From: Candidatus Zambryskiibacteriota bacterium
Lineage (GTDB): Bacteria; Patescibacteriota; Minisyncoccia; Phycocordibacterales; WO2-35-19
DNA: 57,087 nucleotides
Direction: 5' to 3'
NCBI GenBank assembly: GCA_016932555.1
Contig: JAFGCQ010000013.1
Location: 1 to 57,087 of the forward strand
The notes below the pieces were generated by a model that saw only the letters and a program-made list of their open reading frames with translations, was not told where the DNA came from and searched no databases. The translations under genes were made by a program, and so were the position numbers. This document shows positions 1 through 57,087 of this stretch, in pieces (positions within the stretch are counted from its first letter, which is position 1; every line of letters starts with the position of its first letter).

Positions 1-82
1 ACATCTTTTTGAACAAAAGTAAAAACAACTAACATTAAGTGTGATTAGAACACATATTTGGAAGATAAAAAGGTGGGATGGG

Positions 83-153
83 CGGGTGATGGAGGAATCG
101 AACCCCCGAATGCGGTTTTGGAGACCGCCGGTATGCCACTTACCTAATCACCC
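83..153 (-). tRNA. tRNA-Trp (CCA anticodon)
   Basis: The minus strand folds into a cloverleaf. The acceptor stem is GGGTGAT/ATCACCC, the D arm is GGTA/TACC, the anticodon loop is CTCCAAA (anticodon CCA) and the T stem is GGAGG/CCTCC. The discriminator base is G, as usual for tRNA-Trp. The 3' CCA is not encoded. Confidence 0.93.
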
Positions 154-171
154 AGACAAAATAAATTTAAC

Positions 172-200
172 AAAAATTCGCCTTTTTGGCGAATTTTTTT
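172..200 (-). terminator. Intrinsic terminator, works on both strands
   Basis: An 11-bp stem (arms 172-182 and 188-198) with a T5 loop is flanked by A and T runs. It lies just past the stop of the L33 gene and before tRNA-Trp on the minus strand. Confidence 0.7.
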
Positions 201-216
201 GAGTTCTTAATAAATT

Positions 217-399
217 TTAAGATTGTTTCTTTATTTTCTTAAGAGGTAATTTAATCTCACTAAAAACTACTCTCTTGCGGAGCTTTTTAGAATATTTTTT
301 AAGCTCAATTTTACGCTCTACTTTGCGCTTATTTTTACGGGTCCAATAAACTTCGCCTGTTTTCTTATTTACCAATGCTATAAGTTGATCTTGTGACAT
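217..399 (-). CDS. rpmG: Large ribosomal subunit protein bL33
   Basis: A 60-residue basic protein of the 50S subunit. The core holds the bL33 signature: LVN-x-KTGEVYWTRKNKR, then KIELKKYSKKLRKRVVF. I chose the ATG at 399 rather than the one at 417, because the later start fits family length and is preceded by TGC-TAAATT (416-408), an extended -10-like element ending eight bases before it. That implies a leaderless message. A terminator follows at 172-200. The zinc-binding cysteines of some L33 forms are absent, so this is the Cys-free type. Confidence 0.85.
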   Translation of the reverse strand: MSQDQLIALVNKKTGEVYWTRKNKRKVERKIELKKYSKKLRKRVVFSEIKLPLKKIKKQS

Positions 400-478
400 A
401 ATAGTTAAATTTAGCATAAATTTAATAATAAATCAAATCGCTACAACCAAATTTTGATTGTAGCGATTATAAGAAATA

Positions 479-712
479 TCAGGATTGCCATGGTTCAACA
501 AAACCTTCATTTATTGATGCATAACCTGTACTGCTGAAGTGGATATCCTTTTGGGTGTTAGGATCCGACAAAACTACACAATCCGGATAACTTCTTCTGC
601 CTATAAAAGGCCCTCTCCCGTAAGTCTTTATCCACCTATCAACAAGCTCTTGTGCATCAGGATCATCCATTTTTTCACGCAATCCAAATAACGCACCGTC
701 TTGAATAAACAT
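479..712 (-). CDS. Hypothetical 77-residue protein
   Basis: I do not recognise this family. The protein is soluble, has no signal peptide or membrane segment, and is acidic at the N-terminus. A strong AGGAGG lies seven bases before the ATG, which supports a real gene. Such a clear Shine-Dalgarno is unlike the neighbouring core genes and groups it with the accessory genes of this window. Confidence 0.65.
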   Translation of the reverse strand: MFIQDGALFGLREKMDDPDAQELVDRWIKTYGRGPFIGRRSYPDCVVLSDPNTQKDIHFSSTGYASINEGFVEPWQS

Positions 713-770
713 AATTTTCCCTCCTGATTATCTAGGTACTTTTATATCACACATATTCTATAAAATCAAT

Positions 771-2282
771 CTAGATAATTTTTTCAATATTAGCACCAAT
801 TGAGTTTAGACGATCAACAACATCTTCGTAGCCACGATTTATGGAATAAACATTGCGTAAGATAGAAATACCTGGCGCAGCGAGCATGGCAATTAAAATT
901 ATCATGGCTGGACGTAAAGCTGGCGGACAGACTACCTGGGCTGATTTCAACACAGTAGGCCCATTTATAAAGACCCTATGCGGATCAGCTAGGTTCACAT
1001 TAGCTCCTAAACGATTGAGCTCAGTAAAATAAACAGCACGATTTTCCCACATCCAATCATGAATTAAGGTTGTGCCTTCGGCTTGAGTGGCAATTGGCAC
1101 GAAAAACGGCAAATTGTCAGAATTTATGCCTGGATAAGGTAGGGCGTGGATTTTATCTTTGGGAGCTTTCAGTTTTGACGGCAAGACGGTTATATCTACT
1201 AATTTAGTCCTTTTATTCATTGCTAAATACTCTCGGGATATCTTGAATTTGAGACCCATAGCTTTGAGTTTAACCAATTCTACAGACAAAAAATCTATAG
1301 GGCATTTCTTAATAGTCAATTTCGAATTTGTGGTGACTGCTGCGCTTATAAACATCATGGATTCTATTGGATCCTCACTATTGTAATATTCCACATTCTT
1401 ATTAATCTCTCTCACTCCATGCACAATTAAATTGGTAGTGCCAATACCTTCGATTTTTACACCTAATTTTTCCAAAAAGAAACAGACTTCCTGGACTTGA
1501 TAATTAGGTGGAGCAAAGTGGATTTCAGTTTTACCTGGAATAAGCGCTGCCGCCATAATGGCGTTTTCGGCAGCCGTATCACTGGCTTCATACATTACAA
1601 TCTTGGCCGGTCTTAGGTTTTTGTGATAAATATTATATCTATCATTTTGAGTTTCTATTTTAATACCAAGTTCCTCAAGAACAAAACGATGGGCGGCTAT
1701 AGTTCGCTCTCCCATTTTACAGCCACCAGAATGTGACAATGAAAATTTTTCTCTGCTATGAATCATGGCCGGGATAAGCATGAGACTCGATCTCATAATA
1801 GCTATAGAGGGATGCTCCAAACCTTCAAAATTAAATTTTTGCGGAGGAATAATTTCCAAATCTTGCTTTTTTATCCAGCGGTATTTCACTCCCAGCGCAG
1901 AAAATACCTCAAGCATTCTGTTCACTTCTTCTATTTTGGGAATATTACACAAAATAGTTGTGTTTTTATTCAAAAGCGAAGCGCATAACAGTCCCATGGC
2001 ACCATTTTTGGAAGTGTTGGTTTTAATAGAACCCTGGAGCTTGTTGCCGCCATAAATCCTGAAATCCAACGAATCAGATAGGGAAATTATTTTATGGTTT
2101 AATGCTTCACCTATTTTTAAAAGTTCAGCTGCCGTCAAATTTTGTCCGCCCTTTTCAATTCTAGCTATAGCGCTTTGAGAAGTTTTGAGTTTATTTGCCA
2201 ACTCTTCTTGGGTTAGTAAAGCTTTTTCACGCAATTTTTTTATGAAGCCACCTATAGCTTTTTGGTTATCCACTTTCTTCAT
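771..2282 (-). CDS. murA: HTH-MurA fusion: Xre-type HTH domain plus UDP-GlcNAc 1-carboxyvinyltransferase
   Basis: Residues about 10-66 are a Cro/CI-type helix-turn-helix (LTQEELANKLKTSQSAIARIEKG). Residues about 74-503 are an EPSP-synthase-fold MurA, the enzyme that transfers enolpyruvate from PEP to UDP-GlcNAc in the first committed step of peptidoglycan synthesis. The N-terminal Lys-Asn pair (K92-N93) and the catalytic cysteine (C188 in SGGCKMGERT) are present, so the enzyme looks active. Ordinary MurA has no DNA-binding domain. The ATG at 2282 sits six bases after TGATATAAT (2297-2289), so the message should be leaderless. An 18-bp perfect palindrome (2291-2308) overlaps that -10, so autoregulation is a reasonable inference. 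A divergent NlpC/P60-like gene begins about 78 bases away. Confidence 0.9.
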   Translation of the reverse strand: MKKVDNQKAIGGFIKKLREKALLTQEELANKLKTSQSAIARIEKGGQNLTAAELLKIGEALNHKIISLSDSLDFRIYGGNKLQGSIKTNTSKNGAMGLLCASLLNKNTTILCNIPKIEEVNRMLEVFSALGVKYRWIKKQDLEIIPPQKFNFEGLEHPSIAIMRSSLMLIPAMIHSREKFSLSHSGGCKMGERTIAAHRFVLEELGIKIETQNDRYNIYHKNLRPAKIVMYEASDTAAENAIMAAALIPGKTEIHFAPPNYQVQEVCFFLEKLGVKIEGIGTTNLIVHGVREINKNVEYYNSEDPIESMMFISAAVTTNSKLTIKKCPIDFLSVELVKLKAMGLKFKISREYLAMNKRTKLVDITVLPSKLKAPKDKIHALPYPGINSDNLPFFVPIATQAEGTTLIHDWMWENRAVYFTELNRLGANVNLADPHRVFINGPTVLKSAQVVCPPALRPAMIILIAMLAAPGISILRNVYSINRGYEDVVDRLNSIGANIEKII

Positions 2283-2290
2283 AGTTTTAT

Positions 2291-2308
2291 TATATCATAT
2301 ATGATATA
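2291..2308. promoter_or_regulatory. Palindromic operator over the HTH-MurA extended -10
   Basis: TATATCATATATGATATA is a perfect 18-bp palindrome. It overlaps the minus-strand extended -10 (TGATATAAT, 2297-2289) of the HTH-MurA gene. It also sits just upstream of where the -35 of the divergent NlpC/P60-like gene would fall (its -10 is TATAAA at 2332-2337). The dyad suits a dimeric Xre-type HTH, and the fused domain next door is the obvious candidate ligand. Confidence 0.6.
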
Positions 2309-2359
2309 TATTAAAATAGAGTTATGAACATTATAAAAATCTAATACACGGAGTTGAAT

Positions 2360-2830
2360 ATGAATCAAATCGAGACAATGTCAAAAATCACATTCTCAAC
2401 AGCCCTTAACTGTGTTGCTTATGCTAAAAACAGCATCGGTTCAAACATATTTCGAAATGTTTATTTCGATGTAGATGGTCAGAAGGTTGATTTGACTGAA
2501 GATGGAAATCTTTCTTGCGCGGTTTTTGTGTCTTCTATTCTTTATTTACTCAAACTTATAAAAGATACCCACATCACTGTAGCCAGTACCCTCAAAGATA
2601 TGCAAAATTCTGGTTGGTTTGAAATACAAGAACCGAAATTAGGGTGTATCTTAGTTTGGGAAGAAAAAGATTTTGGAGACGGTAGAAAACATAAACACTT
2701 AGGCTTTTACGTAGGAGACGACAAAGCAGTAAGCAATAACCCCGAATCTGGTTATCCCACTGAGCATGACTGGGATGAATACGATAAAAGAAAAGTAGAG
2801 ATGATTTTTTGGAATAAAAAACTAGATTGA
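2360..2830 (+). CDS. NlpC/P60-like (CHAP-like) cysteine peptidase domain protein
   Basis: About 156 residues. The pattern fits the papain-like NlpC/P60 or CHAP fold: a nucleophile Cys at a helix start (LSCAVFVSSIL), then a strand-turn G-CILVWEE, then HLGFYVG with the likely catalytic His and AVSN. Such enzymes cleave peptidoglycan peptides or amide bonds. No signal peptide or membrane segment is seen, so the target compartment is uncertain. I start at ATG 2360 rather than the TTG at 2354 because GGAG (2350-2353) is correctly spaced. It is divergent from HTH-MurA and may share its operator. The function is inferred from short motifs. Confidence 0.6.
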   Translation: MNQIETMSKITFSTALNCVAYAKNSIGSNIFRNVYFDVDGQKVDLTEDGNLSCAVFVSSILYLLKLIKDTHITVASTLKDMQNSGWFEIQEPKLGCILVWEEKDFGDGRKHKHLGFYVGDDKAVSNNPESGYPTEHDWDEYDKRKVEMIFWNKKLD

Positions 2831-2879
2831 CAATTAAAATTCCACCGCCTAATATTCAGGTTAGAAATGGGGGTGAATA

Positions 2880-3110
2880 ATGGAAAAACATCCAACGATT
2901 TTAGCAGCACCCGATTTGTCAGAAGTTTTTGCTAGAATAACTACCGGCGCTTTTGCTATTATAGTAATAGCAATCGGCGCTATTAGTATAGCTAAATGCT
3001 TCCTTGCACAAGATCCTAGTTGCTTTAACTGGATCTTGGCGATAATTTTAGTGATTGTTGGATTTCTGGTTTTTTTAAAATCTCTCAGCTGGCATTCAAA
3101 AAAATTTTAA
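2880..3110 (+). CDS. Small two-helix membrane protein
   Basis: 76 residues with two hydrophobic segments (about 22-42 and 50-68) and a basic tail ending HSKKF. GGGGGTG lies four bases before the ATG. It follows the NlpC/P60-like gene by 49 bases and is closed by a strong terminator at 3126-3163, so the two probably form one transcript. Family not recognised. Confidence 0.6.
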   Translation: MEKHPTILAAPDLSEVFARITTGAFAIIVIAIGAISIAKCFLAQDPSCFNWILAIILVIVGFLVFLKSLSWHSKKF

Positions 3111-3125
3111 GTTGTAATGGTTTTT

Positions 3126-3163
3126 AAGCCGGTTCAGATTTCTAACACCTGAGCCGGCTTTTT
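3126..3163 (+). terminator. Intrinsic terminator
   Basis: A 12-bp GC-rich stem (3126-3137 with 3149-3160, one G-T wobble) is followed by a T run. It ends the 2360-3110 transcription unit. Confidence 0.85.
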
Positions 3164-3164
3164 G

Positions 3165-3193
3165 TTGGTAAAAAATATGTTTTTTGATATAAT
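3165..3193 (+). promoter_or_regulatory. Promoter of tRNA-Tyr
   Basis: TTGGTA (3165-3170), a 17-base spacer, then TATAAT (3188-3193). TGA precedes the hexamer and makes an extended -10. The tRNA begins 15 bases downstream. Confidence 0.75.
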
Positions 3194-3207
3194 CTTTTTG
3201 TAAATAT

Positions 3208-3293
3208 GCGTCGGTGGTAGAGTGGTCAATTACAACAGACTGTAAATCTGTCGGCTTCGGCCTACGGGGGTTCGAATCCCTCCCGGCGCACCA
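3208..3293 (+). tRNA. tRNA-Tyr (GTA anticodon)
   Basis: Acceptor stem GCGTCGG/CCGGCGC, anticodon loop CTGTAAA (GTA), a long variable arm (TCGGCTTCGGCCTA) as in bacterial tRNA-Tyr, discriminator A, and an encoded CCA at 3291-3293. Confidence 0.95.
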
Positions 3294-3367
3294 ATTTAAT
3301 TACATCATATTTTTAAATTTACAAGTTTACAAGGGCGCCCCTTGTTAGTTTATATATACGAATGTAA

Positions 3368-6103
3368 TCACGTTTTGGCTATTTCTTTTAGCATGGAGGC
3401 TTCGATGATAGCTCCGTGGCGACCTTTTTTGATATTAAATACAAGTTCGTCCGGCTTGCCAGCAATACTTTTATCCTGAGCCTTGTCGAAGGATTTCTTA
3501 ACTGAAATCGAGACTATACCACCTTTGACAATTCTTTTAGAAAGAATGAGAGAAGCTATCGGATTTAAGATTTTGTTTTGAATAAGACGCTTAAGAGGTC
3601 GAGCGCCATATTGCGGATTGTAACCTTCCTTGGCTAGATATTCGAAAGCTTCATCGGTGAGTTCCAATGAAATTTCTTTTTCAATTAAACGTTCGCGCAC
3701 CAAATCAATCTGGATTTTAACAATCTCTCTAATCGCCTCCATGGATAAAATATCAAACACAATAATATCATCCACGCGATTCAAAAATTCCGGGCGGAAA
3801 TAATCTTTCATAGCTTCCAGAACTTTATCTTTTACATTATCATATTCCTTGCCTATCGTTGCTTCTCTGTCGCTGAAACCCATTTTCTCCATTTTATCTA
3901 TATATTGAGCGCCAATGTTTGAAGTCATAACAATGATAGTATTTTTGAAATTAACTGTTCTACCTTTGGAATCAGTCAAGCGACCGTTGTCCAAAACTTG
4001 AAGAAGCACATTGAAAACTTCCGGATGAGCTTTTTCGATCTCATCAAAAAGAATGATGGAATACGGTCTATGTCTTACCATATCTACTAACCCACCACCA
4101 TCATCAAAACCAACATAACCCGGAGGTGCACCGATAAGTTTGGAAACTGAGTGTTTTTCCATAAATTCTGACATATCAACCCTGATTAGAGCCTTTTCAT
4201 CATTAAACATAAATTCTGCCAGAGCTTTGGTAAGCTCAGTTTTACCTACACCAGTCGGTCCTAAAAATATAAACGAGCCAATTGGGCGGTTAGGGTCAGA
4301 GATGCCGGTGCGACTGCGTTTAATCGTGTCAGAAATTTTTTGAACAGCTTCATTTTGACCTACAATACGCTTTTTAAGTTCATCTTCCATTCTTACAAGT
4401 TTATCCGCTTCTTCTTCAAGCATACGAGAAACTGGAATATGAGTCCATTTAGCGACAATTTCAGCAATATTATTTTCGGTGATTTCTTCCTGCAATATCC
4501 TCCTTGAGCTTTGTAATTTTTTAAGTTTGCGAATTTGTAAATCAAGGGCTTTTTCTAATTCAGGTATTTTACCATAGCGAATTTCAGCTGCTTTACTTAA
4601 ATCAACTCTGGTCTCAGCAGCTTCAGCTTCAAGACGAGCCGTTTCAAGCTCTTTTTTAATTCTTTTGATTTCACTGACACTTTCTTTCTCATTTTTCCAT
4701 TTCAAATCAATCTCTGAAATTTTTTCTTTAAGATCAGCAATTTCTTTCTCAATTTCTAAGAGACGATTTTTAACTTTAGTATTTTTGCTTTTAGATGATT
4801 TCTCTTTTTTCAAAGCTTCTTTTTCAATTTCTAACTTGGTTATTTTAGAATTAGTTTCTTGTAATATTGGTGGCATATTTTCCAAAGAAATTTTAAGCTG
4901 ACTAGCCGCTTCATCAATTAAATCAACAGCTTTGTCTGGCAAAAATCGATCAGCAATATAACGAGCCGAAAGATTAACTGCCGCTTTTATAGAATCGTCA
5001 GTTATGTGAACTCCATGATAAAGTTCGTACTTTTCTTTAAGACCACGTAAAATGGTAATAGCGTCTTCTACTGACGGCTCAGAGATGAAAACTGGCTGAA
5101 AACGGCGGGTTAGAGCTAGATCTTTCTCTATATGCTTTTGATATTCCTTGATGGTGGTAGCGCCAATAGCCCGGAGTTCACCACGCGCCAAAGGAGGTTT
5201 TAACATATTAGAGGCGTCTAGTGATCCTTCTGCGCTACCAGCACCAATAATAGTATGAATTTCATCTATAAAAAGAACAACCTTACCTTCTGATCTTTCA
5301 ATTTCTTTAATAATATTTTTCAACCGCTCTTCAAATTCACCTCGATATTTAGTCCCAGCTATTAAAAGTCCCAAATCTAAAGAAACCAGTTCTTTATCTT
5401 TAAGTGATTCAGGAGCATTGCCAGAAACTATACGCATAGCTAAACCTTCAGCAATAGCGGTTTTACCAACACCAGCTTCGCCAATAAGAATGGGGTTATT
5501 TTTAGTGCGTCTAGAGAGAATCTGAATAATACGGGAAATTTCTTCATCTCGACCGATAACTGGATCGAGTTTATTTTCTCTGGCTAATTTAGTTAGAGAA
5601 CGAGTATACTTAATTAAATTTTTATTTCTTTTGGGGTTTTTATCACTAACTAATCTGCCCTGTCTAATTTCTTGTATTAAAAACAAAACTTTGTCTTTTT
5701 CAATTTTAAAGCGAGCTAAAATATCTCTAGCCTGACTGGGCACATCAAAACAAGCTAAAAACAGATGCTCGGTGGAAACAAATTCATCACCCATGCTAGA
5801 AGTAATTTTTGAAGATTGATCAATTATATGAGCTAGTTCGGGAGTAAGATAAATTTGATAAGAAGGCGCCATAGTATTACCAGCATTAGCCCCATCCATA
5901 GCTTCAAAAAGAGAATCGATCATAAGAATAGTATCAATTTCCATCTTATCAAGAATAGAAATAACAACACTTTCTTCTTGTAAGACCAGAGCCGCTAGGA
6001 GATGTAGAGGTCCAACATGATCTTGGCCACGTTCAATCACCAGCTCATGAGCTTTTCTGATTGCTTCTTTGGCTTTAGTAGTGAAATTGTTAAATGGTGT
6101 CAT
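3368..6103 (-). CDS. clpB: ClpB-type AAA+ disaggregase
   Basis: 911 residues. The order is an N-terminal Clp repeat domain (about 1-150), AAA-1 with Walker A GEAGVGKT (208-215) and Walker [10 protein letters not shown], a long coiled-coil middle domain, and AAA-2 with [10 protein letters not shown] and [10 protein letters not shown], then the C-terminal domain. The long middle domain with [11 protein letters not shown] marks ClpB rather than ClpC. I see no obvious ClpP-binding loop. It would rescue aggregated proteins with DnaK. Near the C-terminus the residues FDKAQDKS are encoded by a dispersed repeat (3474-3493), an in-frame insertion. The promoter TGTTATAAT (6202-6194) gives a leader of about 85 bases that contains an inverted repeat at 6154-6182. 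Confidence 0.93.
3474..3493. repeat. Short dispersed repeat inside clpB
   Basis: TCCTGAGCCTTGTCGAAGGA. It encodes the in-frame residues FDKAQDKS near the ClpB C-terminus. It resembles the CCCTGAG...TCGAAGGG elements near 53.5-53.6 kb, so it is probably one member of a dispersed family. Confidence 0.5.
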
Positions 6104-6153
6104 TCCATTAGAGATAGGAAATTTTAATTTCCTATAATTAATATTGATAATTT

Positions 6154-6182
6154 GATCTCATTAGAATGTTTCTAATGGGATC
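6154..6182. promoter_or_regulatory. Inverted repeat in the clpB leader
   Basis: Two 13-base arms around TGT, with one T/G mismatch. The arms contain ATCTCATTAG and CTAATGGGAT. It lies a few bases downstream of the clpB -10 (6199-6194), where it could be an operator or a leader hairpin. A sister element lies at 17343-17378. It does not match the CIRCE consensus. Confidence 0.5.
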
Positions 6183-6193
6183 ATAGTGACGCT

Positions 6194-6202
6194 ATTATAA
6201 CA
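6194..6202 (-). promoter_or_regulatory. Extended -10 of clpB
   Basis: TGTTATAAT on the minus strand. No convincing -35 is visible, which is typical for extended -10 promoters. Confidence 0.6.
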
Positions 6203-6245
6203 TAAAACGCATTAAAACAAAAGCACACTTTTTAAAATTAGTAAA

Positions 6246-7070
6246 TTATTCAGCTAGTTTAGTTAGATTTTCGTTTATTTTGGTTTTTATAAAATTAATT
6301 GGCATATATGAATATTCCGTGTCAGATGCTGCGACAGGAGATTCTAAGCCGATAATTTCTCCTGAAAGATTTATTGCCGGGCTGCCTGGGTAACTTCTGG
6401 AAATTTTGATGTCAGAATAAATGCTGGTGACTGTTGTTTTGTCATCATCGTATTTTAATTGGAACACCCGACCGATAGAAGCAGCATTAGAATCTCTGCC
6501 AGTTATAGCGATAAGACTTTGTCCGATTTTTAAGACATCAGAGTTGCCAAATACCGCGCGGCTAAAAACATATTTGCCAGACTCGACTTTAGGTACAGCG
6601 GCCTTTATAAAAATCAAGCCATTTTCTTTATCAGAAATAATCTTTCCAGATGAATAAATCTTATCATCATAAAAAACAATATTGAAATTCTTAGAGATGT
6701 TTAAGCTACGAGCATCAGCTATAATAACCCCATCATCCGAAATCACTAATCCAAAACCAGCAAAAATTTCCGAACCGTCAATTGCTATAGCCTTGAGTCT
6801 AACGATAGATTTTTTATTTTTTTCTATAGCTTCCAAAATTCGATCTTCTTCATTGATTACTACTGTCTCTATAACTTTTTCAATATTACCATTTGTTTCT
6901 TCTGGCACTACTTTTTCAATCGTTCTCTCAACCACTCGGTTGATGTTTTGAGTTACTTCAACTGGCGCTTCTTGAAGTAAGGTAAAAGAAATAATACTTG
7001 TGGCAATAGAAGTTACGAAAGTAATAAGCAATACTATAAGTATGAGTTGATGTTTAGATAAATCTTCCAT
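6246..7070 (-). CDS. Membrane-anchored trypsin-like (DegP/HtrA-fold) protein, catalytic triad lost
   Basis: 274 residues with an N-terminal membrane anchor (about 9-33), a charged linker rich in Glu and Val, then a two-barrel trypsin-like domain. The layout follows S1C proteases but the catalytic positions are replaced. The usual TNAHV region reads IADARSL (no His). The usual D-LA-IK region reads ENGLIFIKA. The usual GNSGGP reads SYPGSP, with Pro where Ser should be. No PDZ domain follows. It is therefore probably a binding or scaffold pseudoprotease outside the membrane. TGATATCAT (7086-7078) ends seven bases before the ATG, suggesting a leaderless message. Confidence 0.6.
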   Translation of the reverse strand: MEDLSKHQLILIVLLITFVTSIATSIISFTLLQEAPVEVTQNINRVVERTIEKVVPEETNGNIEKVIETVVINEEDRILEAIEKNKKSIVRLKAIAIDGSEIFAGFGLVISDDGVIIADARSLNISKNFNIVFYDDKIYSSGKIISDKENGLIFIKAAVPKVESGKYVFSRAVFGNSDVLKIGQSLIAITGRDSNAASIGRVFQLKYDDDKTTVTSIYSDIKISRSYPGSPAINLSGEIIGLESPVAASDTEYSYMPINFIKTKINENLTKLAE

Positions 7071-7106
7071 TTTCTAAATGATATCAAAATAAAAAATCGA
7101 AAGCAA

Positions 7107-8309
7107 TTATTTAATAACTTTTTTGAGAACAGAGATGAATTTATCTAAGTCGCTCTTTTTAGTGTCGCGGCCGAAGGTAATACGTAGAGACGAATTAGCA
7201 CATTTAGGATTTAGGGCTTCGATTACATAGGAGTCACTTTTGTTAGATAAAGCGTGACAAGCCGAAGCACTGGAAACAGCAAAACCTAAAGTATCAAGTT
7301 TAATAACTAAAAATTCTGAATCCCAAGGTGACACCTTAGGAAACTTTCCTAAGGTGTCACCTTGGGATAAGCAGATGTTAATATTATTTGGCAATCTTTT
7401 TTTTGAATCACCATTTAATGAAGAATTGGGAATTTTATTTAGCATTTTTTTAATAGTCCAATCACGTAACTTCGTTAATCTCTTTATTTCCTTTTCTCTT
7501 TTCCCCACTGCTAACTCCAGAGCTTTTGCTAAACCAGCCGCATTAGCCACATTTTCCGTACCGCTACGTAAACCTCTCTCCTGCCCACCACCAAAGATAA
7601 CAGGTGAGATTCGAAGGTTATGTTTTGAGATTAAAATTCCAGCACCTCTTGGTCCGTACATTTTAACACCATCTAAAATCAAAAGATCAGCACCTAGTCT
7701 TTCGATAGAAATATCTTCATAAAGCGCACTCTGACAAGCATCAACAAGAAAGTAGGGATACGAGTTACGAGTCGCAAAATTAGAGTTACGAATGATTTTG
7801 ACAATTTCTCGTATGGGTTGAATAGTGCCAATTTCATTATTAGCATGCTGAATAATTATTAAAATCGTGTTTTCTTTTATTTCTTTTTTTACAGATTTTG
7901 GATTTATGATTCCTCTCCCATCAGGTGAGATGAAAGAGACTTCGGTCTTTTTTTCATTTATTAAATTTTTTATCAACTCCAGAACAGCCGGATGTTCAAT
8001 GGTTGAGCAAATAATATGCGGTAATCTTTCTTTAGATGCTTTAATTACTCCTAAAATCGCCAAATTTATAGCTTCGGTGCCACCGCTAGTGAAAAATATT
8101 TCATTAGCTCGACAATGTAAGATTCGAGCGATTTTTATTCTCGATTCTTCAAGTTTATGATTAGCTTTCTCACCTTCAGTATGCAGGGAAGATGGATTAC
8201 CCCAAAATTTTTCCTGCACCTTATCCATTTCCTTCTTTACTTCCTTATCCAAGGGTGTAATAGAAGCATAATCTAAAAATATTCTTTTTTCCTTTCTCTT
8301 CTTAATCAC
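7107..8309 (-). CDS. Cysteine desulfurase (NifS/IscS family)
   Basis: A PLP enzyme that removes sulfur from cysteine for Fe-S clusters or tRNA thiolation. Visible are the N-terminal LDYASITPL, HANNEIGTIQP, the PLP lysine in DGVKMYGPRG, the RSGTENV loop and the catalytic Cys in SSASACHALS. I prefer the GTG at 8309: TGATATTAT (8328-8320) ends ten bases before it and the protein then starts close to the conserved LDYA. An ATG at 8351 in frame would leave no room for a promoter beside the divergent gene at 8353. A perfect 49-base palindrome (7320-7368) inserts about 15 residues just before the DSEFLVIKLD strand, and a TACGAG-type repeat lies at 7757-7795. Confidence 0.88.
   Translation of the reverse strand: MIKKRKEKRIFLDYASITPLDKEVKKEMDKVQEKFWGNPSSLHTEGEKANHKLEESRIKIARILHCRANEIFFTSGGTEAINLAILGVIKASKERLPHIICSTIEHPAVLELIKNLINEKKTEVSFISPDGRGIINPKSVKKEIKENTILIIIQHANNEIGTIQPIREIVKIIRNSNFATRNSYPYFLVDACQSALYEDISIERLGADLLILDGVKMYGPRGAGILISKHNLRISPVIFGGGQERGLRSGTENVANAAGLAKALELAVGKREKEIKRLTKLRDWTIKKMLNKIPNSSLNGDSKKRLPNNINICLSQGDTLGKFPKVSPWDSEFLVIKLDTLGFAVSSASACHALSNKSDSYVIEALNPKCANSSLRITFGRDTKKSDLDKFISVLKKVIK
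7320..7368. repeat. Perfect palindrome inserted in frame in the cysteine desulfurase
   Basis: Two 24-base arms, exact reverse complements, meet around a single C at 7344. It is read as SQGDTLGKFPKVSPWDS. Homologues normally pass straight from the NNINI-type strand to the DSEFL-type helix, so this looks like an insertion that preserves the frame, comparable in style to Rickettsia palindromic elements. Confidence 0.75.
7757..7795. repeat. TACGAG/TTACGAAT repeat inside the desulfurase gene
   Basis: Three TACGA units occur within 39 bases and encode part of NSNFATRNSYPYF. A similar run interrupts tsaD at 31597-31629. Confidence 0.4.
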
Positions 8310-8315
8310 AGCATC

Positions 8316-8344
8316 TTGGATAATATCATAATTTAATGTATAAT
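8316..8344 (+). promoter_or_regulatory. Promoter of the DUF4446-infB-rbfA unit
   Basis: TTGGAT (8316-8321), a 17-base spacer, TATAAT (8339-8344). The ATG follows eight bases later, so the transcript should begin at or next to the start codon. The minus-strand extended -10 of the desulfurase (8328-8320) lies inside the spacer, so the two promoters overlap back to back. Confidence 0.75.
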
Positions 8345-8352
8345 GCGGCATT

Positions 8353-8826
8353 ATGGCGTTTAATTGGGATTTAACCTTATTTTTCATATCTCTTGTCGCC
8401 ATAGTAGTGGCTCTAATTGCTCTTATTATAGCTATAATAATGCAAGTTAAAGTCCGCAGAATATTCAGGAGTGCCAATACTCCGAACTTAGAAAGATTAA
8501 TTGGTCTCCACAGCAAAACTCTGGAAAATCTCTTAAAATTCCAGACAGAAGCCACTGGATATATAAAATCTTTGGATAAACGAGTTAAGACTAAAACCAA
8601 CAGCGCCTATACTCTAAGATTCAATTCTTTTCAAGGTGAAGGTATTGGCGGTAATCAAAGTTTTAGTAGTGTTTTGACTGATGAAGAAGGTAATGGAGTA
8701 ATAATAACAAGTATGCATACCAGAGAAAGAACCAACGTTTTTGCCAAACCCTTGAAAAATTGGTTAAGTGAATACCAACTCTCTGAAGAAGAGAAAAAAG
8801 CTCTAAAATGGGCTGAAGAAAAATAA
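8353..8826 (+). CDS. DUF4446 family membrane protein
   Basis: 157 residues. One N-terminal membrane helix (about 8-31) is followed by a soluble domain with the DUF4446 pattern: LRFNSFQGEGIGGNQSFSSVL, GVIITSMHTRERTNVFAKP, then SEYQLSEEEKKAL. Function unknown. It is the first gene of a unit with infB (4-base gap) and rbfA, and its message is probably leaderless. Confidence 0.85.
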   Translation: MAFNWDLTLFFISLVAIVVALIALIIAIIMQVKVRRIFRSANTPNLERLIGLHSKTLENLLKFQTEATGYIKSLDKRVKTKTNSAYTLRFNSFQGEGIGGNQSFSSVLTDEEGNGVIITSMHTRERTNVFAKPLKNWLSEYQLSEEEKKALKWAEEK

Positions 8827-8830
8827 ATTT

Positions 8831-10309
8831 ATGTCAAAAGAAAAAACAAAAAGACCCCCAATAGTGGTTGTTATGGGTCATATTGATCACGGCAAATCAA
8901 CTTTATTGGATTACATAAGAAAAACTAATACTACTGAAAAAGAAGTTGGCGGTATTACTCAACATATCTCTGCTTATGAAGCCACTTGTGACGTTAGTGG
9001 TAAAAAGCGAAAAATCACTTTTTTAGATACTCCTGGGCATGAAGCTTTCTGCGCTATCAGAGCAAGAGGCGCCAAAGTAGCCGATTTGGCTATTTTAGTT
9101 GTATCCACTGAAGATGGTGTAAAAACTCAAACCATCGAAGCCTTGGATTGTATTAGAACTGATAAAATACCTTTTATTGTAGCTCTAAATAAAATAGACA
9201 GCCTTAAAGCTGATCTAAACAAAACCAGGCAAGATCTGGCTGAACATGAAATTATAGTTGAGGGTTGGGGTGGTATTATCCCAGCAGTAGCTATCTCTGC
9301 TAAAACCGGAGAAGGCATTCCAGAACTTTTAGAAATGGTTACTCTGCAAGCAGATCTTGAGGAATTTTATGGAGACCCAGAACTTCCAGCAGAGGGTTAT
9401 GTAATAGAAAGCAATTTAAACCCCCAACAAGGTATCTCAACAACTTTAATAATCAAAAATGGTTCACTTAAAATCGGACAGTTTCTCGCCGTGCCAAGTG
9501 CTTATACACCAGTAAGAACAATAGAGGATTATAAAGGAGACAACATAAAAGAAGCTGGACCATCTTGTCCTATTCGTATTATGGGTTGGAATGCTGGGCC
9601 AAAAGTTGGTAGTCATTTTGTAAGTTTCCAAAATAAAGAAGAAGCTATTAAATATGCTCAAGAAAATAAACAAAAAGAATGCAATAGTAAATGTATTGTT
9701 CCTGAAGGTTGCCAAGTCTTCAACGTAATAATAAAAGCAGATACTTCTGGTTCATTGGATGCAGTAGAGCATGAACTGCAAAAATTGAACAACGATAAGA
9801 CTGTCATTAAAATAATTTCTAAAGATGTCGGCATCATTACCGAAAAAGATATAAAAATGGCAACCATTAAAAATAGTTTAGTCTTAGGGTTTAATGTTGG
9901 TACCGATAAAAGCGCTGAAGTTTTAGCAATGAGAGACAACACTGAAATAAAAACCTTCAGAATGATTTATGATTTAATAGATTACGCCAAAGAAAAAATG
10001 GCTGAAATAACCCCAACCGAAACCAAAGAAATTATATCGGGTATCGCCAAAATCTTAAAAACTTTTAGCCAAAATAAAGATAAACAAGTGGTAGGCGGTA
10101 AAGTAGGAGAAGGGGTAATTAAATCTGGAGAAAAAGTTAAAATATTTCGCAAAGAAGAATTTTTAGGTGAAGGCAAAATAAAAGAATTGCAAATTAAAAA
10201 GACAAAAACCGGTGAGGTAAAAGAAGGACAAGAGTTTGGTATGATGATTGAATCAAAAATAGAAATAATAGAAAAAGATACAATCAAGTCAGTATTATTA
10301 ACAAAATAA
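8831..10309 (+). CDS. infB: Translation initiation factor IF-2, short form
   Basis: 492 residues. The GTPase that brings initiator tRNA to the 30S subunit. It begins directly at the G domain: P-loop GHIDHGKST, switch II DTPGHEAF, NKID, then SAK. Domains II, III (CQVFNVIIKADTSGSLDAV) and C-terminal IV follow. The long N-terminal region of most bacterial IF-2 is missing, as in other reduced CPR genomes. It is followed four bases later by rbfA. Confidence 0.95.
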   Translation: MSKEKTKRPPIVVVMGHIDHGKSTLLDYIRKTNTTEKEVGGITQHISAYEATCDVSGKKRKITFLDTPGHEAFCAIRARGAKVADLAILVVSTEDGVKTQTIEALDCIRTDKIPFIVALNKIDSLKADLNKTRQDLAEHEIIVEGWGGIIPAVAISAKTGEGIPELLEMVTLQADLEEFYGDPELPAEGYVIESNLNPQQGISTTLIIKNGSLKIGQFLAVPSAYTPVRTIEDYKGDNIKEAGPSCPIRIMGWNAGPKVGSHFVSFQNKEEAIKYAQENKQKECNSKCIVPEGCQVFNVIIKADTSGSLDAVEHELQKLNNDKTVIKIISKDVGIITEKDIKMATIKNSLVLGFNVGTDKSAEVLAMRDNTEIKTFRMIYDLIDYAKEKMAEITPTETKEIISGIAKILKTFSQNKDKQVVGGKVGEGVIKSGEKVKIFRKEEFLGEGKIKELQIKKTKTGEVKEGQEFGMMIESKIEIIEKDTIKSVLLTK

Positions 10310-10313
10310 TAAA

Positions 10314-10658
10314 ATGCATCAGCCAGTCAGATATAAAGATGAAAAAACTTCTTCCCTGCTTAAAAAATTCGCCGCGGAATATTTCGAATCAGAAGCCAGC
10401 AACCAATCGCTTATAACTATCACCAAGGTAGAAGTTTTTGAAAGGGGCAGAAAAGCTTTTATATTTTTCACTACTCTGCCGCAAGAAAAAGAGGCAGAAG
10501 CTCTAGATTTCATGAAGCGCCGGGCAAAAAATTTCCGACAATTTGTTATGACAAAAAAATCTTTTGGCTTTACTCCTAAAATAGACTTTTATATTGATCA
10601 GGGTGAACATAATCGCCAGAAGATAGATGAGTTAATTGAAAATGAATATAAAAATTGA
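10314..10658 (+). CDS. rbfA: Ribosome-binding factor A
   Basis: 114 residues with the RbfA KH-like fold. LITITKVEVFERGRKAFIFF corresponds to the conserved ITxVxVSxDLxxAxVF strand, and TPKIDFYIDQGEHNRQKIDELI is the conserved end. It matures the 16S 5' end in the 30S subunit. It is co-transcribed with infB, the usual bacterial pairing. Confidence 0.85.
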   Translation: MHQPVRYKDEKTSSLLKKFAAEYFESEASNQSLITITKVEVFERGRKAFIFFTTLPQEKEAEALDFMKRRAKNFRQFVMTKKSFGFTPKIDFYIDQGEHNRQKIDELIENEYKN

Positions 10659-10674
10659 TAATCTTTAAATATTC

Positions 10675-10746
10675 GGCCTAGTCGCCAAGTGGTAAGGCAA
10701 GGGTCTGCAAAACCCTTATACGGCGGTTCAATTCCGCCCTAGGCCT
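10675..10746 (+). tRNA. tRNA-Cys (GCA anticodon)
   Basis: Acceptor stem GGCCTAG/CTAGGCC, anticodon loop CTGCAAA (GCA), T stem GGCGG/CCGCC, discriminator T as expected for Cys. CCA is not encoded. Confidence 0.94.
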
Positions 10747-10750
10747 CATT

Positions 10751-10833
10751 GCTCGGATGGTGGAATGGTATACACGAAGGACTTAAAATCCTTTGGTCGC
10801 AAGACCTTGTGGGTTCAAATCCCACTCCGAGCA
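10751..10833 (+). tRNA. tRNA-Leu (TAA anticodon)
   Basis: Acceptor stem GCTCGGA/TCCGAGC, anticodon loop CTTAAAA (TAA), a class II variable arm (TTGGTCGCAAGACC) and discriminator A. Confidence 0.94.
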
Positions 10834-10875
10834 CAAATTTATTTTTTAGAAATTTTGTAGTATATTAAACTTATT

Positions 10876-10949
10876 CCGCCCATAGCTCAGCTTGGTAGAG
10901 CAGTCGCCTCTTAAGCGAACGGTCCTAGGTTCGAGTCCTAGTGGGCGGA
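10876..10949 (+). tRNA. tRNA-Lys (CTT anticodon)
   Basis: Acceptor stem CCGCCCA/TGGGCGG, T8-A9, D stem GCTC/GAGC, anticodon loop CTCTTAA (CTT), T stem CTAGG/CCTAG, discriminator A. The outer anticodon-stem pair is a G-A mismatch. CCA is not encoded. Confidence 0.9.
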
Positions 10950-10956
10950 CATGATA

Positions 10957-10984
10957 AAAAAATGTGAACTGCTTCACATTTTTT
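10957..10984 (+). terminator. Intrinsic terminator after the tRNA cluster
   Basis: A 12-bp stem (10957-10968 with 10973-10984) around CTGC. Its 3' arm ends in a T6 run. Confidence 0.75.
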
Positions 10985-10987
10985 GAT

Positions 10988-11137
10988 ACATGTCCGAGAC
11001 GGAGGCATGTTTTTGCAACAGCAAAAACAGCCAAGTCAGGGTCGTGAAATTTTGCGAGCGACGGCGAGCAAAATATTCCTGACGACAGAAAGCAAAAACC
11101 TCGAGGCGGGGTCGCGCAAAATTTCCGTCAGGAAATT
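10988..11137. other. Hairpin-rich non-coding stretch between tRNA-Lys and pyrF
   Basis: Several inverted repeats follow one another: ACATG/CATGT (10988-11010), GTTTTTGC/GCAAAAAC (11009-11028), nested GTCAGG/CCTGAC with ATTTTGC/GCAAAAT (11035-11083), and AAATTTCC/GGAAATTT around GTCA (11118-11137). No credible gene covers it. It could be repeat debris or the structured edge of the imported pyr segment. Confidence 0.4.
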
Positions 11138-11221
11138 TATGTGTGACGATAAGAATTTTCCACTGCAGATCTTACAAATTCAGCCCGCCATATGTAGAGG
11201 GTGGGTATTAAAATTCGGATA

Positions 11222-11248
11222 TTGACATTAATATCTCTTATGGTAGTT
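11222..11248 (+). promoter_or_regulatory. Possible pyrF promoter
   Basis: A consensus TTGACA (11222-11227) lies about 70 bases before the pyrF ATG. The best -10 at 16-17 bases (TAGTTT) is poor, so the assignment is tentative. Confidence 0.3.
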
Positions 11249-11296
11249 TTATACCAGAAAATTATCCCTGAGAAATCAGACCAGAAAGGAAATCTG

Positions 11297-12007
11297 ATGG
11301 AGATAAAGGACAGAATTATCGTTGCCTTGGATGTGAGCAGTCTAGACAAAGCTCAATCCCTGGTTGAAGAACTCGTTCCCCATGTTGGTTGTTTCAAGGT
11401 TGGTTTGGAACTTCTGACAGCAATTGGGGCTCCGAAAGTAGTGGAGTTCTTACATAGTCTAGGAGGAAAAGTCTTTCTGGACAGCAAGTTTGACGACATC
11501 CCCAATACTGTAGGCAAAGCTTCAGCAGCTGCCTCCGGACTGGGAGTATCCATGTTCAATGTCCATGCTTCAGCCGGCGTGGAAGCGATGATGGCAGCCG
11601 TGGAGAACAAGGGGTCTTCCCAAGTTCTGGCTGTCACCGTTCTCACCTCATTGGAAGAAAACAACGCCCACCTCATCTTCGGGGGTCCGAGCAAGGCAAA
11701 AGTTCTTCAGTTGGCTCGCGACGCCAAACTCGCTGGAGTAGATGGCATCATCTGTTCTCCGCAAGAGCTGGAACTTCTCGGCAAACAGAAGGAACTCGCA
11801 GACTTGTTGAAGGTGACACCTGGCATCAGACCGGAATGGGCTGCTGCGGGAGATCAGAAACGCATAACAACGCCTGTTATAGCAATCAAAGCCGGAGCGA
11901 CAGCGTTGGTCATTGGTCGTCCCATTACCAAGCCTCCCGAAGAAATCGGTAAGCCCGCGGAAGCAGCAAAGCGTATCGCTGAGGAAATCTCCACGGCATT
12001 GGGTTAG
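11297..12007 (+). CDS. pyrF: Orotidine 5'-phosphate decarboxylase
   Basis: 236 residues, a TIM-barrel enzyme converting OMP to UMP. The signature DSKFDDIPNTV carries the catalytic D-x-K-x-x-D, and VTPGIRP and the phosphate-binding VIGRPI are present near the C-terminus. I start at ATG 11297, which has AAGGA six bases upstream and the family N-terminus IIVALDVSS. The gene is visibly richer in G+C than its neighbours and carries a strong Shine-Dalgarno, suggesting acquisition. Together with pyrE it covers the last two UMP steps. No other pyr genes lie in the window. Confidence 0.93.
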   Translation: MEIKDRIIVALDVSSLDKAQSLVEELVPHVGCFKVGLELLTAIGAPKVVEFLHSLGGKVFLDSKFDDIPNTVGKASAAASGLGVSMFNVHASAGVEAMMAAVENKGSSQVLAVTVLTSLEENNAHLIFGGPSKAKVLQLARDAKLAGVDGIICSPQELELLGKQKELADLLKVTPGIRPEWAAAGDQKRITTPVIAIKAGATALVIGRPITKPPEEIGKPAEAAKRIAEEISTALG

Positions 12008-12026
12008 AAAGGAGACAGAACAGGTT

Positions 12027-12656
12027 ATGAACGAACAGGCCGTATTAGAGGTGTTGGGTCGTGTGGGAGCTGTCATCAAGGATAGCCACATCGTCTACAC
12101 TTCCGGTAAGCACGGGACAGCCTATATCAACAAGGATGCGGTATACCCGCATACTGGTGAAATATCAAAGCTGTGTCGGGTAATTGCCGAACGATATACT
12201 GGAAACAACATCCAAGTAGTCATTGCCCCTGCGATTGGTGGAGTCATTCTTTCGCAGTGGACATCTCACCATCTGACCGAAATCACTGGGGTTGAAGTGC
12301 TCGGTGTTTACGCCGAAAAGACGGAAGACGACACCTTTGTGATTAAGCGAGGCTACAACAATCTCGTCCCTGGTAAGAATGTCCTCGTGGTTGAAGATGT
12401 TCTTACTACTGGCGGTTCAGCAAAGAAAGTTGTGGAAGCTGCAAGAGCTTTGGGTGGTAATGTAGTTGCTCTTGCTGTGCTCTGCAACCGCGGCGGAATT
12501 ACTCCGCAAGATGTCAGCGATGTTCCGGAACTTTTCGCCCTCGTTAATGTTACGTTGGACGCTTGGGATGAGGATCAGTGCCCTCTCTACAAAGACGGCA
12601 TACCCATAAACACCGAGGTCGGCAAGGGAAGGGACTTTCTCGCTCGTAAGGGGTAA
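12027..12656 (+). CDS. pyrE: Orotate phosphoribosyltransferase
   Basis: 209 residues. The enzyme attaches PRPP-derived ribose phosphate to orotate. The PRPP motif VLVVEDVLTTGGS is clear, with YTSGKHGTAYINKD at the N-terminus. I start at ATG 12027, with AAAGGAG about a dozen bases upstream, 19 bases after the pyrF stop. Base composition matches pyrF, so the two form an operon that probably moved together. A perfect 13-bp terminator follows. Confidence 0.9.
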   Translation: MNEQAVLEVLGRVGAVIKDSHIVYTSGKHGTAYINKDAVYPHTGEISKLCRVIAERYTGNNIQVVIAPAIGGVILSQWTSHHLTEITGVEVLGVYAEKTEDDTFVIKRGYNNLVPGKNVLVVEDVLTTGGSAKKVVEAARALGGNVVALAVLCNRGGITPQDVSDVPELFALVNVTLDAWDEDQCPLYKDGIPINTEVGKGRDFLARKG

Positions 12657-12686
12657 CCTCTTGCAAACAGTTCTTATTTTAATATC

Positions 12687-12722
12687 AGAGAGTGGAACTG
12701 GTAGTTCCACTCTCTCTTTTTT
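12687..12722 (+). terminator. Strong intrinsic terminator of pyrF-pyrE
   Basis: A perfect 13-bp stem (12687-12699 with 12703-12715), a GGT loop and a T6 run. Confidence 0.9.
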
Positions 12723-12852
12723 ATGCTAAACTACTCACATACCGCAGTTTCTCCCTAATTTCAGCCATATATTCCATATCGGAGAAGACCGAGATAATTG
12801 GAATAACGAACAGTACGGGGGACAGAAATAATTTTTATTTAAATTAACTCAT
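12723..12852 (-). other. Possible degraded coding remnant
   Basis: On the minus strand an open frame without a start reads SDMEYMAEIREKLRYVSSLA before a TAA near 12723. It has amphipathic, protein-like character. Beside it is GGGGGACAG, the kind of sequence seen at transposon-derived scars. Nothing firmer can be said. Confidence 0.2.
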
Positions 12853-12876
12853 TTTAAACCATGGTGTTGAATAAGT
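12853..12876. repeat. Flanking repeat, copy A, by the PaaX/Cas2-like gene
   Basis: It matches 13470-13493 at about 19 of 24 positions around a shared ATGGTGTTG core, in the same orientation. The two copies bracket the gene. Confidence 0.4.
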
Positions 12877-12882
12877 AACGTA

Positions 12883-13455
12883 TTAAATTTTAAAAAATTT
12901 TTTAGCTCCTTCATCTCTCTCTATTTCTTTTGCTATTATGAATCGTACATACTCACGAACTTCATAAGCTTCCGCTACTTTGAGTACATTTTCTTTACAT
13001 TTATAAGGATATATATAAATAGATTTTTCAAGATTGTACATACCTATAAATTGCAGAGCTCTTGATAATTTGCGTCTAAAATTACTTTTTTCTTCGGGAA
13101 TATCAAAAGTAATGATTCTCCAAAAACCATCCCATTTTTTGCCTTTAATTAATTTAAATTTTCTTATGTTTTCTCTTAACCAATAAGATTTACCTTTTGT
13201 TGTAATTTCCAGAAAAAAATATCCATTTTTACCTTTTTTATATTTTATGAGACCCCTTTTTTCTAATGTGTTTAAAGATCTTTTAATTCTAGTTTTAGCA
13301 CGATAATCAGGCACCATTCCCAACAATTTCATGATATGACCTGCAGCATTAGGTACAGTTATCATAAGAGTCAGTATGAATCCAATTTTTGCTACACATT
13401 CCAAAATTTCTTTAGCTCGTTCGTTTTTCTTGTATTTTTTTAATATCTTTTTCAT
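12883..13455 (-). CDS. PaaX-like regulator with Cas2-fold domain
   Basis: 190 residues. The N-terminal half includes a winged-helix stretch (IKRSLNTLEKRGLIKYKKG). The C-terminal half begins WDGFWRIITFDIPEEKSNFR and continues LSRALQFIGMYNLEKSIYIYPY, the ferredoxin-like Cas2-type domain of PaaX proteins. In CPR genomes such proteins occur without CRISPR arrays, and none is seen here. A probable operator (ACACTATGGTGT, 13473-13484) overlaps the likely -10 (TAAAAT, 13473-13468), suggesting autoregulation. Target genes are unknown. Confidence 0.7.
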   Translation of the reverse strand: MKKILKKYKKNERAKEILECVAKIGFILTLMITVPNAAGHIMKLLGMVPDYRAKTRIKRSLNTLEKRGLIKYKKGKNGYFFLEITTKGKSYWLRENIRKFKLIKGKKWDGFWRIITFDIPEEKSNFRRKLSRALQFIGMYNLEKSIYIYPYKCKENVLKVAEAYEVREYVRFIIAKEIERDEGAKKFFKI

Positions 13456-13469
13456 TTACCTATACCTAT

Positions 13470-13493
13470 TTTACACTATGGTGTTGGGTAGGT
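13470..13493. repeat. Flanking repeat, copy B, with operator-like palindrome
   Basis: Contains ACACTATGGTGT, an ACAC/GTGT dyad over the probable promoter of the PaaX/Cas2-like gene. It is similar to 12853-12876 on the other side of the gene. Confidence 0.4.
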
Positions 13494-13608
13494 TATTAAG
13501 AAAGTGAATAATATAATTTAGTAATTTATGGTAATATTGTTCAATATAACAATAACAAATAACGATAGTGTAAAGTAACATAAAATTTTTAAGTCTTTTT
13601 GATAATTT

Positions 13609-13692
13609 GGGCGGGTGGCGTAATGGTAGCCGCGCTAGTTTTAGGAACTAGTTCCGTAAGGAGTGGGAGTTCGAATCTCCCCCCGCCCACCA
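13609..13692 (+). tRNA. tRNA-Leu (TAG anticodon)
   Basis: Acceptor stem GGGCGGG/CCCGCCC, anticodon loop TTTAGGA (TAG), a class II variable arm, discriminator A, and CCA encoded at 13690-13692. Confidence 0.94.
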
Positions 13693-13693
13693 A

Positions 13694-13722
13694 TTTGCTT
13701 TTTATTTTTTAAATGATATAAT
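13694..13722 (+). promoter_or_regulatory. Promoter of the RNase P RNA
   Basis: TGATATAAT, an extended -10 with TATAAT at 13717-13722. A weak TTTGCT lies 17 bases upstream. The predicted start, seven bases on, coincides with the 5' strand of the P1 helix at 13729. Confidence 0.65.
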
Positions 13723-13728
13723 TATTAA

Positions 13729-14066
13729 AGATTTTCATTCCGACAGCTACTGTTGTCTGCTTTCGCTAAAGCTATAGCGGATAACAGAGGAAAGTCCGAA
13801 CACTCACCGCGTAAAATTGCTTCGCAATCACGCGGTAACAGAGTAGCGGGTAACGCCCGTCTAGAGCAATCTACGAGGTGCGAACAGAAACGACCCGGTT
13901 AAGTCCGGCTGAAACGTGCTAAATCCTTACTTGTGTGCAAGGCCGTGTCCGCCTTGGGCGGAAGTGCCGCTTGAAGTTATTGGCAACAATAATTCCAGAT
14001 AAATTGCTGGAAACCCTTAAACTTTGTTCAGGGTAAACAGAATTCGGCTTACGAGAATGAAAATCT
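13729..14066 (+). ncRNA. rnpB: RNase P RNA (class A type)
   Basis: Catalytic RNA that cuts tRNA 5' leaders. The conserved GAGGAAAGTCCGAACACTC (CR-I) and the distal ACAGAATTCGGCTTA form P4. The ends pair as P1: AGATTTTCATTC (13729-13740) with GAATGAAAATCT (14055-14066), a perfect 12-bp helix. The AACAGAAACGACC segment and the GTGCAAGGCCGTGTCCGCCTT hairpin region are as expected. The length of about 338 bases is slightly short for class A. Confidence 0.95.
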
Positions 14067-14074
14067 AAAAACAT

Positions 14075-14111
14075 GCAAAAACTGCCCTAACCGGCAGTTT
14101 TTGCTTGCTTT
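14075..14111 (+). terminator. Intrinsic terminator of rnpB
   Basis: A 12-bp stem (14075-14086 with 14093-14104) and a 6-base loop, followed by TTGCTTTTTTT. Confidence 0.85.
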
Positions 14112-14132
14112 TTTTATATATTATGATATAAT
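14105..14132 (+). promoter_or_regulatory. Promoter of the SPFH gene
   Basis: TTGCTT (14105-14110), a 16-base spacer and TATAAT (14127-14132) in a TGATATAAT extended -10. It is interleaved with the tail of the rnpB terminator. Confidence 0.6.
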
Positions 14133-14175
14133 ATCGCTAGATCAGTAATTTTGACATTCAATCTTAGGAGGAAAT

Positions 14176-15417
14176 ATGGAAAACATGTGGATTTTTGTTT
14201 TGTGGGTAGTGAGTGTGATGTCTGTGCTCGGCACAGCATTTCTACTCTGGAAAATTTGGGACAAGAAACAAACAAAAAGACAAAGCCCCCAAAAAGGTAT
14301 TCTGGCTCAATATATTGGGTCAGGAATTATTTACTTGTTTATTTTAATCTTGGGATTCCTGAATACTCAAGATAATGGCATTGATTGGCGGATTATAGCC
14401 TCAGTATTTGTTGTATGCCATATCTTTCTCAGCATAGTAATAATTAGAGAAAGAGAGTTGGGTGCTTTGTTTTTCTTAGGTAAACCCATAGCTGACATAT
14501 CTTCTGGGCCTCATTTTGCCTTTTGGCCCGCAGTGTATGTTCGTAGAGAGACCCGCAACATAATTCAGATCGAGATCGGGGTCTTAACACCAGAAGAAAG
14601 ACAAAAAGCCGAGGCTTTGAAGAGTTCGGAATCTGTCTATCTTTTTGAAGATCCATTTTATGTCAACTGGGGAGATATAGATTCTGCAGAAAATGTGACT
14701 GAAAAAGAAATAAAAAGATTTAAAGACAATCCATATGCCAAACCTTTAGTTACAGCTACTCATCTAACTATCAGGTTTGAAATCTTCAGTCTAACCAGCT
14801 TGATCATGAAAGCAGGAGATTTAAACAGTGCAATAGAGCTCATACGCAAAGTTGCAACTTCTACACTCATAAGTTATGCCGGTAAATCTTTTGTAGGCAG
14901 AGCCCTATCACAAATGGATCAAGTAGACGAAATGCTCAAAACAACTATTGAAAATTTCGTTGTAGATCCGGGAAGTGAACGCTACCAGAAAAAGCCTGAG
15001 CATTCTTGGGGTGTTAATATCAGAAGATCTCAAATCACCCGAATGGGAACAGCCAAAAGATTAAGTAAAGCTATGGCAAATCGAGGGAAAGCTATATATG
15101 ATGCCCAAGCTGAAAAATTCAGACTGGCTGAGACTGCCGCCGGAGAAGCCGAAGCAATTAAACTAAAAGCTGAAGCTGATAAAATTCGGCTTGAAAAAGA
15201 AGGTGCTGGCAGAGCAGAAGCTGAGAGATTGTTATTTGTGGCTCGGAAGAGAGGTATTAAAGAATTAGCAAAAGCTCTAGAAACTGAAGAAGGAAAACTC
15301 GCTTTACAACTTGAGACCCTTCAAACGGGTTTGAAAGAAGGAAAAGCGATAATTCTTCCAATAGAATTGCAGAAATTAGCCGGCGCTTTGAGCAATTTTG
15401 TTTCTCCTAGTAGCTAG
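14176..15417 (+). CDS. SPFH/band 7 (flotillin/prohibitin-like) membrane protein
   Basis: 413 residues. Three N-terminal hydrophobic segments (about 4-24, 46-64, 73-92) precede an SPFH domain (IIRERELGALFFLGKPI onward), then a long Ala/Glu/Lys helix (AEKFRLAETAAGEAEAIKLKAEADKI) typical of flotillins and prohibitins. Such proteins form membrane-bound oligomeric scaffolds. AGGAGG lies four bases before the ATG. The gene has its own promoter and terminator. A membrane-anchored lysozyme-like gene follows, so both may act at the cell envelope. Confidence 0.8.
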   Translation: MENMWIFVLWVVSVMSVLGTAFLLWKIWDKKQTKRQSPQKGILAQYIGSGIIYLFILILGFLNTQDNGIDWRIIASVFVVCHIFLSIVIIRERELGALFFLGKPIADISSGPHFAFWPAVYVRRETRNIIQIEIGVLTPEERQKAEALKSSESVYLFEDPFYVNWGDIDSAENVTEKEIKRFKDNPYAKPLVTATHLTIRFEIFSLTSLIMKAGDLNSAIELIRKVATSTLISYAGKSFVGRALSQMDQVDEMLKTTIENFVVDPGSERYQKKPEHSWGVNIRRSQITRMGTAKRLSKAMANRGKAIYDAQAEKFRLAETAAGEAEAIKLKAEADKIRLEKEGAGRAEAERLLFVARKRGIKELAKALETEEGKLALQLETLQTGLKEGKAIILPIELQKLAGALSNFVSPSS

Positions 15418-15436
15418 TGTAATTAATGCACAAACA

Positions 15437-15476
15437 AAAGCCGTTATTTCATCAGTGAAATAACGGCTTTACTTTT
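15437..15476 (+). terminator. Intrinsic terminator
   Basis: A perfect 15-bp stem (15437-15451 with 15456-15470), a 4-base loop, then ACTTTT. It closes the SPFH gene. Confidence 0.85.
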
Positions 15477-15487
15477 GATAATGTATA

Positions 15488-15496
15488 TGATATAAT
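15488..15496 (+). promoter_or_regulatory. Extended -10 of the lysozyme-like gene
   Basis: TGATATAAT. The gene begins 40 bases downstream with GGAGGG at 15523-15528. Confidence 0.6.
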
Positions 15497-15535
15497 ATAA
15501 AAAGATAGTTATTTTAAAATTAGGAGGGTAAGATA

Positions 15536-16570
15536 ATGGATTGGAAAACATGGTTGATAGTCATAGTGCTTATCTTGATTGCTACCTTGTTTAAAATTTA
15601 TTCTGGCAGTCCAGAATTGATCAATAAGATCAAAAGCAGTTCAAACAAGATAGGAAGTTACAAAAACAAATTAAAACGCGCGACATCTATCATCCTCGTG
15701 ATAATCGGTGTTGCTCTGGCAAATTATATTGCCTATGTATTGTCCAGCGACTTTTGGAAATCTCTTTGGGATAACCAACAGCACTTTTGGACAGTTAATG
15801 GCCTGCTGGTGTTAGCTGTTTCTCTGCGCCTCATCAAGAAAAAAGATGATAAAGATAAAGAGATGGTTCAACCAGTAGCGAAACGAATATCGACAGTTTT
15901 AATATTCGTTTCAATCATTATCGCTACATTACATTTGAACATAAATCAACATAAAGGAGTGGAACTTAATATCACAGAAAGAATTGCCATTCCATCTGAA
16001 AGATTACCCTGGGAAATTATCGCACCAATAATTTCAGGTTGTGAATCGGGTAATGGTACCCCGGGTAGTGGTAGACAGTTTGATGATGAAGGAAATCTGA
16101 TAAAGAATCCTAACTCATCAGCTGTTGGTAAATATCAAATCCTTGCTTCAAAGCATGAAGAACGTGCTAAAAGTTTGGGATTCGATATTAAAACCCTACA
16201 AGGGAATGAGAATTATGCTAAATATCTGTATAACGAATCTGGAACAGAAGATTGGGAAATTGATCCGAAATCAGTTGCTTGCTGGAGACCTAAATTAGCT
16301 AATTTAGGTTTTTATCAAGAAGAAATCCCTGTTTTTGTTGAAGCTCCAATCGGAGCTTTTAGCAAAGAAACTCCTATCCCTCTGGGTTTTAAGGTAAGCT
16401 GGGGAGAATCCAAAGATCCTTTTGTCGTTATAAATGACAGAGGAATTTCCGCGAAATATGATCCTCAAAATGGAATCTTCGAAGATATTCCCCCACCTTC
16501 CAAAAGTTTGAGGTTTAAATCTCTCAGTCAAGAAACTGCTGAAGTAAAATTGAAATATGTCAAACTTTGA
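15536..16570 (+). CDS. Membrane-anchored lysozyme/transglycosylase-like protein
   Basis: 344 residues. Hydrophobic segments lie at about 5-22, 49-68, 83-98 and 118-136, followed by an extracytoplasmic domain. That domain reads like an Rpf/SLT-type fold: IISGCESGNG with a probable catalytic Glu, then SSAVGKYQI, GNENYAKYLYNESGTEDW and CWRPKL. A beta-rich tail follows. It would cut glycan strands to let structures through the wall. The next, convergent array encodes pilin-like proteins, and VirB1-type transglycosylases accompany such systems, but the link is inference. Strong Shine-Dalgarno GGAGGG and own terminator. Confidence 0.65.
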   Translation: MDWKTWLIVIVLILIATLFKIYSGSPELINKIKSSSNKIGSYKNKLKRATSIILVIIGVALANYIAYVLSSDFWKSLWDNQQHFWTVNGLLVLAVSLRLIKKKDDKDKEMVQPVAKRISTVLIFVSIIIATLHLNINQHKGVELNITERIAIPSERLPWEIIAPIISGCESGNGTPGSGRQFDDEGNLIKNPNSSAVGKYQILASKHEERAKSLGFDIKTLQGNENYAKYLYNESGTEDWEIDPKSVACWRPKLANLGFYQEEIPVFVEAPIGAFSKETPIPLGFKVSWGESKDPFVVINDRGISAKYDPQNGIFEDIPPPSKSLRFKSLSQETAEVKLKYVKL

Positions 16571-16589
16571 TGTATCTCAAAATCAGAGA

Positions 16590-16614
16590 GGGGACGCATA
16601 GCGTCCCCTTTTTT
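16590..16614 (+). terminator. Intrinsic terminator
   Basis: GGGGACGC/GCGTCCCC stem with ATA loop and T6 tail, just before the convergent pilin-like array. Confidence 0.9.
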
Positions 16615-16622
16615 ATATTAAA

Positions 16623-16883
16623 TCAACAAAAAAATCCTTGGCAAGGAATCCCTAAAGTTCCTAAAACCAGACGCAAAATACCAAAAACACTAAACATTAC
16701 AAACATACCAATAACACCATACATTACATTTCTTTTACTTTTTGCTAAATCAGTATCATCAGCTTTTGCAATGAGTTCAATAATGCCCCAGAAAAAAACA
16801 ATAGTAGCTACTACAAAACCCAAAACAATTAATGGATTTAAAATAAAAGTAGCTATTCTGCTCAAAAGCAAAGTTATTGTCAT
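16623..16883 (-). CDS. Pilin-like small membrane protein, array member 7
   Basis: 86 residues, two long hydrophobic helices joined by a charged turn. It shares the array pattern F-WG-IE-I, then a KSKRNVMYGVIGMFVMFSVFGI helix. It ends in two cysteines (CQGFFC) not seen in the other members. It has no cleavable signal. A terminator (16920-16949) separates it from member 6. Confidence 0.65.
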   Translation of the reverse strand: MTITLLLSRIATFILNPLIVLGFVVATIVFFWGIIELIAKADDTDLAKSKRNVMYGVIGMFVMFSVFGILRLVLGTLGIPCQGFFC

Positions 16884-16919
16884 ATAAATATTTTACTCCC
16901 TTAATTTTTTTTGGCAAAC

Positions 16920-16949
16920 AAAAACACAAGGTTTGACCCTCGTGTTTTT
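16920..16949 (-). terminator. Terminator within the pilin-like array
   Basis: On the minus strand a 12-bp stem (arms 16949-16938 and 16931-16920, one G-U pair) is followed by GTTTTTGTTT. It may reduce read-through into the last array gene. Confidence 0.6.
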
Positions 16950-16968
16950 AAGTTCAAATTTCAAGAGA

Positions 16969-17328
16969 TTAGTTTGGAATAAGATTTTGAACATCAGGAG
17001 CAGCATCATCATCTACACCTACGGCTGACTGGATGAAATTTACCAAGCCCCAAACCGAAGCCATAATAAAGAGAGCGATAATTCCCCAGATCATAGTCTT
17101 TTTCGCCTTAGATTTATCTTCATCTGATGAACTAAATATGTATTTAACCAAGCCCCAAAAGAAAGCTAGTAAAGCTAAAGCAAATAGAATTGGAATAATC
17201 AGATTAATTATATTGCCAATAGATACAGTTAAATCTTCAATATTCCCCAACGCAGCGAAAGATACTAGAGGAAAAACTAAAACTCCAATAGTTAATGTTA
17301 GTTTTTTCATCCCGTTAAAAGTTTTCAT
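16969..17328 (-). CDS. Pilin-like small membrane protein, array member 6
   Basis: 119 residues. A signal peptide (cleavage near SFA-ALGN) is followed by two hydrophobic helices with the array motif LAFFWGLVKYIFSS and KAKKTMIWGIIALFIMASVWGLVNFI. The soluble tail is acidic. The layout resembles VirB2/TrbC-like T4SS pilins. The leader contains the inverted repeat at 17343-17378. A downstream in-frame ATG (17310) is an alternative start. Confidence 0.7.
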   Translation of the reverse strand: MKTFNGMKKLTLTIGVLVFPLVSFAALGNIEDLTVSIGNIINLIIPILFALALLAFFWGLVKYIFSSSDEDKSKAKKTMIWGIIALFIMASVWGLVNFIQSAVGVDDDAAPDVQNLIPN

Positions 17329-17342
17329 ACTTTTTCTTTTTC

Positions 17343-17378
17343 GAATCTCGTTAGTTGGCTGAACTTCTAACGGGATTC
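17343..17378. repeat. Inverted repeat in the leader of array member 6
   Basis: Arms GAATCTCGTTAG (17343-17354) and CTAACGGGATTC (17367-17378) with one T/G mismatch. The cores ATCTCGTTAG and CTAACGGGAT match the clpB-leader element at 6154-6182, except for a paired A-T to G-C swap. Confidence 0.55.
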
Positions 17379-17479
17379 ATATTTTTAAAATATTAATAAA
17401 TTAAACGACCATTATTCAAACTTAATAATACAAGTGTTTTATTTTGAGTTCAATGGACTATCCACAGCTTAAAGATTAA

Positions 17480-17830
17480 TTAGTTGCCAATCGTCGGAAT
17501 CGGCATATTTTGTTCACTACCAATATTTAATTCTATCCTAAGAAATGCTACCAAACCCCAGACTGATGACATCACAAAGAGAGCAACTATGCCCCAAACC
17601 ATTACTTTTTTGCCTTGTTCCTTCTCAGTTCCCACAGACCAAATATATTTAACCACCCCCCAAAAGAAAAGTAGCAGAGCCAGAGTAAAAGCAATAGGGA
17701 TAAGATATATAGTTATCAGGTTTTTTATCATCATTAGTAGCGTGCCAGTTTGAATAAGTTGAGCCGAAGCAAAAAAGGGCAATGCTAAAAATGTAAAAAT
17801 AAGTGCGATTTTGTAAATTTTACCTTGCAT
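17480..17830 (-). CDS. Pilin-like small membrane protein, array member 5
   Basis: 116 residues. A signal peptide (ALPFFASAQ) is followed by two hydrophobic helices with LLLFFWGVVKYIWSVG and KKVMVWGIVALFVMSSVWGLVAFL, closely similar to members 6 and 4. The short polar tail ends PIPTIGN. Confidence 0.72.
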   Translation of the reverse strand: MQGKIYKIALIFTFLALPFFASAQLIQTGTLLMMIKNLITIYLIPIAFTLALLLFFWGVVKYIWSVGTEKEQGKKVMVWGIVALFVMSSVWGLVAFLRIELNIGSEQNMPIPTIGN

Positions 17831-17858
17831 ATATTTATTTATTAATGATATTAATTTT

Positions 17859-18197
17859 TTATTTGTTTCCAGTGACCGGCCTTTCTATTTTTTCTATATC
17901 CGGAATAACCAGTTCGGTTTGTATAAATTTAACTATCCCCCAAATTGAGAAGGCTATAAATATACCGACTACTCCCCAAATCATTACCCTTTTACCTTCC
18001 TTGGCAGCTTCTTCGTTAATTGCTCCCTTATTTATATATTTTACCACTCCCCAGAAAAAATATAAGAGACAGAGAGCGAAAGCTATCGGTATTAAAATTT
18101 TGGTTACAATGTTCAAGGCAGAATCTAAAAGATCAACCGCACTGGCAGCAAAAATTGTATTTGGTATTAAAAATATAATAAAAATTAACTTTTTCAC
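17859..18197 (-). CDS. Pilin-like small membrane protein, array member 4
   Basis: 112 residues. A signal peptide (FLIPNTIFAAS) is followed by LCLLYFFWGVVKYINKG and KRVMIWGVVGIFIAFSIWGIVKFI. Its start overlaps the end of member 3 by four bases (18194-18197), so translation is probably coupled. Confidence 0.72.
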   Translation of the reverse strand: MKKLIFIIFLIPNTIFAASAVDLLDSALNIVTKILIPIAFALCLLYFFWGVVKYINKGAINEEAAKEGKRVMIWGVVGIFIAFSIWGIVKFIQTELVIPDIEKIERPVTGNK

Positions 18198-18493
18198 GAT
18201 AAATTAAGGATTATTTGAGGAATTAGTGGTTGATTACCGAAGCCAAACTCACTGGATAGAAAAGCAATAATCCCCCAGATGCTAACCATAATAAAAATTC
18301 CGATAACCCCCCAGATTATTAAATTTTTACTGTCCTTGATTTCCTTTTCACTACCAGCCGCCCTTATAAACTTGGCTATCCCCCAGACAAATACTAAGAA
18401 AGCTACTGCCGCTAAGAAAGGTATCACTCTTAGACCGATATCTGTCAAAAATTCTATCAAACCTCTTAATCCTTCGCTCGCTTTTAGTTGCAT
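18194..18493 (-). CDS. Pilin-like small membrane protein, array member 3
   Basis: 99 residues without a clear cleavable signal. It carries the array motif FLVFVWGIAKFIRAAG and KNLIIWGVIGIFIMVSIWGIIAFL. It is tightly packed: one base from member 2 and overlapping member 4. Confidence 0.7.
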   Translation of the reverse strand: MQLKASEGLRGLIEFLTDIGLRVIPFLAAVAFLVFVWGIAKFIRAAGSEKEIKDSKNLIIWGVIGIFIMVSIWGIIAFLSSEFGFGNQPLIPQIILNLS

Positions 18494-18494
18494 A

Positions 18495-18917
18495 CTAGTT
18501 GCCAGTTTTTAAGCTGTTAATAGTGGCCTGTATCGCTTCCGATATTACCCAAGCGCCGAGTAAAATAGCTGCACCAATAACTGCCCAGGTCAAAGCTTGG
18601 TGAGCTTTTTTAATTTGGTTTTCATTACCCCTGGCCGTCACATAAAGGAAGCCGGCAAAAATAATCATAACCACTGCTATCACTCCGCCAATCGGCATTA
18701 AAATATCGTTGACGATAACTTTTATAAGACCTTCAATACTATTCTCTTTAAAAGGATTTTTTATGGTTATAACGCCATTATTTGAAGATGGATTGCTTGT
18801 ACCAGGATTTGGGTTCAAAGTACTTTGAGCCTGAATCAAAACAGGAGATATAAAAACTGAAATAATAACAATACTAAACAAAATTTGGATAACTAGTGTT
18901 TTATTTTTTTTGCTCAT
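18495..18917 (-). CDS. Pilin-like membrane protein (T4SS pilin-like), array member 2
   Basis: 140 residues. A signal peptide (to about residue 30) and a Ser/Asn/Pro/Gly linker are followed by two helices: LMPIGGVIAVVMIIFAGFLY, then TARGNENQIKKAHQALTWAVIGAAILLGAW. This is closer to classical VirB2/TrbC-type pilins of CPR genomes than members 3-7, which carry the WG-KYI motif. Confidence 0.72.
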   Translation of the reverse strand: MSKKNKTLVIQILFSIVIISVFISPVLIQAQSTLNPNPGTSNPSSNNGVITIKNPFKENSIEGLIKVIVNDILMPIGGVIAVVMIIFAGFLYVTARGNENQIKKAHQALTWAVIGAAILLGAWVISEAIQATINSLKTGN

Positions 18918-18939
18918 AATATGATTATATATTATTTTT

Positions 18940-19305
18940 TTAAACCGGAAGACTGTTCCTAATATTCGGATTTACTAAAACATTTAAGATGGTAGAAACA
19001 ATGATCCAAGCTGAAAGGATAGCTACAAATCCAATAAATACTTTAATAAGCATAGATTTAGCTTGAGCTTTTTTATCGGCAATACCGGTGGTCATATAAA
19101 TTATACCAGCCCACGCCATGACGCCTGCTGATATCGGTACAGATATCATTATTAGCCAATTAATTATAGTATCTACCATCTGCAAAAGATGCTTATAACC
19201 ACATTCCGGCTGGCCCACTCCTCCACAATCAGTAGGCACCAAAGGCTGGGCAAAAGCCACTGTTGGAGAAATTAGAACTAAAAATATAACAAAATATTTC
19301 ATCAT
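18940..19305 (-). CDS. Pilin-like membrane protein (T4SS pilin-like), array member 1
   Basis: 121 residues. A signal peptide (to VAFA) is followed by a Cys-containing turn (CGGVGQPECGYK), then two helices (WLIMISVPISAGVMAWAGIIY and MLIKVFIGFVAILSAWIIV) split by a basic loop. Its start overlaps the stop of the solute-binding protein gene by four bases, so it is translationally coupled to it. Confidence 0.72.
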   Translation of the reverse strand: MMKYFVIFLVLISPTVAFAQPLVPTDCGGVGQPECGYKHLLQMVDTIINWLIMISVPISAGVMAWAGIIYMTTGIADKKAQAKSMLIKVFIGFVAILSAWIIVSTILNVLVNPNIRNSLPV

Positions 19306-20585
19306 TTTTGCAATAAGCTTGAAAGTTCCCGATGGGTCCTAACTACTGCCTCGCTTGTTCTTGATCGCCCACTAGTAATAGATTCTATCATATCTTTAAA
19401 AATAACATTTGTATCTTTTGGAGAAGGATCTAACCATGTCCTAGCTCTGATAGCGCTGTCATAAAATACACTTTGGTAAGCATCAATAGGTTTAAAACTT
19501 AATAAATCTCTTCTAGCCGGAGCCAATTTAAGATTTTCACTAAAAGCTTTGACAGCACTATTACTTGTTAATATAGATATAATCCCAAAAGCAGCGCTGC
19601 GATTTTTTGATGATTTAGTAATAGCAAAAGCTTGAAATTCAGCGAAGGAAGTGTCATTGTTTCCCTCTCTAGATACCGGTACAGAAGTCACATCAAAATT
19701 AAGATTTGGATTTTTTAATTGGATATTAGAAATTTCGCTAGCAAAACCAAGATAAAGAGCCAGATTTCCACTCAAAAAGTAATCAAATGAGCTAGGCAAA
19801 GAACGATTCCAAGAATAAGTTGGTTTTACTGGATTACTAAACTCAGTATAGAAATTAACAGCAGCTTCAGCTGGTATTGGAATTTTGTTAAAGGAATCTG
19901 AAAATACGCTCTTAGCATTACCTTCATTCCAAATAGTCACTGGGGTTCCAGCTTGCATGGCTAGATTAAGTATTATCTCTTTAGCATGAGAAATATTTTC
20001 AAATTCTCCAAAAGCTACTAGACTCTGTAAGATATTTAAAGCACCATCTTTTTGGGATATTAAATTTGCTAGATTATAAAATTCATCCCAGTATTTTGGC
20101 GGTTCGGTAATTTTGACTTTATTGAATATCTGCCTATTCCAATACATAACCAGCGGATCTACAATAACAGGTAAGGCTAAAATGCCTTCGGGCGCCATAT
20201 AAATTTCAGTACCTTCTATAAAAGTATTTTTAAATTGCCTTTGATTATAAACTTCATAAGGTACAGGAAAAATTTTATTACGATGCTTTAAAATTTTACT
20301 ACTTGGTAAGAGAAATACATCAGGACCACTATCAGAAGCTAGAGCTTCTATAAAATCATTATCAAAATCTTCTTCGGATTTTTCTATGTATTGAACGTTA
20401 TATTCATCATTATTATAAAGAGAAGTAGATTCAATAATATTATCAAAAGTATATTTGGGAATAGTACCCCAGATTACTACTTCAGTAGCCACAACTGAAC
20501 CACCCTTAAAAGCAGCAAAAATTATAACTCCAATAACAATAAAAGCAGCAAACAGACCTGTCAAAATTAGCTGAAATTTAGACAT
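19302..20585 (-). CDS. Membrane-anchored extracellular solute-binding protein (family 1-like)
   Basis: 427 residues. A single N-terminal helix anchors the protein, and no lipobox is seen. It is followed by a periplasmic-binding-protein fold resembling sugar-binding MalE-type proteins (EVVIWGTIPKYTFDNIIE, PDVFLLPSSKI, LALPVIVDPLVMYWNRQIF, LAPARRDLLSF). No ABC permease or ATPase is nearby. It leads a unit with the pilin-like array (4-base overlap), suggesting a joint surface role rather than ordinary uptake. TGATATAAT (20600-20592) ends six bases before the ATG, so the message should be leaderless. Confidence 0.78.
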   Translation of the reverse strand: MSKFQLILTGLFAAFIVIGVIIFAAFKGGSVVATEVVIWGTIPKYTFDNIIESTSLYNNDEYNVQYIEKSEEDFDNDFIEALASDSGPDVFLLPSSKILKHRNKIFPVPYEVYNQRQFKNTFIEGTEIYMAPEGILALPVIVDPLVMYWNRQIFNKVKITEPPKYWDEFYNLANLISQKDGALNILQSLVAFGEFENISHAKEIILNLAMQAGTPVTIWNEGNAKSVFSDSFNKIPIPAEAAVNFYTEFSNPVKPTYSWNRSLPSSFDYFLSGNLALYLGFASEISNIQLKNPNLNFDVTSVPVSREGNNDTSFAEFQAFAITKSSKNRSAAFGIISILTSNSAVKAFSENLKLAPARRDLLSFKPIDAYQSVFYDSAIRARTWLDPSPKDTNVIFKDMIESITSGRSRTSEAVVRTHRELSSLLQK

Positions 20586-20591
20586 AAATTT

Positions 20592-20600
20592 ATTATATCA
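20592..20600 (-). promoter_or_regulatory. Extended -10 of the solute-binding protein/pilin unit
   Basis: TGATATAAT on the minus strand, six bases before the ATG. No convincing -35. Confidence 0.65.
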
Positions 20601-20636
20601 GAAATTTCAAAATCTCTGCATCAAAAATGGTGGATG

Positions 20637-23105
20637 TTATAAACAGATAAATGAAGCGATAGAGTCACCAGGATGTAGCTTCATAATACGCACCCCTTGA
20701 GTTGAACGACCGAGAGAGGGGATTTCAGATAGATCAAGACGGATAACTTGGCTCTTTTTTGACATTGCTACTGCTTCTTCCTCTTCGCTAGTAATCACTT
20801 GGGAAGCAATTAGATCGCCAGTTTTAGCAGTAACATTACTGGTTTTTATGCCTGAGCCGCCACGTTTTTGAATCTTGTATTCTTTGATTGATGTTTTTTT
20901 ACCAAAACCGTTAGCACCCATAGTTAAAAGATATACCTCTTTATCTGCCTGTTTAAAAACAGGGTGAGCTCCAATTACTTTATCACCTTTTTTAAGTTTT
21001 ATAATCCTTACTCCTCCAGCGGTACGGCCCATTTCTCTAACATCACTTTCTTTAAATCTAATTGACTGACCTTTATTAGTAACCACCACACAAGAATCAT
21101 CTTTTATTACACCTGAAACTGAGATTAATCTGTCTCCTTCAGAAAGTTTGATAGCGATGATACCACTGGAACGTACATCATGAAAGTTTCTAGCAGAAAC
21201 TTTTTTACCAACTCCATCTTTAGTAACCATCAAAAGTGATAATTCTTTGTTATCTTTAAGATTTTTAGGCATAGGTAAAACTGAAGTCACTTTTTCACCT
21301 TCAGAAAGTGCCAAGAAATTCATTATTGATTTACCTCGAGTGGCTCGGCGTCCTTCTGGTAATTCATACATTTTTATTTGATAAACTTTACCTTTATCAG
21401 TAAAAAACAAAAGTCCTGAATGGGTATTAGCGGTAAGAAAATTAGAGACAAAATCTTCTTCTTTGGTGTCTAAATCAATTACTCCTACCCCGCCCCGACG
21501 TTGCTTTTTGTACTCATCTGGATGAGTACGTTTAACGTAACCACCTTCAGTTAGAACTAGAGTATTCTCTTCATCAGCGATAATGTCTTCTACTGAAAGT
21601 ACTTTAACTCCACCTTTAATTACTTTAGTCCTTCTCTCATCTCCGTATTTTTCAGAAATATCAGAAAGTTCTTTTTTAATAATAGATAAAATCTTTTTGG
21701 GGTTAGCCAAAATACTTTTAAGTTCAATAATAAGTTTTTGCACTGCGTTTAATTCATCTTCAATTTTCTTTCTTTCAAGACCAGCAAGTTTTTGCAATTT
21801 CATCTCTAAAATAGCATTGGCTTGCAGTTCAGAAAACTTAAAATTCTTCATAAGGTTTATCTTGGCTTCTTCAACATCTTTACTTTTCTTAATAAGCCTT
21901 ATGATTTCATCTATATGGTCAAGTGCTTTTTTTAACCCAAATAAAATATGCTCGCGAGCTTCGGCTTCACGTAAGTCAAATTCAGTTCTTCTCTTAATAA
22001 TAATCTGCCTATGTTTTATAAATTCTTCTAAAATGCCTTTAAGAGATATGGTTTGAGGTACGCCGCCAACTAAAGCCACGAGATTTAAATGGAAGGTATC
22101 TTCAAGTTGAGTATGCTTATATAGAGCATTTAAGATTTTCTGCGGATAACTGCCATTCTTAAGTTCAATAACAATCCTTATATCTTTAGTTGATTCATCA
22201 CGAATGCTTTTAATACCTTCAATTTTTTTATCTCTCACTAAATCAGCAATTTTCATGATAAGATCAGCCTTATTTACTCGATAAGGAATTGAGCTAATGA
22301 TGATTTGAGAATTATTTTTTTCTTCTACAATTTCGGCCACGCCACGAGTAACAATACCGCCCCGACCAGTAGCATAAGCATGATGGATATCTTTAATATT
22401 GAAGATTACACCACCAAGAGGGAAGTCAGGACCTTGAATAAATTGCATCAGATCTTCATTAGTAGCCTCTTTGTTGTCAATAAGAAAAGCGGTAGCATCT
22501 ACCACTTCTCTGATGTTGTGAGGTGGAATGTTGGTAGCCATACCAACAGCAATACCCAAAGTGCCGTTTAATAAAAGTTGTGGAGCAGCGGCTGGTAAAA
22601 CTGACGGTTCTTTTTTAGTCGCATCATAATTAGGTACCCAATTTACTGTATCTTTGTTTATATCACGTAAAAGTTCTCCGGCAATTTTACTCATCTTAGC
22701 TTCGGTATAACGCATGGCGGCAGCACTATCACCATCAACTGAACCAAAATTTCCTTGACCAATTACTAAAGGATACCTAATGCTAAAATCTTGAGCCATT
22801 TTGACCATAGCTTCATAAGCAGCAGCATCACCGTGAGGATGATAATTACCCAAAACTTCACCGACTACGGCTGCTGATTTTCTGGTTTTGGCAGTTGAAG
22901 TCAAGCCCATGGTATGCATAGCATAAAGGATGCGGCGATGTACCGGCTTTAGTCCATCCCTCACATCAGGCAGTGCTCTGTCAGTAATTACCGACATAGC
23001 ATAATCAATAAAAGATTCCTTCATCTCGTCTGTTATTGAACGAGAAATAATCCCCTGCATTGGGGGATTTTTTTCGGTATTGTTATTTTCGCCCTTTTTA
23101 GCCAT
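20637..23105 (-). CDS. gyrA: DNA gyrase subunit A
   Basis: 822 residues. The breakage-reunion domain includes [11 protein letters not shown] and the active-site Tyr133 in MRYTEAKM. The C-terminal beta-pinwheel carries a GyrA-box-like QRRGGVG, which separates gyrase from topoisomerase IV. With GyrB it introduces negative supercoils. TGCTATAAT (23125-23117) ends eleven bases before the ATG, leaving a leader of only a few bases. Confidence 0.95.
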
Positions 23106-23128
23106 ATTTGCTACTTATTATAGCAAAA

Positions 23129-23431
23129 TTACTCTCTATCGTAAACCTCAATGCTGGTTATAAAAGGCACAAAAACATTTGATAAAGCGTTTTTAAATTC
23201 AACATATTTTTCGCCAATTTCCTGAAACACTGACTGAAAAGTTTCCTTGGTGCTTTGCAGAGGAGTTGGAGCTTTTTCAACCGCCACTACTACATTAGCT
23301 ATTTGGCTTGAAGAAGATCCTCCTAAACTTAAAAATCCACGATAAAACCCAAAACCGACAAATATTATGAGAGTTAAAGTTATCGAAAGACCCATGGCCC
23401 AATTTTTTCTCTTTCTTTCTGATTGCTGCAT
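23129..23431 (-). CDS. Single-pass membrane protein of unknown function
   Basis: 100 residues from the preferred ATG at 23431. A basic N-terminus (RKRKNW), one membrane helix (about 13-31), and a soluble tail with helix-forming sequence. TACAAT (23443-23438) ends six bases before that ATG, which favours it over the ATG at 23458. It ends 24 bases before gyrA. Family not recognised. Confidence 0.6.
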   Translation of the reverse strand: MQQSERKRKNWAMGLSITLTLIIFVGFGFYRGFLSLGGSSSSQIANVVVAVEKAPTPLQSTKETFQSVFQEIGEKYVEFKNALSNVFVPFITSIEVYDRE

Positions 23432-23491
23432 TATTGAATTGTATTTTTTGAGCAGCATATTTTAAAAATTGAAAATTGGAAATTAAAGTTT

Positions 23492-24154
23492 TTATTGTTG
23501 TGATAACACAATAATTTCCCCTTCTTTACTTTCTAAATCTTTCTTTTTGATAGTTAATTTATCAGTTCTTTGTACTTCTTCATCACCACCCTCTTTAATA
23601 AAAGCTTTGAGAGAATCCTCGTTAAAATTCATAGGAATAATTATAGAAGGTTCCAGAGATACTGCAAATTTATAAGCCTCTGAAGCACTTAAAACTCCGT
23701 TACCACTAATCGGTACAAATAAAATATCAATTCCATCAATTCCTGATTTAGTTTCTTTTGAGAGTTCAGTATTATTCAAAGCTCCCAAAAAACAAAGATT
23801 CATATTTTCCAGATTGATAGTGTAGATAGTATTAATTCTTTTTTTACCATCTGCCTTCATAGGTAGATCATAGTTTGAAATACTAGGTAAACCTTTGATA
23901 AAAATTCCTTGGATTTCGTATTCACCCGGACCATTTATAATGAAAGCTTGTTTATCACCTCGATTAACTTGATCTATTCCATTCATATCAGGATGATTTA
24001 GAGAAATCAACGCAATATCAGCGCCAAAGTTACTGGCTCGTAATTTTGTCTGTCCGCCAACAAGCCGAGATTCTTTAGAAATAGGATCAAAAGCCAAAAC
24101 TGTGTCTCCAAATTGCACTTTAAATGACTGGACCCCGTTGTATGATATGACCAT
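23492..24154 (-). CDS. Metallo-beta-lactamase-fold protein with degraded metal site
   Basis: 220 residues resembling COG2220-type MBL proteins: LAFDPISKES, GADIALISLNHPDMNG, then GPGEYEIQGIFIKGLP and FLGALNNTEL. Functional members have H-x-H-x-D-H after the ADIVLIS strand. Here that stretch reads SLNHPDMNG, keeping one His and the Asp at most. Hydrolase activity is doubtful, so a structural or binding role is more likely. TGCTAGAAT (24172-24164) ends nine bases before the ATG. Confidence 0.7.
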   Translation of the reverse strand: MVISYNGVQSFKVQFGDTVLAFDPISKESRLVGGQTKLRASNFGADIALISLNHPDMNGIDQVNRGDKQAFIINGPGEYEIQGIFIKGLPSISNYDLPMKADGKKRINTIYTINLENMNLCFLGALNNTELSKETKSGIDGIDILFVPISGNGVLSASEAYKFAVSLEPSIIIPMNFNEDSLKAFIKEGGDEEVQRTDKLTIKKKDLESKEGEIIVLSQQ

Positions 24155-24239
24155 AACAAATTCATTCTAGCATAAAATTTCTACATTGAGAATTCTGCTA
24201 AAATCTAGCTAGGTTTTCGGCAAATTCAGCTTTTTACTG

Positions 24240-24326
24240 CGGAAGTGGGAGGATTCGAACCTCCGAGCCCCTTGCGGAGCTACCGCTTTTCGAGAGCGGC
24301 GCTTTCGACCACTCAGCCACACTTCC
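24240..24326 (-). tRNA. tRNA-Ser (CGA anticodon)
   Basis: Acceptor stem GGAAGTG/CACTTCC, anticodon loop CTCGAAA (CGA), long variable arm (TAGCTCCGCAAGGGGCTC), discriminator G. CCA is not encoded. Confidence 0.94.
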
Positions 24327-24415
24327 TTAAACTTTAAAATTAACACTTTTTTGCATTATTTACAAAAAATGTTATTATTTATCCGTTATTTGGCTTACCA
24401 TGAGCGAAGTCGAAT

Positions 24416-24487
24416 GGCCCTATCGTCTAACGGTTAGGACACAGGCTTTTCAAGCCTGGAATCAGGGTTCGATTCCCTGTAGGGTCA
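24416..24487 (+). tRNA. tRNA-Glu (TTC anticodon), likely island attachment gene
   Basis: Acceptor stem GGCCCTA/TAGGGTC (one G-T pair), anticodon loop TTTTCAA (TTC), T stem CAGGG/CCCTG. The antisense strand forms the 3' end of the recombinase ORF, so an integrated element abuts or recombined into the tRNA 3' end. The tRNA stays intact. Confidence 0.92.
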
Positions 24488-25920
24488 CCGTTTGAATATT
24501 CATGGCGGTTTGCGACCAGTCTGAACGGCATCGAGAGCTTAACGTCAACGTTTTTTCCGTCTACTAACCGGTTCGAGGTCACAATTTTCAGCAAATCACG
24601 TTTTTCATCCGGAATTCCGGATTCGTAGCTTAAATAAACGCTTCCGGCCAGTTCGAGGAATTCAGCCAGCAGATCCGGTGTCGAGCTGGTATTGTTGTTT
24701 CGAAGCTCCTCAAGTTTTTCCTCAAGATTTTTCCTCTGCATCAAAATCACGGATTTACGTTCTTCGAAAATTTCCTTTCCGATAAGGCGATCGATATAAG
24801 CATCCGTGATTCGCATCAGCCGGTCCTGAAGATTATGCAGCCTCAGGTTTACGGATTTCGCTATCTCCTCCCGGTTATCTTGCCAACTTTCTTTCAGATC
24901 GACCATTTTGCTTTCCAGATATGCCTTCTCATTGTCATTCAATTGAATCGGGATCAATGTTTTTTTGATTGAGTTCTCAACAACCTCCTGCCGTAGACAG
25001 GTTTTAGGGCAATCGCGATTATGGCATCGATAATAATCATGACCCTTCTGTTTTTCTCCGATCAGGGAATGGCCACAGTGCTTGCAGGTGAGTAGTCGAC
25101 GAAAAAGGAAATCATGTTTATGGGCTCGAACATTCAAGCGGCCGTCCAGAACCTTCTGGACCCTGTCAAAGAGAGATTTACGAATGAGCGGCTGGTGGGT
25201 ACCGGAAAACGTTTCGCCTGTGCTACTCAACCGGATCAATCCGATATAGAAGGGATTATTGAGCACCACGGAAAGACCGTTGCGGCTAACTCTACCGCCA
25301 TTGCGATTTCTCAGCCCCAATTTATACATTTCATCATTCAGTGAATCGAGGTTGAATCGTCCGGTAGCGTAAAGTTCAAAAGCTTTTCTGACCAGCGGTG
25401 CCGTGATTTTGTCTAAATCCTTCGGTTTGCCTTTCCCGGTATCCAGATAACCGAGAGGAGCCGGCAAAGGATACAGACCCTGTTTCAAACGCCCGTAGAA
25501 TCCTTTGCGGGTTTCCTCCCTGAGATTGCGGATATAGTCGGCGGCCACGACCGCCTGAATGTCCGCCGAGAGCCTGCCGCCCCTGGATTGCATATCCAGG
25601 CTCTCATTGGCGAAATGTACCGAAATCCCTCGGTCTATAAGCTCGCCCAGTTCCGCCCAGTCTTTCAAATTGCGGGCGCTACGATCGATCTTGTGGACGA
25701 TAACTCCATCGGCCTGGCCCTGCTTTAGAAGCTCAAGCATGCGGTTGAATATCGGTCGGCCGCGTTTAGCCGCCGTCTCGCGTTCTTCCAGCCACTCTAT
25801 GATCTGCAGGCAGTTGCGGATAGCGTAGGCGGAAATGGCGGCACGCTGTTCCTGTAGCGATACGCCGTGCACTCCTTGTTTGACCGTGGAGACACGGATA
25901 TAACCGATATAATTACTCAT
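24427..25920 (-). CDS. Large serine recombinase (integrase)
   Basis: 497 residues. The resolvase domain has catalytic Ser11 in YIRVSTVKQ and DGVIVHKIDRSARN. The recombinase domain includes PAPLGYLDTGKGKP and NPFYIGLIR. A zinc ribbon (CKHCGHSL...YYRCHNRDCPKTC) and a coiled coil follow. Such enzymes integrate elements at short att cores. The last 19 codons are antisense tRNA-Glu (PTGNRTLIPGLKSLCPNR), so the native C-terminus probably ended near SNGD and attachment lies at this edge. Base composition differs strongly from host genes. A small gene lies directly upstream. Confidence 0.92.
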   Translation of the reverse strand: MSNYIGYIRVSTVKQGVHGVSLQEQRAAISAYAIRNCLQIIEWLEERETAAKRGRPIFNRMLELLKQGQADGVIVHKIDRSARNLKDWAELGELIDRGISVHFANESLDMQSRGGRLSADIQAVVAADYIRNLREETRKGFYGRLKQGLYPLPAPLGYLDTGKGKPKDLDKITAPLVRKAFELYATGRFNLDSLNDEMYKLGLRNRNGGRVSRNGLSVVLNNPFYIGLIRLSSTGETFSGTHQPLIRKSLFDRVQKVLDGRLNVRAHKHDFLFRRLLTCKHCGHSLIGEKQKGHDYYRCHNRDCPKTCLRQEVVENSIKKTLIPIQLNDNEKAYLESKMVDLKESWQDNREEIAKSVNLRLHNLQDRLMRITDAYIDRLIGKEIFEERKSVILMQRKNLEEKLEELRNNNTSSTPDLLAEFLELAGSVYLSYESGIPDEKRDLLKIVTSNRLVDGKNVDVKLSMPFRLVANRHEYSNGDPTGNRTLIPGLKSLCPNR

Positions 25921-25959
25921 ATTGAATTGTGGGTAAGCTATTAACTGCGTGGAATATAT

Positions 25960-26178
25960 CTAATTGTTTCTTATATTAGAATTTTGGTATCGGGATGTCA
26001 AAAGCTTGAATGCTTTATAAGATTCTGAATTACCCCTAATACGGCAATAGATTCGGAGAACCAAATCCAAATATCGATCAAAATTCTCCTCTGCCTCCTG
26101 TAATTTATCCTTTTCGATTTCCGGAAAAAGATCGGCGAAACGTGGGATGGAACCGGTAGCCTGCTTGTTTTCATTCAT
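25960..26178 (-). CDS. Small protein upstream of the recombinase
   Basis: 72 residues, mostly helical and charged (ADLFPEIEKDKLQEAEENFDRYLDLVLRI). It ends 39 bases before the recombinase start and probably shares its transcript. Small accessory proteins of this type often precede recombinases and may assist excision, but that role is inferred from position only. Confidence 0.55.
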   Translation of the reverse strand: MNENKQATGSIPRFADLFPEIEKDKLQEAEENFDRYLDLVLRIYCRIRGNSESYKAFKLLTSRYQNSNIRNN

Positions 26179-26668
26179 GTGGAATAAAGATAGGACAGAG
26201 CGACATTAAACAAAGAGGGGCAGAATTGATGTTTCCGGCAATTCGAAGAAGCTGCATGACCGGATATTCTGCAAATCAATTGCCGGTTTTCTTTACATTC
26301 AGCGTATCGCATGCATCTACTTTTTTTTAACGATTAGATCGATATTGAAATTAATTTTAGATATAATTGTAAAACTTCTTTTTAATTTGAAATTGGATTG
26401 CCATTCTAGATCAGTGGCTCGGTGTATATCCTGGGATTGCTATCTCCATTATAATCAACAGATACCATTGCATGTCGAAGTTTCTCGGAATATTCTATAG
26501 ATATGGCCCGAGGATTGCATTAATATCAGACAAGCCTAAATAACATTTAAGGCAGTATCAAGGAAAAGAGCGTTGGTTATGCGGAAGGGAAAGCCATACG
26601 CAGGTTTCTTTTACTTTTTAATTTGCCGTTATTTAAATCACAAAATTATTATCTATAACCCAAACGCT
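26179..26668. other. Gene-free stretch in the island
   Basis: No convincing gene. CCGGCAATT (26235-26243) pairs with AATTGCCGG (26278-26286), which is followed by TTTTCTTT. This could act as a terminator on the plus strand or as recombinase arm sites. The rest shows nothing I can interpret. Confidence 0.35.
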
Positions 26669-27106
26669 ATGAAAAAATCACTCATTCTTGCTCCAGTCTT
26701 TGGCGTTCTGCTCTTGGGCGTTCTACTCTTCCTGAACGGATGCAGAATATTTAAGTCGGTTGAATTGCGAGAGTTGGAGGACTTAGTCTCAGTCATACAG
26801 CTCACGACGGGTAAGGAAATTAGCAGATCGGTCCGAGATAAAGGTACAGAACTTGGAAGAAGTCCGATATATGCAGAAATTTATCTAAAGTACAGACCGA
26901 TAAATGATTATACAAAGAATGAGGTCTATCAAGAAATAATAGAAATCTTGGAAAGAAGAGGATGGAAAGCGGATGATTGGAACATAGTTCCTGATTTTTT
27001 CAGTGCATCTTTAAAAAGTAAGGATAATGTCCACACAATCACGGCCGGAGTACGGCTTCACTCAGATGCAAATCTTGTAAGCGTCCGAGTGACACACTCT
27101 GGTTAA
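26669..27106 (+). CDS. Small lipoprotein
   Basis: 145 residues from ATG 26669, chosen because it gives a proper signal peptide (MKKSLILAPVFGVLLLG) ending at the lipobox LNGC. The remainder is a small mixed alpha/beta domain (EVYQEIIEILERRGWKADDW) with no recognised motif. It is probably membrane-attached and exposed. It lies 27 bases upstream of the SGNH/VWA gene and probably shares its transcript. Confidence 0.6.
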   Translation: MKKSLILAPVFGVLLLGVLLFLNGCRIFKSVELRELEDLVSVIQLTTGKEISRSVRDKGTELGRSPIYAEIYLKYRPINDYTKNEVYQEIIEILERRGWKADDWNIVPDFFSASLKSKDNVHTITAGVRLHSDANLVSVRVTHSG

Positions 27107-27133
27107 TCTCGTGCCCAAAAGGAGGAGTGTCCA

Positions 27134-29455
27134 ATGAACATTTCGATGCAACACAAGGCATTAAGATTTGTCTGTGGATTTGTTGTCGTCTTATTTTTAT
27201 TAACGCTGTTTGTTTCCGCATCTTCAGCGCAATTACTTGAGGAGAAGGTACCGTTTAAGATTGTGCAACTTGGCGATTCATATTCTGCTGGTAATGGCGC
27301 ACGCTCGGCATCAGGAGATCGGAATTATTACAGTGTCTCTGGTTGCTACCGTAGCCCTACAAATTGGGGAAGCCAATTTGCAGAATCTCTTAAAGACACG
27401 TTCGCCGTCACGTATATAAACCGCGCTTGTTCTGGCGGCGTAGTCAGGGACATTCTGAATGAGAGGGACATGCGGGATACTGCTTTTAAGGATTTATTTG
27501 GCAATTGTCCAACGGCAGAATATCCTGATGAAGAATATTATAGAGACACATCCCTCTTAAGCTGCACACGTTATATAAATCCGCAAATTGACGCAATTGA
27601 CAGCAGTGTCGATTTGGTGCTGCTGACAATGGGTGGTAACGATTTAGGATTTGATACCATTATAGAACAATGTTTTGCGCTTGGGTATAGAGATCCAGAG
27701 GGTTGCAGAAATGCAGTCAATGAGGCGAATGCAGGATTGGCAGATTTACAGAGTAATATGATAAATGCATTTGCAGCGATCAAGGCCAAGTTAAAACCCG
27801 GGGCGAAGATCGCGTATGTTGCATATCCTCAGCTTACGTTGCCGGATGTGGAATACACACTTACAAAAGATGTACATGGCGAAATTGTAGATAGCTACGA
27901 TGCCGGAACAGCAATACGTAATTTGGGAGTAACAGGCGAAGCATACCAAAAGACTGCGGTGGAAGCGGCCAATGCCGCAGCAGGAGAAAACTATATTGTC
28001 TTTTATGACGGCACGAAAGCACTGTTTTCAGGGCACGAGCCGAATCCTTCTCCCTATGAACGAAACCCTAATCGATGGATCCATGAATTTGAGGGGTTTT
28101 TAAGGATCAATGAGTGGTATCACCCCAATGAGCTAGGGCATGAAAATTGGGGCAGAGCGCTATCCGCTTTTGAGACCTTTGGCGCAGCTGGTGGAGTATT
28201 CGAGGCCAATTCAGATATCGACGTCGCCTTGGTCGTGGACACTACTGGGTCTATGGCTGGTGAAATTGCCCAGGTGCAGGCTGACCTTTCCATTTTGGTG
28301 AACCAGCTTGCAGCGACAACTGACTCTTATCGAATAGCAGTGGTTTCTTATCGAGACTTCCCTGAACGAACCGGTTGGTCGGGAGACTACCCGGCTAGAG
28401 TCGATCAGACCTTTACTAATGATCTGGCATCGATTCAAGCTGGTATTGATTCTCTCTCGGCTAATGGTGGCGGAGATTGGGAGGAAACAGTTTTTTCAGG
28501 TATTCAGGCTGCCATCAAACTACCATGGCGGCCTGGTGTTACGAAAATTATGATCGTCATCGGTGATGCTCCTGCGCTCTCACCAGAGCCAATTTCCAAT
28601 CTGACAGCTCCCCAAATCGTTGCAAGCAGTATTGCAATAGATCCAGTCAAGATAATAGGTGCTGATGTTGGCAACCTGAATTACAATGGTGCGGTCGGAG
28701 AAATAGCTGGCGAAACTGGCGGTTCGGTTGTTCCAAGCATATCTGGCCTTACAGATACAATTCTAGAAATCCTTGATCAAGCGGCGAAACAGCCATTTGC
28801 CTGGCTTGGCCAGGCTTATTCAGGGACAACCGGCCAATCCATTGAATTTGACGCCTCAGGATCCTATGATCCTTCAGGTTTCCCCATCATGCTCTACGAA
28901 TGGGATTTCGATAACAATGGCATCTATGATCTTGAAACCACAGAAGCTACCGCAGTTCACGTATATGACGCAGCTTATGATGATTACGTTGTTTTACGTG
29001 TGACGGGCTCAGGTGGTACGACGCTTGCAAGTTCCCGAACTCTTGTCAACGCTGAGGGCTTTGCTCCTCAAGGTGGCGAAGACGCGTGCGAACTGGATGA
29101 AAGCGGATTCTCTATCATTACAGATGAGAATGGGGACTTTATTAATTGTACTCCTGAAAGTCTTCCCGACATGGACCAGGAAGGGGTAAGTGAAATTGTG
29201 GGGAATCCCCTAGATTACGCACTGGCAGACCTAGAAAATGCGATTAATGGTCTCTCGCCAATAGCCTTTGAAAATCAGTTTCTCGTTATTTGGAAAGATA
29301 TCGAAAGCGATGATGAGGCCTCTGCATGCGACATTCTACAGGGCATGTCCGGGCTCGCAAATGCTCAAGCGGGAAAGAAGATCACTCAAGAACAAGCCGC
29401 TGCAGTACTTGAGGCAGTTGGTGCATTAAAAGATATTCTGGGATGTACAAAATAA
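27134..29455 (+). CDS. Secreted SGNH hydrolase - VWA - PKD multidomain protein
   Basis: 773 residues. Signal peptide to about residue 33, then an SGNH/GDSL esterase-like domain (GDSYSAGNG with Ser49, TMGGNDLGF, HPNELGH). A von Willebrand A domain (about 360-555) has the MIDAS-like DTTGS. A PKD-like domain (about 560-640) reads SIEFDASGSYDPSG and YEWDFDNNG. A small helical end with Cys residues follows. It would act outside the cell on esters or acetylated polymers while binding a partner through VWA. GGAGGAG precedes the start. No host-type gene here looks similar, so it fits island cargo. Confidence 0.8.
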   Translation: MNISMQHKALRFVCGFVVVLFLLTLFVSASSAQLLEEKVPFKIVQLGDSYSAGNGARSASGDRNYYSVSGCYRSPTNWGSQFAESLKDTFAVTYINRACSGGVVRDILNERDMRDTAFKDLFGNCPTAEYPDEEYYRDTSLLSCTRYINPQIDAIDSSVDLVLLTMGGNDLGFDTIIEQCFALGYRDPEGCRNAVNEANAGLADLQSNMINAFAAIKAKLKPGAKIAYVAYPQLTLPDVEYTLTKDVHGEIVDSYDAGTAIRNLGVTGEAYQKTAVEAANAAAGENYIVFYDGTKALFSGHEPNPSPYERNPNRWIHEFEGFLRINEWYHPNELGHENWGRALSAFETFGAAGGVFEANSDIDVALVVDTTGSMAGEIAQVQADLSILVNQLAATTDSYRIAVVSYRDFPERTGWSGDYPARVDQTFTNDLASIQAGIDSLSANGGGDWEETVFSGIQAAIKLPWRPGVTKIMIVIGDAPALSPEPISNLTAPQIVASSIAIDPVKIIGADVGNLNYNGAVGEIAGETGGSVVPSISGLTDTILEILDQAAKQPFAWLGQAYSGTTGQSIEFDASGSYDPSGFPIMLYEWDFDNNGIYDLETTEATAVHVYDAAYDDYVVLRVTGSGGTTLASSRTLVNAEGFAPQGGEDACELDESGFSIITDENGDFINCTPESLPDMDQEGVSEIVGNPLDYALADLENAINGLSPIAFENQFLVIWKDIESDDEASACDILQGMSGLANAQAGKKITQEQAAAVLEAVGALKDILGCTK

Positions 29456-29470
29456 GTAAGTGGTAGTGTG

Positions 29471-29521
29471 GGTATCTCCCAGTTTCGAGTAAGATTACTC
29501 CGTAGGAATTTGGGAGGTACC
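29471..29521 (+). terminator. Possible terminator or hairpin after the SGNH/VWA gene
   Basis: GGTATCTCCCA (29471-29481) pairs with TGGGAGGTACC (29511-29521) with one wobble. The loop is long and there is no T run, so function is uncertain. Confidence 0.35.
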
Positions 29522-29659
29522 CATTATTTGCTGCCTTCTACAAAGATAAAAAACGCAAGTTCTTCTGTTATTTCCTTCTCGAAAAGAACGATACTACCGA
29601 GTAGCGACCTGATGAACCAATATGCGCGCCTGGACAACTACCGGGGGTGTGGTATTTGA

Positions 29660-30547
29660 TCAATGATGTGCGCGATGAACCGGTTCAGGCGAGTCGGAAG
29701 TGGCCACATAAAGAAGCACTCCTAATTCATTTACCCTCTTGACCGCCACAACAGTTGCACCAGGAGTTCCTTCTGGTACAAGCGTAACGGGATCCCCTTT
29801 CGCTTTCGTCAAACGAATGGATACTGTGAGTCCGGTACCTTTCGTTTCTAAACGAAGTGTAGCTACTCCAGGAAATAATTTCTGCCATGGAAGACCCTCG
29901 CGGATACCTCTAATAACACGTTTCAATTCGGCATCGCCCGGTTGTGAACGGCTACCTCCAAGGGAATCCTCCATAATTTGTATGGCTCGAAGCCGTGCCA
30001 TAGCATGCAATCTTTGTCGGGAACCAGGAGCAACAAGACGTTTAATATCTTCAAACTCAGTTTCAATTAAAATTCTCAGATCTCGTGGTGGACTACTTGA
30101 TATCGGCATCACACGATGTGGAAGATATTCGTGGAGATCGACAGTGAAGACATTCATTAATAAATCTCGAAAGAGCGTAAGCCCAGCCTGCGTATGGAGG
30201 TACAACTGCTCCTCCGATATTTCTAGAATATAGTGCTGGGCGGCGTCGCGCAGGCTATTGATCATCTGGACGGTCACTGCCTGTTCGTTTGTAAGAAATT
30301 TAATCTCACCGCTGCTTAGACATTTACGAACACAGGCATCAAAACCAATAGTTTGCTTGGCCCTTTTCTCTCTGATTTTACCGCCCCGCTCCAAGATACA
30401 AGCTTTCAATAATAGTTCGAATCCACGATCGAGAAGGATTAGGACCGATTCTTCTCTTCCACGATTCCAAGGACGGTTGAAATGTTCGACGGAAAGGAGA
30501 ATGGAATCCAGCGATTTACCGAGAAGTATCCTCGCTTCTCGCTTCAT
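29660..30547 (-). CDS. DUF3644-like HEPN-domain protein
   Basis: 295 residues. The N-terminal half fits DUF3644: DRGFELLLKACILERGGKI, TIGFDACVRKCLSS, FLTNEQAVTVQMINSLRDAAQHY, then EEQLYLHTQAGLTLFRDLL. R100-DAAQ-H105 is an R-x4-H motif, the RNase signature of HEPN domains, used in toxins and anti-phage defence. The C-terminal half is unrecognised. It sits alone in the island, antisense to its neighbours. A defence role is inference. No partner antitoxin is visible. Confidence 0.65.
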   Translation of the reverse strand: MKREARILLGKSLDSILLSVEHFNRPWNRGREESVLILLDRGFELLLKACILERGGKIREKRAKQTIGFDACVRKCLSSGEIKFLTNEQAVTVQMINSLRDAAQHYILEISEEQLYLHTQAGLTLFRDLLMNVFTVDLHEYLPHRVMPISSSPPRDLRILIETEFEDIKRLVAPGSRQRLHAMARLRAIQIMEDSLGGSRSQPGDAELKRVIRGIREGLPWQKLFPGVATLRLETKGTGLTVSIRLTKAKGDPVTLVPEGTPGATVVAVKRVNELGVLLYVATSDSPEPVHRAHH

Positions 30548-30589
30548 CGTATGCCCTTTGAGTTAAGGGAGAATTCGGAATATCAAGAA

Positions 30590-30890
30590 TTATCCCAGCA
30601 CCATTGCCAATAAATAATCCTTACCAATCCTGCGAGCTTCAATAAGAGCGGAATGAAATTTTCCTTCGGGCCAATCATACAACTCAATTTTTTTAACCGC
30701 ACTCATGTTTTGCATCGCAAGCTCAAACACCGTGAATGATGGCTTAGGCGTTCGCCAAAATCGTTTTCCGACAAACCACAACTCGTGCGCGCCCTTGTCC
30801 CATTTCCAGAGACCGATTGAGTGTTTCCAAAGCTTCAGATTGCTGATTCGAATCGCCGCCGCCTGAATAGAGACCTGAAAATTACGGGTT
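30590..30890 (-). pseudogene. 5'-truncated ORF at the island's right edge
   Basis: The frame ending TAA at 30590 stays open through the island edge without an ATG. The readable part (about 100 residues) contains SNLKLWKHSIGLWKWDKGA, FWRTPKPSFTVFELAMQN and VKKIELYDWPEG. It looks like a genuine protein whose start was lost at the junction. A TTG at 30781 could give a 63-residue remnant. Family not recognised. Confidence 0.5.
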
Positions 30891-31304
30891 ATAATGCAGG
30901 TACCAATCGCTGCTTTTATAGATCGTATTAGGGGAGAGAAGGACGATTTTTATATTTTGGTAATTTTTACTCTGCTTATGTCTTTAATACCTTTGCTCTA
31001 TCTAGTTATTCATACTCCTTTACAGCTTTATTTCGTACAATTTTTGATGGGACTTTTTACTGCTTTCACTTTCCCTTCTTATATGGCAATTTTTACCCGG
31101 CATATCGATAAAGATAAGGAAGGTACTGAATGGGGAGTTTATTTCACACTTACTGATCTCACGAGTGCTGCCCTGGCAGCTATCGGTGGTTTCATTGCTG
31201 TCCAAGCTGGTTTTCCTATCCTTATTATTATTATGGTAATTCTCTCTATTATCGGTAGTTTGATTTTAGTACCAATTAAGCCATATCTACGATTAACTAA
31301 ATAA
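30891..31304 (+). pseudogene. MFS transporter, C-terminal fragment
   Basis: About 136 residues with four to five membrane helices and the MFS-type VPIAAFIDRIRGEKDDFY loop, then FLMGLFTAFTFPSYMAIFTRHI and GTEWGVYFTLTDLTSAALAA. The N-terminal half is missing: upstream in-frame codons reach a TGA at 30870 inside island-like sequence. Codon use is host-like. The ATG at 30894 is probably internal to the original gene. It marks the right boundary of the island. Confidence 0.75.
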
Positions 31305-31368
31305 AATTATCAAATTCAGAGCAATTTAAGAAAAATTGTGATAGATTTTTCCTAGTTTAAAAAATTTT

Positions 31369-32475
31369 ATGATTATTTTAGGAATCGAAACTAGTTGTGA
31401 CGAAACTGCAATAAGTATAATTGAGGCGAAAGGGGACTTAAAAACCCCCCGTTTTAAAGTGCTTAGTAGCACAGTGAATAGCCAGATTGACATACATAAA
31501 GAATATGGCGGTGTAGTGCCGAACCTCGCCAAACGTGAGCACCAGAGAAATTTGCTTCCTGTTTTAATAGACACCTTAAGGAAAGCAAATTTATTAGAGA
31601 TACGAGACACGGAATACGAAGTACGAGAAAACAAAGACCCGAAAGAAAACTTGGAAAATTTTTTAAACAAGGTACCCAAGCTTGCTATTGATTTAATTGC
31701 TGTAACGGTCGGACCGGGTTTGGAACCAGCACTTTGGGCTGGCATTAATTTTGCCAAAAAAATAGGGGAGAGATGGAATATTCCTATTATCGGTGCCAAT
31801 CATATGGAAGGACACATCGTTTCAGTTTTAATCGATAGGGAAGAGACAATCGTCTTCCCTGCCCTAGCGCTTTTGATTTCGGGAGGCCACACTGAATTAG
31901 TGCTTCTCAAAGACTGGACAGATAAAGAAAAACTTGGCGAAACTCAAGATGATGCGGTAGGCGAGGCCTTTGATAAAGTTGCTAGAATGCTCGGACTTTC
32001 CTATCCTGGTGGTCCAGAAATATCTCGCCTAGCAGAAGAAGCCAGAGAAAAAAATATAAAATTAGAAACTCGACTCCCCCGCCCCATGATCCATTCTAAA
32101 GATTTTAATTTTTCTTTTTCGGGGTTAAAGACTGCCACACTTTATTATTTGAAAAATAACAATAACGCGAATAAGATAGCGGTAGCCCGAGAATTTGAAG
32201 ATGCAGTGATAGAAACTTTATTATCCAAAACTAAAGCAGCTATAGAAAAATATTCTCCGAAAACTTTAATTATAGGCGGCGGAGTGATAGCTAATAAGGC
32301 TTTGAGAGAAAACTTTTTGCAATTTAATAAATCTTATCCAGATATTAAAATTTTAATTCCCCCTCAATCTCTCGCTACCGATAATGCTACCATGATAGCC
32401 ATCACTGGTTATTTACAGAAATTAAAGAGTCAGAATCAGAACTTAAAAGCTCAAGGAAATTTATCTTTTAACTAG
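31369..32475 (+). CDS. tsaD: tRNA threonylcarbamoyladenosine transferase
   Basis: 368 residues, ASKHA fold. It transfers threonylcarbamoyl to A37 of ANN-decoding tRNAs with TsaB/TsaE. Visible are GIETSCDETA, the metal-binding HMEGH (in NHMEGHIVS), SGGHTELVLL, GEAFDKVARMLG, FSFSGLKTA and LIIGGGVIANKALR. It is longer than usual (about 340) because of an insertion near residues 77-100. Part of that insertion (EIRDTEYEVRE) is encoded by a TACGAG repeat. Its end overlaps the convergent surface-protein gene by eight bases. Confidence 0.93.
   Translation: MIILGIETSCDETAISIIEAKGDLKTPRFKVLSSTVNSQIDIHKEYGGVVPNLAKREHQRNLLPVLIDTLRKANLLEIRDTEYEVRENKDPKENLENFLNKVPKLAIDLIAVTVGPGLEPALWAGINFAKKIGERWNIPIIGANHMEGHIVSVLIDREETIVFPALALLISGGHTELVLLKDWTDKEKLGETQDDAVGEAFDKVARMLGLSYPGGPEISRLAEEAREKNIKLETRLPRPMIHSKDFNFSFSGLKTATLYYLKNNNNANKIAVAREFEDAVIETLLSKTKAAIEKYSPKTLIIGGGVIANKALRENFLQFNKSYPDIKILIPPQSLATDNATMIAITGYLQKLKSQNQNLKAQGNLSFN
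31597..31629. repeat. TACGAG repeat inserted in tsaD
   Basis: Three TACGA units (TACGAG, TACGAA, TACGAG) encode EIRDTEYEVRE in frame, at a place where homologues have no such residues. It is similar to 7757-7795. Confidence 0.45.
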
Positions 32476-34879
32476 TTTTTTTATTGGATTCTTCAGGTCC
32501 TTCTATAATTTCCTCTGAATCTTCATCTTCTATTATAATTTCTTCATCTAAGGGTAATGTATCCTCTTCTTTGTTTTCTTTTTTGAATGATTCTCCTTTA
32601 CCACTACCCGGTAACACTATAATTGGAGATTCTTCATTCTCTGGGACTACTTCTTTAATAATTTTATTATTATTTTCAAGATCGAGAGCCGCTTCAGTTG
32701 AATCATCATCATTTTTAGAATCTCTCGACATATTTACTACAGTCACAACTATTGCCAAGAAGACAACGGTGATTAAAACGTATTTCCAATTATTGGCTAT
32801 TTTTTGAGGTAAACCAAACAGAGAGATAGCAGCGTTTCTTATTATAGATCCTCCGTCCTTAGAGGTAGTCGCTGCAAGTTCTATTACTGGAGCCCCTTCT
32901 GACACATCTGTTTTATCACTGACTATAATTATTGTATTTTGAATTTCAGATTGATCTAAATCTACACCCAAATCATCGTCAGTAATACTTATCTCGTCAT
33001 AAATAGAATCTACACTGCCTGAATTTCTGAAATTATCTATTTCCGTCTGTTCAGTTGAAGTAACCGGGAAAAGACTAGTGCAGAAAATTTCATTGATTTT
33101 TTTCTTGGTTAAAATGTAAACGAAACCAGTCGGTTCATTATCTTCATAGCCCCAAGGATTTAAAATGTCATCAGCATATTTAATCTGGAATCTTTTTACA
33201 GCTTCAAAAGTAGCTTGGTCAAAAATACCGTCTAAATATAGATTTTCTCCCTCAAAAATATTAAGAAAAGATTTAAGTTTTAAAACTTCTATTGGATCAT
33301 TCGCCCAGCCAATTTTTAGATGGTCAAACAAATAAACACAGTTTTGGGCTCCCAAAACTTCTCCTTCTGGAGCAAGCAGGTAACTTATATCATGTCTGCG
33401 GCCACTAATGCCCCCACCTCCATTGTCGCTTGGTGGATTAACCGGCGGCTCGATTTTAGGATTAACAGTTATAGTAGTGCTGGCCAAGGCGTTTCCATAA
33501 TCTCCAACACAGGTAATACCATATTCTGTTGTTGAATCTGGAGAAACGCTTGCACTGCCCGAAGTGGAACTAGCAGCAGTCCAGGAAGCGCTGCAAGATA
33601 ACACATCTTGCGAACTCCAAGATAGGATTGAACTGTCACCCACAGTAATAGTGCTCGGCTCAGCAGAGAGAGTCACTGAAGGAGTGGGTTGTGGAGGCTC
33701 TGAACTTACCGTAACCGTGGTGGTAGCGGCAATTGAACCGTCATTATTTGAGCAGGTCATAGAATAATCTGTAGTAGCGCTTGGCGAAACTTCTTTGGAT
33801 CCTGAAGTTGAGGTTGAAGTAGTCCAAGGAGCCTCGCATATCAGAGCGTTTTTGGAATCCCAAGTCAGAGTTGAAGTAGCACCTAATATTATTGAAACAG
33901 GATCAGCAATTAAAGTCAGAGATGGGTAAACCGGTCCTGGAGGAGTTGAAGAAGCAACATTGAAAGCTACACAGTAGTAAGTTTCGCCATCAGTAAAAGG
34001 CGCATCTATTCGATCATAGTTATCGTAATTCAAGACATCAGTGTGACAGTACATTTCAGCGCTCTGAGAATTATTATCTCCAGGATATGAAAAAGCTAAA
34101 TGGCTATCTTTAAGAACTTCTCTCATCCAAAAATATGAAGTCTCTGGGGAAGCTATTAAAGTTATTGCGGCTTCGCCATTACTGTCGGTAGGGCCAAAAG
34201 TATTCCAACCATCTTCAGCTTCACCCACAAAATCAGCTCCTGGATCACTGACATCATTTTCGCCCCATTGGAAATACCAATCGGATGCCAATCGGCATTT
34301 TTCAGAATTTTCACTCAAAAAGTCTGCCGCTGTGGTTTCAGTAATACTAGGACCGCCTTCCCCCCAATTAGGCAAATTTATCTCGTCATCACAAACAATC
34401 TTGGTAGCTATAATGTTGATGTTAAAATCCGAAGGAGGAGGTTCCGGGTTATCAGAAACAATTACTTGTCTAGTAGCAACATCAGAAAGACCGCCTGAAT
34501 CAATAATAGAATAATTTAATTCATAAATACCAACAGTTGTGGTATCAACAACACCAGTAACTTCAATCAAGTGAGTAATATTACCATCTTCTTTATCAAG
34601 GGCATTAGCTCCTGGGTCGGTAAATATGTCACCTAATATAAGTTGTATAGGATTATCACCCAGAAGAGTCAAAACCGGTGGAGTGTTTTCTGGAATATTG
34701 GGCGGTAGACATTCGTATAAAAATTCTATTGTTCCTGTCTCATCCAAAACTTCAACTGAAGCGCACTCGGCTGAAATATTTATCGGGAAAGTTAAGAATG
34801 AAAAAATTAAAACAGAAAAAGCTGCTAAAAAAATGGGTAAGACAATTAAAGAGATTTTACTTATTTTTCTTATAAACAT
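32468..34879 (-). CDS. Modular cell-surface protein with Ig-like and peptidoglycan-binding domains
   Basis: 803 residues. An N-terminal hydrophobic signal/anchor is followed by a DUF5011/HYR-type Ig domain (PVLTLLGDNPIQLILGDIF). Two tandem Ig-like repeats come next, each with P-x-LTW/LSWxSxxxxxC. A peptidoglycan-binding type 1 domain follows (LKSFLNIFEGENLYLDGIFD, ATFEAVKRFQIKYA). A C-terminal membrane helix (WKYVLITVVFLAIVVTVV) and a very acidic tail end it. It is a wall-linked adhesin-like or structural protein. TATATT (34891-34886) ends six bases before the ATG, so it is probably leaderless. The palindrome at 35018-35074 lies upstream. Confidence 0.82.
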   Translation of the reverse strand: MFIRKISKISLIVLPIFLAAFSVLIFSFLTFPINISAECASVEVLDETGTIEFLYECLPPNIPENTPPVLTLLGDNPIQLILGDIFTDPGANALDKEDGNITHLIEVTGVVDTTTVGIYELNYSIIDSGGLSDVATRQVIVSDNPEPPPSDFNINIIATKIVCDDEINLPNWGEGGPSITETTAADFLSENSEKCRLASDWYFQWGENDVSDPGADFVGEAEDGWNTFGPTDSNGEAAITLIASPETSYFWMREVLKDSHLAFSYPGDNNSQSAEMYCHTDVLNYDNYDRIDAPFTDGETYYCVAFNVASSTPPGPVYPSLTLIADPVSIILGATSTLTWDSKNALICEAPWTTSTSTSGSKEVSPSATTDYSMTCSNNDGSIAATTTVTVSSEPPQPTPSVTLSAEPSTITVGDSSILSWSSQDVLSCSASWTAASSTSGSASVSPDSTTEYGITCVGDYGNALASTTITVNPKIEPPVNPPSDNGGGGISGRRHDISYLLAPEGEVLGAQNCVYLFDHLKIGWANDPIEVLKLKSFLNIFEGENLYLDGIFDQATFEAVKRFQIKYADDILNPWGYEDNEPTGFVYILTKKKINEIFCTSLFPVTSTEQTEIDNFRNSGSVDSIYDEISITDDDLGVDLDQSEIQNTIIIVSDKTDVSEGAPVIELAATTSKDGGSIIRNAAISLFGLPQKIANNWKYVLITVVFLAIVVTVVNMSRDSKNDDDSTEAALDLENNNKIIKEVVPENEESPIIVLPGSGKGESFKKENKEEDTLPLDEEIIIEDEDSEEIIEGPEESNKKTS

Positions 34880-35204
34880 ATTTTTAATATAAATAATTAA
34901 TTTTAAAATAAGACAAAAAACGAATATTTACATCATTCCACTATAAATAAAAAAGTCAAGAATAGCCTCTTTTTGCTGTTTCCAAAAAAGCTATATTTTT
35001 AAACATTTTTTAAAATATGTCTTTTATATGAATAAGAATGTCTTTTAAAAGACATTCTTATTCATATAAAGACAATAAAATCAATAAAAGACATTTTATA
35101 TTTAATTGTTTTGTCCTTTAAAAAATAGGGGGAAATGTCTTAAAAATAACAAAAAATTAAAAAACTTAGCAAATTGTGATAATATTTATCTACAACAAAA
35201 AATA
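34880..35204. promoter_or_regulatory. Divergent intergenic region with iterated GTCTTTTA motifs
   Basis: Between the surface-protein and valS genes, ATGTCTTTTA-type motifs recur in both orientations near 35017, 35040, 35047, 35070, 35087 and 35137. The central ones form the long palindrome at 35018-35074. GATAAT (35178-35183), with TGT before it, is a likely valS -10. Confidence 0.45.
35018..35074. repeat. Long near-perfect palindrome without a spacer
   Basis: Arms 35018-35046 and 35047-35074 are reverse complements apart from one extra T, centred on TTTTAAAA. Confidence 0.7.
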
Positions 35205-37406
35205 ATGAACGAAGAATTTAAAAAACCTTATAATCCAGCTCTATACGAAGAAAAAATTTATAAATTATGGGAAGAAAGTGGTTTTTTCAACCCAGATGTT
35301 TGTATCAAAAAAAATTTAACTTCAGAAAACAGCGATTATTTTTCGATAGTTCTGCCGCCGCCTAATGTTACCGGCACTTTGCATACTGGCCACGCTTTCA
35401 TGCTTGCCATTGAAGATATCCTGATTCGCTACAATCGAATGCTCGGCAAGAAAACTCTTTGGGTACCAGGTACCGATCATGCCGCCATTGCTACTGAATC
35501 AATTGTAGTTAAACAGTTATCTAAAGAAAAAACTAATAAACGCGAACTAGGGCGAGAAAAATTTTTAGAAAGAGTAAACACTTTTGCTAAAGAATCTCAC
35601 GATACCATTATTAATCAGCTTAAAAAAATGGGAGCTTCTCTTGATTGGTCGCGTGAAGCTTTTACTCTGGACAAAAAAAGGCAAGAGGCAGTCTTCGCCG
35701 CTTTTAAGCAGATGTATGAGGATGGACTGATTTATCGAGGGTTTAGAATCGTTAATTGGGATCCTAAAAGCCAAACCACGGTTTCTGACGACGAAGTAGA
35801 TCATGAGCCTCGTAAAGCCAAGCTTTATTATTTTAAATATGATAAAAATTTCCCTATCACCATCGCCACTACTAGGCCAGAGACTAAACTCGGCGACACT
35901 GCCGTAGCTGTAAATCCGAATGATAATAGATACAAGCAATATATCGGCCAAACTTTTTCGGTTGATTTTGTTGGAGTCCCTTTATCTATAAAAGTTATAG
36001 GCGACAAAATAGTCAACCCAGAATTTGGTACCGGGGCCCTAGGCGTCACTCCGTCACATTCGCAAACAGACTGGGAACTAGCTGATAAGCACGGCCTAGA
36101 AAAAATTCAAGTTATAGACGAATACGCCCGAATAACCACAGAGCATCCCGATTTTCATGGTAAAAAAACCTCCGAAGCCAGAGAAATCATCGTTGAAAAA
36201 TTAAAAGCATCTGGATTGTTTGAAAAAGAAGAAGAAATTGACCAAAATATTTCAATTTCCCAAAGAACCGGCGCGGTCATTGAACCCTTGCCAAAACTGC
36301 AATGGTTTATTGATGTCAACAAAAATTTCAAAATCAAAAGTAGTGTTTTAAAGGGCTTCCCTGCCGGTATTGAAACCTCGCTTAAAAAACTTATGTCTGG
36401 AGTAGTTGAGGACGGCCAAATTGAAATTATTCCCAGCCAATTTAAAAAAATTTATGCCGAATGGTTGGCCAATTTGCATGATTGGTGTATTAGCCGCCAA
36501 ATCTGGTATGGCCATCGCATTCCCGTTTGGTACAAAGGTGAAGAAGCCAGAGTAAACCTTGAAAGCCCAGGTGAAGGATTTGAACAAGACTCTGATACTC
36601 TAGACACTTGGTTTTCCTCCGGTCTTTGGACTTTTTCAACTTTGGGCTGGCCCAACAAAACTTTAGATTTCAAAAATTACCACCCAATCAGTATTCTAGA
36701 AACCGGACATGATATTTTATTTTTTTGGGTAGCTAGGATGATACTTATGAGCACTTATCTTTTAGGTGATATACCTTTTAAAAAAGTCTACCTTCACGGC
36801 ATAGTTTTAGATAAAAACGGCAAAAAAATGTCCAAATCTAATCCGGAAACTGCCGTTGATCCTTTAGAAATTATTAACAAACACGGAGCCGATGCCTTAA
36901 GAATGGCAATGATAGTTGGCGTTGGACCAGGTAGCAACAATATTTTAGGCGAAGAGAAAATTAAAGCTTACAAGCATTTTGGTAATAAAATTTGGAACAT
37001 TGCTCGTTTTGTGTTAGAAAATAATCCTGATTTTAAATGTAATCGAGAAATCGCCCTAAAGCATTCTCAAACCAAAAAATATATAAAAGAATTTGACAAT
37101 TTTGTTAAAAACATAACTGGCGACATGGAAAATTTCAGGTTCCATTTAGCGGCTGAGAAGCTTTATCATTACACTTGGCACACTTTTGCCGATATAATAG
37201 TTGAAGAGAGTAAAACTGAATTAAAATCAGAAAATAAAAACACAGAAAATTTTAGGAATATGTTAGGTTTTCTTTTAAAAGAACAATTAAAACTTTTGCA
37301 TCCTTTTATGCCATTTATTACTGAAAAGATTTGGTTGGAATTGCCCAATACTAATAATTTATTACTGATTGAAAAATGGCCTGACTGTGCAAGCAGATCC
37401 AGTTAA
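35205..37406 (+). CDS. valS: Valyl-tRNA synthetase, short form
   Basis: 733 residues. Class I synthetase: PPPNVTGTLHTGHAF (HIGH-type HTGH), CP1 editing domain with TTRPETKLGDTAVAV, GKKMSKSN (KMSKS), and the anticodon-binding helices. The C-terminal coiled coil present in most bacterial ValRS is missing. I start at ATG 35205, where the protein resembles family N-termini (YNPALYEEKIYKLWEESG). An upstream ATG at 35106 would add unlikely residues. prsW follows three bases after the stop. Confidence 0.93.
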   Translation: MNEEFKKPYNPALYEEKIYKLWEESGFFNPDVCIKKNLTSENSDYFSIVLPPPNVTGTLHTGHAFMLAIEDILIRYNRMLGKKTLWVPGTDHAAIATESIVVKQLSKEKTNKRELGREKFLERVNTFAKESHDTIINQLKKMGASLDWSREAFTLDKKRQEAVFAAFKQMYEDGLIYRGFRIVNWDPKSQTTVSDDEVDHEPRKAKLYYFKYDKNFPITIATTRPETKLGDTAVAVNPNDNRYKQYIGQTFSVDFVGVPLSIKVIGDKIVNPEFGTGALGVTPSHSQTDWELADKHGLEKIQVIDEYARITTEHPDFHGKKTSEAREIIVEKLKASGLFEKEEEIDQNISISQRTGAVIEPLPKLQWFIDVNKNFKIKSSVLKGFPAGIETSLKKLMSGVVEDGQIEIIPSQFKKIYAEWLANLHDWCISRQIWYGHRIPVWYKGEEARVNLESPGEGFEQDSDTLDTWFSSGLWTFSTLGWPNKTLDFKNYHPISILETGHDILFFWVARMILMSTYLLGDIPFKKVYLHGIVLDKNGKKMSKSNPETAVDPLEIINKHGADALRMAMIVGVGPGSNNILGEEKIKAYKHFGNKIWNIARFVLENNPDFKCNREIALKHSQTKKYIKEFDNFVKNITGDMENFRFHLAAEKLYHYTWHTFADIIVEESKTELKSENKNTENFRNMLGFLLKEQLKLLHPFMPFITEKIWLELPNTNNLLLIEKWPDCASRSS

Positions 37407-37409
37407 TTT

Positions 37410-38096
37410 ATGTCTTCACTTAATACAATATTATTATCGCTAGTAGGAGGAGTTTTGCCAGCTCTCATCTGGCTCTGGTTTTGGCTCAAAGAAGATTGCC
37501 TTCATCCAGAACCTAAGAGCCGAATTATTATTGCTTTCCTTGGAGGGATGGCGGCAGTTTTTGTGGTATTGCCAATAGAAAAATTTATATTTTCTAATTC
37601 TCTGACCGGTATTACCATAACAACTGTTTTTATGTGGGCTGGTATAGAAGAAATAGTTAAATATTTAAGTGCCTATTTCACTTCGCTTAGAAATAAAGAA
37701 ATGAACGAGCCAGTTGATGCCATTATTTATATGATTACAGTAGCTCTTGGTTTTTCGGCTTTGGAAAATTCTTTATTCATATTTAATTTAATTGATAGCG
37801 GTAGTTTTCTACAAAGTGTTACGACTGGCAATTCAAGATTTTTAGGAGCTACTCTTTTACACGTTGCTTCTTCAGCTATAATTGGCATCATGATCGGGCT
37901 TTCTTATTATAAAAAATATCTCACTAAGAGAACATTCTTATTAACAGGTATTGTCCTCTCTATTTTGTTGCATACCTTATTTAATTTACTTATAATTAAA
38001 GCTAGTAACAATCTATTTCTCGTTTTTAGCGGAGTTTGGATCTTGATTGTTCTCATCATAGTATTATTCGAGAAAGTTAAAAAAATTCGTTACTAA
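37410..38096 (+). CDS. PrsW-family intramembrane metalloprotease
   Basis: 228 residues with about seven membrane helices. The first motif EEIVKY (E80-E81) and the later LGFSALENSLF, LLHVASSAIIG and LLHTLFNL match PrsW/CAAX-like proteases, which cut membrane proteins such as anti-sigma factors. The acceptor here is unknown. It follows valS by three bases and so shares its transcript. Confidence 0.82.
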   Translation: MSSLNTILLSLVGGVLPALIWLWFWLKEDCLHPEPKSRIIIAFLGGMAAVFVVLPIEKFIFSNSLTGITITTVFMWAGIEEIVKYLSAYFTSLRNKEMNEPVDAIIYMITVALGFSALENSLFIFNLIDSGSFLQSVTTGNSRFLGATLLHVASSAIIGIMIGLSYYKKYLTKRTFLLTGIVLSILLHTLFNLLIIKASNNLFLVFSGVWILIVLIIVLFEKVKKIRY

Positions 38097-38118
38097 ATTT
38101 TAATTTTTATAGTTTTAT

Positions 38119-38571
38119 ATGCCAAAAAAAAGATCATTTTTCGAGAGACTTACTGGTTCTGTATCCATCGCAGACGAGATAGAAAACGAATTGGGTAATA
38201 TGCATCAAGAAGAAGAAAATTGGATAAACAATCCTCCAGAAGAGGGTGAGTTGAATGTTGATGTTTATCAGAATTCGAATGAAATTGTTATAAAAACTAT
38301 GGTCGCTGGAGTTAAGCCAGAAGATTTAGATGTAGCTATTTCCCGCGATATGGTCACTATTAAAGGCAAAAGAGAAAACGAAAGGACTATTTCTGACGAC
38401 GATTATTTCCATAAAGAACTTTACTGGGGTGGCTTTTCTCGAAGTATCGTTTTACCAGAAGAGATAGATGTAGATGCCGCCGAAGCAGTGGAAAAACATG
38501 GTCTTCTCATTATCCGTCTACCCAAACTCGACAAAAATCGCTCCACTCGTCTCAAAGTCAGAGGAAACTAA
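38119..38571 (+). CDS. Small heat-shock protein, Hsp20/alpha-crystallin family
   Basis: 150 residues. An alpha-crystallin domain (LNVDVYQNSNEIVIKTMVAG, VTIKGKRENERTI, YWGGFSRSIVLPEEID) follows a helical N-terminus. It lacks the I-x-I/V C-terminal tail seen in many Hsp20s. A holdase for unfolded proteins. TATAGT (38108-38113) ends five bases before the ATG, so the message should be leaderless. A terminator follows. Confidence 0.88.
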   Translation: MPKKRSFFERLTGSVSIADEIENELGNMHQEEENWINNPPEEGELNVDVYQNSNEIVIKTMVAGVKPEDLDVAISRDMVTIKGKRENERTISDDDYFHKELYWGGFSRSIVLPEEIDVDAAEAVEKHGLLIIRLPKLDKNRSTRLKVRGN

Positions 38572-38575
38572 AAAC

Positions 38576-38602
38576 AAAAACTTCGCCTCGGCGGAGTTTT
38601 TT
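38576..38602 (+). terminator. Intrinsic terminator of the Hsp20 gene
   Basis: Stem AAAAACTTCGCC with GGCGGAGTTTTT and a short loop, then TT. It lies between the Hsp20 gene and convergent tRNA-Phe. Confidence 0.75.
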
Positions 38603-38607
38603 AGATG

Positions 38608-38681
38608 TGCCTGGGGGCAGAGTCGAACTGCCGACACCTCGCTCTTCAGGCGAGTGCTCTAGCCAACTGAGCTACCCAGGC
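38608..38681 (-). tRNA. tRNA-Phe (GAA anticodon)
   Basis: Acceptor stem GCCTGGG/CCCAGGC, D stem GCTC/GAGC, anticodon loop CTGAAGA (GAA), T stem GGCAG/CTGCC, discriminator A. CCA is not encoded. Confidence 0.94.
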
Positions 38682-38685
38682 AATG

Positions 38686-38937
38686 TTAATTAACCTTAAA
38701 CAAATCGCCGAAACTTTTCAAGTCACCTTTAACATTACCGTAAGCGTTGATAGCACTATCTATAAAGGGTGATATGTAATAATAAACCCCAACAGCAGTT
38801 CCAATGATTATAAGCCAGTAAGCGATTCTTGCTATTCTACCCCAGAATAAAGAGTGGCGTATTTTGTGCAACATTTTATTATTCTCTTGAGCTAATTCAA
38901 GAGTCTTTTTTAGCATTTCTTTTTCCTCAGGCTGCAT
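38686..38937 (-). CDS. Small membrane protein of unknown function
   Basis: 83 residues. An amphipathic N-terminal helix (KEMLKKTLELAQENNKMLHKI) precedes one or two membrane segments (about 36-57) and a polar tail. Helix plus membrane-anchor proteins of this shape are common in Parcubacteria, but I cannot name a family. It is followed directly by tRNA-Phe and preceded by the glutaredoxin gene. Confidence 0.6.
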   Translation of the reverse strand: MQPEEKEMLKKTLELAQENNKMLHKIRHSLFWGRIARIAYWLIIIGTAVGVYYYISPFIDSAINAYGNVKGDLKSFGDLFKVN

Positions 38938-38952
38938 AAAAATATTATAACA

Positions 38953-39198
38953 CTAAATTCCAAGCAATAAGGAAATCCTAGCTTGGTCAAAACCGATTAT
39001 AATTTCATCATCTATGAGAATCACCGGCACACCCATTTGACCGCTTTTTTTTATCATTTCCTGTCTTTTTTCTGTATCAGCTAAAACATCATAGTCAGTA
39101 TACTTTATGCCCCTTTCATCAAAAAAACCTTTGGCCATATGACAAAAATGACAAGTTGGTGTCGAATAAATAATTACTGATTTTTGTTTTTCATTCAT
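38953..39198 (-). CDS. Glutaredoxin-like protein (NrdH/YruB type)
   Basis: 81 residues with a thioredoxin fold: IIYSTPTCHFCHMAKGFF with redox C16-x-x-C19, MGVPVILIDD with the cis-Pro, and IIGFDQ. A thiol reductant for ribonucleotide reductase or other proteins. It is set between the small membrane protein and LemA on the same strand. Confidence 0.85.
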   Translation of the reverse strand: MNEKQKSVIIYSTPTCHFCHMAKGFFDERGIKYTDYDVLADTEKRQEMIKKSGQMGVPVILIDDEIIIGFDQARISLLLGI

Positions 39199-39215
39199 TT
39201 TTTATTTTTTAATTT

Positions 39216-39773
39216 CTAAAATTGTACTTTAATTGGTTCACGAACTATTTCCTCACCTTCTAGATTAAAGAATTCTTTCTTAGAAAATTTGAAAATACTA
39301 GCAATTATATTCGAAGGAAAGATTTCAGTAGCAATATTAAGATCACGAACATTAGTATTATAAAATCTTCTGGCAGCTTGGATTTTATTTTCAGTGTCAG
39401 AAAGTTCTCTCTGTAATTCCAAGAAGTTTTCATTAGCTTTGAGCTCTGGATAACTCTCAGCAACTGCAAAAAGTGATTTTAAAGCTCCGGAAAGCATATT
39501 TTCAGCCTTGCCCCTATCTTCTATACTCTCTGCAGACATAGCGACTGTTCTAGCTCTAGTAACTTCTTCAAAAGTCTTAGATTCGTGAACAGCATAACCT
39601 TTGACCGTGTTAACTAAATTGGGAATAAGGTCGTAGCGACGCTTCATTTGGACTTCAATATCACTCCAGGCTTCTTTAGTCCAGATAACAAGCCTAACAA
39701 ATTTGTTGTAAGCAAAAATAAACCAAACAACTACAATCGCAATAATTATTAAGATAATTGTTGAAATATCCAT
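39216..39773 (-). CDS. lemA: LemA family protein
   Basis: 185 residues. One N-terminal membrane helix (about 5-22) is followed by a long helical bundle with the LemA signatures YNKFVRLVIWTKEAWSDIEVQMKRRYDLIPNLV, YPELKANENFLELQ and ARRFYNTNVRDLN. Function in bacteria unclear. I chose ATG 39773, not 39830: TAGAAT (39784-39779) ends five bases before it and the family N-terminus fits. Confidence 0.9.
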   Translation of the reverse strand: MDISTIILIIIAIVVVWFIFAYNKFVRLVIWTKEAWSDIEVQMKRRYDLIPNLVNTVKGYAVHESKTFEEVTRARTVAMSAESIEDRGKAENMLSGALKSLFAVAESYPELKANENFLELQRELSDTENKIQAARRFYNTNVRDLNIATEIFPSNIIASIFKFSKKEFFNLEGEEIVREPIKVQF

Positions 39774-39821
39774 AACTGATTCTATTAATAATAAAATAAC
39801 AGACCGATTTATCATAACACA

Positions 39822-39860
39822 AAATAACAAAAACTGCCTATTTAGACAGTTTTTGTTATT
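39822..39860 (-). terminator. Intrinsic terminator after groEL
   Basis: An A/T-rich stem of about 15 bp containing AACAAAAACTG/CAGTTTTTGTT, flanked by T and A runs, so it works in both directions. It ends groES-groEL. Confidence 0.7.
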
Positions 39861-39869
39861 TAATCTTTT

Positions 39870-41525
<1,656 letters not shown>

Positions 41526-41882
41526 TTATCTGATAATTGCTAAAATATTTTCTTCTTTTAGAATATAATACTCTTCGCCCTCATATTTAACTTCGTCATA
41601 ACCATATCGAGAAAAAATCACTTTATCACCCACCTTTACTGAAAGAGGCATTCTTTCACCCTTTTCAAATCTACCTTCGCCAACTGCCATCACCGTACCC
41701 TGCTCAGGCTTCTCTTTACTAACTGTATCAGGAATGATAATACCCAAAGCCGTGGTGCTAGTCTCTTCAACTGAAAGAGGCTTAAGCAATACCCTATCAC
41801 CAAGCGGGGTAATCTTAAAAATTGGTTCAGAAATAATAGCTTTTTTAAGAGCTTTTTTCGTTATTTTTTTCTTCTTTTTCAT
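41526..41882 (-). CDS. groS: Co-chaperonin GroES with a lysine-rich N-terminal extension
   Basis: 118 residues against about 95-100 in most species. The core begins at PIFKITPLGDRVLLKP, with the mobile loop (TALGIIIPDTVSKEKPEQG) that docks onto GroEL. About 20 residues (MKKKKKITKKALKKAIISE) precede it. No alternative ATG lies nearer the core. The promoter is TTGCAA (41945-41940), 16-base spacer, TATAAT (41923-41918). No CIRCE element is present. Confidence 0.93.
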   Translation of the reverse strand: MKKKKKITKKALKKAIISEPIFKITPLGDRVLLKPLSVEETSTTALGIIIPDTVSKEKPEQGTVMAVGEGRFEKGERMPLSVKVGDKVIFSRYGYDEVKYEGEEYYILKEENILAIIR

Positions 41883-41917
41883 AACAATAAATTTAAAAAA
41901 TTTATAAAAGCGTCCGT

Positions 41918-41945
41918 ATTATAATATATTCCCAAATTCTTGCAA
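41918..41945 (-). promoter_or_regulatory. groES-groEL promoter
   Basis: TTGCAA and TATAAT separated by 16 bases, giving a leader of about 30 bases. No HrcA/CIRCE-like dyad. Confidence 0.65.
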
Positions 41946-41954
41946 GATCAAAAA

Positions 41955-41982
41955 TTGCTCTATTTTTTAGATATGGTATACT
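41955..41982 (+). promoter_or_regulatory. secG promoter
   Basis: TTGCTC (41955-41960), a 16-base spacer, TATACT (41977-41982) with TGG before it. The ATG follows 13 bases later. Confidence 0.6.
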
Positions 41983-41995
41983 GTTTGTAATTAAC

Positions 41996-42211
41996 ATGTT
42001 GTCCTATATTCAGATAATTCTGGCAATGGTATTGGTTACCTTAATATTATTTCAACAATCGGAAGGTTCGCTCGGAGCCGCTTTTGGTGGTGGTAGCATG
42101 GATTCCGGAAATATTCACACTAAGAGAGGACCAGAGCTTTGGATTTTTAGAGTAACTATTGTTGTTGCCATTCTTTTTGTTGCTTCAACTATCCTAAATT
42201 TGCTATACTAA
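41996..42211 (+). CDS. secG: Preprotein translocase subunit SecG
   Basis: 71 residues. Two membrane helices flank the conserved SecG loop (LFQQSEGSLGAAFGGG...TKRGPELWIFRVT). Part of SecYEG. It has a very short leader and its own promoter, divergent from groES. Confidence 0.9.
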   Translation: MLSYIQIILAMVLVTLILFQQSEGSLGAAFGGGSMDSGNIHTKRGPELWIFRVTIVVAILFVASTILNLLY

Positions 42212-42269
42212 AGTTTCTTTAAGAATATTCTACTATATTTATTTATGTGCTTTCCTATTTCTAATAAGG

Positions 42270-44021
42270 ATGAAAAATAAAATTATATCTTTTCTTAATT
42301 CACTTTTTGTGAATCATTATCATTACAGCTTTTTTAAAAAGCTTGAAAATTTATTTGTTAAGATGAGATATACCGAAAAGATCATTCTTTCGATTCTAGT
42401 ATTAATTGTTGCTATAAGTGGCTTAAATCTTTTCTATTGTGTTAATAAAGCCTTCTTGGTAGAAATACCAGTATTTGGTGGCGAATTCACTGAAGGTCTT
42501 ATCGGTTCCCCAAGATTTATCAACCCAGTTTTAGCCATATCTGATACCGACAAAGATCTTGTTAGCCTTATTTATTCAGGTCTTTTAAAACCATCTAAAA
42601 ATGGGGATCATGAGCTAGATTTAGCAGAATCTTACAAAATTGGTGGAGGTGGAACTACGTATGAATTTACTCTTAAAAATGATATTTATTTTCATGACGG
42701 TAAAAAAATAACAGTCGATGATATTATATTCACTATTGAAAAAGTTATGGACCCCATCATTAAAAGTCCTAAAAAAACCAATTGGGAAGGTGTTCTGGTA
42801 GAAAAAATAGACGATCAAAATATAAAATTTACTTTAGAGAAACCTTATATTCCATTCTTTCAAACTCTAACTTTGGGTGTTTTACCTAAACACATTTGGC
42901 AAGATATTTCCGCAGAAGAATTTCCTTTTAGTGATTACAATATTAAACCTATCGGTTCAGGCCCTTACAGAGTAGAGAAAATTGTTAAAAATTCTGGTGG
43001 TATACCAACTAGCATTACCCTCAACTCTTGGAAAAAATATTCTCCAGAGCGGCCAAAAATAAAATCGATTATTCTTGAATTTTTCCAAAATGAAACCGAG
43101 CTAGTAGAAGCTTTCAAAAAAGAAACTGTTGGAAGTACTGTTGGGTTTAATCCCAAAACAATCAGAGATTTAAAGATTAGCCCTGAATTAATAAAAGAAA
43201 GTTCTTTACCAAGAGTTTTTGGAGTATTTCTAAATCAAAACCTTTCTCCAGTTCTTTTACATCAAGAAATCAGAGAAGCTTTAAAGATTTCTGCTCCTAA
43301 ACAAAAAATTCTAGATGAAGTACTTTTGGGTTTTGGTAGAATTTTAAATGGTCCAACCCCAATCAATATTGAAGAAAATACTTTAAAGACCGCCGGCGAC
43401 TTAGAAGCCGCTAAAACTCTTTTGGAAAAAAAGGGTTGGAAAATGAATGAAGAAAGTATTTTAGAAAAAGAAACCAAAGAAGGAAAAGATGTTTTTAGCT
43501 TCTCTATTTCCACTTCTGATACACCCGAACTTAAAGAAGTAGCCCAGATTCTTAAGGAAACTTGGGAAAAGTTGGGTGCTTCAATAACCGTCAAAATCTT
43601 TGAAGCTAGTGATTTAAATCAAAATGTGATTAGACCAAGAAAATACGATGCACTTTTATTTGGTGAGGTTGTAGGTGAAGATAGTGATTTATACCCATTT
43701 TGGCATTCAGCTGAGAGAAATGATCCTGGTCTCAATATTTCCCTTTATGCCAATATCACTGTAGACAAAAATTTAGAAGATTTGCAAAAAGAAATCGAAG
43801 AACAGGAAAAAATCTCTAAAAAAGAAGAGATATTTGCAGAAATAGATAATGATATACCAGCCATATTTCTTTTCTCGCCTCATATGATTTATTTGAAATC
43901 ACCAGAGGTTAAAAATATCACTATGAAAAATGTGTCAGCTCCAAACGAAAGATTCATAGAAATCAATGAATGGTTTATAGAAACTGACAAAGTTTGGAAA
44001 ATTTTTGCTCCCGGAAATTAA
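42270..44021 (+). CDS. Peptide-binding protein, OppA/DppA-like (family 5), membrane-anchored
   Basis: 583 residues. A single membrane helix (about 37-55) anchors an extracellular family 5 fold: GGEFTEGLIGSPRFINPVLA, LIYSGLLKP, YEFTLKNDIYFHDGKKITVDDIIFTIE, IGSGPYRVEKI, LNQNLSPVLLHQEIREAL. No Opp permease or ATPase genes are near, the second permease-less binding protein in the window. It may act as a surface receptor. It lies in a run with secG and RNase J, with TAAGG just before the start. Confidence 0.85.
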   Translation: MKNKIISFLNSLFVNHYHYSFFKKLENLFVKMRYTEKIILSILVLIVAISGLNLFYCVNKAFLVEIPVFGGEFTEGLIGSPRFINPVLAISDTDKDLVSLIYSGLLKPSKNGDHELDLAESYKIGGGGTTYEFTLKNDIYFHDGKKITVDDIIFTIEKVMDPIIKSPKKTNWEGVLVEKIDDQNIKFTLEKPYIPFFQTLTLGVLPKHIWQDISAEEFPFSDYNIKPIGSGPYRVEKIVKNSGGIPTSITLNSWKKYSPERPKIKSIILEFFQNETELVEAFKKETVGSTVGFNPKTIRDLKISPELIKESSLPRVFGVFLNQNLSPVLLHQEIREALKISAPKQKILDEVLLGFGRILNGPTPINIEENTLKTAGDLEAAKTLLEKKGWKMNEESILEKETKEGKDVFSFSISTSDTPELKEVAQILKETWEKLGASITVKIFEASDLNQNVIRPRKYDALLFGEVVGEDSDLYPFWHSAERNDPGLNISLYANITVDKNLEDLQKEIEEQEKISKKEEIFAEIDNDIPAIFLFSPHMIYLKSPEVKNITMKNVSAPNERFIEINEWFIETDKVWKIFAPGN

Positions 44022-44042
44022 GATTATTTATATTGAATAAAT

Positions 44043-45941
44043 ATGACTGGAAAACACAAAAACAGAATAAGGAGTTTTCATGCTCCAGAAAAACCAAATA
44101 ATATAAAAAAAACCGATTTTCGAAAGGATCAGAGGAAACATAACAGACCAGCTATTTCGACTAGGCATTTTTCTACCCAAAACACTGCTTTTTTTAAAAA
44201 ATTCAAAACTGGAGCTATTAAAATTAAAAAACCAGAAAATAAAAAAGGGAAAGAGACTGTAGTTTTACCCGATATTGGCAACAATATAAGAATAATTCCT
44301 CTTGGTGGCACTGAAGAAATCGGGCGCAATATGACAGCTATAGAGATAAGTGATGATATTATTATAATTGATATCGGTTTTCAGTTTAAAGATGAGGATT
44401 CGCCCGGTATTGATTATATTTTACCTAATACCAAATATTTAGAAGAACGTAAAAATAAAATCCGAGGAGTTTTTATTACTCATGGACACCTAGACCACAT
44501 CGGCGGCATTCCTTATATCATGGATCGCATTGGTAATCCTCCAATTTATGTCCGCCAATTTGGAGCTATCATGATTCAAAAAAGGCAAGAAGAATTTACC
44601 GGCTTACCACCTTTAGATATTAAAGTGGTCGAAAATGATGAGATAATTAATTGCGGTAAAATAAAAGTTTCTACTTTTCCGATCTCTCACACTATTCCTG
44701 ATTCTATGGGCATTATTATAAAAACTCCTTACGGCAACATTGTTTTCATTGAAGATGTTAGAGTAGATAATATTAAGGGCATACCGACAAAAGAAGAAGA
44801 AGAACAATACAAGAGGTTTAAAGACATGGATGTGTTACTTCTTACCTTAGATTCTACTTCTATTGAAAAACACGGTTTTTCTTTATCAGAAAATGTAGTT
44901 ACTGAAAACATCGAAAAATTTATAAAAAATGTTAAAGGCCGACTTATTATTGGCACTTTTGCTTCACAAGTAGAGCGTATTATTTCTATAATCAAAATTG
45001 CTGAAAAATACAATAAAAAAATTGTAGTTGAAGGTCGGAGTATGAAGACAAATCTGGAAATTATAAAAATGCTGAAGTTAGCAGAAATTAAAAACATTAT
45101 TCCAATTGAAGAGATTGAACACTATCCACCAGATCGCATTGTGATGCTTGTTACTGGCTCTCAAGGTGAAGAATTTGCCGCATTGATGCGTATTGCTAAT
45201 AAAACTCATAAATATCTACGCCTTCGCAAAACTGACACCATTCTTCTTTCATCATCTATAATTCCCAGCAATTATAAATCTATTATTAAACTTAAAGATA
45301 ATCTTTACCGCTCAGAAGCTAAAGTAATTACTTACCTAGATTCCGATATTCATGCTTCAGGACATGGTAATCGTGACGAACTTAAATGGATTCATCAAAA
45401 AATTAATTACAAATTTTTTATGCCAGTGCATGGAGAACATTATAAACTCTGTTTACATGCTGAATTGGCACAAACTTTAGGGGTGCCTAGAGATCATATA
45501 GCGATACCAGAGAACGGTTCGGTTATAGAAATCCAGAATGAGGCCAAAAAAATTAAGATACTTAAGGAAAAAGCGCCAAGTGACCCAGTAGTAGTAGATG
45601 GCTTTGCTATTGGTGGTGTCCAAGAAGTGGTTATGAAAGACCGTAAAATGCTTGCTGATGACGGAATGTTTGTTATTGTAGCGGTAATTGACCTCAGAAC
45701 TGGCAAGCTTAAAAAATCTCCTGATCTTATTTCTCGTGGATTCATTTATTTGCGTGAATCACAGGAGCTCTTGGGTCAGACTCGTCTCATCATTAAAAAA
45801 ACTATAGAAGAGGCCACTCATGGCATGCGTCCTATCAACTTTGATTACATAAAAAACAACGTTTCCGAAGCGGTTACGAGTTTCCTGTTCCAAAAAACTG
45901 CTAAACACCCCATCGTCATCCCCGTCATCTTGGGGGTTTAA
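44043..45941 (+). CDS. rnj: Ribonuclease J
   Basis: 632 residues. Beta-CASP metallo-beta-lactamase ribonuclease with 5' exo- and endonuclease roles in RNA decay and processing. HGHLDHIGG (147-155) binds the metals. PISHTIPDS, GTFASQVERI and the MPVHGEHYKL region follow, and the C-terminal dimer domain is present. The N-terminal 75 residues are a basic, low-complexity extension that may bind RNA. It starts 21 bases after the OppA-like gene. Confidence 0.93.
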   Translation: MTGKHKNRIRSFHAPEKPNNIKKTDFRKDQRKHNRPAISTRHFSTQNTAFFKKFKTGAIKIKKPENKKGKETVVLPDIGNNIRIIPLGGTEEIGRNMTAIEISDDIIIIDIGFQFKDEDSPGIDYILPNTKYLEERKNKIRGVFITHGHLDHIGGIPYIMDRIGNPPIYVRQFGAIMIQKRQEEFTGLPPLDIKVVENDEIINCGKIKVSTFPISHTIPDSMGIIIKTPYGNIVFIEDVRVDNIKGIPTKEEEEQYKRFKDMDVLLLTLDSTSIEKHGFSLSENVVTENIEKFIKNVKGRLIIGTFASQVERIISIIKIAEKYNKKIVVEGRSMKTNLEIIKMLKLAEIKNIIPIEEIEHYPPDRIVMLVTGSQGEEFAALMRIANKTHKYLRLRKTDTILLSSSIIPSNYKSIIKLKDNLYRSEAKVITYLDSDIHASGHGNRDELKWIHQKINYKFFMPVHGEHYKLCLHAELAQTLGVPRDHIAIPENGSVIEIQNEAKKIKILKEKAPSDPVVVDGFAIGGVQEVVMKDRKMLADDGMFVIVAVIDLRTGKLKKSPDLISRGFIYLRESQELLGQTRLIIKKTIEEATHGMRPINFDYIKNNVSEAVTSFLFQKTAKHPIVIPVILGV

Positions 45942-45958
45942 AGATTTTCAGGTAGAAT
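45930..45958 (+). promoter_or_regulatory. Promoter giving a leaderless GTG message
   Basis: TTGGGG (45930-45935), a 17-base spacer, TAGAAT (45953-45958). The GTG of the MFS gene begins six bases later. Confidence 0.6.
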
Positions 45959-45964
45959 ATAAGT

Positions 45965-47134
45965 GTGACTCTATTTAAATTAAATCAAAAGAACAGGCTT
46001 CGTTTTGTCTATTTAGGCGGATTTTTAATAGCGCTGCATATTGCCCTGGTTACTTATATAAACTCTTCCCTTTTGGGCCAATATGTAAGCAACAGTGTTT
46101 TAAGCTTTCTTTATGTCTTGGGCTCTTTTTTGGGCATTTTATCCTTATTCCTCATCCCAATCCTTATCAGAAAAATCGGCAGTATCTCCACTTTTTCCAT
46201 TTTTATAATTCTGGAAATTTTAGCAGTAATCGGGATGGGAAATTTGGATATTGATTTACCGGTAATCGCGTTTTTCCTGGTATTTTTGGCTACTGTGCCA
46301 ATACTTTATTTGTTCATGGACATAAATCTAGAACAAGGAATTTTTAAAGAGACCAGCACTGGCAGAAAAAGAGGTGCTTATTTAACTATTTTTAATATTG
46401 CTTTTGTGCTAGCGCCACTTGTATTCGCCTTTCTTATAAATAACAGTGATTTTGGTAAAGTTTATACTTTTTCCGGCCTGGTTTTGATCTTGCTTTTTCT
46501 CGTAAATATATTATTTTTCAAAAACACTAAAGAGGCCACTAAAAGAGAATCCAATGTTTTGAAAATTCTACAAGCTCTTCGCAGAGATGGTGATCGGCTC
46601 CGTATTTTGATAATTCAGTTCACTCTTTACTTTTTCTACGCCTGGATGGTTATTTACATGCCACTTCTCCTATCTAAAGAAGTGGGCTTTACCTGGGAAA
46701 AAATCGGCATTATTTTTACCATTATGCTCTTACCATTTCTTCTTTTACAATTTCCGACCGGCCAACTAGCCGACAAAAAATATGGCGAAAAAGAATTTTT
46801 GATTGCCGGATTTATCATAATGTCCGCTGCTTGCTTGCTGGTACCTCAAATCAATTTACCTCTGTTTTGGATCTGGGCGGCCGTGCTTTTCATCTCTCGC
46901 ATTGGCGCTAGTATCGTAGAAATTGCCAGTGAAAGCTATTTTTTTAAACACGTTGATGAAGAAGACACTGGTTATATCAGTCTCTTTAGGATGGCTAGGC
47001 CTTTAGCTTATATTGTAGCTCCGTTATTAGCTATTCCGATTCTTTATTTCTTTTCCTATTCTACCTCTTTTTATTTTCTAGCTGGCTTTGTACTTTTAGG
47101 ACTTTTCTTTATACCCAAGAAAGACACAAAGTAA
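45965..47134 (+). CDS. MFS transporter
   Basis: 389 residues with about twelve membrane helices. The halves are joined by a cytoplasmic loop (EATKRESNVLKILQALRRDGDR), and LQFPTGQLADKKYGEKEF resembles the MFS loop motif of the second half. Substrate unknown. The GTG start lies six bases after a good -10, so the message should be leaderless. It is a complete relative in type of the truncated MFS at 30891. Confidence 0.82.
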   Translation: MTLFKLNQKNRLRFVYLGGFLIALHIALVTYINSSLLGQYVSNSVLSFLYVLGSFLGILSLFLIPILIRKIGSISTFSIFIILEILAVIGMGNLDIDLPVIAFFLVFLATVPILYLFMDINLEQGIFKETSTGRKRGAYLTIFNIAFVLAPLVFAFLINNSDFGKVYTFSGLVLILLFLVNILFFKNTKEATKRESNVLKILQALRRDGDRLRILIIQFTLYFFYAWMVIYMPLLLSKEVGFTWEKIGIIFTIMLLPFLLLQFPTGQLADKKYGEKEFLIAGFIIMSAACLLVPQINLPLFWIWAAVLFISRIGASIVEIASESYFFKHVDEEDTGYISLFRMARPLAYIVAPLLAIPILYFFSYSTSFYFLAGFVLLGLFFIPKKDTK

Positions 47135-47180
47135 ATTGTTGTTAATGTAAATCTGTCAATTGTAAAAAATATTAAGAAAT

Positions 47181-47208
47181 AAAAGAAATGTTTATGGATA
47201 TTTCTTTT
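47181..47208. terminator. Possible bidirectional terminator
   Basis: AAAAGAAAT (47181-47189) pairs with ATTTCTTTT (47200-47208) between the convergent MFS and DsbA-like genes. It is AT-only and therefore weak. Confidence 0.35.
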
Positions 47209-47217
47209 CCATATAAT

Positions 47218-47856
47218 TTAAAGATTGTTGTTTAGAGCTTCTCTGATTAGAGATTTGAATTCAGCTACAGATTTTGGGTTTTCTATTTGAACTCCGTTTA
47301 TAAAGAAAGTCGGAGTGCCAAGTAGTTTGAGTTCTAAAGCATGCTTTTTGTGAGCCCGGACTAAATTTTTTATTTCACTTGATTTCCAGTCGGCTTCAAA
47401 TTGCTCAATTGATATGCTAAGCAGAGCAGCATAAGATTGGAAAAGTTTTTCCACATCGCCCTCTGCCCATTCGTTTTGTTTTTCAAACAAAAGATCGTGC
47501 ATTTCCCAAAATTTACCTTGCCGGCCAGCTGCTTCCGCCGCTCTAGCGGCAAGTTCTGAATTCCTATAGATATCAGTCATCGGAAAATGGCGGTAAACAA
47601 AAACTACTCGATTACTAAATTCAACCAACAGCTCTTTCATAATGAGATAATAGACCCGGCACGCACCGCATTCAAAATCACTGTATTCCATTACTACAAC
47701 TTTTGATTCTGGATTACCCTTAATTTGATCAAGTGGATGTATTTCCTCCAACGCAAAAGGAGGCTTTATATTCCCTCCCTTTATGCTCCAGTACATAATT
47801 GCTACCAGAACTAGTATAATTATTAATATTAATGCCCAAATGTAATTTTTGTTCAT
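47218..47856 (-). CDS. DsbA-like thiol oxidoreductase, membrane-anchored
   Basis: 212 residues. An N-terminal membrane helix (about 6-24), then a thioredoxin fold with an inserted helical domain. SDFECGACRVYY holds C63-G-A-C66, VYRHFPM follows, and LLGTPTFFING carries the cis-Pro loop. It would form or shuffle disulfides outside the membrane. GATACT (47867-47862) ends five bases before the ATG. The thioredoxin-DsbD protein at 51244 is a possible redox partner. Confidence 0.88.
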   Translation of the reverse strand: MNKNYIWALILIIILVLVAIMYWSIKGGNIKPPFALEEIHPLDQIKGNPESKVVVMEYSDFECGACRVYYLIMKELLVEFSNRVVFVYRHFPMTDIYRNSELAARAAEAAGRQGKFWEMHDLLFEKQNEWAEGDVEKLFQSYAALLSISIEQFEADWKSSEIKNLVRAHKKHALELKLLGTPTFFINGVQIENPKSVAEFKSLIREALNNNL

Positions 47857-47923
47857 CTATTAGTATCGTAAATGTTACCATATTTGTTATAATTTGAATA
47901 ATTAAAAGTTAAAAAACAAAAAT

Positions 47924-48304
47924 ATGATTTACGTAGATAATATAGAAAAGGCCACCTTAGAAAATGATAATTTTCGAAAAGTTTTAAACACCGCTTCTAA
48001 AAGTCAGTTGGTAGTGATGGCCATTCAACCAGGCGAAGATATTGGTATGGAAGTCCATGATGATGTAGATCAATTTATTAGAATTGAAGAAGGTAAAGGT
48101 AAGGCCGTGCTTGATGATAAAGAATATGAAATAGTAGATGATTTTGCTGTGGTTATTCCAGCTGGCACTAAGCATAATATTGTCAATACTGGAGATGAAG
48201 TAATGAAACTTTATACTATTTACACACCACCAGAACACGCTGAGAGCACTATCCACAAAACTAAAGCGGAGGCAGAAGCCGATGACGAGCATTACGAGAG
48301 ATAA
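47924..48304 (+). CDS. Cupin-domain protein
   Basis: 126 residues, single cupin barrel: GMEVHDDVDQFIRIEEGKGKAVL (motif 1) and VIPAGTKHNIVNTGDEVMKLYTIY (motif 2). Possible metal ligands are His and Glu residues of these motifs. Small stand-alone cupins have varied roles and none can be assigned. The promoter is TGTTATAAT at 47885-47893. Confidence 0.85.
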   Translation: MIYVDNIEKATLENDNFRKVLNTASKSQLVVMAIQPGEDIGMEVHDDVDQFIRIEEGKGKAVLDDKEYEIVDDFAVVIPAGTKHNIVNTGDEVMKLYTIYTPPEHAESTIHKTKAEAEADDEHYER

Positions 48305-48362
48305 ATTGTTAAACTTCATTTCAAAGATACAAAGAACATCTTTTTACTTTGAGATGAGAGGT

Positions 48363-49517
48363 CTATATTAAATACTTCTTATTTTTTATCTTATCTGGCA
48401 AATAGCTTTCTTGATCGTACTTTTCATAGTCCTTGCCATAGTCTAGATCTTTCATAAGTTTGGTGACCGGATTGCGGATTTTTAAAGGGATTGGCAAATT
48501 GCCAAACTTTTTGACATCAGCCATGGCCTTTAGATAAGCGGCATAAGCTCTTCGATCTTTTTTAGCTTGAGCTAGATAAACCACTCCGTGGGCTAAATTT
48601 TCGGCACATTCGGGAAGTCCGATAGTTTCTACTGCTTGAAAAACCGCATTAGCGACAACGAGTGCTGTCGGTTGGGCAAGCCCGATATCCTCACTAGCAA
48701 AAACCACCATCCGCCTGGCGATAAACTTCGGGTCCTCACCCGCGTCAATCATCCTACACATATAATAGAGAGCGGCATTGGGCTGGCTAGCGCGCATACT
48801 TTTAATAAAAGCACTGATAGTGTTGTAATGCTCCTCCCCCACTTTGTCATAGCGTAAAAACTTAGACTGCAAAGCTTCTTTCAAATTATTTACATTTATT
48901 TCATCATAAAGCTTAAAGGCTGCCTCAATCACAGCGATCGCTTGCCTGGCATCACCATTAGCCATAGCTATAAGCCAAGTTCTAGAGTCTTTATCTATTT
49001 TTATTTTTATTTCTTTTTCCACTCGGCTTATTATTTTTTCCATTTCTTCTTCACTCAACTCGTTTAAAATAAAAACTCGGCAGCGTGACAACAATGGTGA
49101 AATAACTTCAAAACTAGGATTTTCAGTAGTGGCGCCGATGAGCGTCAATTCGCCCGACTCCACAAAAGGGAGAAGGAAATCTTGCTGAATTTTGTTGAAT
49201 CTGTGAATCTCATCTAGAAATAGTATTTTTGCTTTGTTAAATGTTGAGTATTGAGATTTGATTATTTTTCTGATATCTTCCTTACCTGCTGAAACCGCTG
49301 AAAGTTCGTAAAACTCCGCCTCCAAAGTCTCTGCATAAATACGAGCCAAAGTAGTCTTACCTACTCCTGGCGGCCCCCAAAATACAAAAGAAAAGAGATG
49401 CTGTTTTTCTATAGCTATTCTTAGAGGCTTGTTTTTACCTACCAAATGCTCTTGCCCAATAAAATCCTTAAGAGAATGAGGCCTTATTTTTGAAGCGAGA
49501 GGTTCTATTTTTGTCAT
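48363..49517 (-). CDS. rarA: Replication-associated recombination protein A (RarA/MgsA)
   Basis: 384 residues. AAA+ clamp-loader-like ATPase: [12 protein letters not shown], Walker [13 protein letters not shown], Walker [13 protein letters not shown], sensor [13 protein letters not shown], then SRCRVFIL. The C-terminal tetramer domain contains [22 protein letters not shown]-type sequence (here [11 protein letters not shown]). It helps stalled forks. TAGGAT (49529-49524) ends six bases before the ATG. Confidence 0.94.
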
Positions 49518-49650
49518 TCTTTTATCCTACAACATTAGATATCCACAGCCAATAGGGTTGACTTAAAATGGTTTTGGGTATATACTCATAACTAACAAAA
49601 GTAAGAATAGTCGAGCTTGCTTAATTAAAAGAAGAATTAACAAAAAAATT

Positions 49651-49908
49651 ATGCCTAGATTTGATAGAACTGGCCCAATGGGCCAAGGTCCAATGACTGG
49701 CCGGGGCTTAGGTCCTTGTGGCGGAGGCCGCGGCTGGGGGCGTTTTGGTGGTCGAGGTTTTGGTTGGGGAAATTATGGCAGATATTATTCAAACTCTCCT
49801 CTAAATGAAAAAGAAGAGGTTGAAATACTTTCAGAAGACGCTAAAATTTTAGAGGAAGAATTAAAAGCCATAAAATCTCGTTTAGCTGACATCAAAGACC
49901 AAAAATAA
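49651..49908 (+). CDS. DUF5320-like Gly/Met-rich protein
   Basis: 85 residues. The N-terminus is MPRFDRTGPMGQGPMTGRG followed by GPCGGGRGWGRFGG, the DUF5320 pattern, then a C-terminal coiled coil (EILSEDAKILEEELKAIKSRL). In other genomes such proteins sit beside metal-cofactor and DUF134 genes. It is the first gene of a four-gene unit with a 7-base gap to the next. Confidence 0.85.
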   Translation: MPRFDRTGPMGQGPMTGRGLGPCGGGRGWGRFGGRGFGWGNYGRYYSNSPLNEKEEVEILSEDAKILEEELKAIKSRLADIKDQK

Positions 49909-49915
49909 AACGACA

Positions 49916-50965
49916 ATGAAAGAAAAAGTTGCCTTAATTTCAATGCTTGCCAACGCGCTTCTAGCGGCTGGCAAGCTCATTGTCGGATTTATCGCTGGTT
50001 CTGGCGCTGTTTTTGCTGAAGGTTTGCATTCGGGCATAGATATAGTTTCTTCTGGTATTAGTTATGCTGGTATTAAAATTGCCAAAAAACCAGTGGACAA
50101 AAAACACCCTTACGGGCATTACAAGTTTGAAGTTTTAGCTGGGCTTTTAATAACTATAATTCTGTTTTTAACAGGAGGTTTTATATTATTTGAAGCTATT
50201 AGAGAATTTCAAAACCCATCTCCAGTAGAAGTGGGATTTTTAGCTTTGGGAGTAATGATATTTTCAGCTGTTGTTAATGAAATAATGTCCAGACTAAAAA
50301 TAAAGTATGGCAAAAAAGAAAATTCTCTCTCCTTGCTTTCCGACGGTATCCACTCAAAAGTTGACGTTTATACTTCTTTAATAGTGTTAGCTGGTTTATT
50401 TCTAACTAAATATTGGATTTATATAGATTCTTTATTAGCTTTATTTATAGGTATTTACATAATAAAAGAATCTTTTTCAATTGGTAAAGAAGCTGCTGAT
50501 TCTTTACTTGATGTATCAGCTGGAGAAGAAATCGAAAATAAAATAAAATCTATTGCCGAATCTGAAGGCATCCAAACAACTTCAATAAAAACCCAAAAGA
50601 AGGGTTCGGTTTTAACCGCTAATATAGAAATAAGTTTACCTAAAGATTTAAATTTAGAAAAAGCCACTAAAATATCAAATATTCTCAAAGATAAATTGAT
50701 AAAAAGTATAGATTCACTCCAATACGTAGCTATCCAGATCGTAAGTCATGAGGTTGAAGTTGATTTTTATAAACCGAGTTTTGGTAGAAGTTTTAGTTGG
50801 CAAAGAAAAGGCCGATTTAAAAACGAATTAGATGAAGCTGTTGGCAAGGGGCCAGAAGGTTTTTGTATTTGCGAAAAATGTAATTATAAAGAAGCCCATC
50901 AAAGGGGCACTCCTTGTTTAAATATAAAATGTCCAAATTGCGGTATTAATTTAAAAAGAGGATAA
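49916..50965 (+). CDS. Cation diffusion facilitator with a C-terminal zinc-ribbon-like tail
   Basis: 349 residues. Six membrane helices with CDF metal-site motifs: EGLHSGIDIVSSGIS in helix 2, HPYGHYKFE in the loop, SDGIHSKVDV in helix 5. A cytoplasmic ferredoxin-like domain follows. Beyond the usual CDF end is a Cys-rich tail, CICEKCNYKEAHQRGTPC...KCPNCG, able to bind a metal. It probably exports Zn, Fe or Mn, and the tail may sense metal. It lies in an operon with DUF5320, DUF134 and a thioredoxin-DsbD gene. Confidence 0.88.
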   Translation: MKEKVALISMLANALLAAGKLIVGFIAGSGAVFAEGLHSGIDIVSSGISYAGIKIAKKPVDKKHPYGHYKFEVLAGLLITIILFLTGGFILFEAIREFQNPSPVEVGFLALGVMIFSAVVNEIMSRLKIKYGKKENSLSLLSDGIHSKVDVYTSLIVLAGLFLTKYWIYIDSLLALFIGIYIIKESFSIGKEAADSLLDVSAGEEIENKIKSIAESEGIQTTSIKTQKKGSVLTANIEISLPKDLNLEKATKISNILKDKLIKSIDSLQYVAIQIVSHEVEVDFYKPSFGRSFSWQRKGRFKNELDEAVGKGPEGFCICEKCNYKEAHQRGTPCLNIKCPNCGINLKRG

Positions 50966-50971
50966 AATATT

Positions 50972-51247
50972 ATGCCAAGACCAAAACTTTGTAGAAGAAT
51001 AAGGTTTAACCCCCATATTCACTATTTCAAACCCCGTGGTACACCCCTGAGAAAACTTGAGGAGGTAGAACTTTCTACTGAAGAATTAGAAGCTTACCGC
51101 TTGAGATATTTAAACGATTTGGATCAAAAACAAGCCGCAAAGAAAATGAACACTTCAGCTAGTACTTATCAAAGGATATTATATTCAGCTTGTGGTAAAA
51201 TAGCTGATGCTTTGATAAACGGCAAAGCTATTAAGATTATTACATGA
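50972..51247 (+). CDS. DUF134 family HTH protein
   Basis: 91 residues: MPRPKLCRRIRFNP, then VELSTEELEAYRLRYLNDLDQKQAAKKMNTSASTYQRIL, a sigma-like helix-turn-helix. DUF134 (UPF0251) proteins are probable DNA-binding regulators, often near metal or redox genes. It may regulate this operon. Its stop overlaps the next start (ATGA). Confidence 0.9.
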   Translation: MPRPKLCRRIRFNPHIHYFKPRGTPLRKLEEVELSTEELEAYRLRYLNDLDQKQAAKKMNTSASTYQRILYSACGKIADALINGKAIKIIT

Positions 51248-52440
51248 AAAAAATCCTGTTTTTTATTTTTATAGCATCTTTGGTATTGCCTGGATTTAGT
51301 GTTTTATCAGCACAAACTGACAATATTGTTAACGCTTATGTTTTTTATGGCCAAGAATGTCCTCATTGTGCTAAAGAAAGTATATTTTTGTCTGAATTGA
51401 GTAAGCAGTATCCAAACCTTCAAATTTACGAATATGAGGTTTATCATGACCGTGAAAATGCTCTTTTAATGCAAAAAGTAGCAAAAATTTTGAATACAGA
51501 CGCCGGAGGTGTTCCTTTTTTAGTTATGGGCGATAAATATTTTATCGGTTACGGAGAAGGTATAACAGACAAAGAAATAGAAGCTCAGTTAAATAAATGT
51601 CTGGCAACTTTTTGTCCTGATTCAATAGCTGAAATTGTCGGCGCAGAGCCGGGTAGTTTTTCTAATTCAGATACTAATGTAACAGAAAATAAAGAAAAGA
51701 TTATAAAACTACCCCTTTTAGAAGAAATTGATGTTTATAAATTTTCATTGCCGGCGTTGGCAGTTGTGATGGGTACTTTAGACGGCTTTAATCCCTGCGC
51801 CATGTGGGTTCTTTTGTTTTTAATTAGCTTACTTTTAGGTATGGATGATAGAAGAAGAATGTGGATTTTGGGTTCAGTTTTTATTATAGCTTCAGCTTTA
51901 GTTTATTTTGTATTTATGGCCGCTTGGCTTAATTTAATTATATTCTTAGGATTCATAATTTGGGTTAGAGTTGCCATCGCCATTTTAGCATTAGGCGGTG
52001 GTTTTTATAGTTTAAATAAGTTTTTTACAAACAAAGCCGCCACTTGCGAAATCACTTCTGGCGAAAAACAACAACAAATATTTGATAAATTAAAATCGGC
52101 CGTCAACCAAAAAAACTTCTTTTTGGCTCTAGCGGGAATTATCATCTTGGCTTTTATGGTTAATTTAGTTGAGCTAGTCTGCTCGGCCGGCCTGCCAGCC
52201 GTATTCACCCAAGTTTTAGCCCTTAACGAGTTAGCCAACTGGCAGTATTATGGCTATATTCTGCTCTATATTTTCTTTTTTATGTTAGATGACCTTCTGG
52301 TTTTCTTTTTAGCTATGATAACTTTGCGCATAACCGGCTTAACCAACAAATATTCTAGATATTCCCGACTCATAGGTGGCATCTTAATGATTATTATCGG
52401 CTTTTTACTTCTTTTCAAACCTGAATGGTTGATGTTTTAA
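51244..52440 (+). CDS. Thioredoxin-like plus DsbD/CcdA-type membrane protein
   Basis: 398 residues. A signal peptide (to LSAQ) and an extracytoplasmic thioredoxin-like domain with GQECPHCAKE (C39-P-H-C42) come first. A linker leads to a six-helix DsbD/CcdA-like domain with DGFNPCAMWVLLFLISLLLG and LVELVCSAGLPAVF. The paired membrane cysteines would carry electrons from cytoplasmic thioredoxin to the outer domain. The domain order is Trx first, then membrane part. Start overlaps the DUF134 stop by four bases, so it is co-translated. Confidence 0.87.
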   Translation: MKKILFFIFIASLVLPGFSVLSAQTDNIVNAYVFYGQECPHCAKESIFLSELSKQYPNLQIYEYEVYHDRENALLMQKVAKILNTDAGGVPFLVMGDKYFIGYGEGITDKEIEAQLNKCLATFCPDSIAEIVGAEPGSFSNSDTNVTENKEKIIKLPLLEEIDVYKFSLPALAVVMGTLDGFNPCAMWVLLFLISLLLGMDDRRRMWILGSVFIIASALVYFVFMAAWLNLIIFLGFIIWVRVAIAILALGGGFYSLNKFFTNKAATCEITSGEKQQQIFDKLKSAVNQKNFFLALAGIIILAFMVNLVELVCSAGLPAVFTQVLALNELANWQYYGYILLYIFFFMLDDLLVFFLAMITLRITGLTNKYSRYSRLIGGILMIIIGFLLLFKPEWLMF

Positions 52441-52496
52441 AAAGAATTTTTTAGTCTCAAAAAATCTAAATTGCCGAGGGTAGTTTTTTTATAAAT

Positions 52497-53003
52497 CTAT
52501 TTTTTTATCTTTATCTTTTTAGGCTTTTTCTTTTCTTCTTTTTCTTTAGGGGCTACTATTTTTTTGACAGCTGCTTCAAGAGAAGTTTGCTTAGCCTCCA
52601 TGTTAATGATTTCTATGATTTTATCGAGCTTTGCATTTACTGAATCTAATTGTATCTTGAGTTCATCGATACGCTTATCTTGAACTTGGGATTTAGAAGA
52701 AAATGAATCTCTTTTATCCTTTCTGTTTCTTTGTCCATAGTCGCCTGATGAGATTCCTCTATTTTTACGAAAACAGTCATCGCAATATACGGGCTTGTCT
52801 CCTGTTGGGCGAAAAGGCACTTCACAGGTCTTGTGACAAGACGCGCAAGTCGTGCTAAACATTTGCGGACGGCCACTATCTCTCCCGCCACTGTCTCGTC
52901 TATTACCACCACCAAAATTTGAACGTCTACCTCTTCTATCAAAATTACCATCGCCTCGGCCACCACCTCTACCAAAAGCGCCAAGCCTTTTATATTCAGG
53001 CAT
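52497..53003 (-). CDS. CxxC-x17-CxxC zinc-ribbon protein with RGG-rich N-terminus
   Basis: 168 residues. The N-terminal 45 residues are Gly/Arg/Asp-rich (RGGGRGDGNFDRRGRR), typical of RNA binding. Then TTCASCHKTCEVPFRP...VYCDDCF is the CxxC-x17-CxxC motif known from Parcubacteria and relatives. A helix and a Lys-rich tail (KEEKKKPKKIKIKK) end it. It is likely a nucleic-acid-binding protein. It lies just outside the first 90-bp repeat. Confidence 0.8.
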   Translation of the reverse strand: MPEYKRLGAFGRGGGRGDGNFDRRGRRSNFGGGNRRDSGGRDSGRPQMFSTTCASCHKTCEVPFRPTGDKPVYCDDCFRKNRGISSGDYGQRNRKDKRDSFSSKSQVQDKRIDELKIQLDSVNAKLDKIIEIINMEAKQTSLEAAVKKIVAPKEKEEKKKPKKIKIKK

Positions 53004-53074
53004 AAATTTAGTTATTATTAATACTGATTATCAATAATAACATATATATTTATTTTTTCAAGAAAAAAATTCAT

Positions 53075-53164
53075 GCTGGCCGTTTCGAGTTAGAACCGTG
53101 TGATTCATTACCCAGTAATGCTATTTTAGCACTTTTTTAAAATCAAAAACGACGGGTCTCGAGT
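53075..53164. repeat. 90-bp repeat, copy 1
   Basis: It begins GCTGGCCG and ends TCTCGAGT, with short terminal direct repeats of the CGTCTCGAGT type. Inside are a CATTAC/GTAATG hairpin and a TGCTA/TAGCA hairpin. It is the same length and orientation as 53645-53734 and 57002-57087, and lies between the zinc-ribbon gene and the GIY-YIG gene. Confidence 0.85.
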
Positions 53165-53194
53165 GGCGCATAAGTTATCCAACTTTACTCATAA

Positions 53195-53467
53195 TTACAG
53201 TTTCTTTATTAACTCTTTATCACCACTAATTAAAGCTTCTTTTTTGGCTCTTGTCCAACCTTTGAGCTGTTTTTCTCTCCTCATTGATTCCAGTCTTGAA
53301 TCAAATTTTTCTTGATAGACGAGTTCAAAATCTTTATGTTCTTTGCTAAATTTGGAAGCTTTTGTGTTTTTACTCCTATGCTCTTTGAGTCTCTTTTCTA
53401 AATTATTTGTCTGACCAATATAGAGACTGTTGTCGGAGAAACGGAGGATGTATAGAAAATAATTCAT
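53195..53467 (-). CDS. GIY-YIG nuclease-domain protein
   Basis: 90 residues, the minimal GIY-YIG fold: FLYILRFSDNSLYIGQTNNLEKRLKEH, then FELVYQEKFDSRLESMRREKQLKGW. The family is often annotated as UPF0213/YhbQ-type and may act in DNA repair or as a stand-alone homing-like nuclease. It lies alone between repeat copies 1 and 2, on the strand of the other accessory genes. It is a possible cargo gene. Confidence 0.88.
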   Translation of the reverse strand: MNYFLYILRFSDNSLYIGQTNNLEKRLKEHRSKNTKASKFSKEHKDFELVYQEKFDSRLESMRREKQLKGWTRAKKEALISGDKELIKKL

Positions 53468-53644
53468 GTTTTTTCGAACTCCCTTCGATTCGGCATTTTC
53501 AATGCCTCACTCAGGGCCTTCGACGTGGATTTTTGTGACATAACTTGTGAGTAGATTTGGTTTGTGGCTATAGCCCTGAGCGAGCGTAGCGAGTCGAAGG
53601 GCTATAGCTGTGAGCGGAGCGAGTGCAACGAGCGAAGTCGAACG
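53468..53644. other. Repeat-rich gap before 90-bp copy 2
   Basis: It holds CAGGGCCTTCGAC and a REP-like hairpin (CTATAGCCCT at 53568-53577 with AGGGCTATAG at 53598-53607, loop GAGCGAGCGTAGCGAGTCGA). GAGCGAAGTCGAACGGC, which also occurs almost unchanged before tRNA-Glu (24402-24418), follows. No gene seen. Confidence 0.5.
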
Positions 53645-53734
53645 GCTGGCCGTCTCGAGATAGAACCGCGTGGTTCATTACCCCGCAATGCTATTTTAAC
53701 AGATTTTTTAAATTAAAAACGACGCGTGTCGAGT
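53645..53734. repeat. 90-bp repeat, copy 2
   Basis: Same length and orientation as copy 1. It carries a GAACC/GGTTC hairpin (in GAACCGCGTGGTTC) and CATTAC followed by GCAATG. It separates the GIY-YIG gene from the membrane protein/restriction-modification pair. Confidence 0.85.
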
Positions 53735-53741
53735 AGCTTAT

Positions 53742-54503
53742 TTACCTTGTTTCATAAAAATCGTTAGCCTTCCCATTAAAATCATAATAATATAAGCTAA
53801 AACCAGGCGCTATACTTTTGATTTTTTTATTTTCGATTTCTAACCCGATAACAATCGAACCCATGCTATATGTTTTAAACTTTCTTTCAACAGAATCAGA
53901 AGATAACAATAATTCATAATTTATTATGCTAACCCCGTCATTCAAAAATTGATTCAATACTACTGAATCAAGATCATTTTCTAAATTTCTCTGTAAAAAC
54001 TTTGAAGGAAATATTGCCTTTTGGACTGGAATTTTTGTTAATATATCAGGACCAAAAACAACCCTAATTGCCTCGACATAAATAGGAATTTCCCCATAGT
54101 TTTTAAAAGTTGCAGTTTTATTTTCAAAATCATATTCAAACTCTAATTGTTGAGTTTTTAAATTTTGCTCTAATAGCTTCTCATTTATTTTATTTTGTTG
54201 GTAAGAAAAGTATATAACACCAAAAAATGACAATATTGATATTGAGGCAAGTATAATACTAGTAATTCTTTGATTTCGGGATGTCTTTCTGTCGTCAGTT
54301 TTTGCTTCCTCATGTTCCAATGCTTCAGATTCTTTTTGCCCTAAATCAGCTTCGAGTTCTTCTTTTAGCCATTTTTCTTCCTTATTCCGGATACTTGATG
54401 AGGCTAACCCTCGTACAGCCATTTCATCTTGCTTTTTCTCTAAATCTCTCTCGTACTTCTTAGTCCGCCAATTTTTATATATTTCAAATTGTTTTTTATT
54501 CAT
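53742..54503 (-). CDS. Membrane protein of unknown function coupled to the RM gene
   Basis: 253 residues from ATG 54503 (a GTG at 54512 is the alternative). A long charged helix with Lys/Glu runs, one membrane helix (about 80-100), then an extracytoplasmic or cytoplasmic beta-rich domain (ATFKNYGEIPIYVEAIRVVFG). It starts within a few bases of the end of the upstream methyltransferase, so translation is probably coupled. It ends eight bases from repeat copy 2. Family not recognised. A membrane partner is unusual beside an RM enzyme. Confidence 0.6.
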   Translation of the reverse strand: MNKKQFEIYKNWRTKKYERDLEKKQDEMAVRGLASSSIRNKEEKWLKEELEADLGQKESEALEHEEAKTDDRKTSRNQRITSIILASISILSFFGVIYFSYQQNKINEKLLEQNLKTQQLEFEYDFENKTATFKNYGEIPIYVEAIRVVFGPDILTKIPVQKAIFPSKFLQRNLENDLDSVVLNQFLNDGVSIINYELLLSSDSVERKFKTYSMGSIVIGLEIENKKIKSIAPGFSLYYYDFNGKANDFYETR

Positions 54504-54515
54504 GTTTTCCACTAA

Positions 54516-56972
54516 TTATTTCAACAACTCATATTTAAATAATTTTGGCTGAATAACAGTTTCGTAATATTTTGCCAATTTTGTTTTCAAGCTGTTAATA
54601 GCAGTATTGAGCTCCGTATAGACATAAACCCATTCGTCGTTGTCATTTTTATAACGAGCATTAAGTTCGTCATCGATTTGATATGTACCGTATGTATACT
54701 TAGGATTATAATCTTCAGTGCTTTTTGCTTTTTTCAAAACATCGCCAAAGATTTCCAGAAGATCCTTCTCGTCTTTCGTAATCTTATATTCCTTTAATTT
54801 CTTGCTTGCCAACGTTCCCTTATCAAAACAAAGTTCGTTTTTATAAAATCTTTTATCACTTCCACTAAAACTGCGGCAATGATTGCGTTGACTTAAGCAA
54901 GCAAATATAAAACATGATTTTAAGAAATTTTTATCTTTTAAGTATTTATCTCCTCCGTCTGCGGTTGTAAAATATATATCCCGCTCATACCAATTTTTCT
55001 GAGGGTAAAGTTTAGCAGCAAATAACGGCAATTTATCAACAAAATTATCTGAACGAAGATAAAAACCTTGAGATTTTTCCAGTCCATTATAAGTAATGGT
55101 AGTTGTTAGTGAATAACTAATGGGGTCTAAGTTATAGCTTGTGATTCGTAAGTGACCAACAATATTTTCATTATAAACTGCTTTGCGTTTTACTTTTTTA
55201 GCTGATTCTTTTCCAGATAAATCACAAACTACTTCTGTTTCAATATCATTATCAAAGACTCGTGTATCTTTATAATTCTGTTGCATAGGAGAATGCACCT
55301 TCCTGACCTCAATTTCTTTAATTAAGGCTATTTCATCATCTTCTTGTTCAGGAGTTTTTTTGCTATCAATATCAAATGCTTTGAGTGTGAGTTTTTCAAG
55401 ATTTTCAGTCAGATTTTTCCACAAGATACAACTGACAGCACTAGGCCCCGCATGAAAATATTGGCGATTAAAAAGAAAGCCGTCGATAAATTTTTTTTCA
55501 CCAAGACCAAGCGATTTCCAATATTTTATTGGGCTAAACAACACAAGACAATCATCTTGCTTTTTTAAATAATATTGCCAACCTGACCAAATAAACAGGT
55601 TTGCTAATTCACGATGATTTGCTTCATTAGTCCCGGCTTTTTTAAATTCTTCATAGATAAAAGATTTTGATCCATTTCGATTCTTAATTAAGGCAGCTTC
55701 GTCTCGATAAGGCGGATTTTCATACAAAATAATGTTTGTTTTTTTATCCCCGACATAATTTAGGAGTTTAGAAATACTATTGTGATATTCCTTTGTCATT
55801 TTAGACGACTTTTGCCCCCCTACAAATTGTGAGCTCAGCGCATCACCACCTTCAACCAAAGCCTTCCTAGTATTTACTTCCTGATATGGGGGGATTATTA
55901 ATTTCACCTTGTCCCCAATACGCTCGTTTAATACCACCCATTCTTTAAGTTCATAAGTATTGACAATAGCATGAGATAATTCATTATCGGAAAGGTACTC
56001 TCTTATTTTGATGGATGTCTCGTATTTTTTTAATTCTCCGAGTGTAATCTCGTTTATTTTTCTTTTATTTCTTACCAAAATTAAATCTATTCCATCTCCA
56101 ACACTAGATAAATAATTCTTTTTAAAATTGTTATCGACATATTTTATCAGTTCCCCAATAGCAATATCATCTACCGGTTTATCGGTTAGAAATTCCTCCA
56201 AGTTGCCCGTACCTGCGCAACGATCAAGAATAATATAATCATGTTCTTTGAGTATCTGTTTTATAGCCTTTCTGACTAATTCTGTAGCCTTGAGACAATA
56301 AGCGGGGGGCGTGTAAAAGGCACCTAATTCTTTCTTGTGCTGCTTATCATTAAGCAAGTCCATGATGTATTTGAAATCTTTTTCATCTCCTTTCCATGGA
56401 TATATATAATCTGCGAAGCATTTAGGCGAACGCAATTCTTTAAAAAGCTTAATCTTACTTGCTGTTGGATTTTCCTCATAAAATCTATTCGCCCAACCTA
56501 CTACATCAAACAAGTCAATGTGAACTTTGGTAAACTTTTTAGTTTCTAAAATCTCTGTAATTCGTCGCAAACCTACTAAGTTACTATAATCAATTTTTTC
56601 TGGTTCAATCTTAGTTGTAAAATCTAGATTATCTTTGCTTGCCGCACCAGCATGAGGTATCTCAATTTGAGAGAGAAAATCCCTAGAATCAAATAGGTAT
56701 GCTTTTTCTTCATTAAGAGCAACTAATAAGATTTGGGCTGGGATAGGATTACCTTTTATTCTTCGATGACTTAAATATTTTATCGCTTGAGATAATACCT
56801 TGTTGGTATCGGAAATAGTTAATTTAAACTCAAACAGAGTACCCTTATAAACTCCATCTGTATTATAAGTAAGTTCAATATCAGCACTAATAGCGAGTCG
56901 TTCAAAAAACTCAATCTGACCTTCACGTTCAGATAAAAAGTATTTTTTTGATTTGGTTATATTTCCAGCCAT
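54516..56972 (-). CDS. Type IIG-like restriction-modification enzyme (N6-adenine methyltransferase)
   Basis: 818 residues. The N-terminal region has a PD-(D/E)xK-like nuclease pattern: D39 in YNTDG, then E48-F-K50 in LFEFKL. The methyltransferase core follows: LGAFYTPPAYC (217-), motif I ILDRCAGTGN (248-257), NPPY at 419-422, typical of N6-adenine enzymes. The C-terminal half is a probable target-recognition region. Nuclease and methyltransferase on one chain suggests a type IIG/L enzyme, though the nuclease call rests on a short motif. GAGGTG lies just before the ATG. Repeat copies 2 and 3 flank it with the membrane-protein gene. Confidence 0.75.
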   Translation of the reverse strand: MAGNITKSKKYFLSEREGQIEFFERLAISADIELTYNTDGVYKGTLFEFKLTISDTNKVLSQAIKYLSHRRIKGNPIPAQILLVALNEEKAYLFDSRDFLSQIEIPHAGAASKDNLDFTTKIEPEKIDYSNLVGLRRITEILETKKFTKVHIDLFDVVGWANRFYEENPTASKIKLFKELRSPKCFADYIYPWKGDEKDFKYIMDLLNDKQHKKELGAFYTPPAYCLKATELVRKAIKQILKEHDYIILDRCAGTGNLEEFLTDKPVDDIAIGELIKYVDNNFKKNYLSSVGDGIDLILVRNKRKINEITLGELKKYETSIKIREYLSDNELSHAIVNTYELKEWVVLNERIGDKVKLIIPPYQEVNTRKALVEGGDALSSQFVGGQKSSKMTKEYHNSISKLLNYVGDKKTNIILYENPPYRDEAALIKNRNGSKSFIYEEFKKAGTNEANHRELANLFIWSGWQYYLKKQDDCLVLFSPIKYWKSLGLGEKKFIDGFLFNRQYFHAGPSAVSCILWKNLTENLEKLTLKAFDIDSKKTPEQEDDEIALIKEIEVRKVHSPMQQNYKDTRVFDNDIETEVVCDLSGKESAKKVKRKAVYNENIVGHLRITSYNLDPISYSLTTTITYNGLEKSQGFYLRSDNFVDKLPLFAAKLYPQKNWYERDIYFTTADGGDKYLKDKNFLKSCFIFACLSQRNHCRSFSGSDKRFYKNELCFDKGTLASKKLKEYKITKDEKDLLEIFGDVLKKAKSTEDYNPKYTYGTYQIDDELNARYKNDNDEWVYVYTELNTAINSLKTKLAKYYETVIQPKLFKYELLK

Positions 56973-57001
56973 TTAAGGCACCTCGAGCAGAGCTCAAAGT
57001 G

Positions 57002-57087
57002 GCTGGCCGTCTCGAGTTAGAACCGTGCGGTTCATTACCTCACAATGCTATTTTAACAGATTTTTCGGATTAAAAACGACGCGTCTC
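57002..57087. repeat. 90-bp repeat, copy 3 (cut by the window end)
   Basis: It matches copies 1 and 2 from GCTGGCCG through AAAAACGACGCGTCTC. It carries GAACCG/CGGTTC, a different stem sequence from copy 2 that still pairs. It lies upstream of the RM gene. Confidence 0.85.

Follow-up and report, generated by a model that had tools for sequence, protein, structure and literature searches.

The window, i.e. the whole stretch of DNA that was analysed (57,087 nt), is the entire contig C23 of a 608-kb genome consisting of 33 contigs. Toward its right end three 90-nt units lie on one strand and in register (Table 1), as the original prediction had described them; with the middle copy the first and the third share 84% and 90% identity. 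A genome-wide search recovered the three copies with E = 4.7e-42, 2.7e-24 and 1.1e-19, values which exclude chance, and no fourth copy of the unit was found in the rest of the 608-kb genome. The third copy is truncated by the right end of C23, therefore the array extends past the assembly. The terminal direct repeat of the unit, GTCTCGAG near one end and GACGCGTCTCGAG at the other, was likewise confirmed, and the alignment of unit copies demonstrated that it is kept as a direct repeat across genomes.

Table 1. Genes, units and arms of the array at the right end of the window; the roles given for units and arms are predictions.
Feature	Position	Strand	Remarks
Treble-clef zinc-finger protein	52497..53003	-	Beyond the last unit, no unit after it; older cassette or island content
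Unit copy 1	53075..53164	-	Putative attR-type site closing the GIY-YIG cassette; predicted crossover core CAGC (+ strand GCTG, 53075-53078)
GIY-YIG protein, 90 aa	53195..53467	-	PF01541, E = 1.2e-18; stop codon ~30 nt before copy 1
Left end of the GIY-YIG cassette (putative)	53610..53644	-	CGTTCGACTTCGCTCGTTGCACTCGCTCCGCTCAC; also follows the other tRNA-Gln of the genome (contig C16)
Unit copy 2	53645..53734	-	Putative attR-type site closing the membrane-protein/RM-like cassette; predicted core 53645-53648
Predicted membrane protein, 256 aa	53742..54512	-	Stop codon 9 nt before copy 2
818-aa protein	54516..56972	-	ENPPY motif as in DNA methylases; RM-like by motif only
Right arm = left end of the RM/membrane cassette (putative)	56977..57001	-	CACTTTGAGCTCTGCTCGAGGTGCC; resembles post-tRNA-Gln sequence, e.g. 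GTTTGAGCTAGGTTCGCGCGCTCGAG in L134; assigned by eye, below the PWM threshold of the right-arm motif test
Unit copy 3	57002..57087	-	Truncated by the contig end; putatively closes an unassembled cassette or element; predicted core 57002-57005

The gene content between the repeats agrees with the earlier description as well: a GIY-YIG gene in one interval, a membrane protein gene together with an RM-like gene (RM by its ENPPY motif only) in the other, all of them on the minus strand. Neither the 256-aa membrane protein nor the 818-aa ENPPY protein had a match in Pfam, NCBIfam or PADLOC. For the treble-clef zinc-finger protein no homologue was found in 7 genus mates. Concerning the GIY-YIG protein, which had been suggested to be either cargo or actor, the first alternative was strengthened by the recurrence of the gene at the corresponding tRNA-Gln locus in G002 and G003, which gives it the appearance of cargo that recurs at tRNA-Gln sites; the role of an actor, or any special role, was not substantiated. 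The statement that no integrase is near holds for the assembled sequence of the window, where the array runs off the contig.

In order to follow the unit beyond this genome, a 22-base pattern from one unit end was searched in 85,000 species genomes. It matched 18 DNA stretches, and all of those with a named group belong to the Patescibacteria; the pattern search of IMG/VR returned no unit, and searches of IMG/VR and of plasmid and phage collections yielded either no unit or no closely related recombinase. With a sequence model built from 27 copies for the order-wide search, the unit was detected in 128 of the 397 genomes of the window's order, about a third of them. It should be emphasized that the profiles were applied to the very data set from which they had been derived, and that all evidence is comparative and comes mostly from draft genomes. 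The number of copies per genome reaches six, and many of them form same-strand series with a spacing of 0.5-2.3 kb. A reading of the unit as a dif or terminus site was rejected, since many genomes have several separated copies. The alignment of 90 copies revealed two boxes on the gene strand, a 5'-terminal GCWCGAGACGCGTCG and a 3'-terminal GGTTCTAGCTCGAGACGGCCAGC, which co-vary as direct repeats in several lineages; the conserved ends of the unit are GCWCGAGACG and CTCGAGACGGCCAGC.

A layout of co-oriented open reading frames followed by a 3' site was found in all the 21 array intervals: 3-80 nt separate the stop codon of the last co-oriented gene from the unit, and the interval between consecutive units is 425-3269 bp long, with 1-4 genes. 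Each unit is the predicted closing end of the preceding 1-4-gene cassette, which in the window is read on the minus strand. The cassette genes are mostly without family; the others code for a DUF4268 nuclease (PADLOC candidate PDC-S11), AbiTii, HNH and HEPN proteins.

The arrays are anchored at tRNA 3' ends. Among the tRNA genes less than 2 kb from a unit, 22 are upstream and co-oriented, 3 are upstream in the opposite orientation and none is downstream, and the co-oriented upstream ones are tRNA-Gln, -Ser or -Glu. In 19 of the 22 pairs the final four bases of the unit are identical to the last acceptor bases of the tRNA together with the first C of CCA (shuffled mean 9.95; 0 of 20,000 shuffles as high). 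This core is CAGC for Gln, CCGC for Ser and TCAC for Glu; one odd Gln tRNA has TAAC, and its units mostly end with TAAC, too. At the array loci a right arm, for instance AACTTGAGCTAGCTCAA, frequently comes after the tRNA end. Using a motif derived from these tRNA-adjacent arms, a right arm was detected after 14 of 89 units, compared with 0-2 of 89 at control offsets. Several small cassettes retain both ends (L073 10349-10952, L076 8417-9474, L017 2752-4503 and L075 1827-4259). Dyad symmetry is visible in individual sites, e.g. in L046 and L078; the general test for symmetry or complementarity between the unit arm and the next 30 nt was not significant.

Comparison of syntenic loci, which had been recommended for recognizing gain or loss at the repeat edge, gave clean results in two pairs of genomes. 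In G262 the CAGC end of a tRNA-Gln is directly followed by AATGCACAAAACAAAC. In G113, which belongs to the same genus, the CAGC of this tRNA-Gln precedes the right arm (CAACTTGAGCTAGCTCAA), 17.5 kb of other genes and a unit with the terminal bases GCCAGC (GCTCAAGGACGCCAGC), after which AATGTACAAAACAAAC comes. In the other pair a 17.3-kb element, 98.98% identical in G374 and G230, starts immediately after the CCGC of tRNA-Ser in G374 and immediately after the CCGC of a unit in G230. In both pairs the junctions are exactly at the unit edge and the shared core is 4 nt. Furthermore, two families of the order have in common a 2.67-kb block (92% identity) that stops at the unit edge in G113. L019 and L080 share a homologous two-gene cassette plus unit (67% nt), which stands behind a tRNA-Gln-like 3' end in the former and behind the unit of another element in the latter. 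Intact elements of ~17-19 kb with a recombinase are present at unit sites in G113 and G034.

One clade of large serine recombinases, split from the other serine recombinases with 100/100 support, is present in 110 of the 397 genomes of the order, and it occurs together with the units in 59 genomes (odds ratio 3.66, p = 4e-8). When unit/recombinase pairs on the same contig and at most 35 kb apart were considered (n = 36), the recombinase was on the strand opposite to the unit in 36 of 36 and on the 5' side of the unit in 32 of 36, at a distance of usually 7-15 kb. The recombinase of the G113 element (L142:8765-10177) contains PF00239 (Resolvase) and PF07508 (Recombinase), both above the cut-off, and its closest solved structures are SPbeta YokA (PDB 9dxh, 9dxd) and the A118 and TP901-1 integrases (E = 5e-15). 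A core of about four bases is more in keeping with a serine than with a tyrosine recombinase. The catalyst acting on the units is presumably this linked clade; no member of it was found in the assembled contigs of the window's own genome.

The probable place of the window's array could be located with the help of another contig, C2, of the same genome. Here the CAGC end of a tRNA-Gln is followed by CAACTCGTGCGTCGCTCGAGACGCGTC, a right arm, and then by the contig end. One tRNA-Gln of G002 has, in the required orientation, homologues of C2 (pyrG side) next to it on one side and homologues of the window's left flank (dsbA, cupin) on the other. Judging from the right arm and this synteny, the most likely position of the window's array is 3' of the C2 tRNA-Gln next to pyrG, the stretch from copy 3 to the tRNA being unassembled.

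The unit family, the cassette geometry, the tRNA anchor, the core covariation and the clean junctions were established by sequence comparison, and the earlier suggestion that the repeats are recombination sites of a cassette system is supported by the geometry, the arrays, the edge junctions and the covariation of core and tRNA. In our interpretation, which we consider highly probable, the units are attR-type ends of SCC-like, tRNA-targeting serine-recombinase cassettes stacked in integron-like arrays. The circular form of a cassette would have an attP site in which the short core CCAG lies between the 3' arm of the unit (TAGCTCGAGACGG) and an inverted right arm (AANTTGAGCTAG); at the circular junction TAGCTCGAGACGGCCAGC would be directly followed by the right arm of that cassette. 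The circle would recombine with the tRNA 3' end, with which it shares about four bases, and the tRNA would stay intact. After the integration the right arm would adjoin the tRNA and the unit would mark the far end. As the tRNA and the unit have these four terminal bases in common, new insertions at the tRNA would push the older cassettes outward, resulting in arrays of 0.4-3.3 kb units which all face away from the tRNA. We infer that the three-copy array of the window was formed by repeated insertion of this kind. The least certain step is the movement of the recombinase-less cassettes, which might take place in trans.

Several observations count against this interpretation as a whole. In 3 of the 22 pairs the unit does not match the tRNA (L122, L128, L129), 75 of the 89 units have no recognisable right arm after them, and some of the recombinase-tRNA loci have different-looking right arms (L229, L223). 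The units occur without the clade recombinase in 69 genomes and the reverse is true for 51, which is partly due to sensitivity and draft assemblies. The att sites of serine recombinases usually measure about 40-50 bp, so that an att function does not account for most of the 90-nt unit. As regards the window itself, the similar tRNA-Gln has another orientation in its genus mates G006 and G007.

Four other explanations have to be weighed. The position of the unit between co-oriented genes, shortly after stop codons, and the T-rich stretch of some copies would agree with a cis-acting RNA, terminator or promoter, and the original prediction had indeed noted internal hairpins in each copy. These could not be corroborated: RNAalifold gave no consensus structure, the sole candidate hairpin paired in 62.2% versus 60.7% in shuffles (85/500), no better than chance, folding of the aligned copies disclosed no covariation above shuffles, and Rfam had no match to the unit. 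Disfavoured by Rfam, RNAalifold and pair counting, this explanation, which also leaves the tRNA anchor, the 4-nt covariation and the junctions unaccounted for, retains a very slight probability. Slighter still is the chance of an integron with unusual attC sites, despite the similar arrays in which a gene is followed by a site. An integron was rejected as no IntI was found: the two tyrosine recombinases of the genome, neither of them on the window's contig, score 142.6 and 116.8 bits against the TIGR02249 cut-off of 265 bits and are nearest to XerC/D; moreover, no folded site was found, and the target is a tRNA end instead of attI.

More serious, although still improbable, is the possibility that a tyrosine recombinase, either the Xer-like enzyme of the genome or an integrase borne by the element, uses the units as its att sites. 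The 3' ends of tRNA genes are classic targets of tyrosine integrases, as in most tRNA-targeting islands, nearly every genome has an Xer-type enzyme, and some of the arms form inverted repeats. However, tyrosine recombinases require an overlap region of 6-8 bp, more than the ~4 nt shared with the tRNA; the copy number of PF00589 (tyrosine recombinase) is no different in unit-bearing and in other genomes, and in the single-contig G113, which has both the units and the clade recombinase, PF00589 had no match; and the physically linked enzyme belongs to the serine-recombinase clade. We regard as unlikely, nevertheless the strongest competitor, that the arrays are eroded large integrated elements which retained their attR ends, their small size originating from deletion in a shrinking genome. 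The intact elements of G113 and G034 at the same sites and the lack of the right arm after many units would fit such erosion; on the other hand, both ends are kept in the small cassettes of L073, L076, L017 and L075, and the homologous cassette of L019 and L080 with its unit is found in different settings.

As capture of small tRNA-targeting cassettes, the system resembles SCC/ECC in mechanism, tycheposons and additive islands in position, and integrons in layout, and lacks a defining trait of each. The SCC/ECC elements use the large serine recombinases CcrAB or CcrC and target the 3' end of rlmH (PMC6222049). Common features are the large serine recombinase (here the presumed catalyst), the 3' end of a conserved gene which is kept intact, the short common core, multiple attR sites per island and variable accessory cargo (PMC6222049). 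Dyad symmetry in attR and in the circular site characterizes SCC/ECC; in the units it is visible in individual sites. In contrast, the targets in Patescibacteria are the 3' ends of tRNA-Gln, -Ser and -Glu, the recombinase scores 124.6, 68.5 and 47.5 bits with the CcrB, CcrC and CcrA models (cut-offs 900, 900 and 700), and there is a conserved 90-nt unit with arrays of 1-4-gene, 0.4-3.3 kb cassettes. Tycheposons and additive islands also grow at a tRNA by repeated insertion at one site, have att repeats marking the insertions and carry variable, mostly unknown cargo, but the described ones work with a tyrosine recombinase (XerD) or have 20-bp tRNA-end repeats (PMC10872708), whereas in Patescibacteria only 4 nt are shared with the tRNA, the linked enzyme is a serine recombinase and G113 gave no PF00589 match. 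The likeness to integrons consists in co-oriented reading frames, each with a recombination site, stacked behind a fixed acceptor, and in defence-like and unknown cargo; the arrays of Patescibacteria are without IntI, attI, GTTRRRY core or folded attC. YokA, A118 and TP901-1 share the recombinase superfamily, but they are distant relatives and belong to phage elements, not to cassette arrays. The literature searched, with most subscription journals outside its coverage, describes no integron-like or tRNA-cassette system of Patescibacteria, and the tRNA-anchored cassette system appears to be undescribed.

We see about even chances for a more general proposal, namely that this is a serine-recombinase counterpart of the integron, in which tRNA 3' ends throughout the order would capture, in trans, small recombinase-less cassettes with only two att halves, and lineages would retarget to another tRNA by changing the four core bases. 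Gene acquisition in the tiny, host-dependent Patescibacteria is poorly understood, and a defined att site, an acceptor and a candidate enzyme make gene capture directly testable in them. The unit can be used as a search motif for the mobile gene pool of Patescibacteria, comprising nuclease, AbiTii-like and mostly unknown genes, and a family of recombinases directed to their target by a few tRNA-end bases could serve as a site-specific integration tool.

A minor observation concerns the TGTNACTTTTGTNACTTTTT iterons (GTNAC), which are located before the head unit of several arrays, at most once per genome. Their assignment as an integron-like attI was dropped, the acceptor being the tRNA end.

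Iterons of the sequence TGTNACTTTTGTNACTTTTT, often accompanied by inverted AAAGTTACA..TGTAACTTT, were located directly 5' of the 90-nt unit in the loci L017, L020, L022, L025, L072, L078, L082 and L083. They occurred at most once per genome and preceded the unit heading the array in six of the seven multi-unit arrays; these iterons may be binding sites of a regulator or of a replication or recombination factor.

The 17.3-kb serine-recombinase element was 99% identical between L261 (genome G230) and L262 (G374), which come from two species of one genus; this identity suggests that the element was transferred recently. Within the island of G113, the genome with a 17.5-kb element at tRNA-Gln, a stray tRNA-Gln 3' half stood about 60 nt after a unit, a trace of an older insertion or of a duplication.

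Small GIY-YIG genes were recurrent at the tRNA-Gln loci of genus mates, genomes without a detectable unit among them. In L016 the sequence following the unit was that following tRNA-Gln in the genus mate G003. A unit of L017 lay about 370 nt from a reverse transcriptase/avd-like pair resembling a diversity-generating retroelement, and in L077 a diverged, split unit adjoined an IS200-like transposase gene. In the window, the 3' end of a second large serine recombinase gene, from a group other than the unit-linked clade, lay antisense to a tRNA-Glu gene and overlapped it. Other genomes showed this overlap for tRNA-Gln, -Glu, -Ala, -Asn, -Thr and -Ser.

Coordinates of the genes and of the tRNA fragment
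Feature	Location	Positions	Strand
Small GIY-YIG gene	G003, L173	748-984	
Small GIY-YIG gene	G002, L170	3671-3910	
Small GIY-YIG gene	G000 (the window's own genome), contig C16, L169	3816-4043	
Small GIY-YIG gene	window	53195-53467	
Reverse transcriptase and avd-like four-helix protein	L017	990-2381	
IS200-like transposase gene	L077	12409-13050	
Large serine recombinase, 497 aa	window	24427-25920	(-)
tRNA-Glu gene	window	24416-24489	(+)
Stray copy of tRNA-Gln 3' half	G113 (L142)	714392-714414
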